Below, one piece after another: positions 1 through 64,000 of a stretch of 64,000 nt of DNA (position 1 is its first letter; the number at the start of each line of letters is the position of its first letter). Below the pieces are notes generated by a model that saw only the letters and a program-made list of their open reading frames with translations, searched no databases and was not told the DNA's origin. The translations under genes and the position numbers were made by a program. Origin of the DNA: Psychromonas sp. SA13A (GTDB lineage Bacteria > Pseudomonadota > Gammaproteobacteria > Enterobacterales > Psychromonadaceae); assembly GCF_011378715.1 (NCBI RefSeq), contig NZ_WTKU01000001.1, positions 124,001-188,000 of the forward strand. The letters run 5' to 3'.

Positions 1-1
1 A

Positions 2-82
2 GGTAGAAAAAGATTTTGGTTCCAACAGAACAAAGATGAACAACAAATAATTGAACAAAAAGAAACAACAAAAGATAACTAG
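2..82 (+). CDS. C-terminal end of an unidentified protein (partial)
   Basis: An open frame enters from the left edge and stops at TAG (80-82). The visible 26 residues are polar and Gln/Lys/Glu-rich after a short aromatic RKRFWF stretch, which looks like a cytoplasmic tail. The family cannot be named from so little, and a chance open frame in AT-rich DNA is possible. Confidence 0.35.
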   Translation, partial: GRKRFWFQQNKDEQQIIEQKETTKDN

Positions 83-321
83 AAAATACTGTCGCACTTT
101 TAACAAGAGCAGATTAGCCCCGCTCGGTTAACAAGCAGTCTGAATAGATAATATCAGCACTGAATAGATTTTTTAAAATTAGCAATTGAATAAGGTGCCT
201 CTAACCTTATCGCTTTTCTCAGTAACACTTCTTAAGTTTCAATATATTATAAAACTCGTGCCACCTCATGGTGCGAGATTAAATGTGCTGCTTCATCAGT
301 AGCACTAATCAACCTATATTA

Positions 322-621
322 ATCCCCTAATAATCGAATCATTCTTAGTCGTTAAAAAGAATATTTCTGTGCTGCATTCAATCTTGATAGCGACCTAGCA
401 ACTACTAACTACTACTCAATCATCCCCTAATAATCGAATCATTCTTAGTCGTTAAAAAGAATATTTCTGTGCTGCATTCAATCTTGATAGCGACCTAGCA
501 ACTACTAACTACTACTCAATCATCCCCTAATAATCAGATCATTATTAGTCGTTAAAAAGAGTATTCCTATATTGCATCCAATCTTGATAGCTACCTACAA
601 ACTACTGACTACTACTTAATC
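322..621. repeat. Three tandem copies of a 100-bp unit
   Basis: Units lie at 322-421, 422-521 and about 522-621. The first two are identical base for base over 100 bp, so the duplication is recent. The third has drifted by roughly fifteen changes plus a small indel. Each of the first two holds a small inverted repeat (ATTCTT, 10-nt loop, AAGAAT). There is no credible reading frame. The rest of 83-811 shows no gene, only this array and the cold-shock gene's terminator. Confidence 0.9.
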
Positions 622-723
622 ATTCCCCTAACAATACTCTCTTTTCTATTGCTATAGACTGCGTATTTAATCAAACTGAATCAACTAATAGTTTTGCTAA
701 TGATGGTTGTATTTTTCACTTTT

Positions 724-765
724 TTAAAAGCAAAAAAAATGGTAAATCTTTTCAGATTTACCATT
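724..765 (-). terminator. Rho-independent terminator of the cold-shock gene
   Basis: A perfect 12-bp stem (738-749 with 754-765, loop TTTC) is followed on the minus strand by a long T tract (A-rich at 724-739 on the plus strand). It lies about 47 bp past the cold-shock stop codon. A T tract on the other side as well means it could act in both directions. Confidence 0.85.
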
Positions 766-811
766 CTTTTTTTAGAATAATTAGCGCGTTAAGGCGCTAA
801 TATATCACAGC

Positions 812-1018
812 TTAAAGAGCTACGATATTTTCTGCTTGCGGGCCTTTAGGACCTTGGCTTACAGTGAATTCTACTTTTTGGCCTTCAGCTAAAGTTTTGA
901 AACCTTCGCTTGCAATTGCACTGAAGTGTGCGAATACATCTGGACCAGATGCTTGCTCGATGAAACCAAAACCTTTAGACTCGTTGAACCACTTAACTGT
1001 ACCTTGAACTTTAGACAT
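812..1018 (-). CDS. Cold-shock protein, CspA family
   Basis: This 68-residue single cold-shock domain binds single-stranded nucleic acid and acts as an RNA chaperone. Both RNA-binding motifs are intact: RNP1-like KGFGFI at residues 15-20 and RNP2-like VFAHF at about 28-32. Length and the opening [10 protein letters not shown] are standard for the family. The start is supported by AGGAT about 8 nt upstream. A strong terminator follows. The approximately 300 bp upstream on the minus strand could be the long 5' leader typical of cold-induced csp mRNAs, but no cold-box was proven. Which paralogue (CspA, C, D or E type) cannot be decided. Confidence 0.95.
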
Positions 1019-1341
1019 AATAATATCCTGTAAAATTTAATAAAAATTGCCTTCAATAGGCTTGAATAGCGTAAAAATTAGACTGGAACTTAAAGACTTC
1101 AGACGAGGTATTATTAATAAAACAACGTAATGGAGAATGTAAACAATAGGCTTTATTTCTGCTGAGTTGAATAGTATAGATCTCCCAGAATAAGTCAACA
1201 ATAGATTAGGATTAAAGATCAAATATTGTCCGTTTTTATGCTCACATTACCGTTATACATTTTCAGTGAAAAAATTAAGCGGTCTATAGCAACAATAAAT
1301 GTTACATAATGAATGACTCAAACGAAATTAAGGGATATTCG
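1019..1341. other. Intergenic: divergent promoter region
   Basis: This AT-rich gap separates the minus-strand csp gene from the plus-strand PH-domain gene, so it must hold both promoters. No convincing gene is present. The 61-codon frame at 1037-1222 has no family resemblance and probably lies in the csp leader. Confidence 0.5.
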
Positions 1342-1710
1342 ATGATAGATTTTAATAATAAAGGTTTTTTCAAGCTTAAGCAGAATGCTGATTTTGCAGA
1401 TAAAGTAAAAGACTTATTACTAGATGATGAGCAAATAATTGACGCTTATAAGTCCATGCGTGACGGTGTGGTATTTACTGACAAAAGAATCATTGCCGTT
1501 AATGTTCAAGGTATTACAGGAAGTAAAAAAGATTTCACCTCACTGCCTTATAAAAATATCGTCGCTTATTCTATTGAAACATCAGGCACCTTTGACATTG
1601 ACTCAGAGTTAGAAATCTATTTTTCTGCTATAGGCCAAGTTAGATTTGAATTTACAGGCCAGTCTTCAATGCTAGAAATATCAAAGATTATCTCTAAGCA
1701 TTTATTATAA
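1342..1710 (+). CDS. Bacterial PH-domain protein (PF08000-like)
   Basis: A 122-residue cytoplasmic protein made almost entirely of one bacterial pleckstrin-homology-like domain. The pattern seen is a helix with LLLDDEQIIDAYKS, then VVFTDKRIIAVN, then YKNIVAYSIE and alternating strands to the end. The family is widespread and functionally undefined. An upstream in-frame ATG at 1309 lacks a ribosome site, whereas AAGGGA sits about 7 nt before the ATG at 1342, so that start is chosen. It stands alone, with no obvious operon partner. Confidence 0.8.
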   Translation: MIDFNNKGFFKLKQNADFADKVKDLLLDDEQIIDAYKSMRDGVVFTDKRIIAVNVQGITGSKKDFTSLPYKNIVAYSIETSGTFDIDSELEIYFSAIGQVRFEFTGQSSMLEISKIISKHLL

Positions 1711-1789
1711 AAACGTTTTATATCCTAGTTTAACTTCTTACTGTTAAACGCTGAGCCTACATCACTACTAATAATTTTTTTGGATAGTT

Positions 1790-2191
1790 ATGAGCAAATT
1801 TGTTGTTGTATCAAAATATTCATTTCCTTTGGATGCACATATCGCCAAAGCGAGTTTAGAGAGTGAGGGAATTCCAGCATATATAGCTGATGAGCATACT
1901 GTTAATATGCAGTGGCTCTATTCTGATGCTATAGGGGGTGTTCGGTTGTACGTAGCAGAGACGTTTGAAACTGAAGCAAAAGCAATCTTAGCATTAAATT
2001 TCTCAGCGGATGTTGATTCAGCGTTCGAAGCAACACCGGAACATTACCCTCAATGTAACAGCACTCATTTAGCCAATTACACTAAAGGAAAAAAGCCTGC
2101 TTTTGTTTTATTCATATTATTAGGCTTCCCACTGTTTTTTTATCAACACGGTAGAAAATGCATGGATTGTGGTTGGTTTAAAGAAAGTTAA
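1790..2191 (+). CDS. DUF2007-domain protein with C-terminal membrane segment
   Basis: 133 residues. The N-terminal 70 fit the DUF2007 putative signal-transducing fold (VVVSKYSFPLDAHIAKASLESEGI, then GGVRLYV). A polar linker with HYPQC follows, then one hydrophobic segment at about 104-118 and a short tail with CMDC. The cysteines (HYPQC and CMDCG) could bind metal across the membrane-anchored region, which is inference. It lies 79 bp after the PH-domain gene on the same strand, so co-transcription is possible. The function is not known for this family. Confidence 0.75.
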   Translation: MSKFVVVSKYSFPLDAHIAKASLESEGIPAYIADEHTVNMQWLYSDAIGGVRLYVAETFETEAKAILALNFSADVDSAFEATPEHYPQCNSTHLANYTKGKKPAFVLFILLGFPLFFYQHGRKCMDCGWFKES

Positions 2192-2248
2192 TAGGCGTAG
2201 ACAGGGCAATATAAAAAACCATTACATCACCTCATCTACATAAGTAGA

Positions 2249-2410
2249 ATACCAATCACGCTAATTAACTGTTCTATTTTACTTGTTAAAATAACTTATT
2301 TCTTCGTTGTAATTTTCGCAAATAGAACAACTATTTAACTTAAATTACGCCTTGAACTAAGTCATTTTCCCTGCGCAAAATTTAGGTCACTTATTTAATG
2401 TAATTGGTAT
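2249..2410. mobile_element. 162-bp MITE-like inverted-repeat element
   Basis: It begins ATACCAAT and ends ATTGGTAT. The outer 23 bp of the two ends match at about 18 positions when one is reverse-complemented. Inside is a further inverted repeat, GTTCTATTT (2271-2279) with AAATAGAAC (2320-2328). It encodes nothing. I recognise closely similar elements as dispersed repeats in marine Alteromonadales-type genomes, from memory. It sits between convergent genes, where it may also help end transcription. Confidence 0.7.
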
Positions 2411-2425
2411 GATTAGAGCAAAAAT

Positions 2426-2608
2426 TTATTGCTTAGACTTTTTCTTATTTTTAAAATAAAGCACACCTTTCACCGCAACTACGGCAAATAATCCCCAAAA
2501 AACGACATGGTAAAGTAAGTGTAACGCACCTTCACCCAATGCATGATCGCTATGCGCAAACGCTTGTGTGCTTAATAACAAAGTAAAAATTAAAGTAAAA
2601 AATTTCAT
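2426..2608 (-). CDS. Small His-containing membrane protein at the end of the urease operon
   Basis: 60 residues: a signal peptide (MKFFTLIFTLLLSTQAFA), a short exported stretch with three histidines (HSDHALGEGALHLLYH), one transmembrane helix and a Lys-rich cytoplasmic tail. AAAGGAGT directly before the ATG at 2608 fixes the start; a longer frame to 2692 runs into ureG and is rejected. It follows ureG by 49 bp on the same strand, so it is probably co-transcribed. The metal-ligand residues and position suggest a role near nickel supply, but no family was recognised and this is inference. Confidence 0.65.
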   Translation of the reverse strand: MKFFTLIFTLLLSTQAFAHSDHALGEGALHLLYHVVFWGLFAVVAVKGVLYFKNKKKSKQ

Positions 2609-2657
2609 GGTTACTCCTTTCAAAATAGGTCCTTTCAAAATAATAATTAGATACTGC

Positions 2658-3269
2658 TTATTTAAGCATACCTTGTGTTTCAATAAACTCAATAATATCA
2701 GCTAACCCTTGCTGTGTTTTCATGTTGCTGAAAATAAATGGTTTATCACCACGCATTTTCTTTGCATCTCTATCCATCACCTCTAACGATGCTCCTACCA
2801 AATCAGCAACATCAATTTTATTAATGATTAACAAGTCAGACTTAGTGATACCAGGACCGCCTTTACGCGGTATTTTATCACCTGCAGAAACGTCGATCAC
2901 ATATAAAGTTAAATCGGATAGTTCAGGACTAAACGTAGCGCTTAAGTTATCACCACCGCTTTCCACTAATACAAAATCTAAATCAGGGTGACGTTCATGT
3001 AATTCATCAATAGCAGCTAAGTTCATGGAAGCATCTTCACGAATCGCAGTATGCGGACAACCACCGGTTTCAACTCCCATAATACGGTCAGCCGACAGCG
3101 CATCGTTACGTGTTAAAAACTGTGCATCTTCATGAGTATAAATATCGTTAGTAACCACGGCCATTTCATATTTATCGCGTAACGCTAAACATAATTGACT
3201 TAATAATGCCGTTTTACCTGAGCCGACGGGGCCACCCACACCGATACGTAAAAGTTGTTTTTTTCTCAT
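2658..3269 (-). CDS. ureG: Urease accessory GTPase UreG
   Basis: 203 residues. UreG is a SIMIBI-class GTPase that delivers nickel to apo-urease in a complex with UreF and UreD. The P-loop [11 protein letters not shown] is near residue 12-22, the metal-binding CPH motif lies in [11 protein letters not shown] (about 70), and the nucleotide specificity motif NKID is near 150. Length is normal. It is the last chaperone gene of the operon, 56 bp after ureF. Nothing is missing. Confidence 0.97.
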
Positions 3270-3325
3270 TATCTTTCTCTCATATTTCTAAAATAGTTTG
3301 TCTGTACTTAAAACGAATCTAATTT

Positions 3326-4021
3326 TTAAGATCTGAACAAGCGGGTGTATTGCGTTTCGTGCCAAGCACTAGCCATTGCTAATCGAGGTAGACTCGCCCC
3401 AATATCATCATCTTCAATTTGGTTTGCAACACTAATAGCCCCTGCCACTTTATCGCTTAAATCAAACAACAAATTTTGTGCTTGAGTTTGCCCTAATGGC
3501 ACCAATTTAGTCGCAGCAGCCACTTGGTTATCTAAATATGTCCAACAATAACCACTTTGTGCAGAGATTAAATCTAATTCACAAAGATAAGCTGCAATCG
3601 TAAAAATACTCACAAAGCTACTATCTGGCTGCTTAAACAATTCACCGTAAGGTTCGCTATCAACAGCATCGAGTTGCTTTAATAAACGGATTAATGCTTT
3701 ACCCATCGCAACATCAGCAAGGCGCAATTCGCTACTTTCACGACACGCAATTAGATGTTGGTTATGCAACTTAAAACTTTCAAAATCATTGTTTTCTAAG
3801 GCATGATAAAGTCGTTTCAATAATGCTAGATCAGTGCGTGCGATGGATTCATTGAGATTTAACTCAATCCAATCAAAGGTCGTTTTTTGGTTGTTGATCC
3901 ATTCCATTTCCGTTGCATATTCCAACCCTTGCGAAAACGAAAAACCACCAACCGGTAGATTAGCACTGCACAATTGCAGTAATCGATTAAGCTTAACCGG
4001 ACTGGCCATATTAATGTTCAT
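3326..4021 (-). CDS. ureF: Urease accessory protein UreF
   Basis: 231 residues, all-helical nickel-insertion chaperone that bridges UreD and UreG. The diagnostic N-terminal block [23 protein letters not shown] is present, as is the conserved C-terminal [21 protein letters not shown]. The frame is open as far as 4117, but that extension is the out-of-frame reading of the ureE His-rich tail. The ATG at 4021 overlaps the last codons of ureE by 11 bp, and 4009 is an alternative. Neither has a ribosome site, which points to translational coupling to ureE. Confidence 0.95.
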
Positions 4022-4511
4022 GGTGATGATCTGAATGGCTATGTGAATTGTTGTGTGAGTGACTATGCGAATGAGAATGACCACTTCGCTTACCATAAGC
4101 ACCATTCTCAGGAGCAAAAACAGCAGGTGTTCTATCGATTGTTAAACCATAGTTTTCAGCAAGCTCTTCTAGCACATGGTCAGGTTTAAAACGTACCCAT
4201 AACTCACCCACTTGTAATGTAGTATGACGGTTACCTAAGTGATAACAAACTTTGCTAAACGTTAACCAATCCGTGCCAAGCGCAGTTGAAACATCCTCAG
4301 CCTGCCCTTTCACTTCAATCAATAAACCACATTCTGTTTTTAATATTTCTCCCACCAATAGGGGATGGCCACGTTCAACAAAAATACCAATATCAGCACC
4401 TTTATCTGTCACGCCTTTGATACGTGATTTCTTGCGAGTGTCATGATCTAAGGTAATCGAATCATTAATCTGATCATGCGTATGATCCAACCTTTCAAAT
4501 ACTTGTAACAT
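4011..4511 (-). CDS. ureE: Urease nickel metallochaperone UreE
   Basis: 166 residues. UreE is a dimeric nickel carrier that hands Ni(II) to UreG. The N-terminal peptide-binding domain and central metal domain (with [13 protein letters not shown] around 95-107) are followed by a tail with about a dozen histidines in HSH/HNN repeats, the usual nickel-storage extension. AGGA lies upstream of the start. It begins 14 bp after ureC ends and overlaps ureF by 11 bp, so ureC-E-F are tightly coupled. Confidence 0.95.
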
Positions 4512-4525
4512 TGTTTTTTCCTAAC

Positions 4526-6229
4526 TTAAAACAAACAATAGCGCTGTGCTAGTGGTAACTCCGTCGCCGGCTCACAGGTCAATAACTCGCCATTTGCTCG
4601 TACTTCATAGGTTTGTGAATCGACCTCTATATTCGGCATCCAATCATTATGGATCATGTCTTTTTTCCCCACATTACGGGTATTTTTACACACACCGATT
4701 AAGCGCGTCATTCCAGCAATTTCTGGTACGTTTTTATCGATTGCAGCCTGTGACAAGAAGGTCATTGACGTTTGCGCAGAGGCACTGCCAAATGAACCAA
4801 ACATTGGACGATAATAAACTGGCTGTGGCGTTGGTATCGAGGCATTCGCGTCGCCCATCGGAGCCGCTGCAATAAAGCCAGACTTGATAATCATCGAAGG
4901 TTTAATACCAAAAAACGCTGGCTTCCATAATACTAAATCCGCCAGTTTACCTATTTCAATGGAGCCAACTTCATGGCTGATACCATGGCTAATGGCTGGA
5001 TTAATAGTGTATTTAGCGATATAGCGCTTAGCACGAAAATTATCGTTTCGCTCTGTATCTGGGGCTAACGGACCACGTTGCTGTTTCATCTTATGGGCAG
5101 TTTGCCAAGTGCGAGTGATCATTTCACCAACGCGCCCCATTGCTTGAGAATCAGAAGAAATCATACTGATTGCTCCTAAATCATGCATGATGTCTTCCGC
5201 CGCAATACTTTCTTTACGAATACGTGAATCAGCAAAGGCAATATCTTCTGGAATCGACGGGTTTAGATGATGACAAACCATTAACATATCTAAATGTTCA
5301 TCAATAGTATTAACCGTATAGGGACGTGTTGGATTAGTGGATGAAGGTAATACATTAGCTTCACCACAGGCACGAATAATATCTGGAGAGTGACCGCCAC
5401 CAGCACCTTCAGTATGGTAAGTATGAATAGTACGGCCTTTAAATGCGCCCAGTGTATCTTCTAAAAAGCCCGACTCATTTAAGGTGTCAGTATGGATAGC
5501 AACCTGCACATCATATCGCTCAGCAACCGAAAGGCAGTTATCAATAGCTGCTGGGGTTGTGCCCCAATCTTCATGTAATTTTAAACCACAAACACCCGCT
5601 TCAATTTGTTCTTCTAACGCTTTAGGTAAACTGACGTTTCCTTTGCCTAAAAATCCAAAATTCATGGCGAAGTCATTGGTTGCTTGTAGCATTTTATGGA
5701 TATTCCAAGGCCCCGGCGTACAGGTGGTTGCTTTAGTCCCTGTTGCTGGACCTGTACCGCCACCAATCATAGTAGTGACACCTGACATTTGTGCTTCTTC
5801 AATTTGCTGTGGGCAAATAAAATGAATATGCGCGTCTATTCCACCAGCCGTTAATATTTGACCTTCACCCGCAATCACTTCCGTTCCCGCCCCTATTTCG
5901 ATATCAATATTGTCTTGAATATCAGGGTTACCGGCTTTACCGATAATAGCGATACGTCCGTCTTTAATACCTACATCAGCTTTTACAATGCCCCAGTGGT
6001 CTAGGATCAAAGCGTTGGTGATAACAAGGTCAACGGTTTCAGTACAAGATGCTTGGCTTTGCCCCATTCCATCTCGAATAACCTTACCGCCACCAAAAGT
6101 GACCTCTTCACCGTACTCGGTAAAATCTTTTTCTACTTCGATCCATAAGTTGGTATCTGCTAAACGAACACGGTCACCAACAGTTGGGCCAAACATATGT
6201 GCGTAAGAATGTTTATCAATCGTTGCCAT
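4526..6229 (-). CDS. ureC: Urease alpha subunit UreC (catalytic)
   Basis: 567 residues, the normal length. It hydrolyses urea to ammonia and carbamate at a di-nickel centre in the cytoplasm. Ligands line up with the Klebsiella numbering: His134 and His136 in DAHIHF, the carbamylated Lys217 in GLKLHEDWG, then HTDTLNE and HTEGAGGGH. The flap loop MVCHHLNP carries the catalytic His. The gene follows ureB by 2 bp, and ureABC are three separate subunits as in most Gram-negative bacteria. No key residue is missing. Confidence 0.99.
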
Positions 6230-6231
6230 GG

Positions 6232-6573
6232 TTATTGTCCTCCCTCATTCTTGCCATCAATGTCGCCTTGAATGTCGCCTTGAATGTCGCCACGGAAGCC
6301 AAATACACGGCGCTTACCGCGATAAGGAATAAGTGTGACTTGTCGTTTTTGGCCGGGTTCAAAACGAACCGCAGTGCTTGAAGTAATATCTAAACGATAA
6401 CCTTTGGTGAGTTCACGATCAAAAACCAAAGCGCTATTCACTTCGTAAAAGTGATAATGCGAGCCAACTTGAATAGGACGATCACCTGAATTAGCTACGC
6501 TAACCATGATTTTCTCGGATCCGACGTTTAATTCGCGGTCACCCGCATCTGTAATAATTTCACCAGGAATCAT
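6232..6573 (-). CDS. ureB: Urease beta subunit UreB
   Basis: 113 residues. The conserved body starts [11 protein letters not shown] and includes [21 protein letters not shown] and RFEPGQ, the beta-sandwich packed against UreC. GGAG precedes the ATG. The C-terminus is extended by a repeated Gly-Asp-Ile-Gln motif encoded by a 12-bp tandem repeat, then an acidic/Lys tail. The body of the subunit is normal, so the tail is probably a tolerated expansion. Confidence 0.97.
6259..6291. repeat. 12-bp tandem repeat in the 3' end of ureB
   Basis: Nearly three perfect copies of AATGTCGCCTTG (plus-strand reading) encode the repeated Gly-Asp-Ile-Gln in the UreB tail. The unit is a multiple of three, so copy-number change keeps the frame. 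Confidence 0.85.
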
Positions 6574-6589
6574 CTGATTACTCCATTAA

Positions 6590-6892
6590 CTAAATGATAG
6601 GGTTATGGACAGTCACTAACTTAGTGCCATCAGGAAATGTTGCTTCGACCTGTACTTCAGGAATTAACTCCGCAATACCGTCCATGACTTGATCACGGGT
6701 TAATAACGTACGTCCGTAATCCATCATTTCAGCTACGGTTTTACCATCACGAGCACCTTCCATGATCTCCATTGAGATATAAGCCATGGCTTCAGGATAA
6801 TTTAGTTTTACACCACGTTTTAAACGACGCTCGGCTAATAATGCCGCGGTAAAAAGCAGTAATTTATCTTTTTCTCTTGGTAATAGATCCAT
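6590..6892 (-). CDS. ureA: Urease gamma subunit UreA
   Basis: 100 residues, the family norm. It begins [27 protein letters not shown] and ends in the conserved [13 protein letters not shown]. It is a structural subunit of the (UreABC)3 urease trimer. The stop lies 16 bp before ureB, whose ribosome site overlaps this spacer. The 94-bp gap upstream, towards ureD, holds a copy of the ureD 3' end. Confidence 0.98.
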
Positions 6893-6897
6893 AATAT

Positions 6898-7015
6898 TCT
6901 CTTCTTATGTATGCCAAATTCGAGGTTATAACGTTATTTATTAGATATTATTTATTGGGTATTGATTATTAGTTAAAACTTGCTCTTTATGTATGCCAAA
7001 CTCGAGGCTGTAGCG
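6898..7015. repeat. Duplicated 3' end of ureD in the ureD-ureA spacer
   Basis: The last codons of ureD (read at 6982-7015) recur at 6898-6933 with few changes. Both copies keep TATGCCAAA(or T)TCGAGG on the plus strand, and the spacer copy would read P-R-I-W-H-T-stop. This indicates a past tandem duplication of about 80 bp, now partly decayed. It leaves the normal ureD end intact. Confidence 0.75.
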
Positions 7016-7904
7016 CGGTTTTATCAATCAATAGCGGCCGCAATATTTCCCATAAGCTAATAAATAGTTGTTTGCACTGTTGCGCCTGTGCGCCTAGATA
7101 GCGGATCACTAATAAACCATCAATATCACTAATACTGATCAACGTCTGTGCATCTTGTTGCTTAACTTGGTCACGTAATAACGCCAATAATTCTGCACGT
7201 TGCTGTGGTTGCTTTAATTTTTGTGGTGCATAGGCTAAAAAAGTTGCAAATACGCTATTGCAGGCCAAACCTGCAGGATGTGTTAATAGTTGGTTAGCGG
7301 GAGATAACGCAATACGATCATGGTAAATCAAGATTTCATCGCAATATAAGCGATTCAATTGGCAGTACTTTCCATTCAAAAAAGGTTCATCTGAATCAGG
7401 TAAACCTAAACAAGTAATATCCCACCCCAAATAAACACTGCTGCTTGTGAGCTTAATATCAACGGTATTAAAACCGTCGGCACCCTCATAAACGATTGTT
7501 TCCTGTGGAAAATTTTCGCATTTAGCATCTGCTTCTAGCTGTAATTGAGTAATTTGCGATTGCTTAGTATCGCCTATTTCCAGATTCGTTCGTGCACGAT
7601 AAAAACGCCCTGCGCCTGGTGTAGTAAACAAGAGATGCGCATCTTGCTGAACATCAACGTTAATACGTAGCTCATCACCAGAAACAATGCCCGCTGGCGG
7701 ATGTAATAGATAGATATGCGCGCAATCTCGCCCTTCAGGATAAAAAGCTTTTTGAACCGATAATGGTCCTTTACGCTGAGTACGAGTGAGTTGCGTTCCT
7801 ACTGGAGTATGACTGAATTGTAAAAATAGATGAGCAAGCCAGTGATTTTTCACTGGCGCTTTTAATGTTGCAGCTGTTGTAGACTCGTCGATAATTGACA
7901 TCAT
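6987..7904 (-). CDS. ureD: Urease accessory protein UreD
   Basis: 305 residues. UreD (UreH) is the scaffold chaperone that binds apo-urease and channels nickel from UreG/UreF. Family signatures are visible: RTQRKGPLSVQKAFYPEG (about 43-60), HPPAGIVSGDEL (about 69-80), TTPGAGRFYRA, and the C-terminal WEILRP. It is the first urease gene after urtE (28 bp gap), linking importer and enzyme in one probable transcript. AAGGAT lies rather far upstream, so the start could be either of two adjacent ATGs. Confidence 0.96.
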   Translation of the reverse strand: MMSIIDESTTAATLKAPVKNHWLAHLFLQFSHTPVGTQLTRTQRKGPLSVQKAFYPEGRDCAHIYLLHPPAGIVSGDELRINVDVQQDAHLLFTTPGAGRFYRARTNLEIGDTKQSQITQLQLEADAKCENFPQETIVYEGADGFNTVDIKLTSSSVYLGWDITCLGLPDSDEPFLNGKYCQLNRLYCDEILIYHDRIALSPANQLLTHPAGLACNSVFATFLAYAPQKLKQPQQRAELLALLRDQVKQQDAQTLISISDIDGLLVIRYLGAQAQQCKQLFISLWEILRPLLIDKTALQPRVWHT

Positions 7905-7932
7905 GCTTATTTGATTAAATCCTTTTATCTGT

Positions 7933-8628
7933 TTATACGGCTAGATATTTACTCACTAATTCGTCATCAAGCTCATCCATTGGACCCGATGCAATCACTT
8001 GCCCTTTTTCCATCAAGTGGAAGTTTTCCCCCACTGCGCGAGCAAAGGGTAACTTCTGCTCTACTAAAATAATGGTCATGCCTTGTTCTTTATTTAACTT
8101 TAATAACACATCTCGAATTAATTGCACAATATTAGGTTGAATACCTTCGTTTGGCTCATCTAATATTAAAATATCCGGATTCAGTACTAAAGCACGGCCA
8201 ATGGCTAATTGTTGCTGCTGGCCACCAGACAAGTCTCCACCTCGACGATGTAACATCTCTTCCAAAACAGGAAAAAGCTTAAATATATGATTTGGAATGG
8301 TTTTACTTTTTTGTCTTGAACAATTTAAACTTATTTTTAGATTTTCTTCAACTGTCAATTGCGGAAAGATATGACGACCCTGCGGCACGTAACCCACGCC
8401 AATTTCAGGGCGTTGCTCGACACTACTTTTGCTCATCTCTTTGTCATTAATAACGAGGTTACCTGAGCTGATAGGCAGTAATCCCATAATAGTTTTTAAT
8501 AATGTGGTTTTGCCCACACCGTTACGCCCCATGATACAAGTGCGAGACCCTTTCTTAATCTTTAGGTCGAGATCCCATAGGATCTGTGTCCCACCATATT
8601 TTTGATTTACTGCGGTTAATTCAATCAT
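7933..8628 (-). CDS. urtE: Urea ABC transporter ATP-binding subunit UrtE
   Basis: 231 residues, LivF-like ATPase. Walker A GRNGVGKTTLL (about 34-44), signature LSGGQQQQLAIGRAL (about 133-147) and Walker B LILDEPNEGIQP are intact. UrtE and UrtD power the branched-chain-type importer UrtBC. The gene starts 2 bp after urtD ends. The pairing with urtA and urease makes urea the substrate rather than amino acids. Confidence 0.96.
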   Translation of the reverse strand: MIELTAVNQKYGGTQILWDLDLKIKKGSRTCIMGRNGVGKTTLLKTIMGLLPISSGNLVINDKEMSKSSVEQRPEIGVGYVPQGRHIFPQLTVEENLKISLNCSRQKSKTIPNHIFKLFPVLEEMLHRRGGDLSGGQQQQLAIGRALVLNPDILILDEPNEGIQPNIVQLIRDVLLKLNKEQGMTIILVEQKLPFARAVGENFHLMEKGQVIASGPMDELDDELVSKYLAV

Positions 8629-8630
8629 GA

Positions 8631-9440
8631 TTAAGCTTGCTCCTCACCTAAATAAACTTCACGTACTGCTTTATTTGCTTGGATTTCATCCATCGAACCT
8701 TCCGCTAATACAGTCCCTTGATGCAACACTGTTACTTTACGTGCAATGGACCTAACAAAAGCCATGTCATGTTCAACCACCACTACCGAATGCTTACCAG
8801 CTAATGACGTTAATAACTCAGCGGTACGCTCTGTTTCCTGCGTAGTCATGCCTGCAACGGGTTCATCAACTAACAATAAACGCGGTTCAGCGGCTAGTAA
8901 CATACCAATTTCTAACCATTGTTTTTGGCCATGTGATAAACGGCCAGCGGGATAGTGCTGCTCGGCAGTTAAACCGATGGTTTGTAAGACTTCATCTATT
9001 TTGTCTTTTTGCTCGCCACTCAATTTATGAAACAGCGCAGTCCAAATACCTTTATCACCAGACAAACTTAACTCAATATTTTCAAACACACTCAATGCTT
9101 CAAATACCGTTGGTTTCTGAAACTTACGCCCGATACCCGCACGTGCAATTTCAGATTCATCAAGCTCTAATAAATCAATTTGTTGCCCAAAACTAACTTT
9201 ACCTTGGTCTGGACGTGTTTTACCGGTGATCACATCCATTAATGTTGTTTTACCGGCACCATTGGCACCAATTAAACAACGTAATTCACCATCGCCAATA
9301 TAAAGATTCAAGTCATTTAATGCTTTAAAACCGTCAAAACTCACACTGACATCTTCCACGTATAAAATCATACCGTGGCGTGTATCTGGTTTTAAATTAT
9401 CAACGGATGACAGCGGTGAACCGTGTTTATCTACAATCAT
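8631..9440 (-). CDS. urtD: Urea ABC transporter ATP-binding subunit UrtD
   Basis: 269 residues, LivG-like ATPase. Walker A GANGAGKTTLMD (about 58-69), the LSHGQKQWLEIGM signature and Walker B LLLVDEPVAGM are present. The signature LSHGQ rather than LSGGQ is typical of UrtD. An N-terminal extension of about 25 residues precedes the domain. The start codon shares one base with the urtC stop (TAATG), a sign of coupled translation. Confidence 0.96.
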   Translation of the reverse strand: MIVDKHGSPLSSVDNLKPDTRHGMILYVEDVSVSFDGFKALNDLNLYIGDGELRCLIGANGAGKTTLMDVITGKTRPDQGKVSFGQQIDLLELDESEIARAGIGRKFQKPTVFEALSVFENIELSLSGDKGIWTALFHKLSGEQKDKIDEVLQTIGLTAEQHYPAGRLSHGQKQWLEIGMLLAAEPRLLLVDEPVAGMTTQETERTAELLTSLAGKHSVVVVEHDMAFVRSIARKVTVLHQGTVLAEGSMDEIQANKAVREVYLGEEQA

Positions 9441-10651
9441 TATTTATTCTCCGCTGTTAATATTGAATCGTCAGCACTTTTGTTAGTACTTGTGTTAGCG
9501 CTCCCGTCTGAGCTGTTAGGTTTGTTGTCTGTGGATGGTGGATCTATTTTATCCATTAAGTTAGTCACTAACCCTGCAAGGCCTTTAGGTAATAATAAGG
9601 TGACTAATACAAACAAACCACCTAATCCAAATAACCAAGCTTCTGGCATGATCGCAGTGAAACGTGTTTTGGCATAACTCACCACAATCGCCCCAACTAA
9701 CGCACCATATAATGTGCCTCGACCACCAATCGCTACCCAAATAACAATTTCAATGGAGTTTAATGGTGAGAACTCACCGGGATTAATAATGCCCACTTGC
9801 GGCACATAAAGCGCACCAGCTACGCCGGCTAACATTGCCGATACCACGAAGATCCACACTTTATAGTGTTGTGGTTTGTAACCCACAAAACGCACGCGGT
9901 CTTCTGCATCTCGAATAGCAGTGACGACACGGCCCATTTTTGAATTAACAATAAAATGACTGATTGCATAACCAATGGCTAACATGACTGCCGTCGCTAC
10001 GAATAAAGCCAGCTTGGTATTTGGAGACTGCAATGAGAAGCCAAAGATTTCTTTAAAATCCGTTAAACCATTGTTACCACCAAACCCCATTTCATTGCGG
10101 AAGAAAGATAATAACAGCGCATAGGTCATCGCCTGGGTCATAATTGATAAGTACACGCCGCTTACACGTGAACGGAATGCTAACGTACCAAAAATGTAAG
10201 CTAATAATCCAGGGCCAGCAAACACTAATAAGATCATCACTAAGGCATTATCAGATCCCGCCCAATACCAAGGTAATTCAGTCCAGTTCAAGAACACCAT
10301 AAAATCGGGTAGTTCTGGGTTACCGTAAACACCTCGGTCACCAATCTGACGCATTAAGTACATGCCCATTGCGTAACCACCTAGCGCAAAGAATGCACCG
10401 TGGCCTAAGCTTAAAATACCGCAATATCCCCATACCAAATCGACGGCTAAAGCCAGTAAAGCATAACAAAGGTACTTACCTAATAAGCTCACAGTGTAAT
10501 CGCTCACATGCAGCAGCGAACCCTCGGCAAACATTAAGTTACAAACAGTGACATACAAGGTTGAGACAAATAAGATCGCAATAACAAAATGCAAACTACT
10601 CATTTTTTTGGTTATGTTGTTCACGCTAGGTGAATTAAGTAAAGTTTTCAT
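9440..10651 (-). CDS. urtC: Urea ABC transporter permease UrtC
   Basis: 403 residues, LivM-like permease with about nine membrane segments and the conserved YAMGMYLMRQIGDRGVYGNPELPDFMVFL region characteristic of UrtC. The last 35 or so residues form a Ser/Asn/Asp-rich cytoplasmic tail longer than usual. The gene overlaps both urtB and urtD by one base (TAATG junctions), so urtB-C-D are translated as a tightly coupled unit. Confidence 0.96.
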   Translation of the reverse strand: MKTLLNSPSVNNITKKMSSLHFVIAILFVSTLYVTVCNLMFAEGSLLHVSDYTVSLLGKYLCYALLALAVDLVWGYCGILSLGHGAFFALGGYAMGMYLMRQIGDRGVYGNPELPDFMVFLNWTELPWYWAGSDNALVMILLVFAGPGLLAYIFGTLAFRSRVSGVYLSIMTQAMTYALLLSFFRNEMGFGGNNGLTDFKEIFGFSLQSPNTKLALFVATAVMLAIGYAISHFIVNSKMGRVVTAIRDAEDRVRFVGYKPQHYKVWIFVVSAMLAGVAGALYVPQVGIINPGEFSPLNSIEIVIWVAIGGRGTLYGALVGAIVVSYAKTRFTAIMPEAWLFGLGGLFVLVTLLLPKGLAGLVTNLMDKIDPPSTDNKPNSSDGSANTSTNKSADDSILTAENK

Positions 10652-12279
10652 TATTCTGCAGCTCTCCCTTTTTGCGGAAACAGTCCTTTAGGTCGTTTTT
10701 GAATAAACAACACTAAACTGACTAGCACAATAATATTGGCTAATACAGGTCCCATTGATGGCTCTAATATTTTGTTAAATGTTCCCATGGTCATCGCGGC
10801 AACTAGCGTACCCCATAAATTGCCCACACCACCAAATACCACCACTAGGAATGAATCGATGATATAAGCCTGTCCTAAGTTCGGTCCAACATTGGTTAAC
10901 TGACTTAATGCAACACCTGCAACACCCGCGATACCTGAACCTAACCCGAAGGTAATGGCATCTACCCATGAGCTTTTAACACTCAAGGCTCTGGCCATAT
11001 CTCGGTTTTGAGAAACGGCACGAACGTGTAAACCTAATGAAGAGTTTTTCAAAATCATTAACAATGAGAAGAACACCATTAATGCAAATAAGATGATGTA
11101 TAAACGGTTATAGGTAAGCGACAGAATCGGGTTAATCTCTAACGAACCACTCATCCACTGCGGCGCTTCAACTTGGCGATTAAGCGGAGAGAAAACACTA
11201 CGCACTAACTGTTGTAAGATTAAGCTGATACCAAAGGTAGCCAATAAAGTTTCTAACGGACGACCTTTTAAGAAACGGATCACACCACGTTCAATTAACA
11301 CCCCAACAAAACCAGACACAAGGAATGCGGCAGGCACGGCCATTAATAAAGAGTATTCAATTAAATTGGGGAAAGTTTGTTGGATAACATAAGTGGTATA
11401 AGCACCTAGCATCATCATTTCACCGTGCGCCATATTGATCACGCCCATCACACCAAAGGTGATAGCAAGACCAATCGCCGCGAGTAATAATACTGAGCCA
11501 AGGCTTAATCCGAAGAACAGATTTTCCGCTAAGCTAAATACACTTGCTTGCTGCTCAATACTGTCTATTGCATTGCTTAAGACCGTTTTTAACTCTTTTG
11601 TTTCTGCATCAGCTGCATTACTTGGTAACGAACCTAATTGCTTAACTAATGCGTTTTTAACGGTAGGCTCTAGCCGATTAGAGAGTTGTTTAGCAGCAGA
11701 TAATTTCTCCGCTATTGACCCAGTTTGTAATTGTTCAATTAATAAAATGACCGACATTAACTCGCGAGCATCTTCATCTTTCTCTGCTTTAATTAATTTA
11801 TTGACGGCAACCAGGCCGGCTTGGTTAGGATTATCTAATAGCTGTTTCAAAGCCGCGATACGGATATCTGTATCAGTGTTTGTTAAATCTAGGTTGGCTA
11901 ATAAATCACGAATTTGGCCACGTAAACGGTTATTGGTTCTGACTTTCTTAATCGCTGATTTTTTAACTGCTGGCAATGCTTCAGCGCTTAATACATCGGT
12001 TAACTGATATTGCTTTTGTTCATTTTTATAGACTGATACAACACGCTTATTGGTTTTAAGGTAATACAGGTCCCCATCCATCAATGGTTGTAAAATAGCA
12101 CGTACTTGTGGTGCAGACGTCGCCGCGATTTGTTCAATCAATGGCGCCATTTTATTTAATTTGGTATTTGGTAGTTGCTCTACTAACAGCGGAAGAGCTG
12201 ATTGTTGTGTTTCACTAACAGCGGCTGAGGCGTTGAATGACATAACAAAGAAAAGTAACAGGGGAAATAGACGCAACAT
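10651..12279 (-). CDS. urtB: Urea ABC transporter permease UrtB with periplasmic N-terminal domain
   Basis: 542 residues. A signal peptide (about 1-19) leads into a helical, Ala/Leu-rich exported region to about residue 245, which reads like HEAT-type repeats. The LivH-like membrane domain follows, with LAITFGVMGVINMAHGEMMMLGAY and DSFLVVVFGGVGNLWGT. The long N-terminal region is a known feature of proteobacterial UrtB, with unclear role. It lies 100 bp after urtA, and the hairpin in that gap may set the ratio of binding protein to membrane parts. Confidence 0.95.
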   Translation of the reverse strand: MLRLFPLLLFFVMSFNASAAVSETQQSALPLLVEQLPNTKLNKMAPLIEQIAATSAPQVRAILQPLMDGDLYYLKTNKRVVSVYKNEQKQYQLTDVLSAEALPAVKKSAIKKVRTNNRLRGQIRDLLANLDLTNTDTDIRIAALKQLLDNPNQAGLVAVNKLIKAEKDEDARELMSVILLIEQLQTGSIAEKLSAAKQLSNRLEPTVKNALVKQLGSLPSNAADAETKELKTVLSNAIDSIEQQASVFSLAENLFFGLSLGSVLLLAAIGLAITFGVMGVINMAHGEMMMLGAYTTYVIQQTFPNLIEYSLLMAVPAAFLVSGFVGVLIERGVIRFLKGRPLETLLATFGISLILQQLVRSVFSPLNRQVEAPQWMSGSLEINPILSLTYNRLYIILFALMVFFSLLMILKNSSLGLHVRAVSQNRDMARALSVKSSWVDAITFGLGSGIAGVAGVALSQLTNVGPNLGQAYIIDSFLVVVFGGVGNLWGTLVAAMTMGTFNKILEPSMGPVLANIIVLVSLVLFIQKRPKGLFPQKGRAAE

Positions 12280-12314
12280 GGGCTGTTCCTTAATATTGGT
12301 TTTTTAGTTCATAA

Positions 12315-12338
12315 AATGGGAGAACGGTGCCTCCCATT
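12315..12338 (-). promoter_or_regulatory. Intercistronic hairpin between urtA and urtB
   Basis: A perfect 8-bp stem AATGGGAG/CTCCCATT with an 8-nt loop lies in the 100-bp gap, followed on the minus strand by only a short T stretch. Such hairpins after a binding-protein gene typically stabilise its mRNA or partly end transcription, giving excess binding protein. That role is inferred. Confidence 0.6.
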
Positions 12339-12379
12339 AAGTTGTTCTGTACGTTAATTAATGCATTAGAACGTTATGA

Positions 12380-13663
12380 CTAAAACTTTTGACCAGAACA
12401 TTTTGCAGTCGTTACATCAAAGTTGCCGCATTTGATTGGAGCAGTCCAATCAGATACTAGGTTTTTAGAGCTTGGTAGGAAGTCTGACCATGCATCACCA
12501 ATTACGGTATCAGGCGTTTCCCAAACTACTTCAAACTGACCATCTTCTTGGATTTCACCAATTAATACTGGCTTAGATAAATGATGGTTAGCGTTCATCA
12601 CCGCAATACCACCGGTTAAGTTAGGTACAGCAATACCAATCATTGCTTGTTCAACAGCATCAACATCAGTAGTACCGGCTTTCTCAACAGCCTTAACCCA
12701 CATTTTAAAACCAATATAAGTTGCTTCCATTGGATCATTTGTTACACGCTTGTCATCACCAATGTATTTTTTCCATTGTGCAATAAACGCTTCATTTTCT
12801 TCTGTCTCAACACTTTGGAAGTAGTTCCAAGCAGCTAAGTGACCCACTAACGGTTTTGCATCAAAGCCAGACAGTTCTTCTTCACCTACAGAGAAAGCAA
12901 TAACAGGAATATCTTCAGCAGAAATACCTTGGTTACCTAACTCTTTGTAAAATGGAATGTTTGCGTCACCGTTTACTGTAGAAATAACAGCTGTTTGCTT
13001 ACCTTCAGAACCAAAACGTTTCACATCAGCAACAATGTTTTGCCAATCTGAATGACCAAATGGCGTGTAGTTAATCATGATATCTTCAGACTTAACGCCC
13101 TGTGCCATTAAGTATGCTTCTAAGATTTTATTGGTTGTACGTGGGTAAACGTAATCCGTACCTAACAATATAAAACGCTTCGCGCCAATATCATTAATCA
13201 GGTAATCAACCGCTGGAATCGCTTGTTGGTTTGGCGCAGCACCGGTATAGAATACGTTTTTAGATGACTCTTCACCTTCGTACTGAACGGGATAGAACAT
13301 CAAACCGTTAAGCTCTTCAAGCACTGGTAATACTGATTTACGAGAAACCGAAGTCCAACTACCAAAAATAACATCTACTTTATCTTTTGCTAATAACTCA
13401 CGACCTTTCTCTGCAAATAATGGCCAGTTTGACGCAGGGTCAACTACCACAGGCTCAAGTTGTTTACCTAATAAACCGCCCTTTGCATTTTGGTCTTCAA
13501 TCATCATCAACACAGTGTCTTTTAGTGTGGTTTCACTAATCGCCATGGTGCCAGATAAAGAATGTAAAACACCGACTTTGATATTGTCAGCCGCGTAAGC
13601 AAAGTTAGTCATTAACCCCGTTGCAACAATCGAACTTGCAACAATTAGTTTTTTCAGTTTCAT
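12380..13663 (-). CDS. urtA: Urea ABC transporter substrate-binding protein UrtA
   Basis: 427 residues with a signal peptide ending near residue 24 (TNFAYA). The body is the UrtA-type periplasmic binding protein: KVGVLHSLSGTMAISE, NGLMFYPVQYEGEESS and FVWETPDTVIGDAWSDF-like C-terminus. It captures urea for UrtBCDE. GGAAAGGAA lies just before the start. As first gene of the 11-kb minus-strand urea unit it carries the main promoter region, shared with the divergent sensor kinase gene. Confidence 0.96.
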   Translation of the reverse strand: MKLKKLIVASSIVATGLMTNFAYAADNIKVGVLHSLSGTMAISETTLKDTVLMMIEDQNAKGGLLGKQLEPVVVDPASNWPLFAEKGRELLAKDKVDVIFGSWTSVSRKSVLPVLEELNGLMFYPVQYEGEESSKNVFYTGAAPNQQAIPAVDYLINDIGAKRFILLGTDYVYPRTTNKILEAYLMAQGVKSEDIMINYTPFGHSDWQNIVADVKRFGSEGKQTAVISTVNGDANIPFYKELGNQGISAEDIPVIAFSVGEEELSGFDAKPLVGHLAAWNYFQSVETEENEAFIAQWKKYIGDDKRVTNDPMEATYIGFKMWVKAVEKAGTTDVDAVEQAMIGIAVPNLTGGIAVMNANHHLSKPVLIGEIQEDGQFEVVWETPDTVIGDAWSDFLPSSKNLVSDWTAPIKCGNFDVTTAKCSGQKF

Positions 13664-13922
13664 AGATAGTTCCTTTCCCTTTTAGTATCCAATAATCGAT
13701 CTTTTTAACGGAATAAAAATCTCAATCCCAACCTATTTCAAGTGGGATAAGTATCCAGTAATTAGAGCAAGCATTAAATGCGTAAAAGCACGCAATGGAC
13801 TACGCAATTATGCGCATATAATAGAAAGTACTATTGAAGTAAGCTACGCGCGCGAGATATGCTAAGAGCGAAGTAGCTATTAGTAAGGGTACGGATAGCC
13901 AATAAATAGCAAAAGAGCATGC
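13664..13922. promoter_or_regulatory. Divergent urtA / sensor-kinase control region with inverted repeats
   Basis: 259 bp separates urtA (leftward) from the permease-kinase (rightward). It holds clustered inverted repeats: TGCGT/ACGCA at 13779-13794, CGCA-ATTA-TGCG at 13803-13814, and AGCTAC (13842-13847) with GTAGCT (13873-13878). The repeated ACGCA/TGCGT element is a candidate site for the LuxR-type regulator encoded next door. I found no convincing sigma-54 (GG-N10-GC) element. Confidence 0.5.
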
Positions 13923-16900
13923 ATGCAATCAAACCAAAAAATAATTAAAGCGCGTAGAACTTACAACAAGCTTGTTGCAAATGAGATGATGGAAGACTTT
14001 GCACTGCGTTTTACTGCCAAACGAGCTAGAAAATGGTCACTAAACCGCATCTCTATGACCGCGTTAGGTATTGTTTCATTTTTGGTTTTAGAAGCAATTG
14101 GCGGCGCAATCACGCTGCAATATGGTTTTGAAAATGCCGCATGGGCGATTTTGGCGGTGACATTAGTGGTGTTTTTAACGGGTTTACCGATCAGTTATTA
14201 CGCCGCCAAATATGGCGTTGATATTGACTTACTCAGCCGAGGTGCTGGCTTTGGTTATATTGGCTCCAGCATCGCCTCACTTATCTATGCCTCCTTTACT
14301 TTTATTTTCTTTGCCCTTGAAGCCGCCATTATGGCTATGGCATTAAAGATATTATTTGGCCTGCCCTTACCCGCGGGTTATATCGTTAGTACGCTATTAA
14401 TCATTCCATTAGTGACCCACGGCATCACCTACATCAGCCGCTTTCAAGTATGGACATCTCCTATTTGGGTGGCATTGCAACTGCTGCCGCTGTTCTTTGT
14501 ATTTACCCATAACGATACACAATTCAGCGATTGGGTAAACTTTACCGGTGAAGCAGGCGAATCAGGAGCAACCTTTAATCTCTTATTATTTGGTGGTGCT
14601 TCAGCGGTATTGTTAGCGCTGGTGGCACAAATTGGTGAACAAGTAGATTTTCTACGGTTCTTACCAGAGAAACCTAAAAAAGGTGCTTGGCGTTGGTGGC
14701 TGGCGTTGATTGCCGGTGGCCCAGGTTGGATGGTATTTGGTGCGCTTAAACTTTTTTTAGGATCTTTTTTAGCCTATTTTGCATTAAAACAAGGCATTGC
14801 ACCGGATCTCGCTAGCGACCCTGCACACATGTATCAACTTGCTTATAGCTATGTCTTTGATAACCCTTCTATTAGTGTTTTTGTTGCCTGTAGCTTTGTG
14901 GTGTTATCACAACTCAAAATCAACGTCGCAAATGCTTATGCGGGATCATTAGCATGGTCGAACTTTTTTTCGCGTGTTACCCATAACCACCCGGGCCGCG
15001 TGGTGTGGATGGTATTTAATGTCGCCATTGCACTACTACTAATGGAGCTCGGCATTTACCAAACCATTGCCAGTATGTTGTCCGTGTATTCAGTCATTGT
15101 ATTAGCTTGGTTAAGCTCCGTTGTTGCCGATTTAATCATTAATAAACCATTAGGGCTAAGCCCGCGCCATATCGAGTTCAAACGCTCACACCTTTATGAT
15201 ATTAACCCCGTTGGCGTGGGTTCAATGTTAATTGCATCGGTAGCAGGTTTTACTGCGCATATGGGTATTTATGGTGAAACAGTTGAAGCTTTAGCGTCTT
15301 TCATCGCCTGTTTTTTACCTTTTATTACTGTGCCTTTAATCGGTTGGTTAACTAAAGGGAAATACTATTTAGCGGCAAACCAACAACCTGAAATTAAAAC
15401 CTTCACACAATGTCATATTTGCGAAAATAGCTTTGACCATGAAGACATCACTTTCTGCCCTGCTTATGGCAAAGCTATTTGTTCGCTCTGTTGTAGTTTA
15501 GATGTACGTTGTTCAGATCAATGCCGTCCTAACGCTACGCTTTCACAACAAGCTCATGATTTTTTCACTCGTTTCTTAAGTGCCAAAGTACTAAAAGCAT
15601 TAACCACTCCTTTGATGCAATTCATCGCACTGACATTAGGGTTAAGTTTGATCGGCGCTGCTATTTTAGTCTTAGTCTATCTACAAGTGCCACTGGATGA
15701 TTTACAAGTTAAACAGGTTTTTGCTAGCACTTTAGTTAAGATATTCTTCCTATTAATGATCATTATTGGCATCGTCAGTTGGTTATTTATCCTCGCTCGT
15801 GATGGCAATCAACATGCATTAAAAGAACTACGTTCACAAACTAAAGCCTTGGCCAAAGAGGTCGATGCTCACGAACAAACATCGGAAGCATTACAAAGCG
15901 CAAAAGAAGTTGCAGAATCAGCTAACGAAGCCAAAAGTCGTTACCTTGCAGCTTTGAGTCATGAACTACGTACACCGCTTAATGTGTTATTAGGTTATGC
16001 ACAATTATTGATGCGCGACCAAGAATTACCACCGAAACAGCGCGAAAGTATTGCGATTGTAAGACGCAATGGTGAGCACCTTGCAGACTTAATTGAAAGC
16101 TTATTAGAGGTGTCTAAAATTGAAGCCGGCCGTGTCACTTTACAGCGTGATGAGTTTAATTTAAAAGCGATTTTGCAGCAGCTGGTGGATATGTTTCAAA
16201 TGCAAGCCAGTAAAAAAGGTATTAAATTTCACTATATCGCCAGCGCTAACTTACCTGATTACGTGGCAACCGATAAGCAACGCTTTAGACAAATATTGAT
16301 CAACCTGATCTCTAATGCCATTAAATATACTGAAAAAGGATCGGTAACGTTTAAGGTCACTTATCGCAGCGAAGTCGCCAACTTTAGTATTATAGATACC
16401 GGAGCGGGAATAGCTAAAAGTAACCAAGAACTGATTTTTAAACCCTTTGAACAAATTCGTAATAACCATACTCAATCTATCGGAGGAACAGGTTTAGGGC
16501 TAACTATCTCACGCTCATTAGCGGAATTAATGGGCGGTGAAATAAGTTTAAGTAGTAATGTTGGGCAAGGTTCCACCTTTTACTTCAGGTTAATGTTATT
16601 CAAACTCAACAAAGACCCTAAAGAGCCTGAACTCACCAAATCAGAAGCCGTTGGTTATAATGGTGCTAAGCAAAGCATTTTAGTGGTGGATGATAATAAA
16701 AACCAACGCCAACTGATGTTGCATTTACTCGCGCCGATTGGTTTCAATGTGTTATTAGCGGAACATGCACAACAGGGTTTTGAATTATTGCAGGAAAATG
16801 ATATCGACCTAGTATTAATGGACGTACAAATGCCTGATATTAACGGCTGGCAAATGGTTAAAAGTATGCGTGAACAGCATTATCAAATGCCCGTATTAAT

Positions 16901-17288
16901 GGTTTCAGCCAATGCACGTGATGCAGAATATAACCTTCAAGCGGAAGGTTTTCATAATGGTTATATTGCGAAGCCTCTCAATTTGGATGCATTATTAGGC
17001 AAAATTGCACAACTATTAAACTTACAATGGCAATATAAAAATACTGATAATATAACTACTGAAGACGCCAATAGCAGTAATAAACTAAGTGTCGGCGACG
17101 AACAATATAAAGCATTAATCGCACTTGCAGAGATTGGTTACCTGTCTGGGTTTAAAGATAAATTTGCACAGATAGAAGCAGAATATTACTTTCCAGAAGA
17201 CAGCGCATCGCAGATACTTGAATATGTTGAAGTCTGTAACTTCCCTAAAATTATTGAATATTTAAACGAGTTAAACCATGGATCCTAA
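13923..17288 (+). CDS. NCS1-permease / hybrid sensor histidine kinase
   Basis: 1121 residues. Residues about 20-490 form a 12-helix permease-like region of the NCS1 (nucleobase/cytosine/hydantoin) type. A cysteine-rich stretch (about 497-530, eight Cys in C-x2-C and CC patterns plus His) follows, then two membrane helices and a short coiled coil. The kinase part has HisKA with His680 in LSHELRTPLN, HATPase with NLISNAIKYTEKG and GTGLGLTIS, and a receiver with Asp967 in LVLMDVQMPD. The C-terminal 60 residues are unassigned. It probably senses, or transports and senses, a small nitrogen compound. Position divergent from urtA suggests urea, which is inference. The ribosome site is weak. It overlaps the response regulator by 11 bp. 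Confidence 0.9.
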   Translation: MQSNQKIIKARRTYNKLVANEMMEDFALRFTAKRARKWSLNRISMTALGIVSFLVLEAIGGAITLQYGFENAAWAILAVTLVVFLTGLPISYYAAKYGVDIDLLSRGAGFGYIGSSIASLIYASFTFIFFALEAAIMAMALKILFGLPLPAGYIVSTLLIIPLVTHGITYISRFQVWTSPIWVALQLLPLFFVFTHNDTQFSDWVNFTGEAGESGATFNLLLFGGASAVLLALVAQIGEQVDFLRFLPEKPKKGAWRWWLALIAGGPGWMVFGALKLFLGSFLAYFALKQGIAPDLASDPAHMYQLAYSYVFDNPSISVFVACSFVVLSQLKINVANAYAGSLAWSNFFSRVTHNHPGRVVWMVFNVAIALLLMELGIYQTIASMLSVYSVIVLAWLSSVVADLIINKPLGLSPRHIEFKRSHLYDINPVGVGSMLIASVAGFTAHMGIYGETVEALASFIACFLPFITVPLIGWLTKGKYYLAANQQPEIKTFTQCHICENSFDHEDITFCPAYGKAICSLCCSLDVRCSDQCRPNATLSQQAHDFFTRFLSAKVLKALTTPLMQFIALTLGLSLIGAAILVLVYLQVPLDDLQVKQVFASTLVKIFFLLMIIIGIVSWLFILARDGNQHALKELRSQTKALAKEVDAHEQTSEALQSAKEVAESANEAKSRYLAALSHELRTPLNVLLGYAQLLMRDQELPPKQRESIAIVRRNGEHLADLIESLLEVSKIEAGRVTLQRDEFNLKAILQQLVDMFQMQASKKGIKFHYIASANLPDYVATDKQRFRQILINLISNAIKYTEKGSVTFKVTYRSEVANFSIIDTGAGIAKSNQELIFKPFEQIRNNHTQSIGGTGLGLTISRSLAELMGGEISLSSNVGQGSTFYFRLMLFKLNKDPKEPELTKSEAVGYNGAKQSILVVDDNKNQRQLMLHLLAPIGFNVLLAEHAQQGFELLQENDIDLVLMDVQMPDINGWQMVKSMREQHYQMPVLMVSANARDAEYNLQAEGFHNGYIAKPLNLDALLGKIAQLLNLQWQYKNTDNITTEDANSSNKLSVGDEQYKALIALAEIGYLSGFKDKFAQIEAEYYFPEDSASQILEYVEVCNFPKIIEYLNELNHGS

Positions 17289-18165
17289 AAGCAGTGATGT
17301 TGTATTGGTTGTCGACGATTCGCCAGAATCATTAGGCATGCTCAATGTAGCGCTGAACAGTCAAGGTTATACCGCACTAGTTGCCTTAAGCGGACAACAA
17401 GCGCTGGCCATCGCAGAAAAAGTCCCGCCAGATGTGGTGTTATTAGATGCGATGATGCCTGAAATGGACGGTTTTGAAACCTGCCGCCGTTTAAAAGAGC
17501 TATTACCCAACACTCCGATTATTTTCATGACTGGATTAACCGACGTTGAAGACATCGTAAAAGGTATTGAAGCGGGTGGCGTGGATTATGTGACTAAACC
17601 TATTTCGCCCGACGAAGTGATTGTGCGTATTAAACGTCATGTTGAAACCGCAAAACTCGCATTAAGTGCGCAGGATGCATTAGACCATGCCGGTAAAACC
17701 GTTTTCTGTGTCAGTCAATTAGGCCGTTTGTCTTGGGCAACACCCCATGTGCATGAGCTGGTAGATAATATTTCTAAAGGCGACGCAAGCCCATGGGCAA
17801 CCTTAGCCACTTTAATCGAAAGTTGGTTACTAGGTGACACCAGCCAAGCGTTAACCGTGGACTGTTTTTCAGAAAAAATGAGTATTGCTTACGAGCGCCA
17901 GCAGCAAGAGATGCATTTATTGCGTATTGTACAAAATAAGACGCAAAAATCAGCACAAGATTTAAAGGAAAACCTACCCATCACCAAGCGTGAATCAGAA
18001 GTGTTGTATTGGGTTTCTTACGGGAAAACCAGTTGGGAAATTTCTCAGATTTTGGAGATGAGTCCACGCACAGTAAATAAGCATTTAGAGCAGATCTATA
18101 AGAAGTTAGGGGTGGATAACCGCACATCGGCAGCAGCGATTTCGATTAGGATCCTAGAGGGATGA
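17278..18165 (+). CDS. LuxR/NarL-family response regulator, partner of the permease-kinase
   Basis: 295 residues. The receiver domain (about 7-120) carries the phosphoacceptor Asp57 in VLLDAMMPEMDG and the conserved FMTG and TKP. A middle region of about 110 residues has no recognised domain. A GerE-type helix-turn-helix ends the protein (LTKRESEVLYWVSYGKTSWEIS then MSPRTVNKHLEQIYKKLGV). The start lies inside the last codons of the kinase gene, so the two are made together. It is the likely transcription factor for the divergent urt/ure operon, by context only. Confidence 0.9.
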   Translation: MDPKSSDVVLVVDDSPESLGMLNVALNSQGYTALVALSGQQALAIAEKVPPDVVLLDAMMPEMDGFETCRRLKELLPNTPIIFMTGLTDVEDIVKGIEAGGVDYVTKPISPDEVIVRIKRHVETAKLALSAQDALDHAGKTVFCVSQLGRLSWATPHVHELVDNISKGDASPWATLATLIESWLLGDTSQALTVDCFSEKMSIAYERQQQEMHLLRIVQNKTQKSAQDLKENLPITKRESEVLYWVSYGKTSWEISQILEMSPRTVNKHLEQIYKKLGVDNRTSAAAISIRILEG

Positions 18166-18756
18166 TGCAGCAAAGGATTGCTGGTTGATCCTTTTTTCTC
18201 GTTCCCATGGTCTCCGTGGGAATTCATATTATTATTTCTTGTTTCTACGATTATTTGTGGAAATATATATGGTAATGACTTGAAAGTATTAGCTCGTCTT
18301 TGCTCATCTTGTCAGTTTGATTTTTCATCGCTTGGTGTTTCGCCCTGTCGGCGAGTTCATTTTCTTTATACGAACAAAGAAAACAGAACCAAAAGAAACG
18401 CCCATATCGTTTTTTTAATCTGAATAAAAACAGCCTTCTTAACGCACCGCTCATACGCCACGTCCGTGTGGCGAGCTGAGCTAGCAACGGCATCCATGCC
18501 TTACCTTGCTAAAGGCAGTGATTAATTCAGAAAAACTAAAATGGGAATTGACGTAGCCACATTGAACTTCCAATAATTCCACACATCCACATAATTAATA
18601 TTTTATTTTCAGCTTATAGATAGCCTTAATTGTTTGATTTACTGTTGTAGTAGAGTACTGTTAAAAATATAACAAATTAATGTATTTCGTATTTTCATCG
18701 AAAATACGAAATGAATCTACTTAATTAGACTGTTAAGGCCACTATAAAATAAATAT
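18166..18756. other. Intergenic stretch with a dispersed-repeat copy
   Basis: No supported gene. About 18285-18510 is a copy of the dispersed repeat listed separately. The remainder is AT-rich, with an inverted repeat ATTTCGTATTTTC...GAAAATACGAAAT around 18682-18712 upstream of the SH3-protein gene. Confidence 0.6.
18285..18510 (-). repeat. Dispersed repeat, copy A (minus orientation)
   Basis: Read on the minus strand it runs GGCATGGATGCC... AGCGG... CTTTG...AAGAAA...GCCGACAGGGCGAAA. This shares its order of blocks with copies B and C: the CATGGA start, a ctttcttt/aaagaaag hairpin, then GCCGA-N-AGGGCGAAA. Chance frames on both strands of such repeats resemble each other and are often annotated as small proteins; I do not count them as genes. 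Confidence 0.6.
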
Positions 18757-19662
18757 ATGACTAAAGAATTAGACAAAGTTACTGCCAATATTTTGGAAGA
18801 CCAAAAACGATTTCAAAAAATGTTCTCTGATGTGACAAACATTAGAAATGTTCTTGCTCACCAGATTGCACCATCAATGCAAGCGATTAAAAAAATTAAC
18901 CTGCAAATGGCACCTACCTTTAAAGCAATAGATAGCCTCAATATAAAAATAGCCCCCTACGCTAAAGCAATGAAAAATATCGAGGCAAGTTTGGCTCCAT
19001 TCAAAAATAATATCTTGGAAATGCAAAGTCATCTAAATCTAATCTCAGCCTTCATAAATACTAAACACCTACACAACCCAGAATTAGTTAGGCTTGCAAG
19101 CCAAGCTAGAAACATAGCTAAAATCGTTGCAGACTTTCAGCCAGAGACAATTTCAGAGGTATATGCCCAGACGGTGAAGCATTATTCAGAAACAGAAAGT
19201 GCTGACCCCATACAAGCTACGATTAGTAGTATAGAAGAAAAAATAAAATCCCCTGGAACAGTACTAAGCTTCGAATTTTATTTAAGCTTAGTACTATCAA
19301 TAATCCTATTTTTAATGTCACAAAGTTCATCAGAAGAATCTGATGAACTTTTATACCAGAGGCTTGATAGGTTAGAGTTTACGCTTTTACAAAATTATAG
19401 TGCAGCTGAAAGAGAAGAAGCTGGTGCGTCGTTCTATATTGTCAAAAAAAGTGTAAACTTTCGGAGTGGCCCTTCCACCAAGCACAAAATTTTTGAAGTT
19501 CTATTCCCCAATCAAAAAGTTAAGCTTGTAGCGAAAAACTCAAGATGGATTGAAGTTGAATACTACGACCATATTGATGATTCATATAAACAAGGCTGGG
19601 TATTTAAAAAATACTTAAAACTTCTTAACCCTAAAAAACCAGCAAAGTATGAAAGGCCTTAA
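18757..19662 (+). CDS. Membrane-anchored SH3-domain protein, accessory
   Basis: 301 residues. Residues about 1-120 form helices with a recurring pattern (APSMQAIKKI, APTFKAIDSL, APYAKAMKNI, APFKNNI), each about 17 apart, suggesting a coiled-coil rod. One membrane helix lies at about 177-195. A bacterial SH3 domain ends the protein (about 226-292: VKKSVNFRSGPSTKHKIFEVL and GWVFKKYLKLL). There is no signal peptide. SH3b domains usually bind peptidoglycan or peptides. No clear ribosome site is seen. The gene lies between inverted copies of a dispersed repeat and is richer in A than its neighbours, so it is probably acquired. Its function is unknown. Confidence 0.75.
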   Translation: MTKELDKVTANILEDQKRFQKMFSDVTNIRNVLAHQIAPSMQAIKKINLQMAPTFKAIDSLNIKIAPYAKAMKNIEASLAPFKNNILEMQSHLNLISAFINTKHLHNPELVRLASQARNIAKIVADFQPETISEVYAQTVKHYSETESADPIQATISSIEEKIKSPGTVLSFEFYLSLVLSIILFLMSQSSSEESDELLYQRLDRLEFTLLQNYSAAEREEAGASFYIVKKSVNFRSGPSTKHKIFEVLFPNQKVKLVAKNSRWIEVEYYDHIDDSYKQGWVFKKYLKLLNPKKPAKYERP

Positions 19663-19731
19663 CAAAAAAGTACAGGGTATCCAAAAGTTGATCTTAATAA
19701 GCTGAAATAGTTAACAATCAATATCGATACT

Positions 19732-20012
19732 CAATGTGGCTACAACTCCCCCGCCGTAGAGCTTTTCCAAGTCATTCACTTATTTTTAGTAAAGACAAAC
19801 AGGATGTTTGGATTAGTTGAGGCTAGTGCATGGATGCACGTCCGAAACGGTACGTTAAAAATAATTGGATTACTTGGATCAGAAAGCGAATCGGTGACTG
19901 CTTTCTTTGCCTACTTTCTTTGCTGTTCAAAGAAAGTAGGGTCGCCGAAAGGGCGAAATACACAGCAACCATTATAAATAAAGCCTCGATAAGCATAGAC
20001 GAACCAACAACA
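19732..20012 (+). repeat. Dispersed repeat, copy B
   Basis: About 280 bp. It matches copy C almost perfectly from AATGTGGCTACAACTCCC through the CTAGTGCATGGA block, and again from TGCACGTCCGAAACGG through GCGAATCGGTGAC, with drift afterwards. It lacks a block of about 50 bp that copy C has between those two parts, and carries an intact ACTTTCTTTG/CAAAGAAAGT hairpin. Confidence 0.85.
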
Positions 20013-20068
20013 CCAAAACGTTATTAAATTAACCACTATTCAAAAAAGCCAAGCTTAATACATTAACA

Positions 20069-20430
20069 AATGTGGCTACAACTCCCCCGCCGTTGAACTT
20101 TCCCAAGTCATTCACTTATTTTTAGTAAAGACAAACAGGATGTTTGGATTAGTTGAGGCTAGTGCATGGAGCGATTTATGCGACAGCATAGTCTTATGAG
20201 CGGACTAAGCTCTGCGTGCCCTTTGCACGTCCGAAACGGTACGTTAAAAATAATTGGATTACTTGGATCAGAAAGCGAATCGGTGACAGCTTTCTTTGGT
20301 TTTTTATAAACGTTGGTTTTTATAAACATAGCTTTCTTTGCTGTTCAAAAAGTAGAGTAGCCGACAAGGCGAAATACCCAGCAAAAATTATGAATAAGAC
20401 CTCAACGAGCGCAGACAAACCAGTACCAAG
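20069..20430 (+). repeat. Dispersed repeat, copy C
   Basis: Direct repeat of copy B with an extra block at about 20170-20221 (contains ATGAGCGGACTAAGCTC) and an expansion of the hairpin region at 20292-20350. The ATGAGCGG block is also seen in copy A, so C is the fuller form and B carries a deletion. Confidence 0.85.
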
Positions 20431-20443
20431 CTCAAAAACTGAT

Positions 20444-20470
20444 CAAAAAAAATGGGCTCGATGAGCCCAT
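20444..20470 (-). terminator. Terminator of the glutathione S-transferase gene
   Basis: A perfect 8-bp GC-containing stem ATGGGCTC/GAGCCCAT with a 3-nt loop. On the minus strand it is followed by a seven-base T run. It lies 19 bp past the stop codon. Confidence 0.85.
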
Positions 20471-20488
20471 ATGAATCAATGTTAGAAA

Positions 20489-21106
20489 CTACGAATATTC
20501 AGCTTCTACTTGATCTGCTTTTTTAAATGCATCATGGGATGCTAACTGCTGTGCATAACGACCCAAATTACTAAAGTTGCTGATAGCACCAGTAGCGACT
20601 AAGTTCTCAACAATCATCGACATCATAATATCTGCGCCGGTTAACTGCTCATCAACTAAATACTTTTTCCCTTCTAAACATTGCTCTACGTAACTCAGTA
20701 TTTTAAGCATTTCTGCATCAGCATAATCAGCTAAAAAGTTAGTTTTACAGCCATCTTTAGCAACAAATATTTTTAACAAAAGCGGTAGTATTGCCGAGCC
20801 TTCTGCAAAATGTAACCATTGTGAATATTCGACATAGGCATTAGTACCGCGCGCTGGTGCGAACTTACCTTGTCCATATTTATCAATTAAATATTCCGTA
20901 ATAGCGCCTGACTCGCTGATCACTAGACCATCGTCTTCTATTACCGGTGACTTACCTAATGGATGAATATTTTTTAACTCTGGTGGAGCAAAAAATGTTT
21001 CACTATTTCGTAAATAAGGCTTTATTTGGTACTCGACACCGAGTTCTTCTAAGAGCCAAATAATACGTTTAGAGCGTGATTTATTTAAGTGGTGTAACGT
21101 GATCAT
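20489..21106 (-). CDS. Glutathione S-transferase family protein
   Basis: 205 residues, cytoplasmic. The N-terminal thioredoxin-like half has ITLHHLNKSRSKRIIWLLEELGVEY, the cis-Pro region GKSPVIEDDGLVISESGAITEYL and the usual glutathione-binding ES pair. The C-terminal half is helical. The active-site residue is probably Ser10 of NKSRS, as in other GSTs lacking the N-terminal tyrosine. It is a monocistronic gene with its own terminator. The substrate is unknown. Confidence 0.92.
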   Translation of the reverse strand: MITLHHLNKSRSKRIIWLLEELGVEYQIKPYLRNSETFFAPPELKNIHPLGKSPVIEDDGLVISESGAITEYLIDKYGQGKFAPARGTNAYVEYSQWLHFAEGSAILPLLLKIFVAKDGCKTNFLADYADAEMLKILSYVEQCLEGKKYLVDEQLTGADIMMSMIVENLVATGAISNFSNLGRYAQQLASHDAFKKADQVEAEYS

Positions 21107-21386
21107 AATACCTACCTATTTAATTGTTAATAACAGAAACAGCTATTTGCATCACCATAGCAATGAAAGCTATTTAATCCAATGCTTGTAATAACCAATA
21201 TCAACCATCGAGTGTATTTATGGGATGTGATGTGAAAGGCATAAAAGCTCAAAAATAATTCGATTAATTTCAAGTTAGTTATACTTAATTTCAAAAAATA
21301 GCTATATTTAAGTAATTAAATGCCAATAGCTAACTTTAAATGGCTATATTTACCCCTTAATAATTACACTTAAAATAGTAACTCTT

Positions 21387-22643
21387 ATGCCTGATATTAA
21401 TATTGATTCAACTTATGGTGTGATCATCATTCAAAATCTTAAAGCGATTTATGTTGATGAAAACTATGCCAAACTTTATGGCTATGATAGCCCCGATGAT
21501 TTATTAAATAGTATAGATTCGTTCTTGGATCTTATTACGCCAGAATTTCATGAACTAGCGATGCAAAATTACCTTGATATCATTGCAGGTAAAATAACTC
21601 CTCGAGGCCATACATTTCACAACATAGACCGTTATGGTAAAGAATTTACGGTATTCTCGATCGATCACCTTATTGAATATGCAGGAGAGTTAGCGCTTCA
21701 AGTGACTGTGATTGATTTGTCGATTGTTGTTGAAGCAAATAAACAAATACGTGAAAAAGATTTAATGTTTAAGCGCTTAATTATGAATTCAGGGCAAGGG
21801 ATAATGGTACATCGTAATTTTAAACCCTTGATGCTAAATCAAGCTTGGGCGAATGAAATGCGTGCATCATCACTGCAACAAGCCATGGAAACTGAATCTA
21901 TCTTGCAATTCATTCCTGTCGAAAAGCATGCAGAAGTAAAAGAACATTATGTTAAGACGATCAATGGCGAAGTAACAAGTAAGAGTAATATTGTTGAAAA
22001 TATTTGTTTCGATGGCAGTAAACGTTTTTTTAATATTTATGACAACTTAATTGAATGGGAAGGCGAACCTGCGGTTCAAGTGGTATTAGAAGATGTTACG
22101 GATAAAGTTGAATATGAGCGAGCTTTAGCCTACCGCGCATCCCATGATCAGCTCACTGACTTATATAATCGTAGTTCGATTTATGATTGGTTAGGTACGC
22201 ATTACAACACAAGTACCGATATCACTTGTATGCTCATAGATATTGATGACTTTAAAAAAGTAAATGATACCTATGGCCATCAAATGGGTGACCAGGTGAT
22301 CAAAACATTGGCAGGGATCATCAAAAAAATAGTACAAAAATTTAATGGCGTTGTAGGACGATGGGGAGGCGAAGAGTTTATTGCTTTTATCCCTAACATC
22401 AGTAACCCAAAAACAGCTGAAATGGCGGAATCAATTAGGGTTGCTTTTAATCGAGTTAAATACCAACAAGATACTGTGTCATTTAATGCAAGCGTCAGCA
22501 TTGGTATTAGTTCAACTTGTGAGGACGAAGCTGACCTTAGTATTGACGATCTGATTAAGTCCGCCGATAAGTATTTATACTTCGCAAAAGCGAATGGTAA
22601 GGATTGTGTCGTGAAATGTGGAAATGCTGTTTCATCAGTTTAA
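21387..22643 (+). CDS. PAS-PAS-GGDEF diguanylate cyclase
   Basis: 418 residues, no membrane segments. Two PAS-like sensor domains (about 5-110 and 125-240) precede a GGDEF domain (about 250-412). The active loop reads GRWGGEEF, a functional variant that makes cyclic di-GMP. The inhibitory RxxD site upstream of the loop is absent (KFNG there), so product inhibition may be lacking. There is no strong ribosome site, but the ATG at 21387 is the only reasonable start. It is monocistronic. Confidence 0.9.
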   Translation: MPDINIDSTYGVIIIQNLKAIYVDENYAKLYGYDSPDDLLNSIDSFLDLITPEFHELAMQNYLDIIAGKITPRGHTFHNIDRYGKEFTVFSIDHLIEYAGELALQVTVIDLSIVVEANKQIREKDLMFKRLIMNSGQGIMVHRNFKPLMLNQAWANEMRASSLQQAMETESILQFIPVEKHAEVKEHYVKTINGEVTSKSNIVENICFDGSKRFFNIYDNLIEWEGEPAVQVVLEDVTDKVEYERALAYRASHDQLTDLYNRSSIYDWLGTHYNTSTDITCMLIDIDDFKKVNDTYGHQMGDQVIKTLAGIIKKIVQKFNGVVGRWGGEEFIAFIPNISNPKTAEMAESIRVAFNRVKYQQDTVSFNASVSIGISSTCEDEADLSIDDLIKSADKYLYFAKANGKDCVVKCGNAVSSV

Positions 22644-22716
22644 GTTGAAATAGGCCACATTTAGCAAGCGGTTATAGGATCTTTTTCTCCTTTTATATGG
22701 TGCTTGTGTATAAGAC

Positions 22717-23046
22717 TTAATGTGCTGCCGTTTTTGAATATAAGTTCATAACTGCAACGCCCGCTAAAATTAACCCCATCCCAATAATTGCAGGCAAATC
22801 TGGAACCTGTTTATAAATAATCGCGCTAATAGCAGCCACTAGAATTATACCCATTCCAGCCCACACAGCATAAGCGATGCCTACTGGCACTGTTTTCAAT
22901 ACAAGGGACAGAAAATAAAAGGCAGCAACATAGCCGATCACACAAATCGCACTATAAAAAAGTTGGCTGAATCCATCAGATGCTTTTAATGCGAGAGTGG
23001 CAATCACTTCTGAAACAATTGCAATCGCTAAATACCAATAACCCAT
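22717..23046 (-). CDS. Small multidrug resistance exporter, EmrE-like
   Basis: 109 residues, four membrane helices. The essential membrane glutamate is present (SEVIATLALKAS, Glu13). GIAYAVWAGMGI and DLPAIIGMGLILAGV match EmrE closely, including the Trp in helix 3. It works as a dual-topology dimer exchanging protons for cationic or guanidinium-like compounds. EmrE-type is favoured over SugE-type by the DLPAIIGM block. It is a single gene. Confidence 0.93.
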   Translation of the reverse strand: MGYWYLAIAIVSEVIATLALKASDGFSQLFYSAICVIGYVAAFYFLSLVLKTVPVGIAYAVWAGMGIILVAAISAIIYKQVPDLPAIIGMGLILAGVAVMNLYSKTAAH

Positions 23047-23354
23047 ACCTGTCCTTTATTTTATTGTTTTGTCTTATTATTTTTTTATTGTTTTTTGTAT
23101 TGATAAGACTTAATTAATTGGGTGTGGACAATAACAAGTTCAGCCACTTAATCAACTAATTAACCTATCAGCCCAGCAACAATGATAATTTTACCTGCTC
23201 ATGAACCTTAAATAATCTCAGCTCCTTTGACCTATCCCCTCTTAAAGTTCGAAATCTCTGCTATTATTTTCCGGCTGAGTTATTTTATTTCAAATAACCT
23301 TTTCGGCAATAAAAATTAAACAGTAAATATCCTTGAAGATGAGCCACAATAAAC
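23047..23354. other. Intergenic: divergent promoters
   Basis: 308 bp between the leftward SMR gene and the rightward TehA-like gene. It is T-rich next to the SMR start with repeated TTATTGTTTT-like runs. No gene or RNA is recognisable. Confidence 0.4.
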
Positions 23355-24317
23355 ATGTTAAAAACCAATCAATTTATCCGTCTCAATCACTATTTTTGTA
23401 ATATTCCAACTGCCGCCTCAGGGTTGGCATTAGCGATTGCTAGCTTAGGATTATCATGGGAGCATTTTATTCCTTTACAGGGAAAAGCTCAGATCCTGGG
23501 AGCAAGTATTGCTGCTTGTATTATTACACTGTTATTGCTCAAATTTATCTTCAATCCACATCTATTTAAGCAAGACTTACAGCACCCTATTGCAGGTACG
23601 GTGATCCCAACCTTAGCAATGGCATTGATGGTTATCTCAAATAGTATTGCTTTATATGATTTACAGATAGGGCAAGTAGTCAGTTGGCTAGCGATTGTTT
23701 TACACCTTTACTTCTTGGGTTATTTTATATTCAGTCGCAGTAAGGCTTTCCAGTTTCAACAAATATTACCTAGTTGGTTTATTCCTCCGATAGGCCTAGT
23801 CCTTGCTTTAATAACCCACCCCGGCGGACTAGCACCTGCTTTTATACACTTTATATTTGGGCTGGGTTTACTTTCTTACGCGGTACTACTGCCAATCGTG
23901 CTATATCGATTATTATTTGGTAGCGTACTCACTGATAATGAAAAACCGATTATCGTGATCCTAGCGACGCCTGCAAGTTTACTCTTATTGGCATATCTTG
24001 TAACAACCAGCCAGCCCAACTACTTACTGCTCGGGTGCCTTTTTGCTTTAGCCTTGAGCATGACTCTGTATATTTACCTTGTATTTAAAAGCCTGCTACG
24101 TCTTTCCTACACGCCTGCATATTCTGCCTTCACTTTTCCATTAGTGGTTGGCGCTGTTGCATTGATGGAAGTGAGTGAATTTTTATTAGAAAAGGGTTTT
24201 GCAACACATTGGGTTAATATTACCGAGCAACTCGCTAATATCGAACTGGCGATTGCTAGTGCCATGGTGTTGTATGTAACGGTGCGATATTTACCTCATT
24301 TCTTTCAGAAAGCTTAA
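23355..24317 (+). CDS. TehA/SLAC1-type transporter (TDT family)
   Basis: 320 residues with ten hydrophobic helices. FIRLNHYFCNIPTAASGLALAIASLG near the start and the paired-helix layout match the tellurite-resistance/dicarboxylate transporter family, whose members are anion channels or C4-dicarboxylate and sulfite exporters. The substrate cannot be told from sequence here. No tehB methyltransferase is adjacent. Monocistronic. Confidence 0.85.
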   Translation: MLKTNQFIRLNHYFCNIPTAASGLALAIASLGLSWEHFIPLQGKAQILGASIAACIITLLLLKFIFNPHLFKQDLQHPIAGTVIPTLAMALMVISNSIALYDLQIGQVVSWLAIVLHLYFLGYFIFSRSKAFQFQQILPSWFIPPIGLVLALITHPGGLAPAFIHFIFGLGLLSYAVLLPIVLYRLLFGSVLTDNEKPIIVILATPASLLLLAYLVTTSQPNYLLLGCLFALALSMTLYIYLVFKSLLRLSYTPAYSAFTFPLVVGAVALMEVSEFLLEKGFATHWVNITEQLANIELAIASAMVLYVTVRYLPHFFQKA

Positions 24318-24620
24318 AAAACAATAGCACTGAGTCGTAAACGAGCACATGACAATGATTGATAGCATCGCTATTTAATAGGTTACCGTAAATGTCAGAA
24401 CCGGATATTTGCAGATCTTAATCAGGAATTACATTTATTGTCAGGGTCTCGTTAATATAAAAATATTCTTTAATCAAAATATTGACTCATCTCTACCATT
24501 TTTAGAATATATTTAAATAAAAAACAAAAATATTTTATTTAGGTATAGTATAAATAAAATGTCTTTTTCATCTCGCTCAACTTTTTTTCGTCTAACTTAA
24601 CTTTTTTCATCTAACCCGAT
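24318..24620. other. Intergenic with a short imperfect repeat upstream of the c-di-GMP gene
   Basis: 303 bp, no gene. From about 24563 to 24617 a unit of roughly 19 bp (CTTTTTTCATCTAAC-like) occurs three times with changes, ending just before the start codon. It may influence translation of the next gene, but no function is shown. Confidence 0.5.
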
Positions 24621-26708
24621 ATGGAGTACATGAGAATCAAAAAACCAATATTCCATCCCAACTTAACCAACGATCCATTACATAGAATGTTTGATGAAGT
24701 AGAAGCGATCTCTGTGCAAGGATATGATGAGCAGCGCAGAGTGATTTACTGGAATAAAGGTAGCGAATCGCTTTATGGTTATAGTAAAGAGGAAGCTTTA
24801 GGAAAAAGACTAGAGGAATTGATAATTCCTAAGCCAATATGGGAAAATATAATTGCTGCACACAGCAACTGGGTTAACAACAATGTCCCCATCCCCGCAT
24901 CAGAAATCACCTTACACAATAAAAAAGGTGAAGATATTAATGTTTTCTCAAGCCACGTCATGTTTATTAATCAAGATAACCACAAACAAATGTACTGTGT
25001 CGATATTGATTTAAGTGATGTTCGTTATGCGCAAGCACAAGCTATTTTTAAAGAAAAAATGTTGGAAGCAGTGTTTGAAGCAAGTCCTGATTTATTTTTT
25101 TTAATGACGGAAGAAGGCAGGATTATTGACTATCGAGCCAATAATACAAAGAGCCTGTATATGTCTCCTCATCAGTTTACAGGTAAATTGATGGTTGATA
25201 TTTTACCGGAACAGGTTGCCAATAAATTTCAAATGCATTTTGATAAAGTACTGAAACAAGTAGGTGAAACGTGTTTTGAATATGAATTAGCCATGCCCTT
25301 TGGCATTGTTTATTTTGAAGCAAGACTTAGCCACCTTCCTGAACACAATCAAATTTTAGGTATTGTTCGTGATATTACAGAACAGCATAAGTCTTCAGAA
25401 ATCATTCGCCAACATGCCTATTTCGATACACTAACTTTATTACCTAATCGTTTTTTAGCATTGGATCGTTTGTCGCAAATGCTCAATGAAGCAGAGCGAA
25501 ATGAAGAATGTGCAGCGGTATTCTTTATTGATTTAGATGACTTCAAAAAAGTGAATGATTCATTAGGTCACGAAATTGGCGATAAACTACTCATCGCAGC
25601 TGCAAATAGATTAAACCAGTCAATACGTAAAGAGGATACTGTTGGGCGCTTAGGTGGAGATGAGTTTATTATATTAATACGAGATATAAACTCCGACAGC
25701 GATGCCTCGGTGATAGCAGACACGTTATTAAATATTTTTAGAGAGCCTTTATCCATTGATGGACGTGAGCTGATTCTTACCTTAAGTATTGGCATCGCTA
25801 TGTATCCACAAAATGGAACTAACACATCTGAATTGTTACGTAACTCTGATATTGCAATGTATCAAGCAAAAGCATTAGGGCGTAACGCCTATTCATTTTT
25901 TACTAAAGAAATGAATGTATCAATGATGAGGCGCTTTGAAATTGAGGAACAAATGCATGGCGCGTTAGAACGCAATGAATTTGAAATATATTATCAGCCC
26001 TTATTAGATGTAAATAAAAAACAAATTATTGGTGCAGAGGCGCTGTTACGCTGGCATAACGCCGCCCTAGGCCATATTACCCCCGATGAGTTCATACCTA
26101 TTGCCGAGCATACTGGGTTAATTGTTGCCATTGGTCGATACGTCATTAAGCAATCACTCAGTTTTTTGACGCACTGGCAAAATGTCACTCAACAAAAATA
26201 TGTGATGGCAGTTAATTTATCGCCTAGCCAGTTCCGAGATAAAGAGCTGTTTAATTTTATCAAAAACACGCTCACAGATGAAAATATACCGGCACATAGC
26301 TTAGAGCTTGAAATTACTGAAGGCGTGTTAATGACAGGTCAATCTTATGTTGACGATACCTTACTGCAATTTGATCAACTGGGAGTAAAGCTATCAATGG
26401 ATGATTTTGGTACTGGTTACTCTTCGCTAAGTTATTTAAGACAATATGCTTTCGATGTTTTAAAAATAGATCGCAGTTTTATTAATGGTATTACGCTTAA
26501 TGATGAAGATAGAAACTTAGTTAAAGCAGCGATTGCAATGGCGCATAGTTTAGGATTAGTGGTTGTCGCAGAAGGCGTTGAAATGCACCAACAATTGCTA
26601 ATTTTAGAGGAGTTAGGATGCGATTTTGTGCAGGGTTATTATTTTAGTAAACCCATCCCCGCAGCGCAGTTTATTACCTTTTCCCAAGAATATAAGTTAA
26701 CTGAGTGA
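24621..26708 (+). CDS. PAS-PAS-GGDEF-EAL cyclic di-GMP enzyme
   Basis: 695 residues, cytoplasmic. Two PAS domains (about 20-130 and 145-255) are followed by GGDEF (about 265-425) with intact RLGGDEF and an upstream RxxD inhibitory site (RKED). The EAL domain (about 435-690) keeps AEALLRW, the acidic ligands around LEITEG, DDFGTGYSS and the catalytic-lysine region LKIDRSFI. Both synthesis and breakdown of c-di-GMP look possible. Start choice is uncertain: ATG at 24621 or 24630, with GGAG between them. Confidence 0.92.
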   Translation: MEYMRIKKPIFHPNLTNDPLHRMFDEVEAISVQGYDEQRRVIYWNKGSESLYGYSKEEALGKRLEELIIPKPIWENIIAAHSNWVNNNVPIPASEITLHNKKGEDINVFSSHVMFINQDNHKQMYCVDIDLSDVRYAQAQAIFKEKMLEAVFEASPDLFFLMTEEGRIIDYRANNTKSLYMSPHQFTGKLMVDILPEQVANKFQMHFDKVLKQVGETCFEYELAMPFGIVYFEARLSHLPEHNQILGIVRDITEQHKSSEIIRQHAYFDTLTLLPNRFLALDRLSQMLNEAERNEECAAVFFIDLDDFKKVNDSLGHEIGDKLLIAAANRLNQSIRKEDTVGRLGGDEFIILIRDINSDSDASVIADTLLNIFREPLSIDGRELILTLSIGIAMYPQNGTNTSELLRNSDIAMYQAKALGRNAYSFFTKEMNVSMMRRFEIEEQMHGALERNEFEIYYQPLLDVNKKQIIGAEALLRWHNAALGHITPDEFIPIAEHTGLIVAIGRYVIKQSLSFLTHWQNVTQQKYVMAVNLSPSQFRDKELFNFIKNTLTDENIPAHSLELEITEGVLMTGQSYVDDTLLQFDQLGVKLSMDDFGTGYSSLSYLRQYAFDVLKIDRSFINGITLNDEDRNLVKAAIAMAHSLGLVVVAEGVEMHQQLLILEELGCDFVQGYYFSKPIPAAQFITFSQEYKLTE

Positions 26709-27212
26709 ACAAAAGTTATTGATAAAAAACATATCAACGACGGTATAAGCTCTCCTGCTCTATATTTATTTAAAATCCCTCCCTTTGGATTAATGACAGA
26801 GTACGCAGAAAAAACCATACAGAGCGACTCTTTTTAGCAAATAACAATGATCATTATGTTCGGAATGTTCAGGAGAATTAGTGTCGTTTTTAATCCTATA
26901 TGAGCAGCTACTTCCACATTTAACTGTACAGGAATACCAAAGAATTAGTTCACAGTAGAGTGCTCAAGCGCAGATAAAAAGTAGAAAAAAATAAATAATC
27001 TTACTTTTAATTGCTATTTTTAGTTAATTTACTAACTTTGTTAGGATCGTTATAAAAATACTCCTTTTTAGCTATCAACTTGTAGTTAATTTACTATTAC
27101 TTTTGATCTGAAACTACACAACAGATCTACAGCCATGTAACAGTCATAGTTAAATTTACCCCATCGATTTAAAAAATTAATCCTTCATTAAATTTACACA
27201 GAGAGAGCGACT
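26709..27212. other. Intergenic, no gene seen
   Basis: 504 bp, AT-rich, with stops in all frames and no recognisable RNA, repeat or remnant. The right part must carry the chemoreceptor promoter. GAGAGAG precedes its ATG. Confidence 0.5.
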
Positions 27213-28820
27213 ATGACGATAAGAAAAAAAATGTACTTAGCTTTATTTTTTTTGATGGCGGTACTATTTATCCAATCAGCCTATATGATTTATCAGAGCA
27301 GTCGTATCCATGATGCATCCATTAAAATAGCCGATACCATTGAACCTATCCTGTTTAAAAACTATGAGTTAAAAATAGCAGTGATACAAGTGCAGCAATG
27401 GGTGACAGATATTAGTGCAACAAGAGCCTTGGATGGATTAAATGACGGTATTGAGGTAGCAGGGGAAAATTACGAGATTGCAGTTAACCTTCTTCAAGAA
27501 TTAAGCATACTCGATACAGATAATTCAGACTTTTATCAACAAATGCTGCCCACGCTTGAGAACTACTTTGATACAGGGAAAGCAATGGCGAATGCTTATA
27601 TTGAGCAAGGACCTGCGGGCGGTAATAAAATAATGCCTGCGTTTGATGATGCCGCAGCGGCGATCACAGAACAAGTCGAACAAGTCATGTCGATGTCCAG
27701 AGAACGTTCAGCACAAAACCTCAGCAACCAAACTGAAAATGCAGCAGCAATAGAATTCTCCGTTTATGCCTTTTCAGCCCTATTTTTAATAATATTGAGC
27801 GCTTTCTATCTATTAACTAGTAAAGGCTTATTAAAACCACTTGATGCGATGATGAAGATGGCTGATGACCTAGCCCATGGAGAAGGCGATTTAACGAAAA
27901 GGTTAAATGAGTCTAAAAATGACGAACTAGGTATTACTTCACACCACATTAATAGCTTCATTACAAAGACACAGGCAGTCATTAAAACGGTTAGTTTAAC
28001 CATTAAAGATCTTAATGAAACCTCTGATTTGTTACAAGATTCAGCTCAAAAAACAAAACATGATATGTCCATGCAACTTAAGGAAACAGAGCAAACTGCG
28101 AGTGCCATGAATGAACTAACCGTTTCTTCTAAAGAAGTCGCTCAATATACTGTTGATGCCTCAAATGAAACAGCAGTGGTTAATGAACATATCGAAAGCG
28201 GCATGAGCATATGTAACTCAGCCACAGTACAAATGGCTGAATTATCTGAAAAAATGACTTCAGCACAACAAGTTGTTAAGCGCTTAGGGGATGATAGTGC
28301 CAATATAGGCGCTATGTTAGAAGTAATTGTCGCCATCTCTCAACAGACGAATCTACTCGCCCTTAATGCCGCTATTGAAGCGGCGCGTGCCGGAGAAAAA
28401 GGCCGGGGTTTTGCGGTGGTAGCCGATGAAGTACGATCTTTAGCAGGTCGTTCTCAGGAGTCGACACAGGATATTCAAAATATCGTGAATCGCTTACGCG
28501 AGAATGTAGAGCAAGTGGTAGAAGTTTTTGCAGTAAGTAGGGATAACGCAAACCAATCACATAATAAGGTGGAAGCGCTTACTCATTCATTGAGTGTTAT
28601 TGCCGAAAATGTGAAAAATATAAGTCAAATGAACGAACAGATTGCCACTGCAGCAGCAGAACAGAACCAAGTCGTATCTGAGGTTGAACGCAGTATTGTT
28701 AATATTTCTGGCGTATCTAATTCAAATGCCATCAATATTGAGTCAGTCAGTACAACTGGAGAAACCCTCAAAAATAATGTACTTGAGCTAAATAAATTAG
28801 TGAGTCAGTTTAAATATTAA
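27213..28820 (+). CDS. Methyl-accepting chemotaxis protein
   Basis: 535 residues. One membrane helix at about 7-25, a periplasmic helical sensor of about 160 residues (four-helix-bundle type), a second helix at about 186-207, HAMP (about 208-262) and a long cytoplasmic signalling hairpin. The highly conserved tip is intact ([30 protein letters not shown] at about 380-410). It senses an unknown ligand and signals through CheA/CheW encoded elsewhere. It has its own terminator. The next gene, dcuB, is 380 bp away. Confidence 0.96.
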
Positions 28821-28845
28821 TAAATTGGTAGATTGATTTTGTAGT

Positions 28846-28885
28846 CAACGTTAGCGTCAAGTTTGCTTTACGCTAACGTTTTTTT
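28846..28885 (+). terminator. Terminator of the chemoreceptor gene
   Basis: An 11-bp stem, AACGTTAGCGT with ACGCTAACGTT (28869-28879), followed by a run of T to 28885. It lies 25 bp after the stop codon. Confidence 0.9.
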
Positions 28886-29200
28886 TGTGTTTTATTGTTT
28901 GTTAAGAGCAAAAAATACGTTATTGAAACCCCATTCCCATTTCCTTACCAAGGCCAATGCCAATGCCAATCAAGACTAATCCACTTAAGAATAATCAATT
29001 ATGTTTTTTGTTAAATTTAAATTAACTCAAACCACGATCACAGTTTTATATGTTGGTTTTGCTAACTAAACCATTGTTATTTCATATCAATTAGTGTGCA
29101 AATAATATTTCCTTCTACTCAATATAGGAAACAGCTCAATTTGAGCCCCACCTTAATAAGCTAATCTGCCCCTATAAAAATGATGAGTGAGGTGGAAAAA
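28886..29200. other. Intergenic upstream of dcuB
   Basis: 315 bp with no gene. It contains a short repeat of CCAATGCCAATG type near 28953-28970. I looked for an FNR/CRP-type palindrome expected for a DcuB gene and found no good match. Confidence 0.4.
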
Positions 29201-30529
29201 ATGCTATATTTCGAGTTTATATTTTTGCTATTTGTACTGTATGTGGGCTCCCGGTTTGGTGGAATTGGGTTAGGTGTTGTATCAGGCATTGGTTTAGTTA
29301 TTGAGGTTTTTGTTTTCAAAATGCCTCCGACCTCCCCTCCTGTAACTGTCATGTTAATCATATTAGCCGTTGTTACCTGTGCCTCGATTCTAGAAGCCGC
29401 CGGTGGATTAAAATATATGCTACAAATTGCTGAGCGTATTTTAAGAAACAATCCGAAACGAGTCACTCTTATCGCGCCTTTTGTGACTTATGCGATGACA
29501 TTTTTATTGGGTACTGGACACGCGGTTTATTCAATCATGCCAATCATTGGGGATGTTGCATTAAAAAATGGTATTCGCCCTGAACGCCCCATGGCAGCTG
29601 CTTCCGTCGCCTCGCAAATTGGTATTACAGCTTCACCCTTATCTGCCGCGGTGGTGTATTATTTAGCGCAGTTAGTGGATATTGATTCTTCCATTACTTT
29701 GCTGTCAATTTTGATGGTCACCGTGCCTTCTACTTTATTCGGTACTTTGATGTTGGCACTTTATAGTTTACGTCGAGGCAAAGAATTAGCAGATGATCCA
29801 GACTACCAAGCACGTTTAAAAGATCCTGTGTGGCGTGAAAAAATAGAAAATACGACTTCAACCTCTTTAGATGAAATGCTGCCCAGTAAAGCACGTAATG
29901 CGGTACTTATCTTCCTAGGAGCAATTGTTTCTATTGTGCTGATCGCTATGCTACCGGAAATACGCACCATCACCGAAGGCTCATCTCCAATCAAAATGTC
30001 AGTTGTTATCCAAATGATGATGCTCGCTTTTGGTGGTGTGATTCTATTAGCAACTAAAACGGACCCTAGAGATGTTCCTAATGGCGTAGTGTTCAAATCA
30101 GGCATGGTTGCCGCCATTGCTATTTTTGGTATTGCGTGGATGTCTGATACTTACTTCCAATACGCGATGCCACAATTTAAAGCAGGGATTGTTGATATGG
30201 TGACACTGCATCCTTGGACCTTTGCATTATCTCTGTTCATCGTATCAGTGGTGGTTAACTCGCAAGCTGCTACCGCGCGAATGATGCTGCCTGTTGGTTT
30301 AGCGCTGGGTTTAGAGCCTGCCTTAGTAATTGGTTTAATGCCCGCTGTGTATGGTTACTTCTTTATTCCAAATTACCCTTCAGATATTGCAACGGTCAAC
30401 TTTGATAGTTCAGGCACCACTAAAATAGGCAAATATTACTTTAACCATTCATTTATGTCAGTGGGCTTGATAGGCGTGATTTCAGCTTGTCTTGTTGGTT
30501 ATGTGTTAGGACAAATAGTGATTGGTTAA
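29201..30529 (+). CDS. dcuB: Anaerobic C4-dicarboxylate transporter, DcuB family
   Basis: 442 residues, about 12 membrane helices. SRFGGIGLGVVSGIGLVI, CASILEAAGGLKYMLQIAERILRNNPK, GTGHAVYSIMPIIGDVA and the C-terminal SDIATVNFDSSGTT are DcuA/DcuB signatures. It exchanges fumarate, malate or aspartate for succinate during fumarate respiration. GAGGT 9 nt upstream favours the ATG at 29201 over 29180, and family members also begin MLxxEF. DcuB rather than DcuA is by overall resemblance. Confidence 0.9.
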   Translation: MLYFEFIFLLFVLYVGSRFGGIGLGVVSGIGLVIEVFVFKMPPTSPPVTVMLIILAVVTCASILEAAGGLKYMLQIAERILRNNPKRVTLIAPFVTYAMTFLLGTGHAVYSIMPIIGDVALKNGIRPERPMAAASVASQIGITASPLSAAVVYYLAQLVDIDSSITLLSILMVTVPSTLFGTLMLALYSLRRGKELADDPDYQARLKDPVWREKIENTTSTSLDEMLPSKARNAVLIFLGAIVSIVLIAMLPEIRTITEGSSPIKMSVVIQMMMLAFGGVILLATKTDPRDVPNGVVFKSGMVAAIAIFGIAWMSDTYFQYAMPQFKAGIVDMVTLHPWTFALSLFIVSVVVNSQAATARMMLPVGLALGLEPALVIGLMPAVYGYFFIPNYPSDIATVNFDSSGTTKIGKYYFNHSFMSVGLIGVISACLVGYVLGQIVIG

Positions 30530-30555
30530 TACAGAAAATAATGACTTAGATCACA

Positions 30556-30589
30556 ACGGGCAATCTTCTTTAAGGCAAGATACGCCCGT
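30556..30589 (+). terminator. Hairpin after dcuB
   Basis: Two-part stem ACGGGC/GCCCGT plus ATCTT/AAGAT with an internal bulge, 27 bp past the stop codon. There is no good T tract, so it may be a processing or weak stop structure. Confidence 0.5.
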
Positions 30590-30623
30590 AAATCGTTATT
30601 CTAGAGCTCAATAAATAAAGTCA

Positions 30624-30653
30624 TTGCAATTAACTAGACGATCGGTCTATTAT
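30624..30653 (+). promoter_or_regulatory. Promoter of the TetR regulator gene
   Basis: TTGCAA (30624-30629) and TATTAT (30648-30653) are spaced 18 bp. The operator at 30635-30649 fills the spacer and overlaps the -10, the layout of a self-repressed promoter. Transcription would begin at about the A of the ATG at 30660, suggesting a leaderless mRNA. Confidence 0.6.
30635..30649. promoter_or_regulatory. TetR-type operator, copy 1
   Basis: TAGACGATCGGTCTA, inverted arms TAGAC/GTCTA. The identical 15-mer recurs before acuI. It resembles the NemR/AcuR-type box TAGACC-N4-GGTCTA. Confidence 0.8.
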
Positions 30654-30659
30654 ATCAAT

Positions 30660-31292
30660 ATGACATTATTAAGTACAAAACCACGACGTGGTAGACCCCC
30701 AAAAGTATCGCGAGAAAATCATGATACAAAAGCGGAATTAATCCGCAGCGGACTTGAGCAGTTAACAGAGAGTGGATTCGCAGCTTCTGGCATTGACCCT
30801 ATTTTAAAGAGAGTCGGTGTACCAAAGGGCTCTTTTTATCACTACTTTGCTAGTAAAGAAGTATTTGGATTAGCGGTAATCGAAAGCTATGCAAATTATT
30901 TCGCAAATAAACTAGATACCTATTTATTAGATCAGACTTATTCGCCATTAGTGCGCATAAGCCATTTTGTAGAGAACGCAAAATCAGGGCTTGAACGACA
31001 TCATTTTACGCGTGGTTGCTTAGTAGGGAACCTTGGGCAAGAAGTACATTTATTACCTGAAAGTTTTAGACCTATTTTGATAGATATTTTTCTATCTTGG
31101 CAGCAACGTATAAGTGATTGCCTTAAATTGGCACAGGCCAGTGGTGATATATCGAAGTCTGCAGACTGTGAGCAATTAGCTGAATGTTTTTGGATAGGTT
31201 GGGAAGGTGCCGTAAGCCGAACACGTTTAGTGGGAAATGCAACACCACTGGATAACTACTTCCAATATTTTATTGCTAGCTTGCCTCGATAA
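30660..31292 (+). CDS. acuR: TetR-family repressor, AcuR-like
   Basis: 210 residues. An N-terminal arm (RRGRPPKVS) leads to a TetR helix-turn-helix (about 20-65) with IDPILKRVGVPKGSFYHYFASKE. The C-terminal domain matches the AcuR/NemR-type (TRGCLVGNLGQE, FWIGWEGAVSRTRL). It is expected to sense acrylate or related electrophiles and control acuI. A start at 30624 would put the operator inside the coding region, so ATG 30660 is chosen; it has no ribosome site and may be leaderless. The symbol rests on context and resemblance. Confidence 0.85.
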   Translation: MTLLSTKPRRGRPPKVSRENHDTKAELIRSGLEQLTESGFAASGIDPILKRVGVPKGSFYHYFASKEVFGLAVIESYANYFANKLDTYLLDQTYSPLVRISHFVENAKSGLERHHFTRGCLVGNLGQEVHLLPESFRPILIDIFLSWQQRISDCLKLAQASGDISKSADCEQLAECFWIGWEGAVSRTRLVGNATPLDNYFQYFIASLPR

Positions 31293-31440
31293 TAACAGGG
31301 TGAAGGTAGTAAATTAATGGAACAAGTAATTGGTATACAAACACCTGTAAGCAAGCACCTGTAAGTAAGCAGTTATCAGTAAACAGCTTTCAATAAACAG
31401 TTATGGGTAAGCACCTATAACTAAAAAATTTAATCATTAA

Positions 31441-31455
31441 TAGACGATCGGTCTA
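31441..31455. promoter_or_regulatory. TetR-type operator, copy 2, before acuI
   Basis: Exact copy of TAGACGATCGGTCTA, ending right at the acuI ribosome site (AAAGGGGA) and 13 bp before its start codon, so repressor binding would block elongation or initiation. The 150 bp before it carries short AAGCACCTGTAA-like repeats. Confidence 0.8.
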
Positions 31456-31468
31456 AAGGGGAAGATAT

Positions 31469-32452
31469 ATGTTCAAAGGTATTTTAATTGAAAAAGATGA
31501 ACAAGGTTACAGAGCAGCAGTTAAAAGTATTGATGAGAGTGTATTGCCTGAGGGTGATGTCACTATCAAGGTTGCATATAGCACTTTAAACTATAAAGAC
31601 GCTTTAGCAATAACAGGCAAAGGCCCAGTTGTACGTAACTTCCCTATGGTTCCCGGTATTGATTTAGTCGGTACTGTTGAACAAACTGACAGTGATAAAT
31701 TCAAAGTCGGCGATCATGTTTTATTAAATGGTTTTGGTGTTGGTGAAACACATTGTGGTGGATTGGCTGAAACGGCGCGTTTAAAAAGTGAATGGTTAAT
31801 TCCTTTACCTTCAGCTTTCTCACCTCGCCAAGCAATGTCGATTGGTACAGCGGGTTATACTGCCATGTTATGTGTAATTGCTTTAGAGAAACACGGTATC
31901 ACTCCCGATAAAGGAGAGATATTAGTAACAGGCGCCAATGGTGGTGTGGGTAGTTTTGCAATTACCATTTTAGCTAAATTAGGTTACACCGTAGTTGCTT
32001 CAACGGGTCGAGTTGATCAAGCAGAATACCTGAAAAAATTAGGCGCAACAGAGGTCATTGACCGTGCCACATTATCAGAGCCAGGTCGCCCATTAGCGAG
32101 AGAGCGCTGGGCAGCTGCGATTGACTCTACAGGTAGCCATACTTTAGCAAATATATGCGCTAGCTTAAAATATGGTGGCGTTGTTGCTGCCTGTGGTTTA
32201 GCACAGGGCATGGATCTACCAGCAACCGTAATGCCATTTATTTTACGTGGTGTGACTTTGGCAGGTATTGATAGTGTTATGCGTCCAACACAAGACAGAG
32301 TAGAAGCATGGGAGCGCCTTGCTACTATTTTAGAAGCCGATGTATTTGATGATATCGCAAAAGAGATCACCCTAGAGGAAGCAATTGATACAGCAGAGCA
32401 ATTGATTGCAGGCAAAGTACGTGGTCGTGTAGTGGTTAAAGTTGCTGAATAA
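31469..32452 (+). CDS. acuI: Acrylyl-CoA reductase AcuI
   Basis: 327 residues, zinc-free medium-chain dehydrogenase/reductase of the YhdH/AcuI group. It reduces toxic acryloyl-CoA to propionyl-CoA with NADPH, a step of DMSP and 3-hydroxypropionate breakdown. Visible motifs: YSTLNYKDALAITGKGPVVRNFPMVPGIDLVGTV, the nucleotide site TGANGGVGSFAI (about 152-163) and VMRPTQDRVEAW. The ribosome site AAAGGGGA is ideal. No DMSP lyase or acuN/acuK gene is in the window, so here it may act mainly in acrylate detoxification. Confidence 0.93.
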   Translation: MFKGILIEKDEQGYRAAVKSIDESVLPEGDVTIKVAYSTLNYKDALAITGKGPVVRNFPMVPGIDLVGTVEQTDSDKFKVGDHVLLNGFGVGETHCGGLAETARLKSEWLIPLPSAFSPRQAMSIGTAGYTAMLCVIALEKHGITPDKGEILVTGANGGVGSFAITILAKLGYTVVASTGRVDQAEYLKKLGATEVIDRATLSEPGRPLARERWAAAIDSTGSHTLANICASLKYGGVVAACGLAQGMDLPATVMPFILRGVTLAGIDSVMRPTQDRVEAWERLATILEADVFDDIAKEITLEEAIDTAEQLIAGKVRGRVVVKVAE

Positions 32453-32510
32453 TCAATAAATCTAAATTTAGGCTTAACTTAAGATTTAGATTTTGACTTT
32501 GAATTGAATA

Positions 32511-32563
32511 ATAAAAGAGCCCGCTTAATAATCTGAACTGACCCCATTAAGCGAGCTCTTTTT
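32511..32563. terminator. Bidirectional terminator between acuI and the SDR gene
   Basis: A long stem AAAAGAGC-CCGCTTAAT paired with ATTAAGCG-AGCTCTTTT (one bulge), with an A run before and T run after, so it serves both convergent genes. A smaller hairpin AATCTAAAT/ATTTAGATT lies at 32459-32492. Confidence 0.85.
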
Positions 32564-32655
32564 ATTGAGCTATTTTAAATCATTGTTTTTAAATGGTAAC
32601 TTTTAAATAGTAGTTCTTAAATAGAACCCCTTAAAAAACCTTTAAAAATAGATAC

Positions 32656-33435
32656 CTACTGTTTGATGATTTTAAAATTATCCCAAGCTTGAGACGTTGG
32701 CATCACTTCTAAACTATTAATATTAATATGTGCAGGTTGCTCAGCAATCCAGAATATAATGTTAGCAATATCTTCCGGTTGTATCGCGCTAGCACCTTTA
32801 TAGATTTGATCGTATTTTTCTTGATCGCCTTTAAAACGCACTAAGCTAAACTCACTCTCAGCTAACCCCGGCTCTAAGCTTGTTACACGCACTCCCGTCC
32901 CTGCAAAATCACTACGTAAGTTGCGAGAGAATTGTGCGACAAATGCTTTGCTTGCGCCATAAACATGGCTACCTGGATAAGCCCAATTAGCAGCAATACT
33001 AGCTAGATTAATGATGCTTGCAGATGCTTGAGCACGTAAAATAGGTAAAAGGCTGTGTGTGACATTGACTAAACCCGTTACATTAGTATCAATCATTGTA
33101 TGCCAGTCAGATAAAGCAGCTTTATCAGCAGGCTCTGCACCTAAAGCAAGGCCAGCATTATTCACTAATATCCCCACTTGTTTAAAACGCTCTGGTAATT
33201 GCTCAACAAAGCCAATAACCGCTTCACTATCTCGTACATCTAATACCGAATAAAAGACTTCAGTGAATTCAGAGAGTTCTGCACTCAAAGCTTGTAAACG
33301 CTCTTCTCTTCGTCCAGTGATAATTAACGGGTAACCATGTTGAGCAAATTTCTTCGCAGTGGCTAATCCAAACCCAGAAGTCGCGCCTGTAATTAAAACT
33401 ACCGGATGTTGTTGTGCTTGGCTTTGTTCTGTCAT
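32656..33435 (-). CDS. isfD: Short-chain dehydrogenase, probable sulfoacetaldehyde reductase (IsfD/YdfG type)
   Basis: 259 residues. NADP-binding TGATSGFG (about 16-23) and TGRREER, NNAG, catalytic Ser in NLASIA and YGASK (Tyr-x3-Lys). The C-terminus EPGLAESEFSLVRFKGDQ and NINSLEVMPTSQAW matches the YdfG/IsfD branch. IsfD reduces sulfoacetaldehyde from taurine to isethionate; YdfG oxidises serine/3-hydroxypropionate. The AGAGCCAG motif upstream, shared with tpa and tauA, favours IsfD. AAGGA before the ATG at 33435 sets the start. Malonate-semialdehyde reductase, fitting neighbouring acuI, is the alternative. Confidence 0.75.
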   Translation of the reverse strand: MTEQSQAQQHPVVLITGATSGFGLATAKKFAQHGYPLIITGRREERLQALSAELSEFTEVFYSVLDVRDSEAVIGFVEQLPERFKQVGILVNNAGLALGAEPADKAALSDWHTMIDTNVTGLVNVTHSLLPILRAQASASIINLASIAANWAYPGSHVYGASKAFVAQFSRNLRSDFAGTGVRVTSLEPGLAESEFSLVRFKGDQEKYDQIYKGASAIQPEDIANIIFWIAEQPAHININSLEVMPTSQAWDNFKIIKQ

Positions 33436-33837
33436 TTCACATTCCTTTAAAATACGTAATAAAGTCAATACTGTTTGATACTTCTACGAATACTAATAGA
33501 AAACTATTCTCACTTCATGTGTATTTTCATTAATGCTCAGTTTTACTATTTAATTTCTGTTTCAAACAGTATGACGTAGATGACAATAGTAATAGAGCCA
33601 GAACTACATTTTTGTAGTATCAACCTCAGAATCAACTTATAGATCAACTTACTAGAGTAACTTATAAATTAATTTTTGTTACTCAATTTAATCGACTTGA
33701 TCCTAAGAAAACTGAATGTTGGCGCTAACTGAAAATGCCAGTGCACATACACTTTAGGCTAAATTTATTAATACTTTTGATTCGTAAAAATGAAACAAAA
33801 GGTCATGAGTTTATTGAGCGAAAAAGGAATATTTTTA
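33436..33837. other. Intergenic: SDR promoter region
   Basis: 402 bp. Besides the AGAGCCAG element at 33593-33600 it has a CTACA-TTTT-TGTAG palindrome at 33604-33617. No gene is visible. Confidence 0.5.
33591..33602. promoter_or_regulatory. Candidate TauR site before the SDR gene
   Basis: AATAGAGCCAGA is the same core as in the tpa and tauA control regions. It lies about 160 bp before the SDR start. Confidence 0.5.
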
Positions 33838-34273
33838 TGCCATTAGAAGTGATACAAGCAAATACCCTAGATACAAGAATCCAGCCTGATACAAAAAATC
33901 AGCCTAATACACAAAGCAAAGTTAGCCGCCCTCACCCAGCTTTACTCGGTTCATTAACGCCTAATGTATCACCAGAACAGGTGATTAATTTAAGCCAAGC
34001 CCAACTTCTCTACCAAAGTCCGTTGAACAAACCATTACCGATAAAAACTTAAGAAGCCGCATGAATTCACCCTTTAATATCAAAGGTGGAAACTCAGAGC
34101 TTACTGATCAGTTTCTTATCGAAAGCAGGGAACTTGGCATGGTTGGACTACGTACCTTAACTCCATTTGGGGTTGGTGATTATTTAAGAGCAAGCTTATA
34201 CAACGATGTCACTGAGCAACAAGCCACCAGCTTAGCGGTATTTATGCAACGTTTCGCTCACGATAATTCATAA
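33838..34273 (+). pseudogene. Remnant of phosphoserine aminotransferase (SerC-like), frameshifted
   Basis: The right part reads NLRSRMNSPFNI... FLIESRELGM... YLRASLYNDVT...LAVFMQRF, the C-terminal domain of SerC (compare RSRMNVPF, GMRASIYN, LTDFM). Just upstream, in another frame, VINLSQAQLLYQS resembles the preceding SerC helix, so a frameshift near 34015-34022 separates them. The N-terminal two thirds, including the PLP lysine, is missing. The left segment starts at an ATG at 33838 with an AAGGA ribosome site but resembles nothing I know. Not a working enzyme. The two pieces (33838-34052 and 34061-34273) may still be expressed. Confidence 0.65.
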
Positions 34274-34287
34274 AATAAATACCCATT

Positions 34288-34325
34288 ACCAACCTGTCTA
34301 TTTTAATCAGATAGGTTGGTTTTTA
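34288..34325 (+). terminator. Terminator after the SerC remnant
   Basis: A 12-bp stem with one G-U type mismatch (ACCAACCTGTCT with AGATAGGTTGGT at 34309-34320), followed by TTTTT. It fits the end of a former serC-type gene. Confidence 0.8.
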
Positions 34326-34597
34326 GAGCTTCTCCTTTCACTACTCACAATCCTTCCCCTAACTATCCACGCAAAATGTTCAACTACAGGCCCCCAGTTA
34401 ATCACAGCATAATAACTCCACTTACCCTATAGATAATGGATAAATGTAACGACATACTCCGGTTGGCAGAGATAGTAATGAGTTGTGCATGGTGAAAGGT
34501 GAAAGGACTTACAATAGACATCAACAAATGCAGTAGTCTACTTTAATTACTTATTCGCTATTACTTATTCGTTATTAAAAGGAGGAAGTTAAATTTA
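34326..34597. other. Intergenic, no gene seen
   Basis: 272 bp with no reading frame of note. A small duplication TTACTTATTCG(C/T)TATTA occurs at about 34549-34577. Confidence 0.4.
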
Positions 34598-34621
34598 GCA
34601 CCTTGAAGTATCATGGGCATA
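34598..34621. repeat. Solitary end resembling the 47.4-kb MITE
   Basis: The 24 bp match the right terminal repeat of the element at 47432-47759 at about 20 of 24 positions (core CTTGAAGTA-CATGGGCATA). No partner end is seen within the preceding 300 bp. Probably a decayed copy, or chance. Confidence 0.35.
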
Positions 34622-34659
34622 AAAAAACCTCTTTCCGAATGATTATCGAAAAGAGGTTT
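34619..34659 (-). terminator. Terminator of tpa
   Basis: Stem AAAACCTCTTTCCG with CGAAAAGAGGTTTT (34646-34659, one mismatch). On the minus strand the hairpin is followed by a T run. It separates tpa from the isfD-like gene, so the two are not one operon. Confidence 0.85.
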
Positions 34660-34690
34660 TGATAGTAGTATTTATACTTTTATAAAGCAG

Positions 34691-36061
34691 TTATGCATCC
34701 ACTTCTGAAAGCACGCTATCCAATGTTTCAACAATAAAATCCGCTTCTTGCTGCGTTATCGTTAATACAGGACATAAACACAGGGTATTATTTAAGTGTT
34801 TAAAAGAACGATTGGTACGTCCTATAATTAATCCTTTTTGCATACACATCCCAGCAACCTTGATTGCCACCGCTTCTGCAACAGGGGTTTTAGTCTCACG
34901 GTTACTGACTAACTCAAGACCTAATAACAACCCTTTACCACGTACATCACCAATAATAGGATGCTTGGTTTTTAACAATTGCAGTTGTGTTAACAAGTAA
35001 TCACCCATGACTGCGCTATTGGAGATCAAGTCTTCTCGCTCTAATATTGCCAAATTCGCCAATGCAGCGGCAGGACCAGCGGTACAACCTGCGTATGTAC
35101 TTACATCTCGAAAGTAGGCTTCTCGGTCAGCACCGTCAGCAAGAAACTCTTCAAATAAAGCTTCTGTTGTGACCACACATGAAATAGCGGCATAACTTGA
35201 TGCGACACCTTTCGCTAGTGTCACAATATCAGGCTTAATACCGTAATGTTGGTAACCAAACCATTTACCGGTTCTGCCCATGCCACACACAACTTCATCC
35301 ATGTGTATTAATACATTATATTTTTTACAAATCTCCATCACGGCTGGCCAATAACCTTCAGGTGGAGTGATCACGCCTCCGCCAGCAGTAATGGTTTCAA
35401 AAACAACCGCACCGACTGTTTCAGGCCCTTCACGTAGAATCACTTTTTCCAACTCTTTAGCCGCTAGAATTCCGTAATCTTTGACATCGCCAAATTGGCT
35501 TCTGTACTCACAACAATGTGGGAACTCAATAAAACCAGGAACAAATGGACCATAATGTAAACGACGCTCTTCTTGACCCGTTGCACTTAATGTCGCGATG
35601 GTTGTGCCATGATAATCACGCTCACGGTATAAAATTTTATTCTTTTTACCACCGTACTTCTGTTGAGAAATTTGGCGTACTATTTTAAAAGCTTTTTCAT
35701 TGGCTTCTGACCCTGAACTTGCATAATATACTCGGCTCATGCCAGGCATTTTTTGCAGTAATTTCTCAGCAAACTCTGCACTAGGTTCGTTACCTGCGGT
35801 ACTTGCAAAAAAGTTAAGCTTTACCATTTGATCACGAACAGCATCGGCAATTTCGGTACGCCCATAGCCAACATTGACACACCAAACACCACCAGAAGAG
35901 GCATCTAAATAACTATTACCCTTAGCATCCCAAATGCGCGAACCTTCTCCTTTCACCATCACCATTGGGTCTTGTTTTTTTAACACGCTGTGCTGGCTTA
36001 AATGGTGCCAAACATGGTTACGATCTTTTTCAATTATTTCTGCTGTTTTTGAGTCCATCAT
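34691..36061 (-). CDS. tpa: Taurine:pyruvate aminotransferase Tpa
   Basis: 456 residues, class III PLP aminotransferase. It converts taurine and pyruvate to sulfoacetaldehyde and alanine in the cytoplasm. Extended Tpa-like blocks are seen: RNHVWHHLSQH, YLDASSGGVWCVNVGYGR, MPGMSRVYYASSGSEANEKAFK, ILYRERDYHGTT, the cofactor Asp in IHMDEVVCGMGRTG and the PLP lysine in TLAKGVASSYAAISC (about 285). These match characterised Tpa better than beta-alanine or omega-amino acid transaminases. GGGGAATAAC precedes the ATG. It is divergent from the tauE-like gene. Confidence 0.93.
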   Translation of the reverse strand: MMDSKTAEIIEKDRNHVWHHLSQHSVLKKQDPMVMVKGEGSRIWDAKGNSYLDASSGGVWCVNVGYGRTEIADAVRDQMVKLNFFASTAGNEPSAEFAEKLLQKMPGMSRVYYASSGSEANEKAFKIVRQISQQKYGGKKNKILYRERDYHGTTIATLSATGQEERRLHYGPFVPGFIEFPHCCEYRSQFGDVKDYGILAAKELEKVILREGPETVGAVVFETITAGGGVITPPEGYWPAVMEICKKYNVLIHMDEVVCGMGRTGKWFGYQHYGIKPDIVTLAKGVASSYAAISCVVTTEALFEEFLADGADREAYFRDVSTYAGCTAGPAAALANLAILEREDLISNSAVMGDYLLTQLQLLKTKHPIIGDVRGKGLLLGLELVSNRETKTPVAEAVAIKVAGMCMQKGLIIGRTNRSFKHLNNTLCLCPVLTITQQEADFIVETLDSVLSEVDA

Positions 36062-36147
36062 GTTATTCCCCTATGCTAAGTAGTCATTTTCGATGACTCA
36101 GCCTAACTTATAAATTAACCTCCCGATTAGCGCCAGCCACTTTATTC

Positions 36148-36157
36148 GATAGAGCCA
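36148..36157. promoter_or_regulatory. Candidate TauR site, left half, tpa/tauE region
   Basis: GATAGAGCCA, an exact inverted match of the element at 36207-36216. It lies about 90 bp before the tpa start. Confidence 0.6.
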
Positions 36158-36206
36158 GATAGAATTTTTAAGGTGTTATATAAGTGGAACTACAATTGCT
36201 TATCTT

Positions 36207-36216
36207 TGGCTCTATC
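36207..36216. promoter_or_regulatory. Candidate TauR site, right half, tpa/tauE region
   Basis: TGGCTCTATC, the reverse complement of 36148-36157, 49 bp away and about 60 bp before the tauE-like start. The arrangement suits control of both divergent genes. Confidence 0.6.
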
Positions 36217-36274
36217 CGTTACTGGTTATTATTGTGATAGTGTGGCCAATATTAAATAAAACTAAGGAAAATCA

Positions 36275-37012
36275 GTGGAACAAATTTGGTATGTATTGCC
36301 TGTAGTGATGTTCGCGGCTGTGGTGCGAGGATATAGTGGATTTGGTTTTGCTGTGATTGCAGTGGTGGGATTAAACTTCTTTTTTGAGCCACAGCAAAGC
36401 ATTGCCATTGTTTTATCTTTAGATCTAATTTGCAGTCTAAATTTATGGCAACAAGCCGTTAAACAGGCGAATTTTCCCGCCTTAAAAAGGTTAGTGATAG
36501 GATCTATATTCGGTATTCCTATCGGTTACAGCTTTTTGCTTTTAATTCCTGCAGAAACACTAAAGCTCTTAATTTGTTTAGGTGTTTTAACTTTAGCCGC
36601 TTTGCTTTTCTCAAGTTACAGACCTTTTAATGCAGAAAAAAACATCACTAAAGTAGGTTTTGGTTTGGCATCAGGGGCCGGTACTGCCAGCGCATCAATC
36701 GGTGGGCCAATGATTGTGTATTACATGTTATCAAGTAATTTACCAACGAGTAGCCAACGCGCTACGATGATTTTATTTTTTATTGCCAGTGAAGCATTAA
36801 CTGTGATCACCCTTATTAGTGGTGGGCTAGTGGATGACTCGCTACCCCAGGCATTATTAATACTAACTCTACCAACTTTGTTAGCGGTGTATTATGGACA
36901 ATACTTATTTAACAAAAAACCACCTCAATCATTAAAAAGTTTTGCCTTACCTATCATGGTTGTAGTGGCTTTACTTGGCATAGCAAATTCAGCACATACC
37001 TTATTAACATAA
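36275..37012 (+). CDS. TauE/SafE-family sulfonate exporter (IsfE-like)
   Basis: 245 residues, about eight membrane helices, starting with GTG after AAGGAAA. RGYSGFGFAVIAV at the start and SGAGTASASIGGPMIVYYML in the middle are the two glycine-rich family repeats. TauE/SafE proteins (former DUF81) export sulfite, sulfoacetate or, as IsfE, isethionate. Divergent from tpa with shared operator-like repeats, and no sulfite-producing xsc in the window, so isethionate export is the best guess. Confidence 0.85.
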   Translation: MEQIWYVLPVVMFAAVVRGYSGFGFAVIAVVGLNFFFEPQQSIAIVLSLDLICSLNLWQQAVKQANFPALKRLVIGSIFGIPIGYSFLLLIPAETLKLLICLGVLTLAALLFSSYRPFNAEKNITKVGFGLASGAGTASASIGGPMIVYYMLSSNLPTSSQRATMILFFIASEALTVITLISGGLVDDSLPQALLILTLPTLLAVYYGQYLFNKKPPQSLKSFALPIMVVVALLGIANSAHTLLT

Positions 37013-37021
37013 CCTTCAGAG

Positions 37022-37057
37022 AGCCACTTGGTTCTAGTGAACCTAGTGGCTTTATTT
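37022..37057 (+). terminator. Terminator of the tauE-like gene
   Basis: A 13-bp stem with one mismatch (AGCCACTTGGTTC with GAACCTAGTGGCT), then TTTATTT. It begins 10 bp after the stop. Confidence 0.85.
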
Positions 37058-37665
37058 AGCATAAAAATGCAACCCATCCCTTATTATAATACTCTTCAAA
37101 TACTCCCTATATAGCTGTTTTAAATACTATTAACGGCGCACCATGCCCTTTTAAATTTATGAATAAGTCAACCATCAGGATCAACTGCCTTCTTTTGCTA
37201 ATGTGTAGCTTTACTGATGTATAGCGATACAAAACTAACCAGCGCCGTTACCAATCACAAGGTGCATTATCAATCGGCAATGGGCATATAAACCACGATA
37301 CAAAGTCTATATAGGACATAAAGGCGCAGTAGGCTATCAATGTAAGTGGTCACTATGCTTTGTTAATAAACGCTGTTAAGCCCCATTAGAGGTACTATTA
37401 TTAGATGCACTTATGACCTGAATCCAAGAAGAACTAAAAGAACCTCAAGCTAAACAATCCCAGCTTAGTATTAACAGATGCAATTAATGCAATATGCAAT
37501 CTAAAACGAGCGGTATTCGCCATAAGAAATTAACTTTCTTTACTTGTTAAAAGTCAGCAGGTTAAAACTTAGCAAATTAGTAGGTTAAGAATCATGGGAA
37601 TGGCTTATTACTGTAAATTACAGGACAGCAGGAAGGCTTTTTTGTTGCAGTAGTCAGAGGCTAAT

Positions 37666-37692
37666 TAGGTAAGTAGGTAAGTAGGTAAGTAG
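37666..37692. repeat. 8-bp tandem repeat
   Basis: More than three perfect copies of TAGGTAAG in the gene-poor stretch, a likely site of slippage. Confidence 0.85.
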
Positions 37693-37830
37693 TGGAATAA
37701 TTAAACAGTTAAAAACAATTTGATACTTGTCAATAAGCCCTTGTAAATAGAACTTGTAAATAGCTTTAATGCTTAAAAATAAGCACGACTATTGCAATTT
37801 CAGTGCACTTTTCATTTATATTTACCTAAT

Positions 37831-37863
37831 AAAAAAGCCCGCTATTAGAACCTAATAGCGGGC
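37831..37863 (-). terminator. Terminator of the tauABC operon
   Basis: A perfect 12-bp GC-rich stem (37837-37848 with 37852-37863, loop AAC). On the minus strand a T run follows. It lies 28 bp past the tauC stop. Confidence 0.92.
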
Positions 37864-37890
37864 AAATAATGTAGATTTATATCTTATTTT

Positions 37891-38877
37891 TTAATTGTAT
37901 CCTTTCCAAGGGATTAATTTAGATTCTAAATAGCGCATCAATAGGTCAAAACAATAGGCGATAATACCAATTACAATAATGCCGGCGATCACCACATCAG
38001 TCACTAGGAATTCAGAGGCATTTAATACCATAAAGCCAATACCACGTTCTGCTGCGACCATTTCAGCGGCAACTAAGGTTGTCCAACCAAAACCGATAGC
38101 AATACGCATTCCAGTCATAATGTCAGGCATTGCACCTCGAGCGATAACCTGCGTGATCACCTGCCATGGTGTTGCGCCCATTGAGTACGCAACTTGGATT
38201 TGCTCAATACGCACCGACGTCACGCCAGAACGAGCACTGAGTACAATAGGTGATAACATGGCTAAGAAAATAAGCGTCACTTTACTTGACTCATCAATAC
38301 CTAACCAAATAATAATAAGCGGTAGATAAGCTAATGGTGGAAGAGGACGATAGAATTCAATTAAAGGATCAAAAATCCCACGAAAAACACGATTACAACC
38401 AATCGTAATACCTAATGGAATACCGATTAAACAAGCCAGTAAAAAGGCACCAAAGATACGTACTAAACTCGCATTCAAATGTTCAACAAGTGTTGCACCG
38501 GCAAACCCATCAACCGTGATATCAATTAAACGCTGCACCACATCAACAGGTGAAGGTAAAAAGATTGGCTTAATAAATCCACCTTCCGTAGCAATAGCCC
38601 ATATAGCAATAAAGAAAATAGTTGAAAAAACACCAATTAAACGACTATCACCAGCACCGGGTGTACCAAAATATTCACCACTTTGTACGGCACTTGGCGC
38701 AGTCATTTTTTTAATTTTAAGTTGTATTTTATCTAACAATGAAACCGACGCGGCTGCACTTTCACGCTCTTCTTTAGTGTCTACCATTTGCGGCTCTTTA
38801 GCTGCTTTGCTGTTTACTATTTTTTTCTTGGATTCACCTATCGAGCTTGAACCCATTTCTTTAGTCATACTGGTCAT
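37891..38877 (-). CDS. tauC: Taurine ABC transporter permease TauC
   Basis: 328 residues. The membrane domain (about 85-320) has the SsuC/TauC signature EFYRPLPPLAYLPLIIIWLGIDESSK and the EAA loop AYSMGATPWQVITQVIARGAMPDI. An unusually long, charged N-terminal region of about 70 residues precedes it; the family is usually nearer 275. AAGGAACG before the ATG supports this start, although internal Met codons exist. Last gene of tauABC, 9 bp after tauB. Confidence 0.93.
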   Translation of the reverse strand: MTSMTKEMGSSSIGESKKKIVNSKAAKEPQMVDTKEERESAAASVSLLDKIQLKIKKMTAPSAVQSGEYFGTPGAGDSRLIGVFSTIFFIAIWAIATEGGFIKPIFLPSPVDVVQRLIDITVDGFAGATLVEHLNASLVRIFGAFLLACLIGIPLGITIGCNRVFRGIFDPLIEFYRPLPPLAYLPLIIIWLGIDESSKVTLIFLAMLSPIVLSARSGVTSVRIEQIQVAYSMGATPWQVITQVIARGAMPDIMTGMRIAIGFGWTTLVAAEMVAAERGIGFMVLNASEFLVTDVVIAGIIVIGIIAYCFDLLMRYLESKLIPWKGYN

Positions 38878-38886
38878 AATCGTTCC

Positions 38887-39726
38887 TTAGGCTACGGCCA
38901 ATTCATCGCCATGAATAATGGCTAATACTTTTTCACGCATCGCTATAAATTCGGGGCTAGATTTAACTTGTCTTGCATCTCTGCAATCTAAGAATTGTTG
39001 ATTAAAATTTAACTCGAATTGATGTGTTATACGGCCAGGGCGAGGAGACATCACCACTAATCTAGTTGCTAATAACAAGGCTTCATCAACACTATGCGTA
39101 ATAAAAAACATCATCTTGTTGGTTTTACGCCACACATCTAGTAACAACTCTTGTAATGACTCGCGAGTGAGCGCATCCAGTGCACCTAAAGGCTCATCGA
39201 GTAACAACATTTTAGGGTCATTAGTTAACGCACGAGCAATCCCAACACGTTGCTGCATACCACCTGAAAGTTGATAAACCTTATGCTGATGAAAGTCTTC
39301 TAAACCAACCAGTTTTAGATATTCCGCAGCACGTTCGCGACGTAATTTTTTATCCACCCCCTGCAGTTTTAAACCAAACTCAGTATTTTCAATCACATTT
39401 AACCAAGGTAATAATGCGTGTTTTTGAAACACTACTCCGCGGTCAGCATCTGGCCCAGTCACTTCATCGCCAATCTCTTTGCCACATAACACCCTTGGAT
39501 AACCTTTTACTTTACTGTTACCTAAGGTTAGATACCCTTTACTTGGAGAAATAAAACCAGCAATAAGATTTAGCAACGTTGTTTTACCACAACCTGATGC
39601 TCCTAAAGCAACCACTAAGTCACCTTGCTCCATGGTCAGATTTACATCTGATAAAGCTGTCACCGACTCGCCACCCTCTGAGCCGGGATAGACAACTGAG
39701 ACTTCGCAAACTTTCAATGTGTTCAT
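38887..39726 (-). CDS. tauB: Taurine ABC transporter ATPase TauB
   Basis: 279 residues. Walker [13 protein letters not shown] (about 43-54), signature [15 protein letters not shown], Walker [12 protein letters not shown] and the switch His in FITHSVDEA are all present. An insert around 75-90 ([22 protein letters not shown]) is seen between Walker A and the Q-loop, as in TauB-type ATPases. Drives uptake through TauC. Confidence 0.93.
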
Positions 39727-39767
39727 TACAACGCTCCTAAATTAATATTCTTAACGTAATTGATGAG

Positions 39768-40775
39768 TTATAGTTTTGATGCCGCAATTGCGTATTCAGG
39801 ATTAACAAAGACACTATAATCAGGCATTAAATCGTTAATTTTATTTTCTTTTTTCAAAAATTCTGACGTTGATTTTAAAGATTTGGCAGCACCACCATCG
39901 GCACCACAACCCAACCAATTACATGATAATTGTTGCGTGAAAGTAGGGAATTCATAAAGCCCTAATACACTTGCAACTTGGTTAACATCACTGCCAGATA
40001 TTTTTGCGATTGATTTTGCAATGGGATGAGATGCATCAAAGGTATCTTTGTTGCTACGGTATTCTTGATCAAGATCACCGGCTATTTTCAATACCTTAGC
40101 CATAAAATCCGCATTTTCTTTGCCGAATTCTTTATCAACGATCAAGCCATCAAAAGTAGGTTTTCCCCATGAACTTAAGGTTTTAGAGGTAATTAATACA
40201 TCACCATCTTTTTTGATATTGCCTAATACAGGATCCCAGATAAATGCACCGTCAATATCACCTCGTTGCCATGCTGCGTTGATAGTATTAGGTTGCATAT
40301 TCGTTAATTTAACGTCTTTATCCGATAAACCAAATTGTTCCAATGCAAACAGAGCATGGAAATGGGTTGTTGATACAAAAGGAACCGCAATACGCTTACC
40401 TTTAAGATCTGATGGTGCAGTAATACCACTTCCCTTACGTACCACTAACGCCTCCGCATCGGCGATATTTTCTAAAATCCAAACTAATTCAACTTCGATA
40501 CCACGACTCACTGCGGCAGCAATTGGGCTAGAACCTGCAGAAGCAAGGTCAATTGAACCTGATGCCATCGCAGTGATTACTTTGGCACCAGAATCAAAAC
40601 GTTTCCATTTCACCTCATAACCCGTTTCTTTTTCAATTAACTTTTCATTAATCGCATGCTTCCAAGGGTTATTCATACCCATATACCCGATAGTGACATC
40701 CTTTGCGCTTACCGTAGATGCAAATAATAGCGCTGCCATGGCTGTCATTAACTTGGTTGGTTTAGATTTTTTCAT
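39768..40775 (-). CDS. tauA: Taurine-binding periplasmic protein TauA
   Basis: 335 residues with a signal peptide ending near VSA (residue 24). The binding domain has SGSIDLASAGSSPIAAAVSRGI, FVSTTHFHALFALEQF and AFIWDPVL, typical of TauA rather than the alkanesulfonate protein SsuA. First gene of tauABC, divergent from tauR. The AGAGCCAG element lies about 85 bp upstream. Confidence 0.94.
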   Translation of the reverse strand: MKKSKPTKLMTAMAALLFASTVSAKDVTIGYMGMNNPWKHAINEKLIEKETGYEVKWKRFDSGAKVITAMASGSIDLASAGSSPIAAAVSRGIEVELVWILENIADAEALVVRKGSGITAPSDLKGKRIAVPFVSTTHFHALFALEQFGLSDKDVKLTNMQPNTINAAWQRGDIDGAFIWDPVLGNIKKDGDVLITSKTLSSWGKPTFDGLIVDKEFGKENADFMAKVLKIAGDLDQEYRSNKDTFDASHPIAKSIAKISGSDVNQVASVLGLYEFPTFTQQLSCNWLGCGADGGAAKSLKSTSEFLKKENKINDLMPDYSVFVNPEYAIAASKL

Positions 40776-41081
40776 CTTAAAATTCCTTATTTATCTGATG
40801 CTCTGGATGTGACGTAACTTTCGTTATTTAAACTACGCGGTGAAAAAAATAAGATACAGAGCCAGTTTTTTAAATTCATGGTCCACGATTAATCACTTAA
40901 TTTTATAAGCCCATTTTCATAACAACCATTTTCACAACCTGTAATTATCCACAACAGGAGTAAGGTTAAAACACAGGTTGGCTCAAAAATTGCCTTAACA
41001 ATGCATTAACAAACCGAAATACTGTTAAGCACATGAAAACTTATAAACAAAATTCGCTCCAACTTTTAACGCAGGTACCCT
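40776..41081. promoter_or_regulatory. Divergent tauA / tauR control region
   Basis: 306 bp. It holds GATACAGAGCCAG (40853-40865) on the tauA side and TTGGCTC (40978-40984) on the tauR side, so GAGCCA and TGGCTC again face each other, as between tpa and tauE. They are candidate TauR operators. No small gene is visible. Confidence 0.55.
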
Positions 41082-42587
41082 ATGGTTGATTTTTTAATGA
41101 ATATTGAGCTGCATCAAAACAGCACTTATCAACAACAGATCCGTGAAAAATTAGTCGAGCTAATCGAGCAAGATGCCTTTGGTGACAAGGCCTTACCCTC
41201 AGGTAGGAAGATGGCACAACTATTGAAAGTATCCAGAAATACGGTCGTACTTGTGTATGAAAGTTTAGTCGATGAAGGTTTTCTAATTGCGCGTAAACGT
41301 AGTGGATTTTTTGTACACCCTGACTTACTTATGGTGCAACGCCTCCCCAATTCGGTGCAAAAAAACCATTTAGCAGAGACACCAAACCTCAATCAACCGA
41401 ATTGGTCTAAACGCTTACAAAAACACCCTAGCCAGTTATCGACCCTCAATAAAGATGAAAACTGGAGCAAGTATCCCTACCCTTTTATTTATGGCCATAT
41501 TGACGTCAGTGAGTTTCCGCTTTATCAATGGCGAGAATGTTCACGAATAGCAGAAAGCAAAGGCAAATTACATGAATGGGTTGAAGGTTATATCGATATG
41601 GATGATCCACAGTTGGTATCGCAAATTCGCCAACAAATTCTATCAAAACGAGGTATTAGCGCAGATCCCGATGAAATACTAATTACTCTTGGCACACAAA
41701 ATTCTCTGTTTTTATTAACTAGCTTATTAGCAGACAAGTCAGTGACTTTCGGCGTAGAAAATCCCGGTTATGCAAATTTACGACATGTCATTTCACTATG
41801 TGATAGCCCAATGAAGGCGTTGGAAGTTGACCATCAGGGATTAAAAGTAGGTGAACAACTTAATGATTGTGATTATGTCTGTGTGACACCGAGTCACCAA
41901 TACCCATCGACTGTCACCATGAGTATAGAGCGTCGTAAAGCTTTGCTTGAGCAAGCTTCAAAGGATGACTTTATTGTTATTGAAGATGATTATGAAAGTG
42001 AAGTTAACTTTATTGAAAAACCGCTTCCCGCTTTAAAAAGCTATGACCAAGATGGTCGAGTTATTTACACCGGCAGTTTATCCAAGTCGCTAACACCAGG
42101 TATACGTATTGGTTATATGGTGGCGGATAGATCATTGATCACCGAGTTACGTACATTACGCACTTTGCATTATCGCCACCCACCGTCTAACAACCAACGT
42201 ATTACAGCTCTATTTATTAGCCAAGGTTATTACGATAGCCATGTACGCCGTATGCGCCGTACTTATGAAAAAAAATGGTTACAGATGCAACAAGGTATTG
42301 AACAGTATTTATTGAATTGTGAAATCCACTCTACACCCGGTAGCTTCTGTTTCTGGATAGGATTACCTAAAACTATCACTAGCCATAAATTACGTGAAGT
42401 AGCTGCACAACAAGGTATTTTAATTGAATCAGGCGATACTTTATTTATGCAACAAGACGCCCCAAAAAACTATATAAGGTTAGGTTTTTCCGCCATCAAT
42501 ATTGATAAAATTTTACAGGGATTAGCCATACTAGGCGGCCTGATCGCACAATTAGAACGAAAGGCACTTAACGATAAAACCGCTTGA
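41082..42587 (+). CDS. tauR: MocR-family transcriptional regulator TauR
   Basis: 501 residues. An N-terminal GntR winged helix (about 15-85, ALPSGRKMAQLLKVSRNTVVLVYESLVDEGFL) is fused to a class I aminotransferase-like domain (about 135-490) with the PLP lysine in YTGSLSKSLTPGIRIGYM. TauR uses PLP and taurine to activate taurine genes. Divergent position from tauA and the cluster's content support this name over PdxR or GabR. Either ATG 41082 or 41097 may be the start. Confidence 0.9.
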   Translation: MVDFLMNIELHQNSTYQQQIREKLVELIEQDAFGDKALPSGRKMAQLLKVSRNTVVLVYESLVDEGFLIARKRSGFFVHPDLLMVQRLPNSVQKNHLAETPNLNQPNWSKRLQKHPSQLSTLNKDENWSKYPYPFIYGHIDVSEFPLYQWRECSRIAESKGKLHEWVEGYIDMDDPQLVSQIRQQILSKRGISADPDEILITLGTQNSLFLLTSLLADKSVTFGVENPGYANLRHVISLCDSPMKALEVDHQGLKVGEQLNDCDYVCVTPSHQYPSTVTMSIERRKALLEQASKDDFIVIEDDYESEVNFIEKPLPALKSYDQDGRVIYTGSLSKSLTPGIRIGYMVADRSLITELRTLRTLHYRHPPSNNQRITALFISQGYYDSHVRRMRRTYEKKWLQMQQGIEQYLLNCEIHSTPGSFCFWIGLPKTITSHKLREVAAQQGILIESGDTLFMQQDAPKNYIRLGFSAINIDKILQGLAILGGLIAQLERKALNDKTA

Positions 42588-42825
42588 GTCGTTCTCCCTA
42601 ATAACAATAAACGCTAATAGCTATTATAGCCGTTGCAATTATTGCTTGAATTTAAGATAGCAACTTATTGAAAGCAACTGATTAAAGTAACTATGAAAAT
42701 AGCTATGAAAGCAAATGCTTAAAACTGAGGCAAAGTTTAAATCGCTCATAGTCACTGATAGAAAAGCTTAAACGAGCCTCAATAATTGTAACAGATCTTA
42801 AATAGCGCCCTCTTGTATACTTTAC

Positions 42826-43587
42826 TTATCGTGCTAACCAACCACCATCTACGGCAATTGTATAACCATGGATATAGTTTGCGGCCTCGGAAGCTAAAAA
42901 CACGCAAGGCCCTGCAATATCTTCAGGTGTGCCCCAACGCTCAGCAGGAATACGCTCAAGGATCGCAGTATTCCGTGCTTCATCGGCTCTCAATGCCGTC
43001 GTATTATTTGTTGCCATATATCCAGGCGCGATAGCATTAACATTAATTGAAAATTTGGCCCACTCATTCGCCATGGCTTTAGTGATACCCATTAATGCAC
43101 TCTTTGATGCAGTATAAGAAGGGACACGTATACCACCTTGGAAAGAAAGCATCGAAGCAATATTAATGATTTTCCCTCCCTGCTTCTGTGCAATAAACTG
43201 CTTGGCAACGGCTTGAGACATAAAAAAAGCAGTCTTAGTATTAACATTCATTACGTCATCCCAGTTTTCTTCTGAGAAATCGAGCGCATCTTCACGGCGA
43301 ATAATACCGGCGTTATTCACCAAAATATCAATTTTATTAAAGCGCTGTAGTGTTTCTTTAATGATATCCGCAATACCATCTTGTTTAATTAGGTCAGCAC
43401 GCAGGTCAAGAAACTCATAACCGGCAGCTTCCATTTTTTCCATAGTCTGCACTGGAGCAGAACGATTCACACCAACCACTTTACAACCAGCTTCTGCCAA
43501 CCCTAGTGCAATAGCCTGCCCTAAGCCAGTATTACAACCAGTCACAATTGCCACTTTATTTTGTAAACTAAATGATTCCAAAATCAT
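42826..43587 (-). CDS. kduD: 2-dehydro-3-deoxy-D-gluconate 5-dehydrogenase KduD
   Basis: 253 residues, classical SDR. TGCNTGLGQAIA (cofactor), NNAGIIRRED, the Ser in NIASMLSFQGG, YTASK, and the KduD-like C-terminus RWGTPEDIAGPCVFLASEAANYIHGYTIAVDGGWLAR. It acts in pectin/uronate breakdown, reducing 2,5-diketo-3-deoxygluconate. AAGGA before the ATG at 43587 decides the start over 43611. Divergent from kdgR. The partner isomerase kduI is not in the window. Confidence 0.93.
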   Translation of the reverse strand: MILESFSLQNKVAIVTGCNTGLGQAIALGLAEAGCKVVGVNRSAPVQTMEKMEAAGYEFLDLRADLIKQDGIADIIKETLQRFNKIDILVNNAGIIRREDALDFSEENWDDVMNVNTKTAFFMSQAVAKQFIAQKQGGKIINIASMLSFQGGIRVPSYTASKSALMGITKAMANEWAKFSINVNAIAPGYMATNNTTALRADEARNTAILERIPAERWGTPEDIAGPCVFLASEAANYIHGYTIAVDGGWLAR

Positions 43588-43680
43588 AATATCTTCCTTA
43601 ATTACTTTCACCTGAACAAAGAAATAACCCTAAACAGCCATGCTTCAATATACACAAAAAAACCACAACCAACAAATATT

Positions 43681-43701
43681 ATTGAAACGATGTTTTATAA
43701 T
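43681..43701. promoter_or_regulatory. Candidate KdgR box upstream of kduD
   Basis: ATTGAAACGATGTTTTAT closely fits the known enterobacterial KdgR consensus (TGAAAC-N2-GTTTCA core). It sits in the kduD-kdgR divergent region, about 95 bp before kduD. Confidence 0.7.
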
Positions 43702-43840
43702 TAACATCAAATAATAAATAACTTACTTTCTGATAGAAAATATTACTGTTTTTAAATTTTTAAAAAGGACTTTTAAAAATACTGCACTACACTATCCCAC
43801 ACTATATAATGTATAAAATAGTGCTTAATAAGGATAAACA

Positions 43841-44626
43841 ATGGATAAACCAACTCAGCCTGAATCAGTCTCATCCGTATTAAAGGTATTTAGTATTTTA
43901 CAAGCCCTGGGTGAACAAAAAAATATCGGTGTATCCGAGCTATCACAACGCTTAATGATGTCTAAAGCAACAACTTACCGATTTTTGCAAACTATGAAAA
44001 CACTCGGTTATGTAACGCAAGAAGAGGAAGCGGATCGATACGCTTTAACCCTAAAACTGTTTGAATTAGGCGCGAAGTCGCTAGAGTACGTAGATTTGAT
44101 TGGCTTAGCTGATAAAGAGATGCGATTCATTTCAGAGCAAACTAATGAAGCATTACACTTAGGCGCATTAGATGACGATTCAATTATTTATATTCATAAA
44201 ATTGATTCTAATTACAGCTTAAGAATGCAATCAAGGATCGGTCGCCGTAACCCTCTTTATAGTACCGCTATTGGGAAAGTGTTATTAGCTGAACGTGAAC
44301 AGGATTTTATTCGTGATACATTATCTCGCGTTACATTTGTTAAGCACACAGAGAAAACATTAGAGAACACGGATCAACTCATTGCTGAATTAACTTTGGT
44401 TAAAGAACAACACTATGCACAAGATAACCAAGAGCAAGAATCGGGATTAAGATGCATTGCCGCACCAATATATGACAGATTTGGCACAGTGATAGCTGGT
44501 ATTTCAATTTCACTACCTACAATACGTTTTGATGAAGATCGCCTCAGCTATTATGTTGGCTTATTACATCAAGCAGGTAAAAATGTGTCATCTCAATTAG
44601 GTTTTAAAGATTACCCAAGCCTATGA
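43841..44626 (+). CDS. kdgR: IclR-family repressor KdgR
   Basis: 261 residues. IclR helix-turn-helix (about 10-65, VSSVLKVFSILQALGEQKNIGVSELSQRLMMSKATTYRFLQTMKTLGY) and effector domain (IYIHKIDSNYSLRMQSRIGRRNPLYSTAIGKVLLA, GLRCIAAPIYDRFG). Identity to E. coli KdgR is high by eye across the whole length. It releases operators on binding 2-keto-3-deoxygluconate. Its stop overlaps the next start (ATGA). Confidence 0.95.
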   Translation: MDKPTQPESVSSVLKVFSILQALGEQKNIGVSELSQRLMMSKATTYRFLQTMKTLGYVTQEEEADRYALTLKLFELGAKSLEYVDLIGLADKEMRFISEQTNEALHLGALDDDSIIYIHKIDSNYSLRMQSRIGRRNPLYSTAIGKVLLAEREQDFIRDTLSRVTFVKHTEKTLENTDQLIAELTLVKEQHYAQDNQEQESGLRCIAAPIYDRFGTVIAGISISLPTIRFDEDRLSYYVGLLHQAGKNVSSQLGFKDYPSL

Positions 44627-44955
44627 AAAAACCATTAAAAGCGGTATTGACGTCAGCCTTCATCTATCCAGGATTAGGGCATTTTTTGTTTAAGTACTAC
44701 GTAACGGGTGCAATTATTATGGCGGGGTTTTCTGTACCGTTATGGTTATTGATTAAAGAAATGTTTACTAAAACAGAGCAAGTAATAATAAACATTCAAC
44801 GAGGAGAGATCCCCTTAACTATCGACGCGATCAGCGATGCTATTTTAATGAGCTCCGGTGCAAGCATGCAAACTCTTAATATGTACTCTTATGCGCTACT
44901 CGCTTTTTGGATTATAGGTATAGTGGATATATATAGAGTATCTTCAAAGAAGTAG
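44623..44955 (+). CDS. Small membrane protein coupled to kdgR
   Basis: 110 residues. It starts inside the kdgR stop (ATGA overlap). Two or three membrane helices (about 8-45 and 87-103) flank a soluble loop of about 40 residues. AFIYPGLGHFLFKYYVTGAIIM resembles the short TM2/DUF5683-like helical hairpin proteins common in bacteria. The role is unknown, and the coupling to kdgR may be only positional. Confidence 0.7.
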   Translation: MKKPLKAVLTSAFIYPGLGHFLFKYYVTGAIIMAGFSVPLWLLIKEMFTKTEQVIINIQRGEIPLTIDAISDAILMSSGASMQTLNMYSYALLAFWIIGIVDIYRVSSKK

Positions 44956-44971
44956 TCATTAAGACGATTAG

Positions 44972-45826
44972 CTACTTCTTAACCAATAAAATATCGCAAG
45001 GCAACTTGGTTAATAGCGCGGTTGTGGTGCTGCCGATCCAGAGTTGCTCTAGTTTATTTCTAGTCACCATCCCCATTACTAAGATATTACTATTATTTTT
45101 GGCAATATATGCACTTAGTGCGACCTCAGGCACGCCCTCCAATAAAATGCATTTACCAGAAGAGACGCGATATTTCTTAGCAAAATCTGCTAACCCATCT
45201 CGATGCATCGCTAATATTTTATGCTTGTATTTCACTAATACTGAGGTCACATAATAACAATGCGCAACAACCCAGCCTGCTTTTAATAGGCGCGACCAAC
45301 TTTCAGTTAATGCAATAATATTTTCGTCGATAGTACCTGACCTAGCATGCTCATGTAATGGATCAACAGCAGCCACCAATTTAATAGGATCATTCCAGGC
45401 TTTATGGTTGAGCAATAGCACAGGACAATCGATATCTGTTAACTTTTGAAAGATTGAATGTCGTTTCTCAACCACATTATCTTCAATCACAACGAGGCTA
45501 TTTGCATTCTGTTTAATGTCAGTATTAAGGACTTTAAGATAATCGGCAGATTGATTAATCACTATCTCTACATTAATCGCATTCATGTCAAAAAATTTAA
45601 TTAATTTTGCTTTTTTTAACTCTATTTTTGCCATTAATTCATCGAGTAAAGTATCTTTTTCAGTGAATAGATGCCAATAACCACGCCCCTTTAATTGTGT
45701 ACTTGCATCGATGATTATTTTCAGCGTTGTTTGATGCGGCGGAATAAGATGAACCAGTTTATCTAATGAAGTCGTTTGGTAATAAAAGCGACTATCAATA
45801 AACCAAATAAATTGTTCTGTAATCAT
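44972..45826 (-). CDS. Tandem universal stress protein, UspE-like
   Basis: 284 residues: two Usp domains (about 5-140 and 145-284). The second ends in LVMGMVTRNKLEQLWIGSTTTALLTKLPCDILLVKK, with the G-x9-G-S/T nucleotide motif. The first looks degenerate in its nucleotide site. The frame continues to a TTG at 45880, but neither that nor the ATG at 45826 has a ribosome site; 45826 is chosen because the domain begins there. It converges on the small membrane gene with only 16 bp between. Confidence 0.8.
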   Translation of the reverse strand: MITEQFIWFIDSRFYYQTTSLDKLVHLIPPHQTTLKIIIDASTQLKGRGYWHLFTEKDTLLDELMAKIELKKAKLIKFFDMNAINVEIVINQSADYLKVLNTDIKQNANSLVVIEDNVVEKRHSIFQKLTDIDCPVLLLNHKAWNDPIKLVAAVDPLHEHARSGTIDENIIALTESWSRLLKAGWVVAHCYYVTSVLVKYKHKILAMHRDGLADFAKKYRVSSGKCILLEGVPEVALSAYIAKNNSNILVMGMVTRNKLEQLWIGSTTTALLTKLPCDILLVKK

Positions 45827-45967
45827 ATATAAATTCACATTAATAGAGAGTTGATCGAGTATATACCTGTTATCAATCAAGATGCAAAAGCCAACAAGTC
45901 GTGAGTTAAACAGGTTCTAAATCAAGATGACTTGAGTATTACCATTGCACATTAACAGAATACAAAA

Positions 45968-46420
45968 CTATACAATAAAGGTTAAAACAATATCGCCAAA
46001 GCCCCAGGTCAATGTGCCTAAAATAAGTAAAATACCTTCACTTATCCCCGCATTAAATTTAATTGAATGCATCGACTCTTTGATTAGTATGAGATATTTT
46101 TCTTCTATATCATCTAGCTCTTCTTGCACATAGTCTGGCGTTGCCTTTAATAATCTTAATTTACGTTTTTTTTGTAATATTTCGAGGCGTTTTCGTATTG
46201 ATAGCCGGCTCATTAAGACCCTTTCTTCGATAATGCCAGAAAAACCAGAAATAATACCCAATACCACTACCACACTGCCTGACCGAGAAAACCACTCAGT
46301 ATCAAGTAACTGGATCAAGGAAAAGTAATACCCTAAACCCAGTATGAGTAGAGTTAGAACAAATAAAACAACGTGATGACGTATTGAAATGGGTAATGTC
46401 GTCAACAAGCCTAGAGCCAC
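45968..46420 (-). CDS. Membrane protein overlapping corA
   Basis: 150 residues. Two helices near the N-terminus (about 13-32 and 45-65), a charged, coiled-coil-like middle (MSRLSIRKRLEILQKKRKLRLLKATPDYVQEELDDIEEKYLILIKES) and a C-terminal helix. It starts with GTG inside the last codons of corA (10-bp overlap), so it is probably translated by coupling and might assist the channel. No family recognised. Confidence 0.7.
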   Translation of the reverse strand: MALGLLTTLPISIRHHVVLFVLTLLILGLGYYFSLIQLLDTEWFSRSGSVVVVLGIISGFSGIIEERVLMSRLSIRKRLEILQKKRKLRLLKATPDYVQEELDDIEEKYLILIKESMHSIKFNAGISEGILLILGTLTWGFGDIVLTFIV

Positions 46421-47379
46421 CGTTTTTTCTTAAATAAAATAACTAAACTTAATGAAATAAAGCCCATAAAGCTGAGCAAATAATAATAACCGTGGGTTAC
46501 TTTTAACTCAGGAATATATTCAAAATTCATACCATATAATCCCGCTAAAAAACCTAACGGAATAAAGATAGCGGTGATCACCGTTAATACTCGCATGGTG
46601 GCATTTAGCTGGTGAGATGTAACGGATAAATAACCATTGATCAGATCGCTACAAATATCATAATGCATTTGCGACAAACTCAATAAGCGCTCAATACGCT
46701 CGTGAACATCGGTTACCGTATGTAGTTCAGCTTGGTTGATGATAGGCGTTTCATCCGTCACTAATATTTTCAGCTCACTACCGATATTGCTATGATAATT
46801 AAACGTCCGCTTAAGCTTAGTCAAACGAGAACGATACAGAGTAATTTCCTGCATCATTTTATCATCGCCTCCCATCTGAAACTTATCTTCTAAGGATTCT
46901 AGTTTTTCTTCAAATTCAAATAGTTTTTGAAGGTAGATACCACAACTATAATGGAAGATCCTGAGCGCTAAAGTGATCGGGCTTTTTGATAGATACTTTT
47001 CCCCTTCAACACCGAATAGTTTATCAATAGAGATAGATTTTTTAGCATGCGAAGTGATCACAATATTAGTGCCTACAAACATACCAATTTGTAAGTGCTC
47101 AAAGACTAAATCATCACCGGGATGAAAAATACCGCGATAAAGCATAAATATATATTGATCAAACAATTCAATTTTTGGTGGATGGCGATCACGTTGTACG
47201 TCTTTAATCGCTAAAGAATGGCACCCTAATTGTTTCATGAATAAGCGCTCTTTCTCTTGATCATGGGAATCAAAATCAATCCATAAAGAATCATTTTGAT
47301 TCTGCTTCCAAATCTCAACTAAGGACTCATCGCCATAAATGAATGACTTATCTTCTTTTAACAACATACATCTGATCAT
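46411..47379 (-). CDS. CorA-family divalent-cation transporter
   Basis: 322 residues. A large N-terminal cytoplasmic domain with helical funnel is followed by two C-terminal membrane helices. The pore signature GMN is intact in LAGLYGMNFEYIPEL (about 282-296). This is Mg2+ (CorA) or Zn2+ (ZntB-like) transport; the RDRHPPKIELFDQYIFMLYRG block fits the CorA branch found in marine gammaproteobacteria. Usual length. Confidence 0.9.
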   Translation of the reverse strand: MIRCMLLKEDKSFIYGDESLVEIWKQNQNDSLWIDFDSHDQEKERLFMKQLGCHSLAIKDVQRDRHPPKIELFDQYIFMLYRGIFHPGDDLVFEHLQIGMFVGTNIVITSHAKKSISIDKLFGVEGEKYLSKSPITLALRIFHYSCGIYLQKLFEFEEKLESLEDKFQMGGDDKMMQEITLYRSRLTKLKRTFNYHSNIGSELKILVTDETPIINQAELHTVTDVHERIERLLSLSQMHYDICSDLINGYLSVTSHQLNATMRVLTVITAIFIPLGFLAGLYGMNFEYIPELKVTHGYYYLLSFMGFISLSLVILFKKKRWL

Positions 47380-47879
47380 AATTATTCTCTTTTTATGACT
47401 TAAACGATTTTTAATCTTGTTTGTAACTATCTATACCCATGCCACCTCAAGATGCTTTGTCAGGCGAAACCTCGGATAGCAGAGCAAGGCGCAACATGAG
47501 GCCTTTCGAGAGATTAACTTCGTTAATCCTCTATCGGCAGGTGTAAATGCAAGCATTTAGCACCTTCAATGGTTATTCCCTTTTTGATTGTTGCAACGCA
47601 GGGCTGATGTTCGAGGTTGCGCCCCGTAGGGCAAGGCAACTTGTACCCATCTGCGTTGTTATAAAATCTCTATGTAGAATAACTATACTTCAATTTTATG
47701 CCTAACATCTCGGTACAATTTGCCTTGCTGACTTTGCATCTTGAGGTAGCATGGGTATATGTATAGTGAGCTAGGTTGGGCTTCGTGTCATCTTTTTATT
47801 GTTTATCAATAATAAATTCCTTTGTTTAGGTAAAGGTTATAAACTTTATTTTAACTTTTATAAATTTATTCGGTGAAGT
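47380..47879. other. Intergenic stretch holding a MITE-like element
   Basis: 500 bp between divergent corA and the CNNM gene. All but the flanks is the element at 47432-47759. No other gene or RNA. Confidence 0.7.
47432..47759. mobile_element. 328-bp MITE-like element with 24-bp terminal inverted repeats
   Basis: The left end starts TATACCCATGCCACCTCAAG and the right end is its reverse complement with one mismatch in 24. The interior has no gene, is GC-richer than the surroundings and has a small AAATGC-AA-GCATTT hairpin. The ends lie in a TATA context, consistent with TA target duplication. It is a non-autonomous element, with no transposase in the window. Confidence 0.8.
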
Positions 47880-48935
47880 ATGTCCTTAGAAATTATCACC
47901 TGGGTTGCCATTGCATTATGCATCTCACAATCAGCTATTTTTTCAGGGTTGAATATTGCCTTATTTTCATTAAGCCGATTACAGCTCGAAGTTGAATCAA
48001 CAAAAGGCAATAAAGAAGCTAAAAAAGTATTAGGATTACGTAATGACTCGAACTTTTTATTAACCACGATCCTGTGGGGTAATGTTGGAATCAATGTATT
48101 ATTAACCTTATTATCTGATTCTGCCTTAGCAGGAATAAGTGCTTTTCTATTTTCAACGATCGCTATCACCATCATTGGTGAGATCACGCCACAAGCTTAT
48201 TTCTCAAGAAATGCTCTGAAAATGGGCGCTTTATTAGCGCCGGTGATCAAGTTTTATCAGATTTTATTTTACCCCGTCGCTAAACCTACTGCGTTAATTT
48301 TAGACGCTTGGTTGGGTAAAGAAGGTATCACCTATTTAGCTGAGAGTGAGTTAAGTAGCATTATCCGTAAACATATTGAAGCAGAAGAAACAGATATTAA
48401 CCATGTAGAAGGTATCGGTGCGTTAAACTTTTTTAAATTGGACAAAATTTCAGTTATTGAAGAAGGTGAAGTGATCGATCCTGACTCTATTATTGCCTTG
48501 CCAACCAAGTTAGATTTACCGATTATTCCAGAGATTACGTCTGCACCGAATAATGAATTTTTAAGATTAATGAATAAATCAGGTCATCGTTGGATAGTAT
48601 TAACTAACCCACAGGGAGATCCTCTGGTGGTGGTCGATTCAGATAGCTTCTTACGTGATGTATTTTTTGAAACAGAAAACTTTGCCCCTTATAAACATTG
48701 TCATCGTCCAACCATCATTAACGATGAATCAACGATGTTAAACGATGCCATTATTAAAATGAAAATGAGCGAGTCCGTGGATAAATCTTTTGATGGCGCA
48801 ATCGAACGAGACGTGTTGCTTATTTGGGGTGAAAACAAGCGCATTATTACTGGCGCAGATATATTTGGTTTGTTGTTAAAAGGCATACAACCACCAGAAC
48901 TGCAAATTAAAACATCGACTTCGGTCAAAAGTTAA
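47880..48935 (+). CDS. CNNM/DUF21-domain membrane protein
   Basis: 351 residues. The DUF21 membrane domain (about 1-150) shows SQSAIFSGLNIALFSLSRLQLEVE and TIIGEITPQAYFSRNALK, as in CorB/CorC-type and CNNM Mg2+ transporters. A CBS-like cytoplasmic region follows (about 190-340), though the CBS pair is divergent. Probably Mg2+/Co2+ export or its control. It sits between CorA and MgtE genes, which supports cation homeostasis. Confidence 0.85.
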   Translation: MSLEIITWVAIALCISQSAIFSGLNIALFSLSRLQLEVESTKGNKEAKKVLGLRNDSNFLLTTILWGNVGINVLLTLLSDSALAGISAFLFSTIAITIIGEITPQAYFSRNALKMGALLAPVIKFYQILFYPVAKPTALILDAWLGKEGITYLAESELSSIIRKHIEAEETDINHVEGIGALNFFKLDKISVIEEGEVIDPDSIIALPTKLDLPIIPEITSAPNNEFLRLMNKSGHRWIVLTNPQGDPLVVVDSDSFLRDVFFETENFAPYKHCHRPTIINDESTMLNDAIIKMKMSESVDKSFDGAIERDVLLIWGENKRIITGADIFGLLLKGIQPPELQIKTSTSVKS

Positions 48936-49015
48936 ATTAACACTAAAGCCAAGTTCGTATTAATGCGACTCTACCGATAACAATCATTTGCCGGCTGAAA
49001 AACGATAAAGCTTAC

Positions 49016-49051
49016 GAAACTATACCCGCGTTTGAAACTACACCCGCGTTT
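49016..49051. repeat. 18-bp tandem duplication before the MscS gene
   Basis: GAAACTATACCCGCGTTT and GAAACTACACCCGCGTTT, one difference, placed 22 bp before the start codon. Confidence 0.85.
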
Positions 49052-49073
49052 AAAGGCGACTAAAGGAACTTTT

Positions 49074-49952
49074 ATGAACTTAACACAAATCAACGACATC
49101 TTATCGTATAAGATCCTAACCGTAGCCGATCACGCTATTACCCTAGGCAGTATTTTGTTGATACCTTCTGTATTAATTATGGGGATAATATTAACACGCT
49201 GGATAGCAAAATTGATCACTAAACGTTTAGTCTCAAAGAAAACGGATCCTAATATTATCCATTTGCTGCTACGTATGTTCTACGTGATTGCAATGGCAAT
49301 CTTACTAATAACAACACTAGATTTAATTAACGTGCCAATCACCGCATTTGCTTTTTTATCCGGTGCGATTGCGATTGGCTTTGGTTTTGGTGCACAAAAT
49401 ATTATTAATAACTTCATTAGTGGCTGGATATTAATGTGGGAACGCCCAATACGTATTGGTGATTTTTTAGAAGTTGAAGATGCGAAAGGAGTCGTTGAAG
49501 AAATCAACACTCGCTCTACACGAATACGTCGAGTAGATGGCGTACACCTGCTTATTCCAAATAGTAAATTATTGGAAAATACCGTTGTTAACTGGACCTT
49601 AATTGACACCTTGGTTAGAACATCCGTTACAGTAGGCGTCGCTTATGGGTCACCAGCAAGAAAAGTAGCGGATCTGATCATGCAAGCCACTAAGGAACAA
49701 CAAAAAATCGTGATGTCACCAGCGCCTGTTGTTACCTTTGAAGACTTCGGTGATAACGCTCTCATGTTTGAAGTTACCTTTTGGTTAGATTCAACCGCAG
49801 AAGGCGGTTTAAGGGTGATGCGAAGTAATATTCGTTTTCGATTAGAAGAGTTATTTGAAGAGCATAATATTATCGTAGCTTATCCACAAAGAGACCTTCA
49901 TATTGACGGCTCATTAACTCTTAATAGAGAGAGAGTTTCCATTAAAAAATAA
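49074..49952 (+). CDS. Small-conductance mechanosensitive channel (MscS family), first copy
   Basis: 292 residues. Three membrane helices; the pore helix is visible as AFAFLSGAIAIGFGFGAQNIINNFISGWILMWERPIRIGD. The beta domain VVEEINTRSTRIRRVDGVHLLIPNSKLLENTVVNW follows. AAAGGAACTT fixes the ATG at 49074; an upstream TTG frame from 49032 runs through the duplication and is rejected. It opens under hypo-osmotic stress. Confidence 0.92.
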   Translation: MNLTQINDILSYKILTVADHAITLGSILLIPSVLIMGIILTRWIAKLITKRLVSKKTDPNIIHLLLRMFYVIAMAILLITTLDLINVPITAFAFLSGAIAIGFGFGAQNIINNFISGWILMWERPIRIGDFLEVEDAKGVVEEINTRSTRIRRVDGVHLLIPNSKLLENTVVNWTLIDTLVRTSVTVGVAYGSPARKVADLIMQATKEQQKIVMSPAPVVTFEDFGDNALMFEVTFWLDSTAEGGLRVMRSNIRFRLEELFEEHNIIVAYPQRDLHIDGSLTLNRERVSIKK

Positions 49953-50176
49953 TAGGTACTGTTTACATTTTTTAATAATGTTCGGGCCATTAATCGCATC
50001 GTTGTGATTAATGGCCGACACTCAGCAATAAATACTGCCTAAATAGCGATGACAAATAGCGATATATTAAACGTTTAACCACCACTAACGAGTAAGTAGT
50101 GGTAGTAATAAAATAGGTTATTGTTAAACTTCAGCAAATAAAAAAATACACCAGATTTAAGCGAGCACCCGTAATT
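49953..50176. other. Spacer between the two MscS genes with hairpins
   Basis: GGCCATTAATC/GATTAATGGCC (49985-49995 with 50006-50016) is a perfect 11-bp stem, and ACCACTA/TAGTGGT lies at 50081-50103. Neither has a T tract, so partial termination or mRNA processing is possible. Confidence 0.6.
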
Positions 50177-51037
50177 ATGTTTGAAAAACTCTTTTCAATT
50201 GATTTCACCAGCAACTCTTTTTTTCAAGCACTAATCAACAGCAATAGTGTATTAACTATCCTGCTCATTTTAGTATTAATGGGCAGTAAAGTTTATATCT
50301 TGAAATTACTGCAGCAAAAAGGGAAATCTAATAAGCGCTTAAAAATGAATATTGTAAATAATGCTATTACGATACTTATTTTTATTGGCATCTTTAATAT
50401 TTGGGCCGCTGAATTTCATGAATTTGCTATTTCAATTGCCGCTTTTGTGGTTGCTATTGTGATTGCGACGAGGGAGTTTATTCAATGCTTTATTGGCTTT
50501 TTATATATTGTATCAAGCCGACCTTTTCGTATCGGAGACTGGATACAAGTAGGCGATAGTTATGGTGAAGTGCATTCCATTGACTGGGCTAAATTAACCT
50601 TATTGGAGGTCAACATTGATGCCTATGAGTACACAGGGAAAACCTTGTATGTACCTAATAGCAAATTAATTACCTCATCCATTAAAAACTTAAACTTTCT
50701 AAAACGATATGCCATGCATCATTTTACAATCACACGAGATGGCAGTGTTAATCCCTTTGTTTTTTTAGAAGAACTATATGAAAAAGCACATAGTTACTGC
50801 GCAGATTTTAACGATGTAGCAATACGTTACAACCAACTAATTGAAAATCGTTTAGATGTTCACATCGCAGGCCCTGAGCCACATATTCAAGTGGCCACTT
50901 CAGAGATTGGAGATACACAATTATTATTTACTATTTTCTGCCCCACTGACCGTGCGCTAGAAATTGAACAGAGCTTGACCGCAGACTTTATGAAATTGTG
51001 GTTTGAGCAACAACAATTAATGCAAAATAATAAATAA
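50177..51037 (+). CDS. MscS-family channel protein, second divergent copy
   Basis: 286 residues. Two or three membrane helices, then the MscS beta domain (FRIGDWIQVGDSYGEVHSIDWAKLTLLEVNIDAYEYTGKTLYVPNSKLITSSIKN). The pore helix lacks the glycine pattern of the first copy (IAAFVVAIVIATREFIQCFIGF), so gating and conduction may differ. No ribosome site is seen. Confidence 0.85.
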   Translation: MFEKLFSIDFTSNSFFQALINSNSVLTILLILVLMGSKVYILKLLQQKGKSNKRLKMNIVNNAITILIFIGIFNIWAAEFHEFAISIAAFVVAIVIATREFIQCFIGFLYIVSSRPFRIGDWIQVGDSYGEVHSIDWAKLTLLEVNIDAYEYTGKTLYVPNSKLITSSIKNLNFLKRYAMHHFTITRDGSVNPFVFLEELYEKAHSYCADFNDVAIRYNQLIENRLDVHIAGPEPHIQVATSEIGDTQLLFTIFCPTDRALEIEQSLTADFMKLWFEQQQLMQNNK

Positions 51038-51139
51038 CTAGGCAAAGTTAAAATCAAATAAACGATTGAATAAAAAGCTAAATAACCCCGTTTTTCTAGC
51101 GGCATAAAATTCATCGCACAAATAAAAAAAGGAGGGTTT

Positions 51140-52486
51140 ATGGTAGTAGAACTATTACCCGATTACATTGAAAAAATTAATAATAGCTTTGAATCAGAAC
51201 AGGATATTAGCGTATTAGTTGCAGAAATTGAGCAACAGCTATCCGATGAACAAATTGCGGTTTTATTAGAGTCATTCCCAGTTAAACTCAGGATCAGCTT
51301 ATGGAAAACATTAGCTGAAGAAACACAGCAAAATGTGTTTATCGTGATGAAGCATGAATCTAGGGAGTTACTACTTGGTACTCTGGAGGATGAAGACTGC
51401 TTTCCCCTATTAACTAAGCTGGACGCGGTAGATCTTTTAGAGTTATCTGAAAGTCTAAATGATCGTTTTGTTGATTATGCTGTCACTAACATGACTGCAA
51501 AGCAACGTAGTTTATATAAAAAGTCCTGTGATTATTCACTTGATGAAGTAGGTCATTGGCAAAACTTTACTGAAGTTCAAATACCACAACAGTTGAAGCT
51601 ATCGACGGTAAAAAAAGTATGTAGTAAGAACTTACCTTCTTTTACTGATGTTATTTATATCGTCGATAAGAACGCAGCATTAGTTGGTGAGATTGCATTA
51701 AATGCGGTCTTTAAAGCGAATACTGATGAAGAGTTTCACGCTTTAATTAATACAGATGTGGAGTTTGTTAGCAGTAATGATGACATTGCTGATGCATCTG
51801 AAATGTTGATTGACTCAGATAAGTCTGCATTACCGGTTATTGATGAGAACCGTTGTTTAACTGGACGTTTAGATTTACCTACTGCGTATCGTTATAAAGA
51901 ACAAATTATCGAAGCACAATTAATTCAATCTGCCGGTTTAGTGGAAGAGGAAGATTTATTCGGTAATGTTTGGCAAAGCTCAAAAAACCGCGCGGTATGG
52001 TTAGGTATTAACTTAGTAACGGCTTTCTTAGCCTCTTGGTTTATTGGTTTATTTGAAGCCACCATTCAACAAGTAGTTGCTTTGGCGGTATTAATGCCAG
52101 TGGTTGCCTCAATGGGTGGGATATCAGGTAGCCAAACGATTACCTTAATCATACGAGGTTTAGCGCTTGGACAAATTAACGATGCCAATAAAAAAGATAT
52201 CATCACTAAAGAACTTAAAGTGGGTGCTATTAACGGAGTGTTATGGGCGATTGTGATTGGTGCTATCACCTTTGTTTGGTTTGATAACCCACTGCTTTCA
52301 TTGACTATCTTTATTTCTATCTTAGGTAATATTTTAATCGCCTCTTTATCTGGTGTTTGGGTACCTTGGATATTAAGTAAATTTAATATTGATCCCGCTT
52401 TATCAGGCTCAGTGGTATTAACCACTGTGACCGATATTTTTGGATTTATTGTATTCCTAGGACTTGGTAGTTTGTTGCTACTATAG
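51140..52486 (+). CDS. mgtE: Magnesium transporter MgtE
   Basis: 448 residues. N-terminal superhelical domain (about 1-130), CBS pair (about 140-265), then five membrane helices with the signatures PVVASMGGISGSQTITLIIRG and NILIASLSGVWVPW. It is a Mg2+ channel shut by high internal Mg2+ through the CBS pair. AAAGGAGGG before the ATG is a very strong ribosome site. With CorA and the CNNM protein, this makes three unrelated Mg2+-type systems in 6 kb. Confidence 0.94.
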   Translation: MVVELLPDYIEKINNSFESEQDISVLVAEIEQQLSDEQIAVLLESFPVKLRISLWKTLAEETQQNVFIVMKHESRELLLGTLEDEDCFPLLTKLDAVDLLELSESLNDRFVDYAVTNMTAKQRSLYKKSCDYSLDEVGHWQNFTEVQIPQQLKLSTVKKVCSKNLPSFTDVIYIVDKNAALVGEIALNAVFKANTDEEFHALINTDVEFVSSNDDIADASEMLIDSDKSALPVIDENRCLTGRLDLPTAYRYKEQIIEAQLIQSAGLVEEEDLFGNVWQSSKNRAVWLGINLVTAFLASWFIGLFEATIQQVVALAVLMPVVASMGGISGSQTITLIIRGLALGQINDANKKDIITKELKVGAINGVLWAIVIGAITFVWFDNPLLSLTIFISILGNILIASLSGVWVPWILSKFNIDPALSGSVVLTTVTDIFGFIVFLGLGSLLLL

Positions 52487-52511
52487 TTGAAGACTAAACA
52501 TATCTCTTCCA

Positions 52512-52544
52512 GAGGCATTAATTAATGACAGCCGTTAATGCCTC
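52512..52544 (+). terminator. Hairpin after mgtE
   Basis: A perfect 10-bp stem GAGGCATTAA/TTAATGCCTC followed by GGGTTCTTT. The T tract is imperfect. Confidence 0.6.
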
Positions 52545-52701
52545 GGGTTCTTTACCTACCTCTTCATCAAAACCTTAACCAAACTCTTTATTACTGGATT
52601 ATTTATTACCCATCAAACTATTTATAACTAGCCACTGTTGCGGAAACTTTCTCTCGATACTCGCAACACATCAGCACAATAAGTAATCTTAACGTACAGG
52701 C

Positions 52702-53550
52702 TTACTGTCTAATATTAGGGAATAATTTTAAGGCTTGTTCAATTGTTTCTCTTTTTTGATTATTAGCTAAATAATTAGCATAAATATCACGGCTGAATAC
52801 AGGTGCGTTTTCTACTAAAAAGAGTTGGTTATCAGATAAATACTTAAACGTTATTTGACGCGGTAAGTAAGCAGCTCCACCAACTTCTAAAATAAAATTC
52901 AATGCGATCTTAGGTTGGCTCATAAAGTGCTTTGCTTCTGGAGCGTCTTGAAACTCACGTAAGTATTGGGCCGTAATAGACTCACCATAATCCACCATAA
53001 TAAAATCATTCAATGGCGTTGCATTACGCGCATGCTCAGGGTCTGTCGTTACTAAATGTAAGGGGACAGTCGCCACTTTTTCGGAGATAATTTCACCTAC
53101 AAAAGTAGGCTCAAACAGGAAACCGATATCGATAATACGATTTAATAAACTTTTGCGTAATTCCGGTGCGCTATAGGTGCTGGTTAACAAGCTAACATCT
53201 TCAATATTAAGATGGATTTTTTGCAGCCAATTTTGCAAAACTATATCCCATATTGTACTTTTTGCACCGACCACTAACTGCATTGAGTGTTGTGCGGTGA
53301 TCCCTACATCTTGCTTGGTCTTTTGCCACATAAAAATTAGCTCGTTGGCATGTTTGATTAAACGATGCCCCTCCGGTGTTAATTTTAAATGCTTTTTACT
53401 GCGGTCAAAGAGTAAAACACCCAAGTCATCTTCCAATAACTTAATGCGCGCACTCACTGCAGATTGAGTAATAAACAAGTTTTCTGATGCAATACGAAAA
53501 TGTAAAGAGCGACTCACTTCTAGAAATGTTTTTAATAACTCTATTTTCAT
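52702..53550 (-). CDS. LysR-family regulator, HdfR-like
   Basis: 282 residues. Helix-turn-helix (about 1-60: MKIELLKTFLEVSRSLHFRIASENLFITQSAVSARIKLLEDDLG) and a substrate-binding-type effector domain. The N-terminus is like HdfR. A GTG four codons upstream (53562) is less likely than this ATG. It is divergent from rimK by about 240 bp, so it is a candidate regulator of the rimK operon, which is inference. Confidence 0.9.
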   Translation of the reverse strand: MKIELLKTFLEVSRSLHFRIASENLFITQSAVSARIKLLEDDLGVLLFDRSKKHLKLTPEGHRLIKHANELIFMWQKTKQDVGITAQHSMQLVVGAKSTIWDIVLQNWLQKIHLNIEDVSLLTSTYSAPELRKSLLNRIIDIGFLFEPTFVGEIISEKVATVPLHLVTTDPEHARNATPLNDFIMVDYGESITAQYLREFQDAPEAKHFMSQPKIALNFILEVGGAAYLPRQITFKYLSDNQLFLVENAPVFSRDIYANYLANNQKRETIEQALKLFPNIRQ

Positions 53551-53788
53551 ACACTTACCCACTAATCAAAAATTTTAATCAAAGACCCGAAAACAATTAA
53601 TTTTATTATATAGCGTTTTGTTTATACACTCTACGAACTTAATCTGAGTTCGAATTTAAAGCCACTTTTTAACAGTAAGTTTGTTGGTTTGCATGTGTAA
53701 CCCAACCCTGTTTAAACAATGCTAAGACTCAGTATCAACATGCTAACCATCTAACGTATTAATGGTATTAAATACAGGAATAACACTT

Positions 53789-54694
53789 ATGAAAATTGCA
53801 ATTTTATCTAGAAACCCAAAATTATATTCTACTCGTCGCTTAAAAGAAGCTGGCGAAGCGCAAGGCCATGAAGTGGATATTATCGATACATTACATTGTT
53901 ATATGGATATCACCAGTAGCCGCCCTACTGTTCGTTATCACGGTAAAGAACTACCACATTACGATGCGATTATTCCGCGTATTGGTGCATCTGTTACATT
54001 TTACGGTACTGCTGTTGCACGCCAATTTGAAATGATGGGCACTTATAATGTCAATGAATCTGTAGCAATAAGCCGCTCACGTGACAAATTGCGTTCAATG
54101 CAATTATTGTCTAGAAAAGGCATCGGTATGCCACGTACTGGGTTTGCTAATAAACCAGATAACATTAAAGATTTAATCAAGAATGTTGGTGGTGCACCTG
54201 TAGTAATTAAGCTACTTGAAGGTACACAGGGGATCGGTGTGGTATTGGCTGATACAGCTAAAGCAGCTGAAAGTATCATCGAAGCATTCATGGGCCTTCA
54301 AGCGAATATTTTAGTACAAGAGTTCATCAAAGAAGCTGGTGGTGCTGATATTCGTTGTTTAGTGATTGGCGGAAAAGTTGTTGCGGCAATGAAACGTCAA
54401 GGTGCAGAGGGCGAGTTCCGCTCTAACTTACACCGAGGTGGTTCTGCTGTGGTAGTTAAACTAACCAAAGAAGAACGTGAGACAGCGATTAATGCGGCAA
54501 AAATTATGGGGTTAAATTTCTGTGGTGTTGACTTATTACGCGCAGAAAGTGGCCCAATGGTAATGGAAGTAAACTCATCTCCAGGTTTAGAAGGTATCGA
54601 GAAAGCGACTGGGAAAAACATTGCAGGGATGGTCTTTGACTTTATTGAAAAGAAACCGAAAGCTGTGACCAATAAAACTCGTGGTAAAGGATAG
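53789..54694 (+). CDS. rimK: ATP-grasp ligase RimK
   Basis: 301 residues. RimK adds glutamates to the C-terminus of ribosomal protein S6 (and can make poly-glutamate). [28 protein letters not shown], the ATP-grasp loop [15 protein letters not shown] and [32 protein letters not shown] are close to E. coli RimK by eye. AGGAATAACACTT supports the ATG at 53789. First gene of a three-gene operon. Confidence 0.95.
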
Positions 54695-54697
54695 AGC

Positions 54698-55744
54698 ATG
54701 AAAAAATTACGCATAGGTGACTTTGATATTTTACCTGGTACACAGTGTAAAATTGAACTGCCGGTAGCAAAGTTGTATACCGATGCCGATGTTTCATTAC
54801 CCGTACAAATTATTCGTGGCGCAAAAGATGGCCCAACTATTTTTATTAGTGCAGCTGTACATGGCGATGAGTTAAATGGTATTGAAATTATTAGGCGTTT
54901 AATCAACAAACCTAATTTCAAAATTATTCGCGGTACCGTGATCGCGGTACCTATGGTTAATGTTTATGGCGTAGTAAATCAAAGTCGCTATATGCCCGAT
55001 AGACGTGATTTAAATCGTTGCTTCCCAGGATCTCCAAAGGGATCCTTAGCGGCGCGTGTTGCACATATATTCTTAACACAGATTGTAAAACACTGTGACT
55101 ATGGCATTGATTTGCATACGGGAGCGATTCATCGCTCCAACTTACCGCAAATCCGTGGTGATATGACCGACCCAGAAACCAAAGAATTGGCACAAGTTTT
55201 TGCTGTACCGGTTATTTTACACTCTAATGTACTAGATGGTTCTTTACGTGAGTCTGCCGTCGAAAATGGCACCAAAGTACTATTATATGAAGCAGGTGAA
55301 GCATTGCGCTTTGATGATTTCTCTATTCATGCGGGTATCAAAGGAATAGAAAATGTATTACGCCATCTTAAGATGATGCGTAAAACAACCTCTAAACGTA
55401 AATTAAATGAACCCTATATTGCTAATAGCAGTGGTTGGTTACGTGCTAACGCTAGTGGAGTTGTAAAGCACTTAGTAGAACTAGGCGATCGCGTAACTGC
55501 AGGTGACAAACTAGCTGAAATTGGTAGCCCTTACGGTGAAATCTTAGGTGTTGTTAAAGCCACTCGCTCTGGTATTTTGATCGGCCAACAAAATATACCT
55601 TTGGTACAAGAAGGTGAAGCAATGTTCCACATTGCGTATTTTAAAGAAGATGATGAAGCGGTGCAGGAACACATTGAATCAGTACAAGATTTTCTGCGTC
55701 CTGAAGATGATATGAATACACATAGTGCATTAAGAGCGGAATAA
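54698..55744 (+). CDS. Succinylglutamate desuccinylase/aspartoacylase-family zinc hydrolase
   Basis: 348 residues, 3 bp after rimK. Zinc ligands HGDE (SAAVHGDELNGIE, about 53-56) and His of DLHTG (about 146) are intact, as is the PDRRDLNRCFPG substrate loop. The C-terminal 90 residues read like a lipoyl/biotinyl-type carrier fold (GDRVTAGDKLAEIGSPYGE). It is not AstE by context; pairing with RimK suggests removal or trimming of acyl or glutamyl groups. The exact substrate is unknown. Confidence 0.88.
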   Translation: MKKLRIGDFDILPGTQCKIELPVAKLYTDADVSLPVQIIRGAKDGPTIFISAAVHGDELNGIEIIRRLINKPNFKIIRGTVIAVPMVNVYGVVNQSRYMPDRRDLNRCFPGSPKGSLAARVAHIFLTQIVKHCDYGIDLHTGAIHRSNLPQIRGDMTDPETKELAQVFAVPVILHSNVLDGSLRESAVENGTKVLLYEAGEALRFDDFSIHAGIKGIENVLRHLKMMRKTTSKRKLNEPYIANSSGWLRANASGVVKHLVELGDRVTAGDKLAEIGSPYGEILGVVKATRSGILIGQQNIPLVQEGEAMFHIAYFKEDDEAVQEHIESVQDFLRPEDDMNTHSALRAE

Positions 55745-55756
55745 GAGGTCAATAAC

Positions 55757-56197
55757 ATGGTATCAAAAGAGAAAACAATTATTGGTCGCTTAGAGTCAAT
55801 TGCATTACCTGACTTAGGTATTGATGATATGCAGGTAAGGGTCGATACTGGCGCTAAAACATCGTCACTGCATGTAGATAATATTGTTAAATATATGCAA
55901 AACGGTAAACCTTGGGTGAAGTTTGATATTCACCCAGATATTCATAACGTAGAAAAATTAATTTCATGTAAAGCAGTGATCAGTGATATTCGTAAAATAA
56001 AATCATCGAATGGCACTGCAGAACAACGTTATGTTATTGAAACACCAATGACATTAGGTAAAGAAACTTGGCCAATAGAAATTACCTTAACTGATCGTAC
56101 TGATATGAACTACCTAATGCTTTTTGGGCGTGAAGCAATTGGTAAACGTTTATTGGTTGACCCTTCTAAGGTATTTTTAGCAACACCAAAAAGCTAA
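55757..56197 (+). CDS. rimB: RimB-like retropepsin-fold protease
   Basis: 146 residues, COG4067 family. The aspartic-protease-like motif VDTGAKTSSLHVD is near residue 29-41, with LMLFGREAIGKRLLVDP near the end. In Pseudomonas RimB works with RimK to control S6 glutamylation. It lies 12 bp after the hydrolase gene. The rimA gene of that system is not seen here. Confidence 0.85.
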   Translation: MVSKEKTIIGRLESIALPDLGIDDMQVRVDTGAKTSSLHVDNIVKYMQNGKPWVKFDIHPDIHNVEKLISCKAVISDIRKIKSSNGTAEQRYVIETPMTLGKETWPIEITLTDRTDMNYLMLFGREAIGKRLLVDPSKVFLATPKS

Positions 56198-56429
56198 TCT
56201 CAATATTAAATTAAGTAGGTTTTGTATCAATATTTGATGCAAAGCCTGCTTCCTCCCTAGCCTTTCACTGAAAATGCAAAACTGCTCCTATCAAACGAGT
56301 TTGATTACAGCTAATCTTTAACCTTAGCTCGGGATAATAGAAACATCACCTCCATTTCAACCAATAGTTAAACTTTCAGCTCATCCCGTAGTTTGATTGG
56401 TTATTTTAAATATAGTTAAAGGGATATTT

Positions 56430-57362
56430 ATGATAGAGCAACGCTTACATATAATTATTATCTGCGAAGATGAGTGTTTTTTTAACTGGATTGCATCGAC
56501 AATTAAAGTCTCAGATATGATGGTCGATGCAATAAAGCGAGTGAGTATAGATAAACTATCCGAAATACGCCTATTACCCAGTTGCGACCAGTTACTCATT
56601 ATACAAGAGGCACTTTATTTACAAAACGTCAAAAAAATCAGTAGTAATTACGCTTCGATGGGACATGAATTTCCATTATTGTTGGTGACAGATAGTTATG
56701 CTGAAAGTTATGCAGATAGCTATGTAAATAACAGCGATAGCAAGGATGCTTTTACAATTATTGATACTATTGTCAAAGAAAACTTATCTATTTACTCGTT
56801 ACGGCACGCCACTCGCTCTTTATTAAAAGACTACAAATTAACCAAGCGATTACAGAGACTTGCTCATTATGATGCATTGACAGGTGCAGCTAATCGCTAT
56901 TTATTTGATGACCGCATGAATGAAACGATCAAAAAATCTAAACGCTATAAAGAATCTTTTTCCTTATTATATTTCGATTTAAATAGTTTTAAAAAGGTCA
57001 ATGACACCTATGGGCATGAAGTCGGAGACTTATTTCTTAAACATTTTGTAGAACGTCTCAATCAAGTAAAAAGAGAAACAGATACATTAGCAAGGTTAGG
57101 CGGTGATGAGTTCTGTATGCTATTACCCAATACCGACGAACAAAATCTAGCGCAATTTATTACTCGAATCATCGACTCTTTTGCAACGCCTTTTTTAGAC
57201 TTTAATATTAAATTACCAATAAAATCAGCGATTGGAGGAGTCACCATAAAAGATCAAAATGAAAGCATGCTAAGCCCTCAGGAGATAATAAAAATTGCTG
57301 ACAAATGTGTTTATGAAGCCAAAAAATCAACTGAAACACACTCAGTTTTAAATGTCATCTAA
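56430..57362 (+). CDS. Diguanylate cyclase with degenerate receiver-like N-terminus
   Basis: 310 residues. Residues about 1-125 resemble a receiver fold (IIIICEDECFFNWIAS, LLIIQEALYL, LLLVTDS) but lack a clear phosphoacceptor Asp. GGDEF domain about 145-305 with RLGGDEF and an RxxD inhibitory site (RETD). AAAGGGATA decides the ATG at 56430 over the upstream 56397. Confidence 0.9.
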   Translation: MIEQRLHIIIICEDECFFNWIASTIKVSDMMVDAIKRVSIDKLSEIRLLPSCDQLLIIQEALYLQNVKKISSNYASMGHEFPLLLVTDSYAESYADSYVNNSDSKDAFTIIDTIVKENLSIYSLRHATRSLLKDYKLTKRLQRLAHYDALTGAANRYLFDDRMNETIKKSKRYKESFSLLYFDLNSFKKVNDTYGHEVGDLFLKHFVERLNQVKRETDTLARLGGDEFCMLLPNTDEQNLAQFITRIIDSFATPFLDFNIKLPIKSAIGGVTIKDQNESMLSPQEIIKIADKCVYEAKKSTETHSVLNVI

Positions 57363-57557
57363 TAGTAACGTCAGTAAATATTGAATCTTTTTCTAATCAA
57401 AATTCAAATCATACGCTTACTTTAAAAATGAACGTAAGCCCGTTTATAAACGTCCAGTAAGCAGTGTTGTAGACAATAGCGTAAACACTGCTGTAAACAA
57501 AAATGTAGCGCTAGTTTCGTTGATATGAGATCACATCACAGTCGATAATTAAGTTGA

Positions 57558-58118
57558 CTATTTTTTACAATTTTGACGAAATTGCTTATGACCTTTTTTA
57601 GTTTGTGTTTGAATTTTATTTAAAATCGCTTTGATTTCAGTTTCGTCTTTTGTTGCATTTAATGCGTTAAATAAGCTATTTAACTGCTTTATCTCTGTTA
57701 CGTACTTTTGCTTTTGATTATGTTGTTCAACATTCATGCCTTGCATATTCGACATAACAGACATGTCCATCTTGGCATGATCCATCTCTTTCATTTTACT
57801 TTTGTCTGAATCAGCATGCTGCATTTTAGTGATCATAACTGGCATATATTGGCTAGCTCTGTCACTTAACATTAATAGCTCATTCAAGTGCTTTTGCATT
57901 TTTTTAGAGTCATCAGCTTTAAACCCTTTCACATAAGCTTTTAGTTCACTTTTCATGTATTTCATTGTTTCGCCAAGCTCAGTATCTTTGCTTTCACAAT
58001 GTTCGGCATGTGCAAAGGCTTGGCTCATTGGTAATGAGAATAATAATGCACCAGCCAATACGAACGTTAGTTTTGTTTTTTTGATTATTATTTTTTTAAT
58101 TATCTGAATCCAAGTCAT
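57558..58118 (-). CDS. Cytochrome b562-family protein with Met/His-rich insert
   Basis: 186 residues with a long signal peptide (cut near AFA, residue 36). The pattern GETMKYMKSELK and the C-terminal KKGHKQFRQ fits the Met and His heme ligands of the b562 four-helix bundle. Between helices 2 and 3 is an insert of about 40 residues with about nine Met and three His (MITKMQHADSDK...HAKMDMSVMSNMQGM). That is copper- or silver-binding by composition. It is 176 bp after cusA on the same strand. Periplasmic metal buffering is inferred. Confidence 0.65.
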   Translation of the reverse strand: MTWIQIIKKIIIKKTKLTFVLAGALLFSLPMSQAFAHAEHCESKDTELGETMKYMKSELKAYVKGFKADDSKKMQKHLNELLMLSDRASQYMPVMITKMQHADSDKSKMKEMDHAKMDMSVMSNMQGMNVEQHNQKQKYVTEIKQLNSLFNALNATKDETEIKAILNKIQTQTKKGHKQFRQNCKK

Positions 58119-58241
58119 TTTTTATAGCCATCGTTGTTATTTATAAAGTTGTTATTTATAAAGAAGGTAACCCCATGCAAGCCAAATGTTTTGGTTTACC
58201 TTATTCTCAATTAAAGCAATAAAATAAACAGGCAAACAAAA

Positions 58242-58289
58242 GACTCACAATAGAGTCATTTTTTATTTCATGACTTTTTTGATGTCATG
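58242..58289 (-). terminator. Hairpins after cusA
   Basis: GACTC/GAGTC (58242-58257, T-rich on the minus side) and CATGAC/GTCATG (58269-58289). They probably lower read-through from cusCBA into the b562-like gene. Confidence 0.55.
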
Positions 58290-58294
58290 ATAGT

Positions 58295-61200
58295 TTATTG
58301 TTGTGATGATAAGTGTAATTGTTTACGCATACTTACTTTTTTCCATTGCAAATATACAGCAGGTAAAATCAATAGCGTTAAAATAATTGCACTGACCATT
58401 CCACCAATCATTGGGGTCGCAATACGTTGCATCACCTCTGATCCTGTGCCGTCGCTAATCATAATCGGCACTAATCCAATAACTACTGTTGCGACAGTCA
58501 TCATCACAGGGCGTACACGCAATCCAGCCCCTTCCATAACAGCCTCTTTTAAATCATCAAGCGAAAACTGTTCGATACGCTGAGACTTTTTAGCCGCTAG
58601 CGATTGGTTTAAATACAACAACATGATCACACCTATCTCAATCGAAACACCGGCTAATGCAATAAAACCAACACCAACCGCAATCGAGAAGTTAAATCCA
58701 AGTATGAACATCAACCAAATACCGCCCATTAACGCAAAAGGTAAGGTAGATAAAATCAGTAACACTTCACCTACACGTCTAAAGGCTAAATAAAGCAAAA
58801 TAACAATAATCAAAATAGTAATAGGAATCACCTTTGCTAACCGTGCATTGGCTTTTTCCATATATTCATATTGTCCAGACCATGCCAATGAATAACCGGC
58901 AGGTAAATTGATTTGCTCATTTACAATATCGCGGGCTTCATTAACATAAGATCCTAAATCACGATCTTCAATATCAACAAAGATCCAACCGTTTAAACGT
59001 GCATTTTCTGTTTTTATCATCGGTGCACCCGATTCAATATAAACCCTAGCAACATCGTTTAAGCTAATGGTCATTTTTGATGGAGTAATAATAGGCAATG
59101 ATTTAAGCGCAGACACGGAATCACGATAATCATTTGGATAGCGTAAATTAACAGGGTAACGCTCTAACCCTTCAATAGTTTCAGTAATATTTTGCCCACC
59201 AATCGCAACGGCCACCAACTGTTGAATTTCAGCAATATTAAGTCCATAACGCCCTGCTTTTTCACGGTCAATATCCACTTTCACATAACGTCCGCCACTA
59301 ACTCGCTCGGCATACACCGAAGCAGTACCAGGCACATCTTTTAAAATCTGTTCGACTTGTTTACCTATTTTTTCAATCTCAGCTAAATCACCGCCGGCTA
59401 TTTTAATACCAATCGGAGTTTTAATGCCCGTTGCTAACATATCGATGCGTGTTTTAATCGGCATCACCCAAGCATTGGTTAAACCGGGGAACTGAATCAA
59501 ACTATCGAGTTCCTGTTTTAACTTATCTTTCGTCATACCAGCTCGCCATTCATTTTTAGGCTTAAATTGAATCGTCGTTTCAATCATGGTTAACGGAGCA
59601 GGATCGGTGGCTGTTTCTGCTCGGCCAATTTTTCCCCATACTGTTTTAACTTCCGGTACGGTTTTAATGAGTTTATTAGTTTGCTGAAGTATTTGACGCG
59701 CTTTACCCACTGAAACACCGGGATAAGTGGTTGGCATATACATTAAATCGCCTTCATCTAACGGCGGTATAAATTCACTACCTATTTTATGCACAGGGTA
59801 AAAACCTACCGCTAATAAACACAAAGCAAAAATAATCAATAACTTAGGAAAGCGTAAACTAAAGGCTAAAAAGGGTTTATAGATTGCTACCACTAATCGA
59901 TTTAAAGGGTTTTTATGTTCAGGCAGTACTTTACCGCGAATAAAATAGCCCATTAGTACAGGAATCAAAGTAATCGCTAAACCCGCCGATGCCGCCATCG
60001 CATAGGTTTTAGTAAAGGCTAACGGTGAAAACATCTTGCCTGATTGCCCTTCTAAGGCAAAAACCGGTAAGAAACTAAACGTAATAATTAATAATGAAAA
60101 GAATAAAGCAGGCCCGACTTCCGTTGCCGCTTTAGCAATAACCTGCCAACGATTGTCATCGGTCAGCTCAGTTTTTTCCATGTGTTTATGCACATTTTCA
60201 ATCATCACTATCGCACCATCTACCATCGCACCAATCGCAATGGCGATACCGCCTAATGACATGATATTCGCGTTAATGCCTTGCCACGACATAATAATGA
60301 ACGCGACAAAAATACCCACAGGTAAACTGAGCAACACCACCAGCGATGAACGAAAGTGAAATAGGAAAGCAGCACAGACTAAAACCACCACGATAAACTC
60401 TTCAAGCAGTTTATCGTAAAGATTTTCTACCGCTGAATTTATCAGTTCAGAGCGATCATAAGTTGGAATGATCTCAACACCTTCAGGTAAACCATTTTGT
60501 AATTCATTTAATTTATCTTTAACGGCTTCAATCACCCCTTGGGCATTTTCACCAAAGCGCATCACCACTACACCACTGACCACTTCGCCTTCGCCATTAA
60601 GCTCAGTAATACCACGGCGCATTTGTGGCCCTAAACGAATTTCAGCAACATCACCCAAGAATAAAGGTGTGCCGTTATCATTCACCCGTAAAGGGATAAC
60701 TTTAAGGTCATCAATAGAGGAAATATAACCAGAAGTACGTACCATGTATTCGGCTTCAGCCATCTCTATCACACTCGCACCAGATTCTTGATTGGCACTT
60801 TTTATCGCATTGCTAATAGTGGTTAGCGACAGGTTGTAAGCACGTAACTTATTAGGATCAACACGAACTTGATACTGTTTCACCATGCCGCCGATGGTAG
60901 CAACCTCAGATACACCAGCAACAGTTTGTAATTCAAATTTTAAGAACCAATCTTGTAAACTACGTAGTTCACTTAAATCGTGTTTTCCGGTTTTATCAAC
61001 TAACGCATAACTAAATATCCAACCAACCCCCGTTGCATCAGGCCCTAACGCTGACCTTGCTTGAGGTGGTAGATTCGGTGCGACTTGTGACAAGTATTCA
61101 AGTACGCGTGAACGAGCCCAATAGATATCAGTATCGTCATCAAAAATGATATAAACATAGGAATCACCAAAGAATGAATAACCACGTACAGTAACCGCGC

Positions 61201-61432
61201 CAGGCACACTTAACATAGCTGTGGTTAATGGGTAAGTGACTTGATCTTCAACCACTTGTGGTACTTGGCCTGGATAAGTTGTTTTAATGATCACCTGTAC
61301 ATCGGATAAATCGGGTAAAGCATCAATCGGTGTTTTTTGTAATGAAAATACACCATAGGCGACAATCACAGCGGTCATCAACAGTACCAAAATACGGTTT
61401 TTTATCGACCAATTAATAACGTGAGCAATCAT
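58295..61432 (-). CDS. cusA: Heavy-metal RND efflux pump CusA
   Basis: 1045 residues, 12 membrane helices. TPIDALPDLSDVQVIIKTTYPGQVPQVVEDQVTYPL and the helix-4 region SLGGIAIAIGAMVDGAIVMIENVHK match CusA (Cu/Ag). Periplasmic Met residues around MLATGIKTPIGIKIAG fit the CusA metal site. It forms a tripartite pump with CusB and CusC. It starts 4 bp inside the end of cusB (ATGA). Confidence 0.95.
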   Translation of the reverse strand: MIAHVINWSIKNRILVLLMTAVIVAYGVFSLQKTPIDALPDLSDVQVIIKTTYPGQVPQVVEDQVTYPLTTAMLSVPGAVTVRGYSFFGDSYVYIIFDDDTDIYWARSRVLEYLSQVAPNLPPQARSALGPDATGVGWIFSYALVDKTGKHDLSELRSLQDWFLKFELQTVAGVSEVATIGGMVKQYQVRVDPNKLRAYNLSLTTISNAIKSANQESGASVIEMAEAEYMVRTSGYISSIDDLKVIPLRVNDNGTPLFLGDVAEIRLGPQMRRGITELNGEGEVVSGVVVMRFGENAQGVIEAVKDKLNELQNGLPEGVEIIPTYDRSELINSAVENLYDKLLEEFIVVVLVCAAFLFHFRSSLVVLLSLPVGIFVAFIIMSWQGINANIMSLGGIAIAIGAMVDGAIVMIENVHKHMEKTELTDDNRWQVIAKAATEVGPALFFSLLIITFSFLPVFALEGQSGKMFSPLAFTKTYAMAASAGLAITLIPVLMGYFIRGKVLPEHKNPLNRLVVAIYKPFLAFSLRFPKLLIIFALCLLAVGFYPVHKIGSEFIPPLDEGDLMYMPTTYPGVSVGKARQILQQTNKLIKTVPEVKTVWGKIGRAETATDPAPLTMIETTIQFKPKNEWRAGMTKDKLKQELDSLIQFPGLTNAWVMPIKTRIDMLATGIKTPIGIKIAGGDLAEIEKIGKQVEQILKDVPGTASVYAERVSGGRYVKVDIDREKAGRYGLNIAEIQQLVAVAIGGQNITETIEGLERYPVNLRYPNDYRDSVSALKSLPIITPSKMTISLNDVARVYIESGAPMIKTENARLNGWIFVDIEDRDLGSYVNEARDIVNEQINLPAGYSLAWSGQYEYMEKANARLAKVIPITILIIVILLYLAFRRVGEVLLILSTLPFALMGGIWLMFILGFNFSIAVGVGFIALAGVSIEIGVIMLLYLNQSLAAKKSQRIEQFSLDDLKEAVMEGAGLRVRPVMMTVATVVIGLVPIMISDGTGSEVMQRIATPMIGGMVSAIILTLLILPAVYLQWKKVSMRKQLHLSSQQ

Positions 61433-63105
61433 AGTGTCACCACTTGAGATTTCATGCTTAAAACACTAAAAGCTAAATCCTTGATATATGAATCATTGAT
61501 ATATAAGTTATTAACATCTAAAGCACTGACATCTAACCAGTCCAGATTATTTTTACTTGAGCTATCTTTACTTGAACTATTTTGACTCGAGTTCGCTTCC
61601 TCATCTGCTTGTTGCTCTTCTAACATACGATCAAAATCAGCATTGATACTCGATTCACTATCCAATAAAAACTGTGCCGACGTCACTATTTTTTGCCCAA
61701 CTTCAAGACCAGATAATATTTCGATTGTCTGTTGATTATCAATACCGACTTTAACCAGTACAGACCTAAATTTACCGTCGCCCATCGCCATTACAACACG
61801 ATTCATATTACCTGCATAAATCACTGCTTCACGTGGTATGTATAAACGCTCTTCATCCATTTTGGGCGTGATAACAACCGATGAAAACATATTGGGTTTA
61901 AGCATTTGGTTGGGGTTATCAAACTGTAATCTGACACGAAGTGTACGGTTACTTTCGCTCATTTCAGGATAAATAAATCCAACTTTCCCCACCCACTCTT
62001 TACCTGGGAAATAATCTAATGTCATGCTCGCCATATCGTCTAATTTAATCAAAGAGACTTGCGCAGCGAACACTTCAACATCGACCCAAACGGTGTCTAA
62101 ATTAACGGCAGTAATCACCGTGGTAGATGGCGAAATAAACGCACCTTCGTTTACGTTTAAGTCGGTAATAGTGCCTTTCTTAGGGGCATAGATATCAATC
62201 CGTTGCGCTACTTTCCTAGATTTAATCAATTGATTAATTTGCCAAGTGTTAATACCCAATACCTTTAAACGCGCTTTTGATGAACCAATTAATGCACTAC
62301 GATTTAATTTAACAGCATTCAACAACGACTCTTGTGCTTTCACTAGTTCAGGCGAATAAAGTGAATACAGCTTTTGCCCTTTTTCTACTTCAATACCAAC
62401 CGACTTAACGTATAACTTTTCTATCCATCCCGACACGCGACTATTGATTTGCCATAACGCATCTTGATTAGCTTGTACGCTACCTAAACTTTTAATATTT
62501 AAATCAAACTTACCTTTTTTTACCGTGGCAGTACGTACGCCGAGATTGTTTTCAACAGCAGGAGAAATAGTCACAGTCCCCTCTTCGCTATTACCATTAG
62601 TGTCTTCATACACAGGTACTAAATCCATGCCCATTGGTGATTGCCCCGGTTTATCTCGACGGTAATTTGCATCCATCGGTGCAACCCAGTATTTAATTTT
62701 AGGTTCTGCTTTTTGCTGCTCTTCATAAACAGGCACTAAATCCATGCCCATTGGTGATTGCCCCGGCTTATCTCGACGGTAATTTGCATCCATCGGTGCA
62801 ACCCAGTATTTGACTTTAGGTTCTGCTTTTTTCCCTATTTTAGGTTCCGCTTTTTGTCCTGTTTTAGGCTCTGCTTTCTTTTTTTCAGCATAAACAGGTA
62901 CTAAATCCATGCCCATTGGCGATTGGCCTGGTTTATCACGACGGTAATTCGCATCCATAGGTGCAACCCAATATAGAATATCAGGCTGATCATTTGATTT
63001 TTTATCGCTCATTCCGAAATGTAATATTCCACTTTGGTTGGTAAAAAAACCAATACCAAACCCTGCTGATAATACGGCGATCAGTAATAATATAGTGCGC
63101 ATCAT
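61429..63105 (-). CDS. cusB: Efflux periplasmic adaptor CusB with three metal-binding repeats
   Basis: 558 residues. A signal/anchor helix (about 1-25) is followed by three heavy-metal-binding repeats (about 45-72, 101-128, 140-167), each with YWVAPMDANYRRDKPGQSPMG-type sequence. Usual CusB has one or two. The adaptor body (barrel-sandwich, hairpin, membrane-proximal domain) follows, then a low-complexity Ser/Asn tail. The second and third repeats are almost identical in DNA. Confidence 0.93.
   Translation of the reverse strand: MMRTILLLIAVLSAGFGIGFFTNQSGILHFGMSDKKSNDQPDILYWVAPMDANYRRDKPGQSPMGMDLVPVYAEKKKAEPKTGQKAEPKIGKKAEPKVKYWVAPMDANYRRDKPGQSPMGMDLVPVYEEQQKAEPKIKYWVAPMDANYRRDKPGQSPMGMDLVPVYEDTNGNSEEGTVTISPAVENNLGVRTATVKKGKFDLNIKSLGSVQANQDALWQINSRVSGWIEKLYVKSVGIEVEKGQKLYSLYSPELVKAQESLLNAVKLNRSALIGSSKARLKVLGINTWQINQLIKSRKVAQRIDIYAPKKGTITDLNVNEGAFISPSTTVITAVNLDTVWVDVEVFAAQVSLIKLDDMASMTLDYFPGKEWVGKVGFIYPEMSESNRTLRVRLQFDNPNQMLKPNMFSSVVITPKMDEERLYIPREAVIYAGNMNRVVMAMGDGKFRSVLVKVGIDNQQTIEILSGLEVGQKIVTSAQFLLDSESSINADFDRMLEEQQADEEANSSQNSSSKDSSSKNNLDWLDVSALDVNNLYINDSYIKDLAFSVLSMKSQVVTL
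62604..62978. repeat. Three-copy metal-binding-domain repeat in cusB
   Basis: The copies at about 62604-62720 and 62721-62837 have a 117-bp period and only a few differences. The copy at about 62886-62978 is more diverged. The linkers carry a smaller AEPK repeat. Confidence 0.85.
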
Positions 63106-63112
63106 TTATTCC

Positions 63113-64000
63113 TTAAAATGCCTGAAAATAGCGAATGTTAGAAAGGCTTTTCAGGCCATCAAAATAGAGTTGTTGATATTCAATAGAGAGATTCAATTCA
63201 TCTATATAAGCCTGAATGACGTCAGTAAAGGGACGAGTATTTGATTGATAACTTTGCACTAAAGCCTGAGCACGTGACTTGGCTTGCTTTAATAAGCTAT
63301 TTTTATAGCGTAATTGACGTGAAGCAAGCTGCTGATAATTAACAATTTCAGCTTTAAGCTTCGCATTAAGTTGGCGTATTAAAAGGCGATGTTCAGCTTG
63401 TTTTTGACCTTTGTTATGTACTGCAGCAATCATTTGCTGATCTTGGCGTTGATCAGTAAAAATCGGCAGATCCATAGAAACAAAACCACTCAGTAAATCT
63501 GGTCGAGCGCTGCCATTATCAAACTCAGACAAACGGTGTCCATAACCTAATTCAACTTTAAAGCTGGGTTTATAATTCTGCTTTGCTAAATCAACACCGC
63601 TGCCTGCAACTAAAATATTTTGCTTTAAAGCCAAAACCTTAGGGTGTTTAGTTAATAACTGATAATGGTCTATATTACGTGTTTCACTGGCTTTGATATA
63701 AGTTAAGGTATCAGTCCAAGCAGGAGCAGTCGTTGATAATTTTTGATAAGCTAATTGTCCTATCCATTCACTTAATAAACTACGATAAGTAAGTGATTGC
63801 TGCGACAATTTAGCGAGTTTTTCATCTAATAACCCAAGTTCAATATTCGCATTAATAAGGTCTTCATTTTCGATAAGGCCTAATGAGTACTGAGACTCCA
63901 AATCTTGATAAAGGCTGCTAAATAGCTGTTTATTTTGGCTAACTAATTGAACTGATTTTTCAATAAAGAGGATGTTAAACCATAAGTCACGTACTGTTTT
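63113..64000 (-). CDS. cusC: TolC-family outer-membrane efflux protein CusC (partial)
   Basis: The frame is open to the window edge, so only the C-terminal 295 residues are seen. Features are the long amphipathic helices of the outer-membrane factor family (QYSLGLIENEDLINANIELGLLDEKLAKLSQQ; YQQLASRQLRYKNSLLKQAKSRAQALVQSYQSNTRPFTDVIQAYIDELNLSIEYQQLY) with a CusC-like end. It is the first of cusCBA and 7 bp before cusB. No stop or frameshift in the visible part; 63901 is a TTG, not the true start. Confidence 0.88.
   Translation of the reverse strand, partial: KTVRDLWFNILFIEKSVQLVSQNKQLFSSLYQDLESQYSLGLIENEDLINANIELGLLDEKLAKLSQQSLTYRSLLSEWIGQLAYQKLSTTAPAWTDTLTYIKASETRNIDHYQLLTKHPKVLALKQNILVAGSGVDLAKQNYKPSFKVELGYGHRLSEFDNGSARPDLLSGFVSMDLPIFTDQRQDQQMIAAVHNKGQKQAEHRLLIRQLNAKLKAEIVNYQQLASRQLRYKNSLLKQAKSRAQALVQSYQSNTRPFTDVIQAYIDELNLSIEYQQLYFDGLKSLSNIRYFQAF

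Follow-up and report, generated by a model that had tools for sequence, protein, structure and literature searches.

The closest described relatives of the locus reported here are the taurine-nitrogen clusters that form isethionate in Chromohalobacter salexigens and in Klebsiella oxytoca TauN1. As outlined in PMC6616044, these combine TauABC and an aminotransferase with a putative exporter and an IsfD-type short-chain dehydrogenase (SDR), and the sulfonate is discarded. In the SafD route of Neptuniibacter caesariensis, sulfoacetate is formed when taurine serves as nitrogen source, and the accounts in PMC5289682 and PMC12625764 place a SafD-family dehydrogenase next to a TauE/SafE-family protein. 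TauR regulons, as presented in PMC5320631, have a MocR regulator and direct-repeat boxes resembling CTGGACYTAA, and the gammaproteobacterial targets given there comprise an amino acid ABC transporter besides tauABC and tpa; neither isf nor isethionate appears in the text of that paper, and its TauR regulon section makes no mention of saf genes. Finally, the sulfo-transketolase pathways, as set out in PMC11659671 and PMC12890257, let sulfoacetaldehyde exit either reduced (isethionate) or oxidised (sulfoacetate), in different organisms and by other enzymes (SqwF; SqwD with SqwKL).

The marine Psychromonas sp. SA13A resembles each of these systems in part. It has the gene content of the isethionate-forming clusters, but isfD stands away from tpa under an operator of its own, and the genome is predicted to supply a SafD outlet and a TRAP importer in trans. 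The SafD-family dehydrogenase and its adjacent TauE/SafE-family protein match the N. caesariensis arrangement; here, however, they occur alongside isfD, approximately 230 kb from tpa, and are joined to it only by the operator. The MocR architecture of the regulator, the direct-repeat boxes and the predicted tauABC and tpa targets resemble those of TauR regulons. What sets the strain apart, judging from the sequence, is the presence of predicted reductive and oxidative outlets for sulfoacetaldehyde behind one operator in one strain.

The window is the whole stretch of DNA that was analysed: 64,000 nt of assembly GCF_011378715.1 (NZ_WTKU01000001.1, forward strand, 124,001-188,000). Positions 32656..42587 carry isfD, tpa, a TauE/SafE-family gene, tauCBA and a MocR regulator gene, all as full-length open frames, in agreement with the gene set (tauABC, tauR, tpa, exporter, isfD) named in a first-pass annotation. 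The taurine-type ABC transporter is encoded on the minus strand: the taurine-binding protein TauA (39768..40775) scores 342.2 bits with TIGR01729, above the cut-off of 304.25, while the ATPase TauB (38887..39726) and the permease TauC (37891..38877) have TauB and TauC as best models, at 320.5 and 283.8 bits, below the respective cut-offs of 357 and 342. The regulator (41082..42587, plus strand) combines GntR and aminotransferase-fold domains (PF00392 and PF00155, above cut-offs). Its NCBIfam assignment is PdxR (362.2 bits, cut-off 320); our name, TauR, rests on context, and the operators also point to taurine. The predicted taurine aminotransferase Tpa (34691..36061, minus strand) is a class-III aminotransferase whose best model, PRK07678, gives 472.7 bits, just under the cut-off of 488; no equivalog model was reached.

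We favour, as the probable reading, a taurine-nitrogen module under one regulator that discards the sulfonate by isethionate and/or sulfoacetate outlets. TauABC, and probably the TRAP importer, would bring taurine in, and Tpa would transaminate it with a keto acid as amino acceptor, giving sulfoacetaldehyde. With no Xsc to split it, the aldehyde would leave the cell with its C2 sulfonate skeleton intact, through either or both of two branches. In one, IsfD would reduce it to isethionate, for which the TauE/SafE-family protein encoded at 36275 would be the exporter; in the other, SafD would oxidise it to sulfoacetate, which SafE would export. The MocR regulator would control these units through paired direct-repeat boxes. 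Substrates, reaction directions, export and TauR binding are all predicted.

The absence of xsc, noted for the window by the first-pass annotation, extends to the genome. The top TIGR03457 match in this genome (99.98% complete) reaches 330.3 bits where the cut-off is 676.4; this candidate was rejected as an acetolactate synthase of the IlvI type, whose gene has an IlvH-like frame behind it. No xsc above cut-off was found in any of 24 Psychromonas genomes (this one and 23 others). In panel genomes that bear xsc, relatives of tpa share a locus with it in 16 of 20 cases.

The isfD gene (32656..33432, minus strand) encodes a YdfG/IsfD-type SDR, predicted to be a sulfoacetaldehyde reductase. Its product aligns to K. 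oxytoca IsfD (6ixj) with 294.7 bits, and the sulfonate-contact residues Y, Q and F, at positions mapped from that protein, are kept; they are not exclusive to IsfD, being present also in a functionally uncharacterised P. aeruginosa protein and, for two of the three, in the 3asu enzyme. Scored at E 1e-60, isfD is present in all nine Psychromonas genomes with tpa versus one of the 15 others (G006, the one genome with isfD and no tpa). This co-inheritance, together with the kept contact residues, makes the predicted isethionate route well supported.

The best NCBIfam model of the SDR is nevertheless YdfG (301.6 bits, below the cut-off of 411), and genes for AcuI and a TetR-type protein adjoin isfD in all six named Psychromonas loci. 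An ordinary YdfG-type 3-hydroxy acid dehydrogenase acting with acuR-acuI acrylate genes, the exporter serving sulfite or another anion, would account for both observations. We consider this improbable: isfD tracks tpa, and 14 of the 24 Psychromonas genomes lack it at E 1e-60, which makes a housekeeping YdfG identity unlikely; loci of Vibrio, Photobacterium, Endozoicomonas and Reinekea have isfD near tpa or tauR without acuI of that type; and there is no xsc to supply sulfite. The exporter itself (36275..37012, plus strand; PF01925, 100 bits, cut-off 32.6), a predicted isethionate exporter, belongs to a clade whose 14 other panel genomes all lack xsc, so that a sulfite exporter role is unlikely, whereas all 12 Pseudomonas exporters of the panel come from genomes with xsc. 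A BLASTP comparison of the window exporter with SafE gave no significant match. About equally improbable is further desulfonation of sulfoacetaldehyde or isethionate in the cell by another enzyme, with no sulfonate excreted, given that neither xsc nor TauD was found in the genome and that the module has two exporter-family genes.

The operator was first described as a shared AGAGCCA core. Copies are present at 33594-33600, 36151-36157, 36207-36213 (inverse) and 40858-40864, as are GATAGAGCCA at 36148 and its exact inverse at 36207; the site at 40979 reads TTGGCTC, that is GAGCCA only, matching the six-base range originally given. As a stand-alone motif AGAGCCA is weak: the 64-kb window holds 10 copies versus 5.63 expected, a number reached in 4 of 100 shuffles, and the copy at 37020 sits in a hairpin after the exporter gene. 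The shared operator holds in a longer, paired form, of which AGAGCCA is one half: two TGG..CTA boxes in direct repeat, 21-22 bp apart and spanning 29-30 bp. A loose expression fitted on these sites occurs five times in 64 kb, all in the cluster. Boxes with a 22-bp period precede tpa (36129..36158, minus strand) and the exporter gene (36184..36213, plus strand), both exact matches in the genome-wide search, and isfD (33594..33623, minus strand), with one mismatch; another with one mismatch (33697..33726, plus strand) precedes a SerC-like remnant, and a box with a 21-bp period precedes tauA (40858..40886, minus strand). Before tauR there is a single half-box (40979..40985, plus strand).

An exact genome-wide search for the 22-bp pair returned four sites, those of tpa, the exporter gene, safE-safD and a TRAP operon; two are in the window cluster and the other two approximately 230 kb away. 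Paired boxes with 21-22 bp spacing mark tpa, the exporter gene, isfD, tauA, safE and tauK as predicted TauR targets. Across the genus there are 13 exact matches, of which 11 mark taurine genes. The remaining two are a match within a MurQ-like frame (G014) and one placed 63 bp upstream of a gene for a DegT-family aminotransferase (G021). When at most one mismatch is tolerated, no enrichment is seen in the genus (77 matches versus 85 for a reversed-pattern control). The exporter-gene box is present in all seven Psychromonas loci, and the tauR half-box, judged by eye, is conserved in these seven. Of 47 named loci, 13 have a match to a looser expression in the 500 bp upstream of tpa, versus about 0.5% of resampled stretches: six Psychromonas, two Marinomonas, two Aliagarivorans, Reinekea, Pseudomonas sp. 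GOM6 and Saccharospirillum (weak). None of the Vibrio or Photobacterium loci among the 47 has it.

The separation of isfD from tpa, also remarked on earlier, is real (1262 bp) but is a local state: the gap is 170, 171, 209, 497, 559 and 2161 bp in six named relatives, and in the three with 170-209 bp no paired box is found in the 400 bp preceding isfD. The gap here contains the SerC-like aminotransferase remnant (33933..34270, plus strand), which aligns in different frames to residues 12-57 and 321-399 of a 399-aa protein (L009) and whose gene is unbroken in the taurine loci of relatives; the box facing it is absent upstream of isfD in a P. arctica locus (L007). A strong terminator hairpin (z -5.4) lies at the tpa end. 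A promoter and a terminator were earlier assigned to isfD. Downstream of the gene there is a hairpin with T-rich sequence behind it (the part that was folded, z -3.2, ends before the T tract), but a short-loop scan did not list this hairpin. Promoter-like matches are not above chance (21 found versus 27.9 expected), and the promoter scan was dropped as uninformative.

Isethionate had been proposed as the single product. The route is upheld, indirectly, by the lack of xsc, the exporter clade, the retained contact residues and the inheritance of isfD along with tpa; the single-product conclusion fails because SafD and a SafE-type exporter are encoded approximately 230 kb away behind the same operator, an exact copy of which lies 57 bp upstream of safE-safD. 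SafD scores 826.6 bits with the equivalog NF047626 (cut-off 700), and SafE, encoded immediately upstream, 57.4 bits with PF01925 (cut-off 32.6). Since safD occurs in one of 24 Psychromonas genomes, it was probably acquired and its integration is presumptive; the record of P. arctica DSM 14288, for example, has no SafD at E 1e-150. The GC content of the block does not stand out, and there is no tRNA near safD in its locus (L088). The same rarity, and the fact that isfD is the outlet common to the nine tpa genomes of the genus, would suit IsfD as the sole working outlet, with acquired safE-safD genes that are silent or serve another substrate. We think this unlikely in view of the equivalog-level SafD score, the exact cluster operator and the location of safE-safD ahead of a copy of tpa in two Marinomonas. 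The other distant unit, a TRAP transporter with the exact box approximately 250 bp from its gene, is probably a second taurine importer: in three other Psychromonas, the taurine cluster has TRAP-usp genes where tauABC would otherwise stand.

Among 48 tpa-bearing panel genomes, xsc and isfD near tpa occur together in one, and safD, with at most 27 candidates per genome scored, is in at least two, both without xsc and without isfD near tpa. The sulfite, isethionate and sulfoacetate fates of taurine sulfur hardly overlap in this panel. Under one regulator, reductase and dehydrogenase might be co-expressed and sulfoacetaldehyde disproportionated into isethionate and sulfoacetate, the waste ratio acting as a redox valve that would give a facultative anaerobe taurine nitrogen whether or not oxygen is present. 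On this view the oxidative arm would have been gained by horizontal transfer with a matching operator; we offer this tentatively, as a rather doubtful extension of the favoured module. The example also indicates that a search with paired boxes is able to pick up dispersed members of a taurine regulon. Whether taurine sulfur is returned as sulfite, isethionate or sulfoacetate decides its next users, and this strain, which joins both predicted sulfonate-sparing exits behind one operator, would provide a clean test of how that fate is chosen.

The window is C1:124001-188000 of the genome of Psychromonas sp. SA13A, which is 4.57 Mb in length (completeness 99.98%). From low to high coordinates, its taurine cluster consists of acuR, acuI, isfD (-), a broken SerC-like gene (+), tpa (-), a TauE/SafE-family exporter gene (36275-37012, +), tauC, tauB and tauA (-), and a MocR regulator gene (41082-42587, +) that is named tauR from its context. 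Tpa shares 93% identity with the Psychromonas arctica DSM 14288 protein and 83–86% with those of five further Psychromonas. The acrylate genes acuR-acuI (30660-32452) adjoin isfD, and acuI and a tetR-type gene stand next to isfD in all six named Psychromonas loci. Intact relatives of the SerC-like remnant (phosphoserine aminotransferase family; 33933-34270, +) occur in taurine loci, both in Psychromonas and in four Vibrionaceae (L009:11864-13063, L105 [5' end outside the locus], L017, L019, L022 and L054).

The first-pass annotation had reported no xsc and proposed a genome-wide search, and the absence is borne out: nothing in the genome scores above the cut-off of the curated Xsc model (best 330.3 versus 676.4 bits). 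The top match is an IlvI, with an IlvH-like frame following it. None of 24 Psychromonas genomes, this strain included, has xsc above the cut-off (21 of these have a completeness of 90% or more and a contamination of 5% or less). Of 48 other tpa-bearing genomes, which served as the positive control, 19 score above the cut-off and a 20th has xsc in two pieces. TauD was not found in the strain by a search that recovers it in E. coli.

Within Psychromonas, tpa is present in 9/24 genomes (E up to 1e-130) and isfD in 10/24 (E up to 1e-60), including all nine with tpa (Fisher p 7.6e-6, descriptive as below); G006 is the single genome with isfD and no tpa. A wider panel comprised 48 of 52 tpa loci, leaving out L053 (the genome of L009 again) and L056-L058 (30–34% identity). 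There, isfD (at least 58% identity) lies in 21 tpa loci and xsc occurs in 20 genomes, eight genomes having neither xsc nor a locus isfD. The two occur together only in Photobacterium rosenbergii (L031; p 3.9e-6), where xsc was not found within the isfD-tpa locus itself; both p-values are descriptive, because contig ends truncate some panel loci and the genomes share ancestry.

K. oxytoca IsfD contacts the sulfonate through Tyr148, Gln244 and, contributed by another subunit, Phe249 (PMC12133307). To place these numbers on structure 6ixj we used an offset of 2, as deduced from the published alignment. The Tyr, Gln and Phe are all present in the window reductase, while 3asu (E. coli YdfG) has Leu at the third position. 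Two copies of isfD occur in Psychromonas sp. RZ22 (L008:789-1547 and L008:11921-12667), and in the one distant from tpa Leu replaces the Phe. In a 26-row tree, the window enzyme groups with other tpa-linked reductases, and K. oxytoca IsfD falls in a neighbouring clade with Vibrio salinus and Saccharospirillum enzymes. With all three also present in the unassigned P. aeruginosa protein 2nwq, and with the window and K. oxytoca enzymes in neighbouring clades, the residues fit an IsfD without proving one. The reported IsfD cofactor is NADPH (PMC6616044).

The protein encoded at 36275 belongs to PF01925. In a 38-row tree, used for clade contents and not deeper order because of a long-branch warning, it falls in a 15-row clade (support 97/98) of Psychromonas, Marinomonas, Vibrio and Aliagarivorans exporters. 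No xsc was found in the 14 other genomes of this clade, whereas all 12 genomes of a separate Pseudomonas clade have it, which speaks against sulfite as the cargo.

The AGAGCCA motif said to tie the cluster together is weak as a 7-mer (10 copies in the window versus 5.63 expected), but a longer box containing paired direct repeats stands. In seven Psychromonas loci aligned by eye, each promoter has two TGG..CTA-type direct repeats; their period is 21 bp at tauA and 22 bp at tpa, the exporter and isfD. A loose expression derived from the cluster's own sites matches five times in the 64-kb window, always between genes of the cluster; first-order resamples of three cluster intergenic stretches give approximately 0.001 matches each. 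By this expression the box precedes the exporter in 7/7 loci, tauA (or the TRAP gene tauK) in 5/7 and tpa in 4/7; with a second expression, the box at tpa is recovered in 6/6 relatives. The R. capsulatus TauR operator similarly consists of direct repeats, of CTGGACYTAA (PMC5320631). A paired box precedes isfD in this strain, P. arctica and RZ22 (tpa-isfD gap 497–1262 bp); none lies within 400 bp before isfD in L010-L012 (gap 170–209 bp), and in L009, where the gap is 2161 bp, the one match runs in the opposite orientation and a half-box can be seen by eye.

A scan of the genome with the motif had been proposed. The stricter pattern TGGNNCTA-n14-TGGCNCTA has four exact matches: at tpa, at the exporter, and at C1:389384 and C1:396096, which lie approximately 230 kb from the cluster and played no part in building the pattern. 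The site at C1:389384 is 57 bp upstream of a SafE-type PF01925 gene (L088:5972-6724, where L088 is the stretch around both distant sites), followed by safD (L088:6744-8114), whose sulfoacetaldehyde dehydrogenase product scores 826.6 bits with NF047626 (cut-off 700); the cofactor of SafD is NAD. The site at C1:396096 is approximately 250 bp upstream of a TRAP dctP-dctQ-dctM operon with a universal-stress-protein (usp) gene (L088:12346 down to 8714). With one mismatch there are 7 matches versus 4 control matches in this genome and 77 versus 85 over the 24 genomes, and the relaxed search therefore shows no enrichment. Of 13 exact matches in these genomes, 11 are at taurine genes, one is inside a MurQ-like frame, and one is 63 bp upstream of a DegT-family aminotransferase gene (L106:226-1530, G021), a possible further target. 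From the 85 control matches, 24 genomes and approximately 40 one-mismatch variants, exact chance matches should number roughly 0.1 per genome.

We take these distant genes as taurine genes because their relatives stand in taurine loci or before tpa. Similar TRAP and usp genes (TauK 51–54%, TauM 77% identity) occupy the place of tauABC, between tauR and the exporter, in Psychromonas loci L009, L010 and L012, and in Marinomonas flavescens and M. pollencensis safE-safD comes immediately before a copy of tpa. Among the matches listed, SafD turns up in these two and in no other of the 48 panel genomes, and neither has isfD near tpa of its panel locus. SafD occurs in 1/24 Psychromonas. G003, a Psychromonas that is probably P. 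arctica, judging by a tpa also 93% identical, aligns to L088 only from base 15830 onward, and its matching region lacks the safE-safD and TRAP genes; the nearest SafD proteins among 8000 candidates scored are 96% identical and, from a Cognaticolwellia MAG, 85% identical. We read this distribution as horizontal gain, loss elsewhere being less likely. A dispersed repeat of approximately 200–330 bp at L088:1956-2282 recurs many times in this genome and in most of the other Psychromonas.

Isethionate, the product first proposed, is likely right but incomplete as a single product, given the predicted SafD/SafE outlet behind an exact operator copy. In the literature searched, mostly other than subscription papers, we found no description of a single organism in which the same regulator controls both outlets; isfD, xsc and safD are named together for marine bone MAGs (PMC7883544). 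Judged from protein family and gene context, on which all enzymatic steps rest, taurine would enter via TauABC, perhaps also via the TRAP system, and Tpa would convert it to sulfoacetaldehyde and an amino acid. Sulfoacetaldehyde would then be reduced by IsfD to isethionate, leaving by the exporter, or converted by SafD to sulfoacetate, leaving by SafE, with TauR governing the importers, Tpa and both exits. Two exits that spare the sulfonate thus probably stand behind a single switch in this strain.
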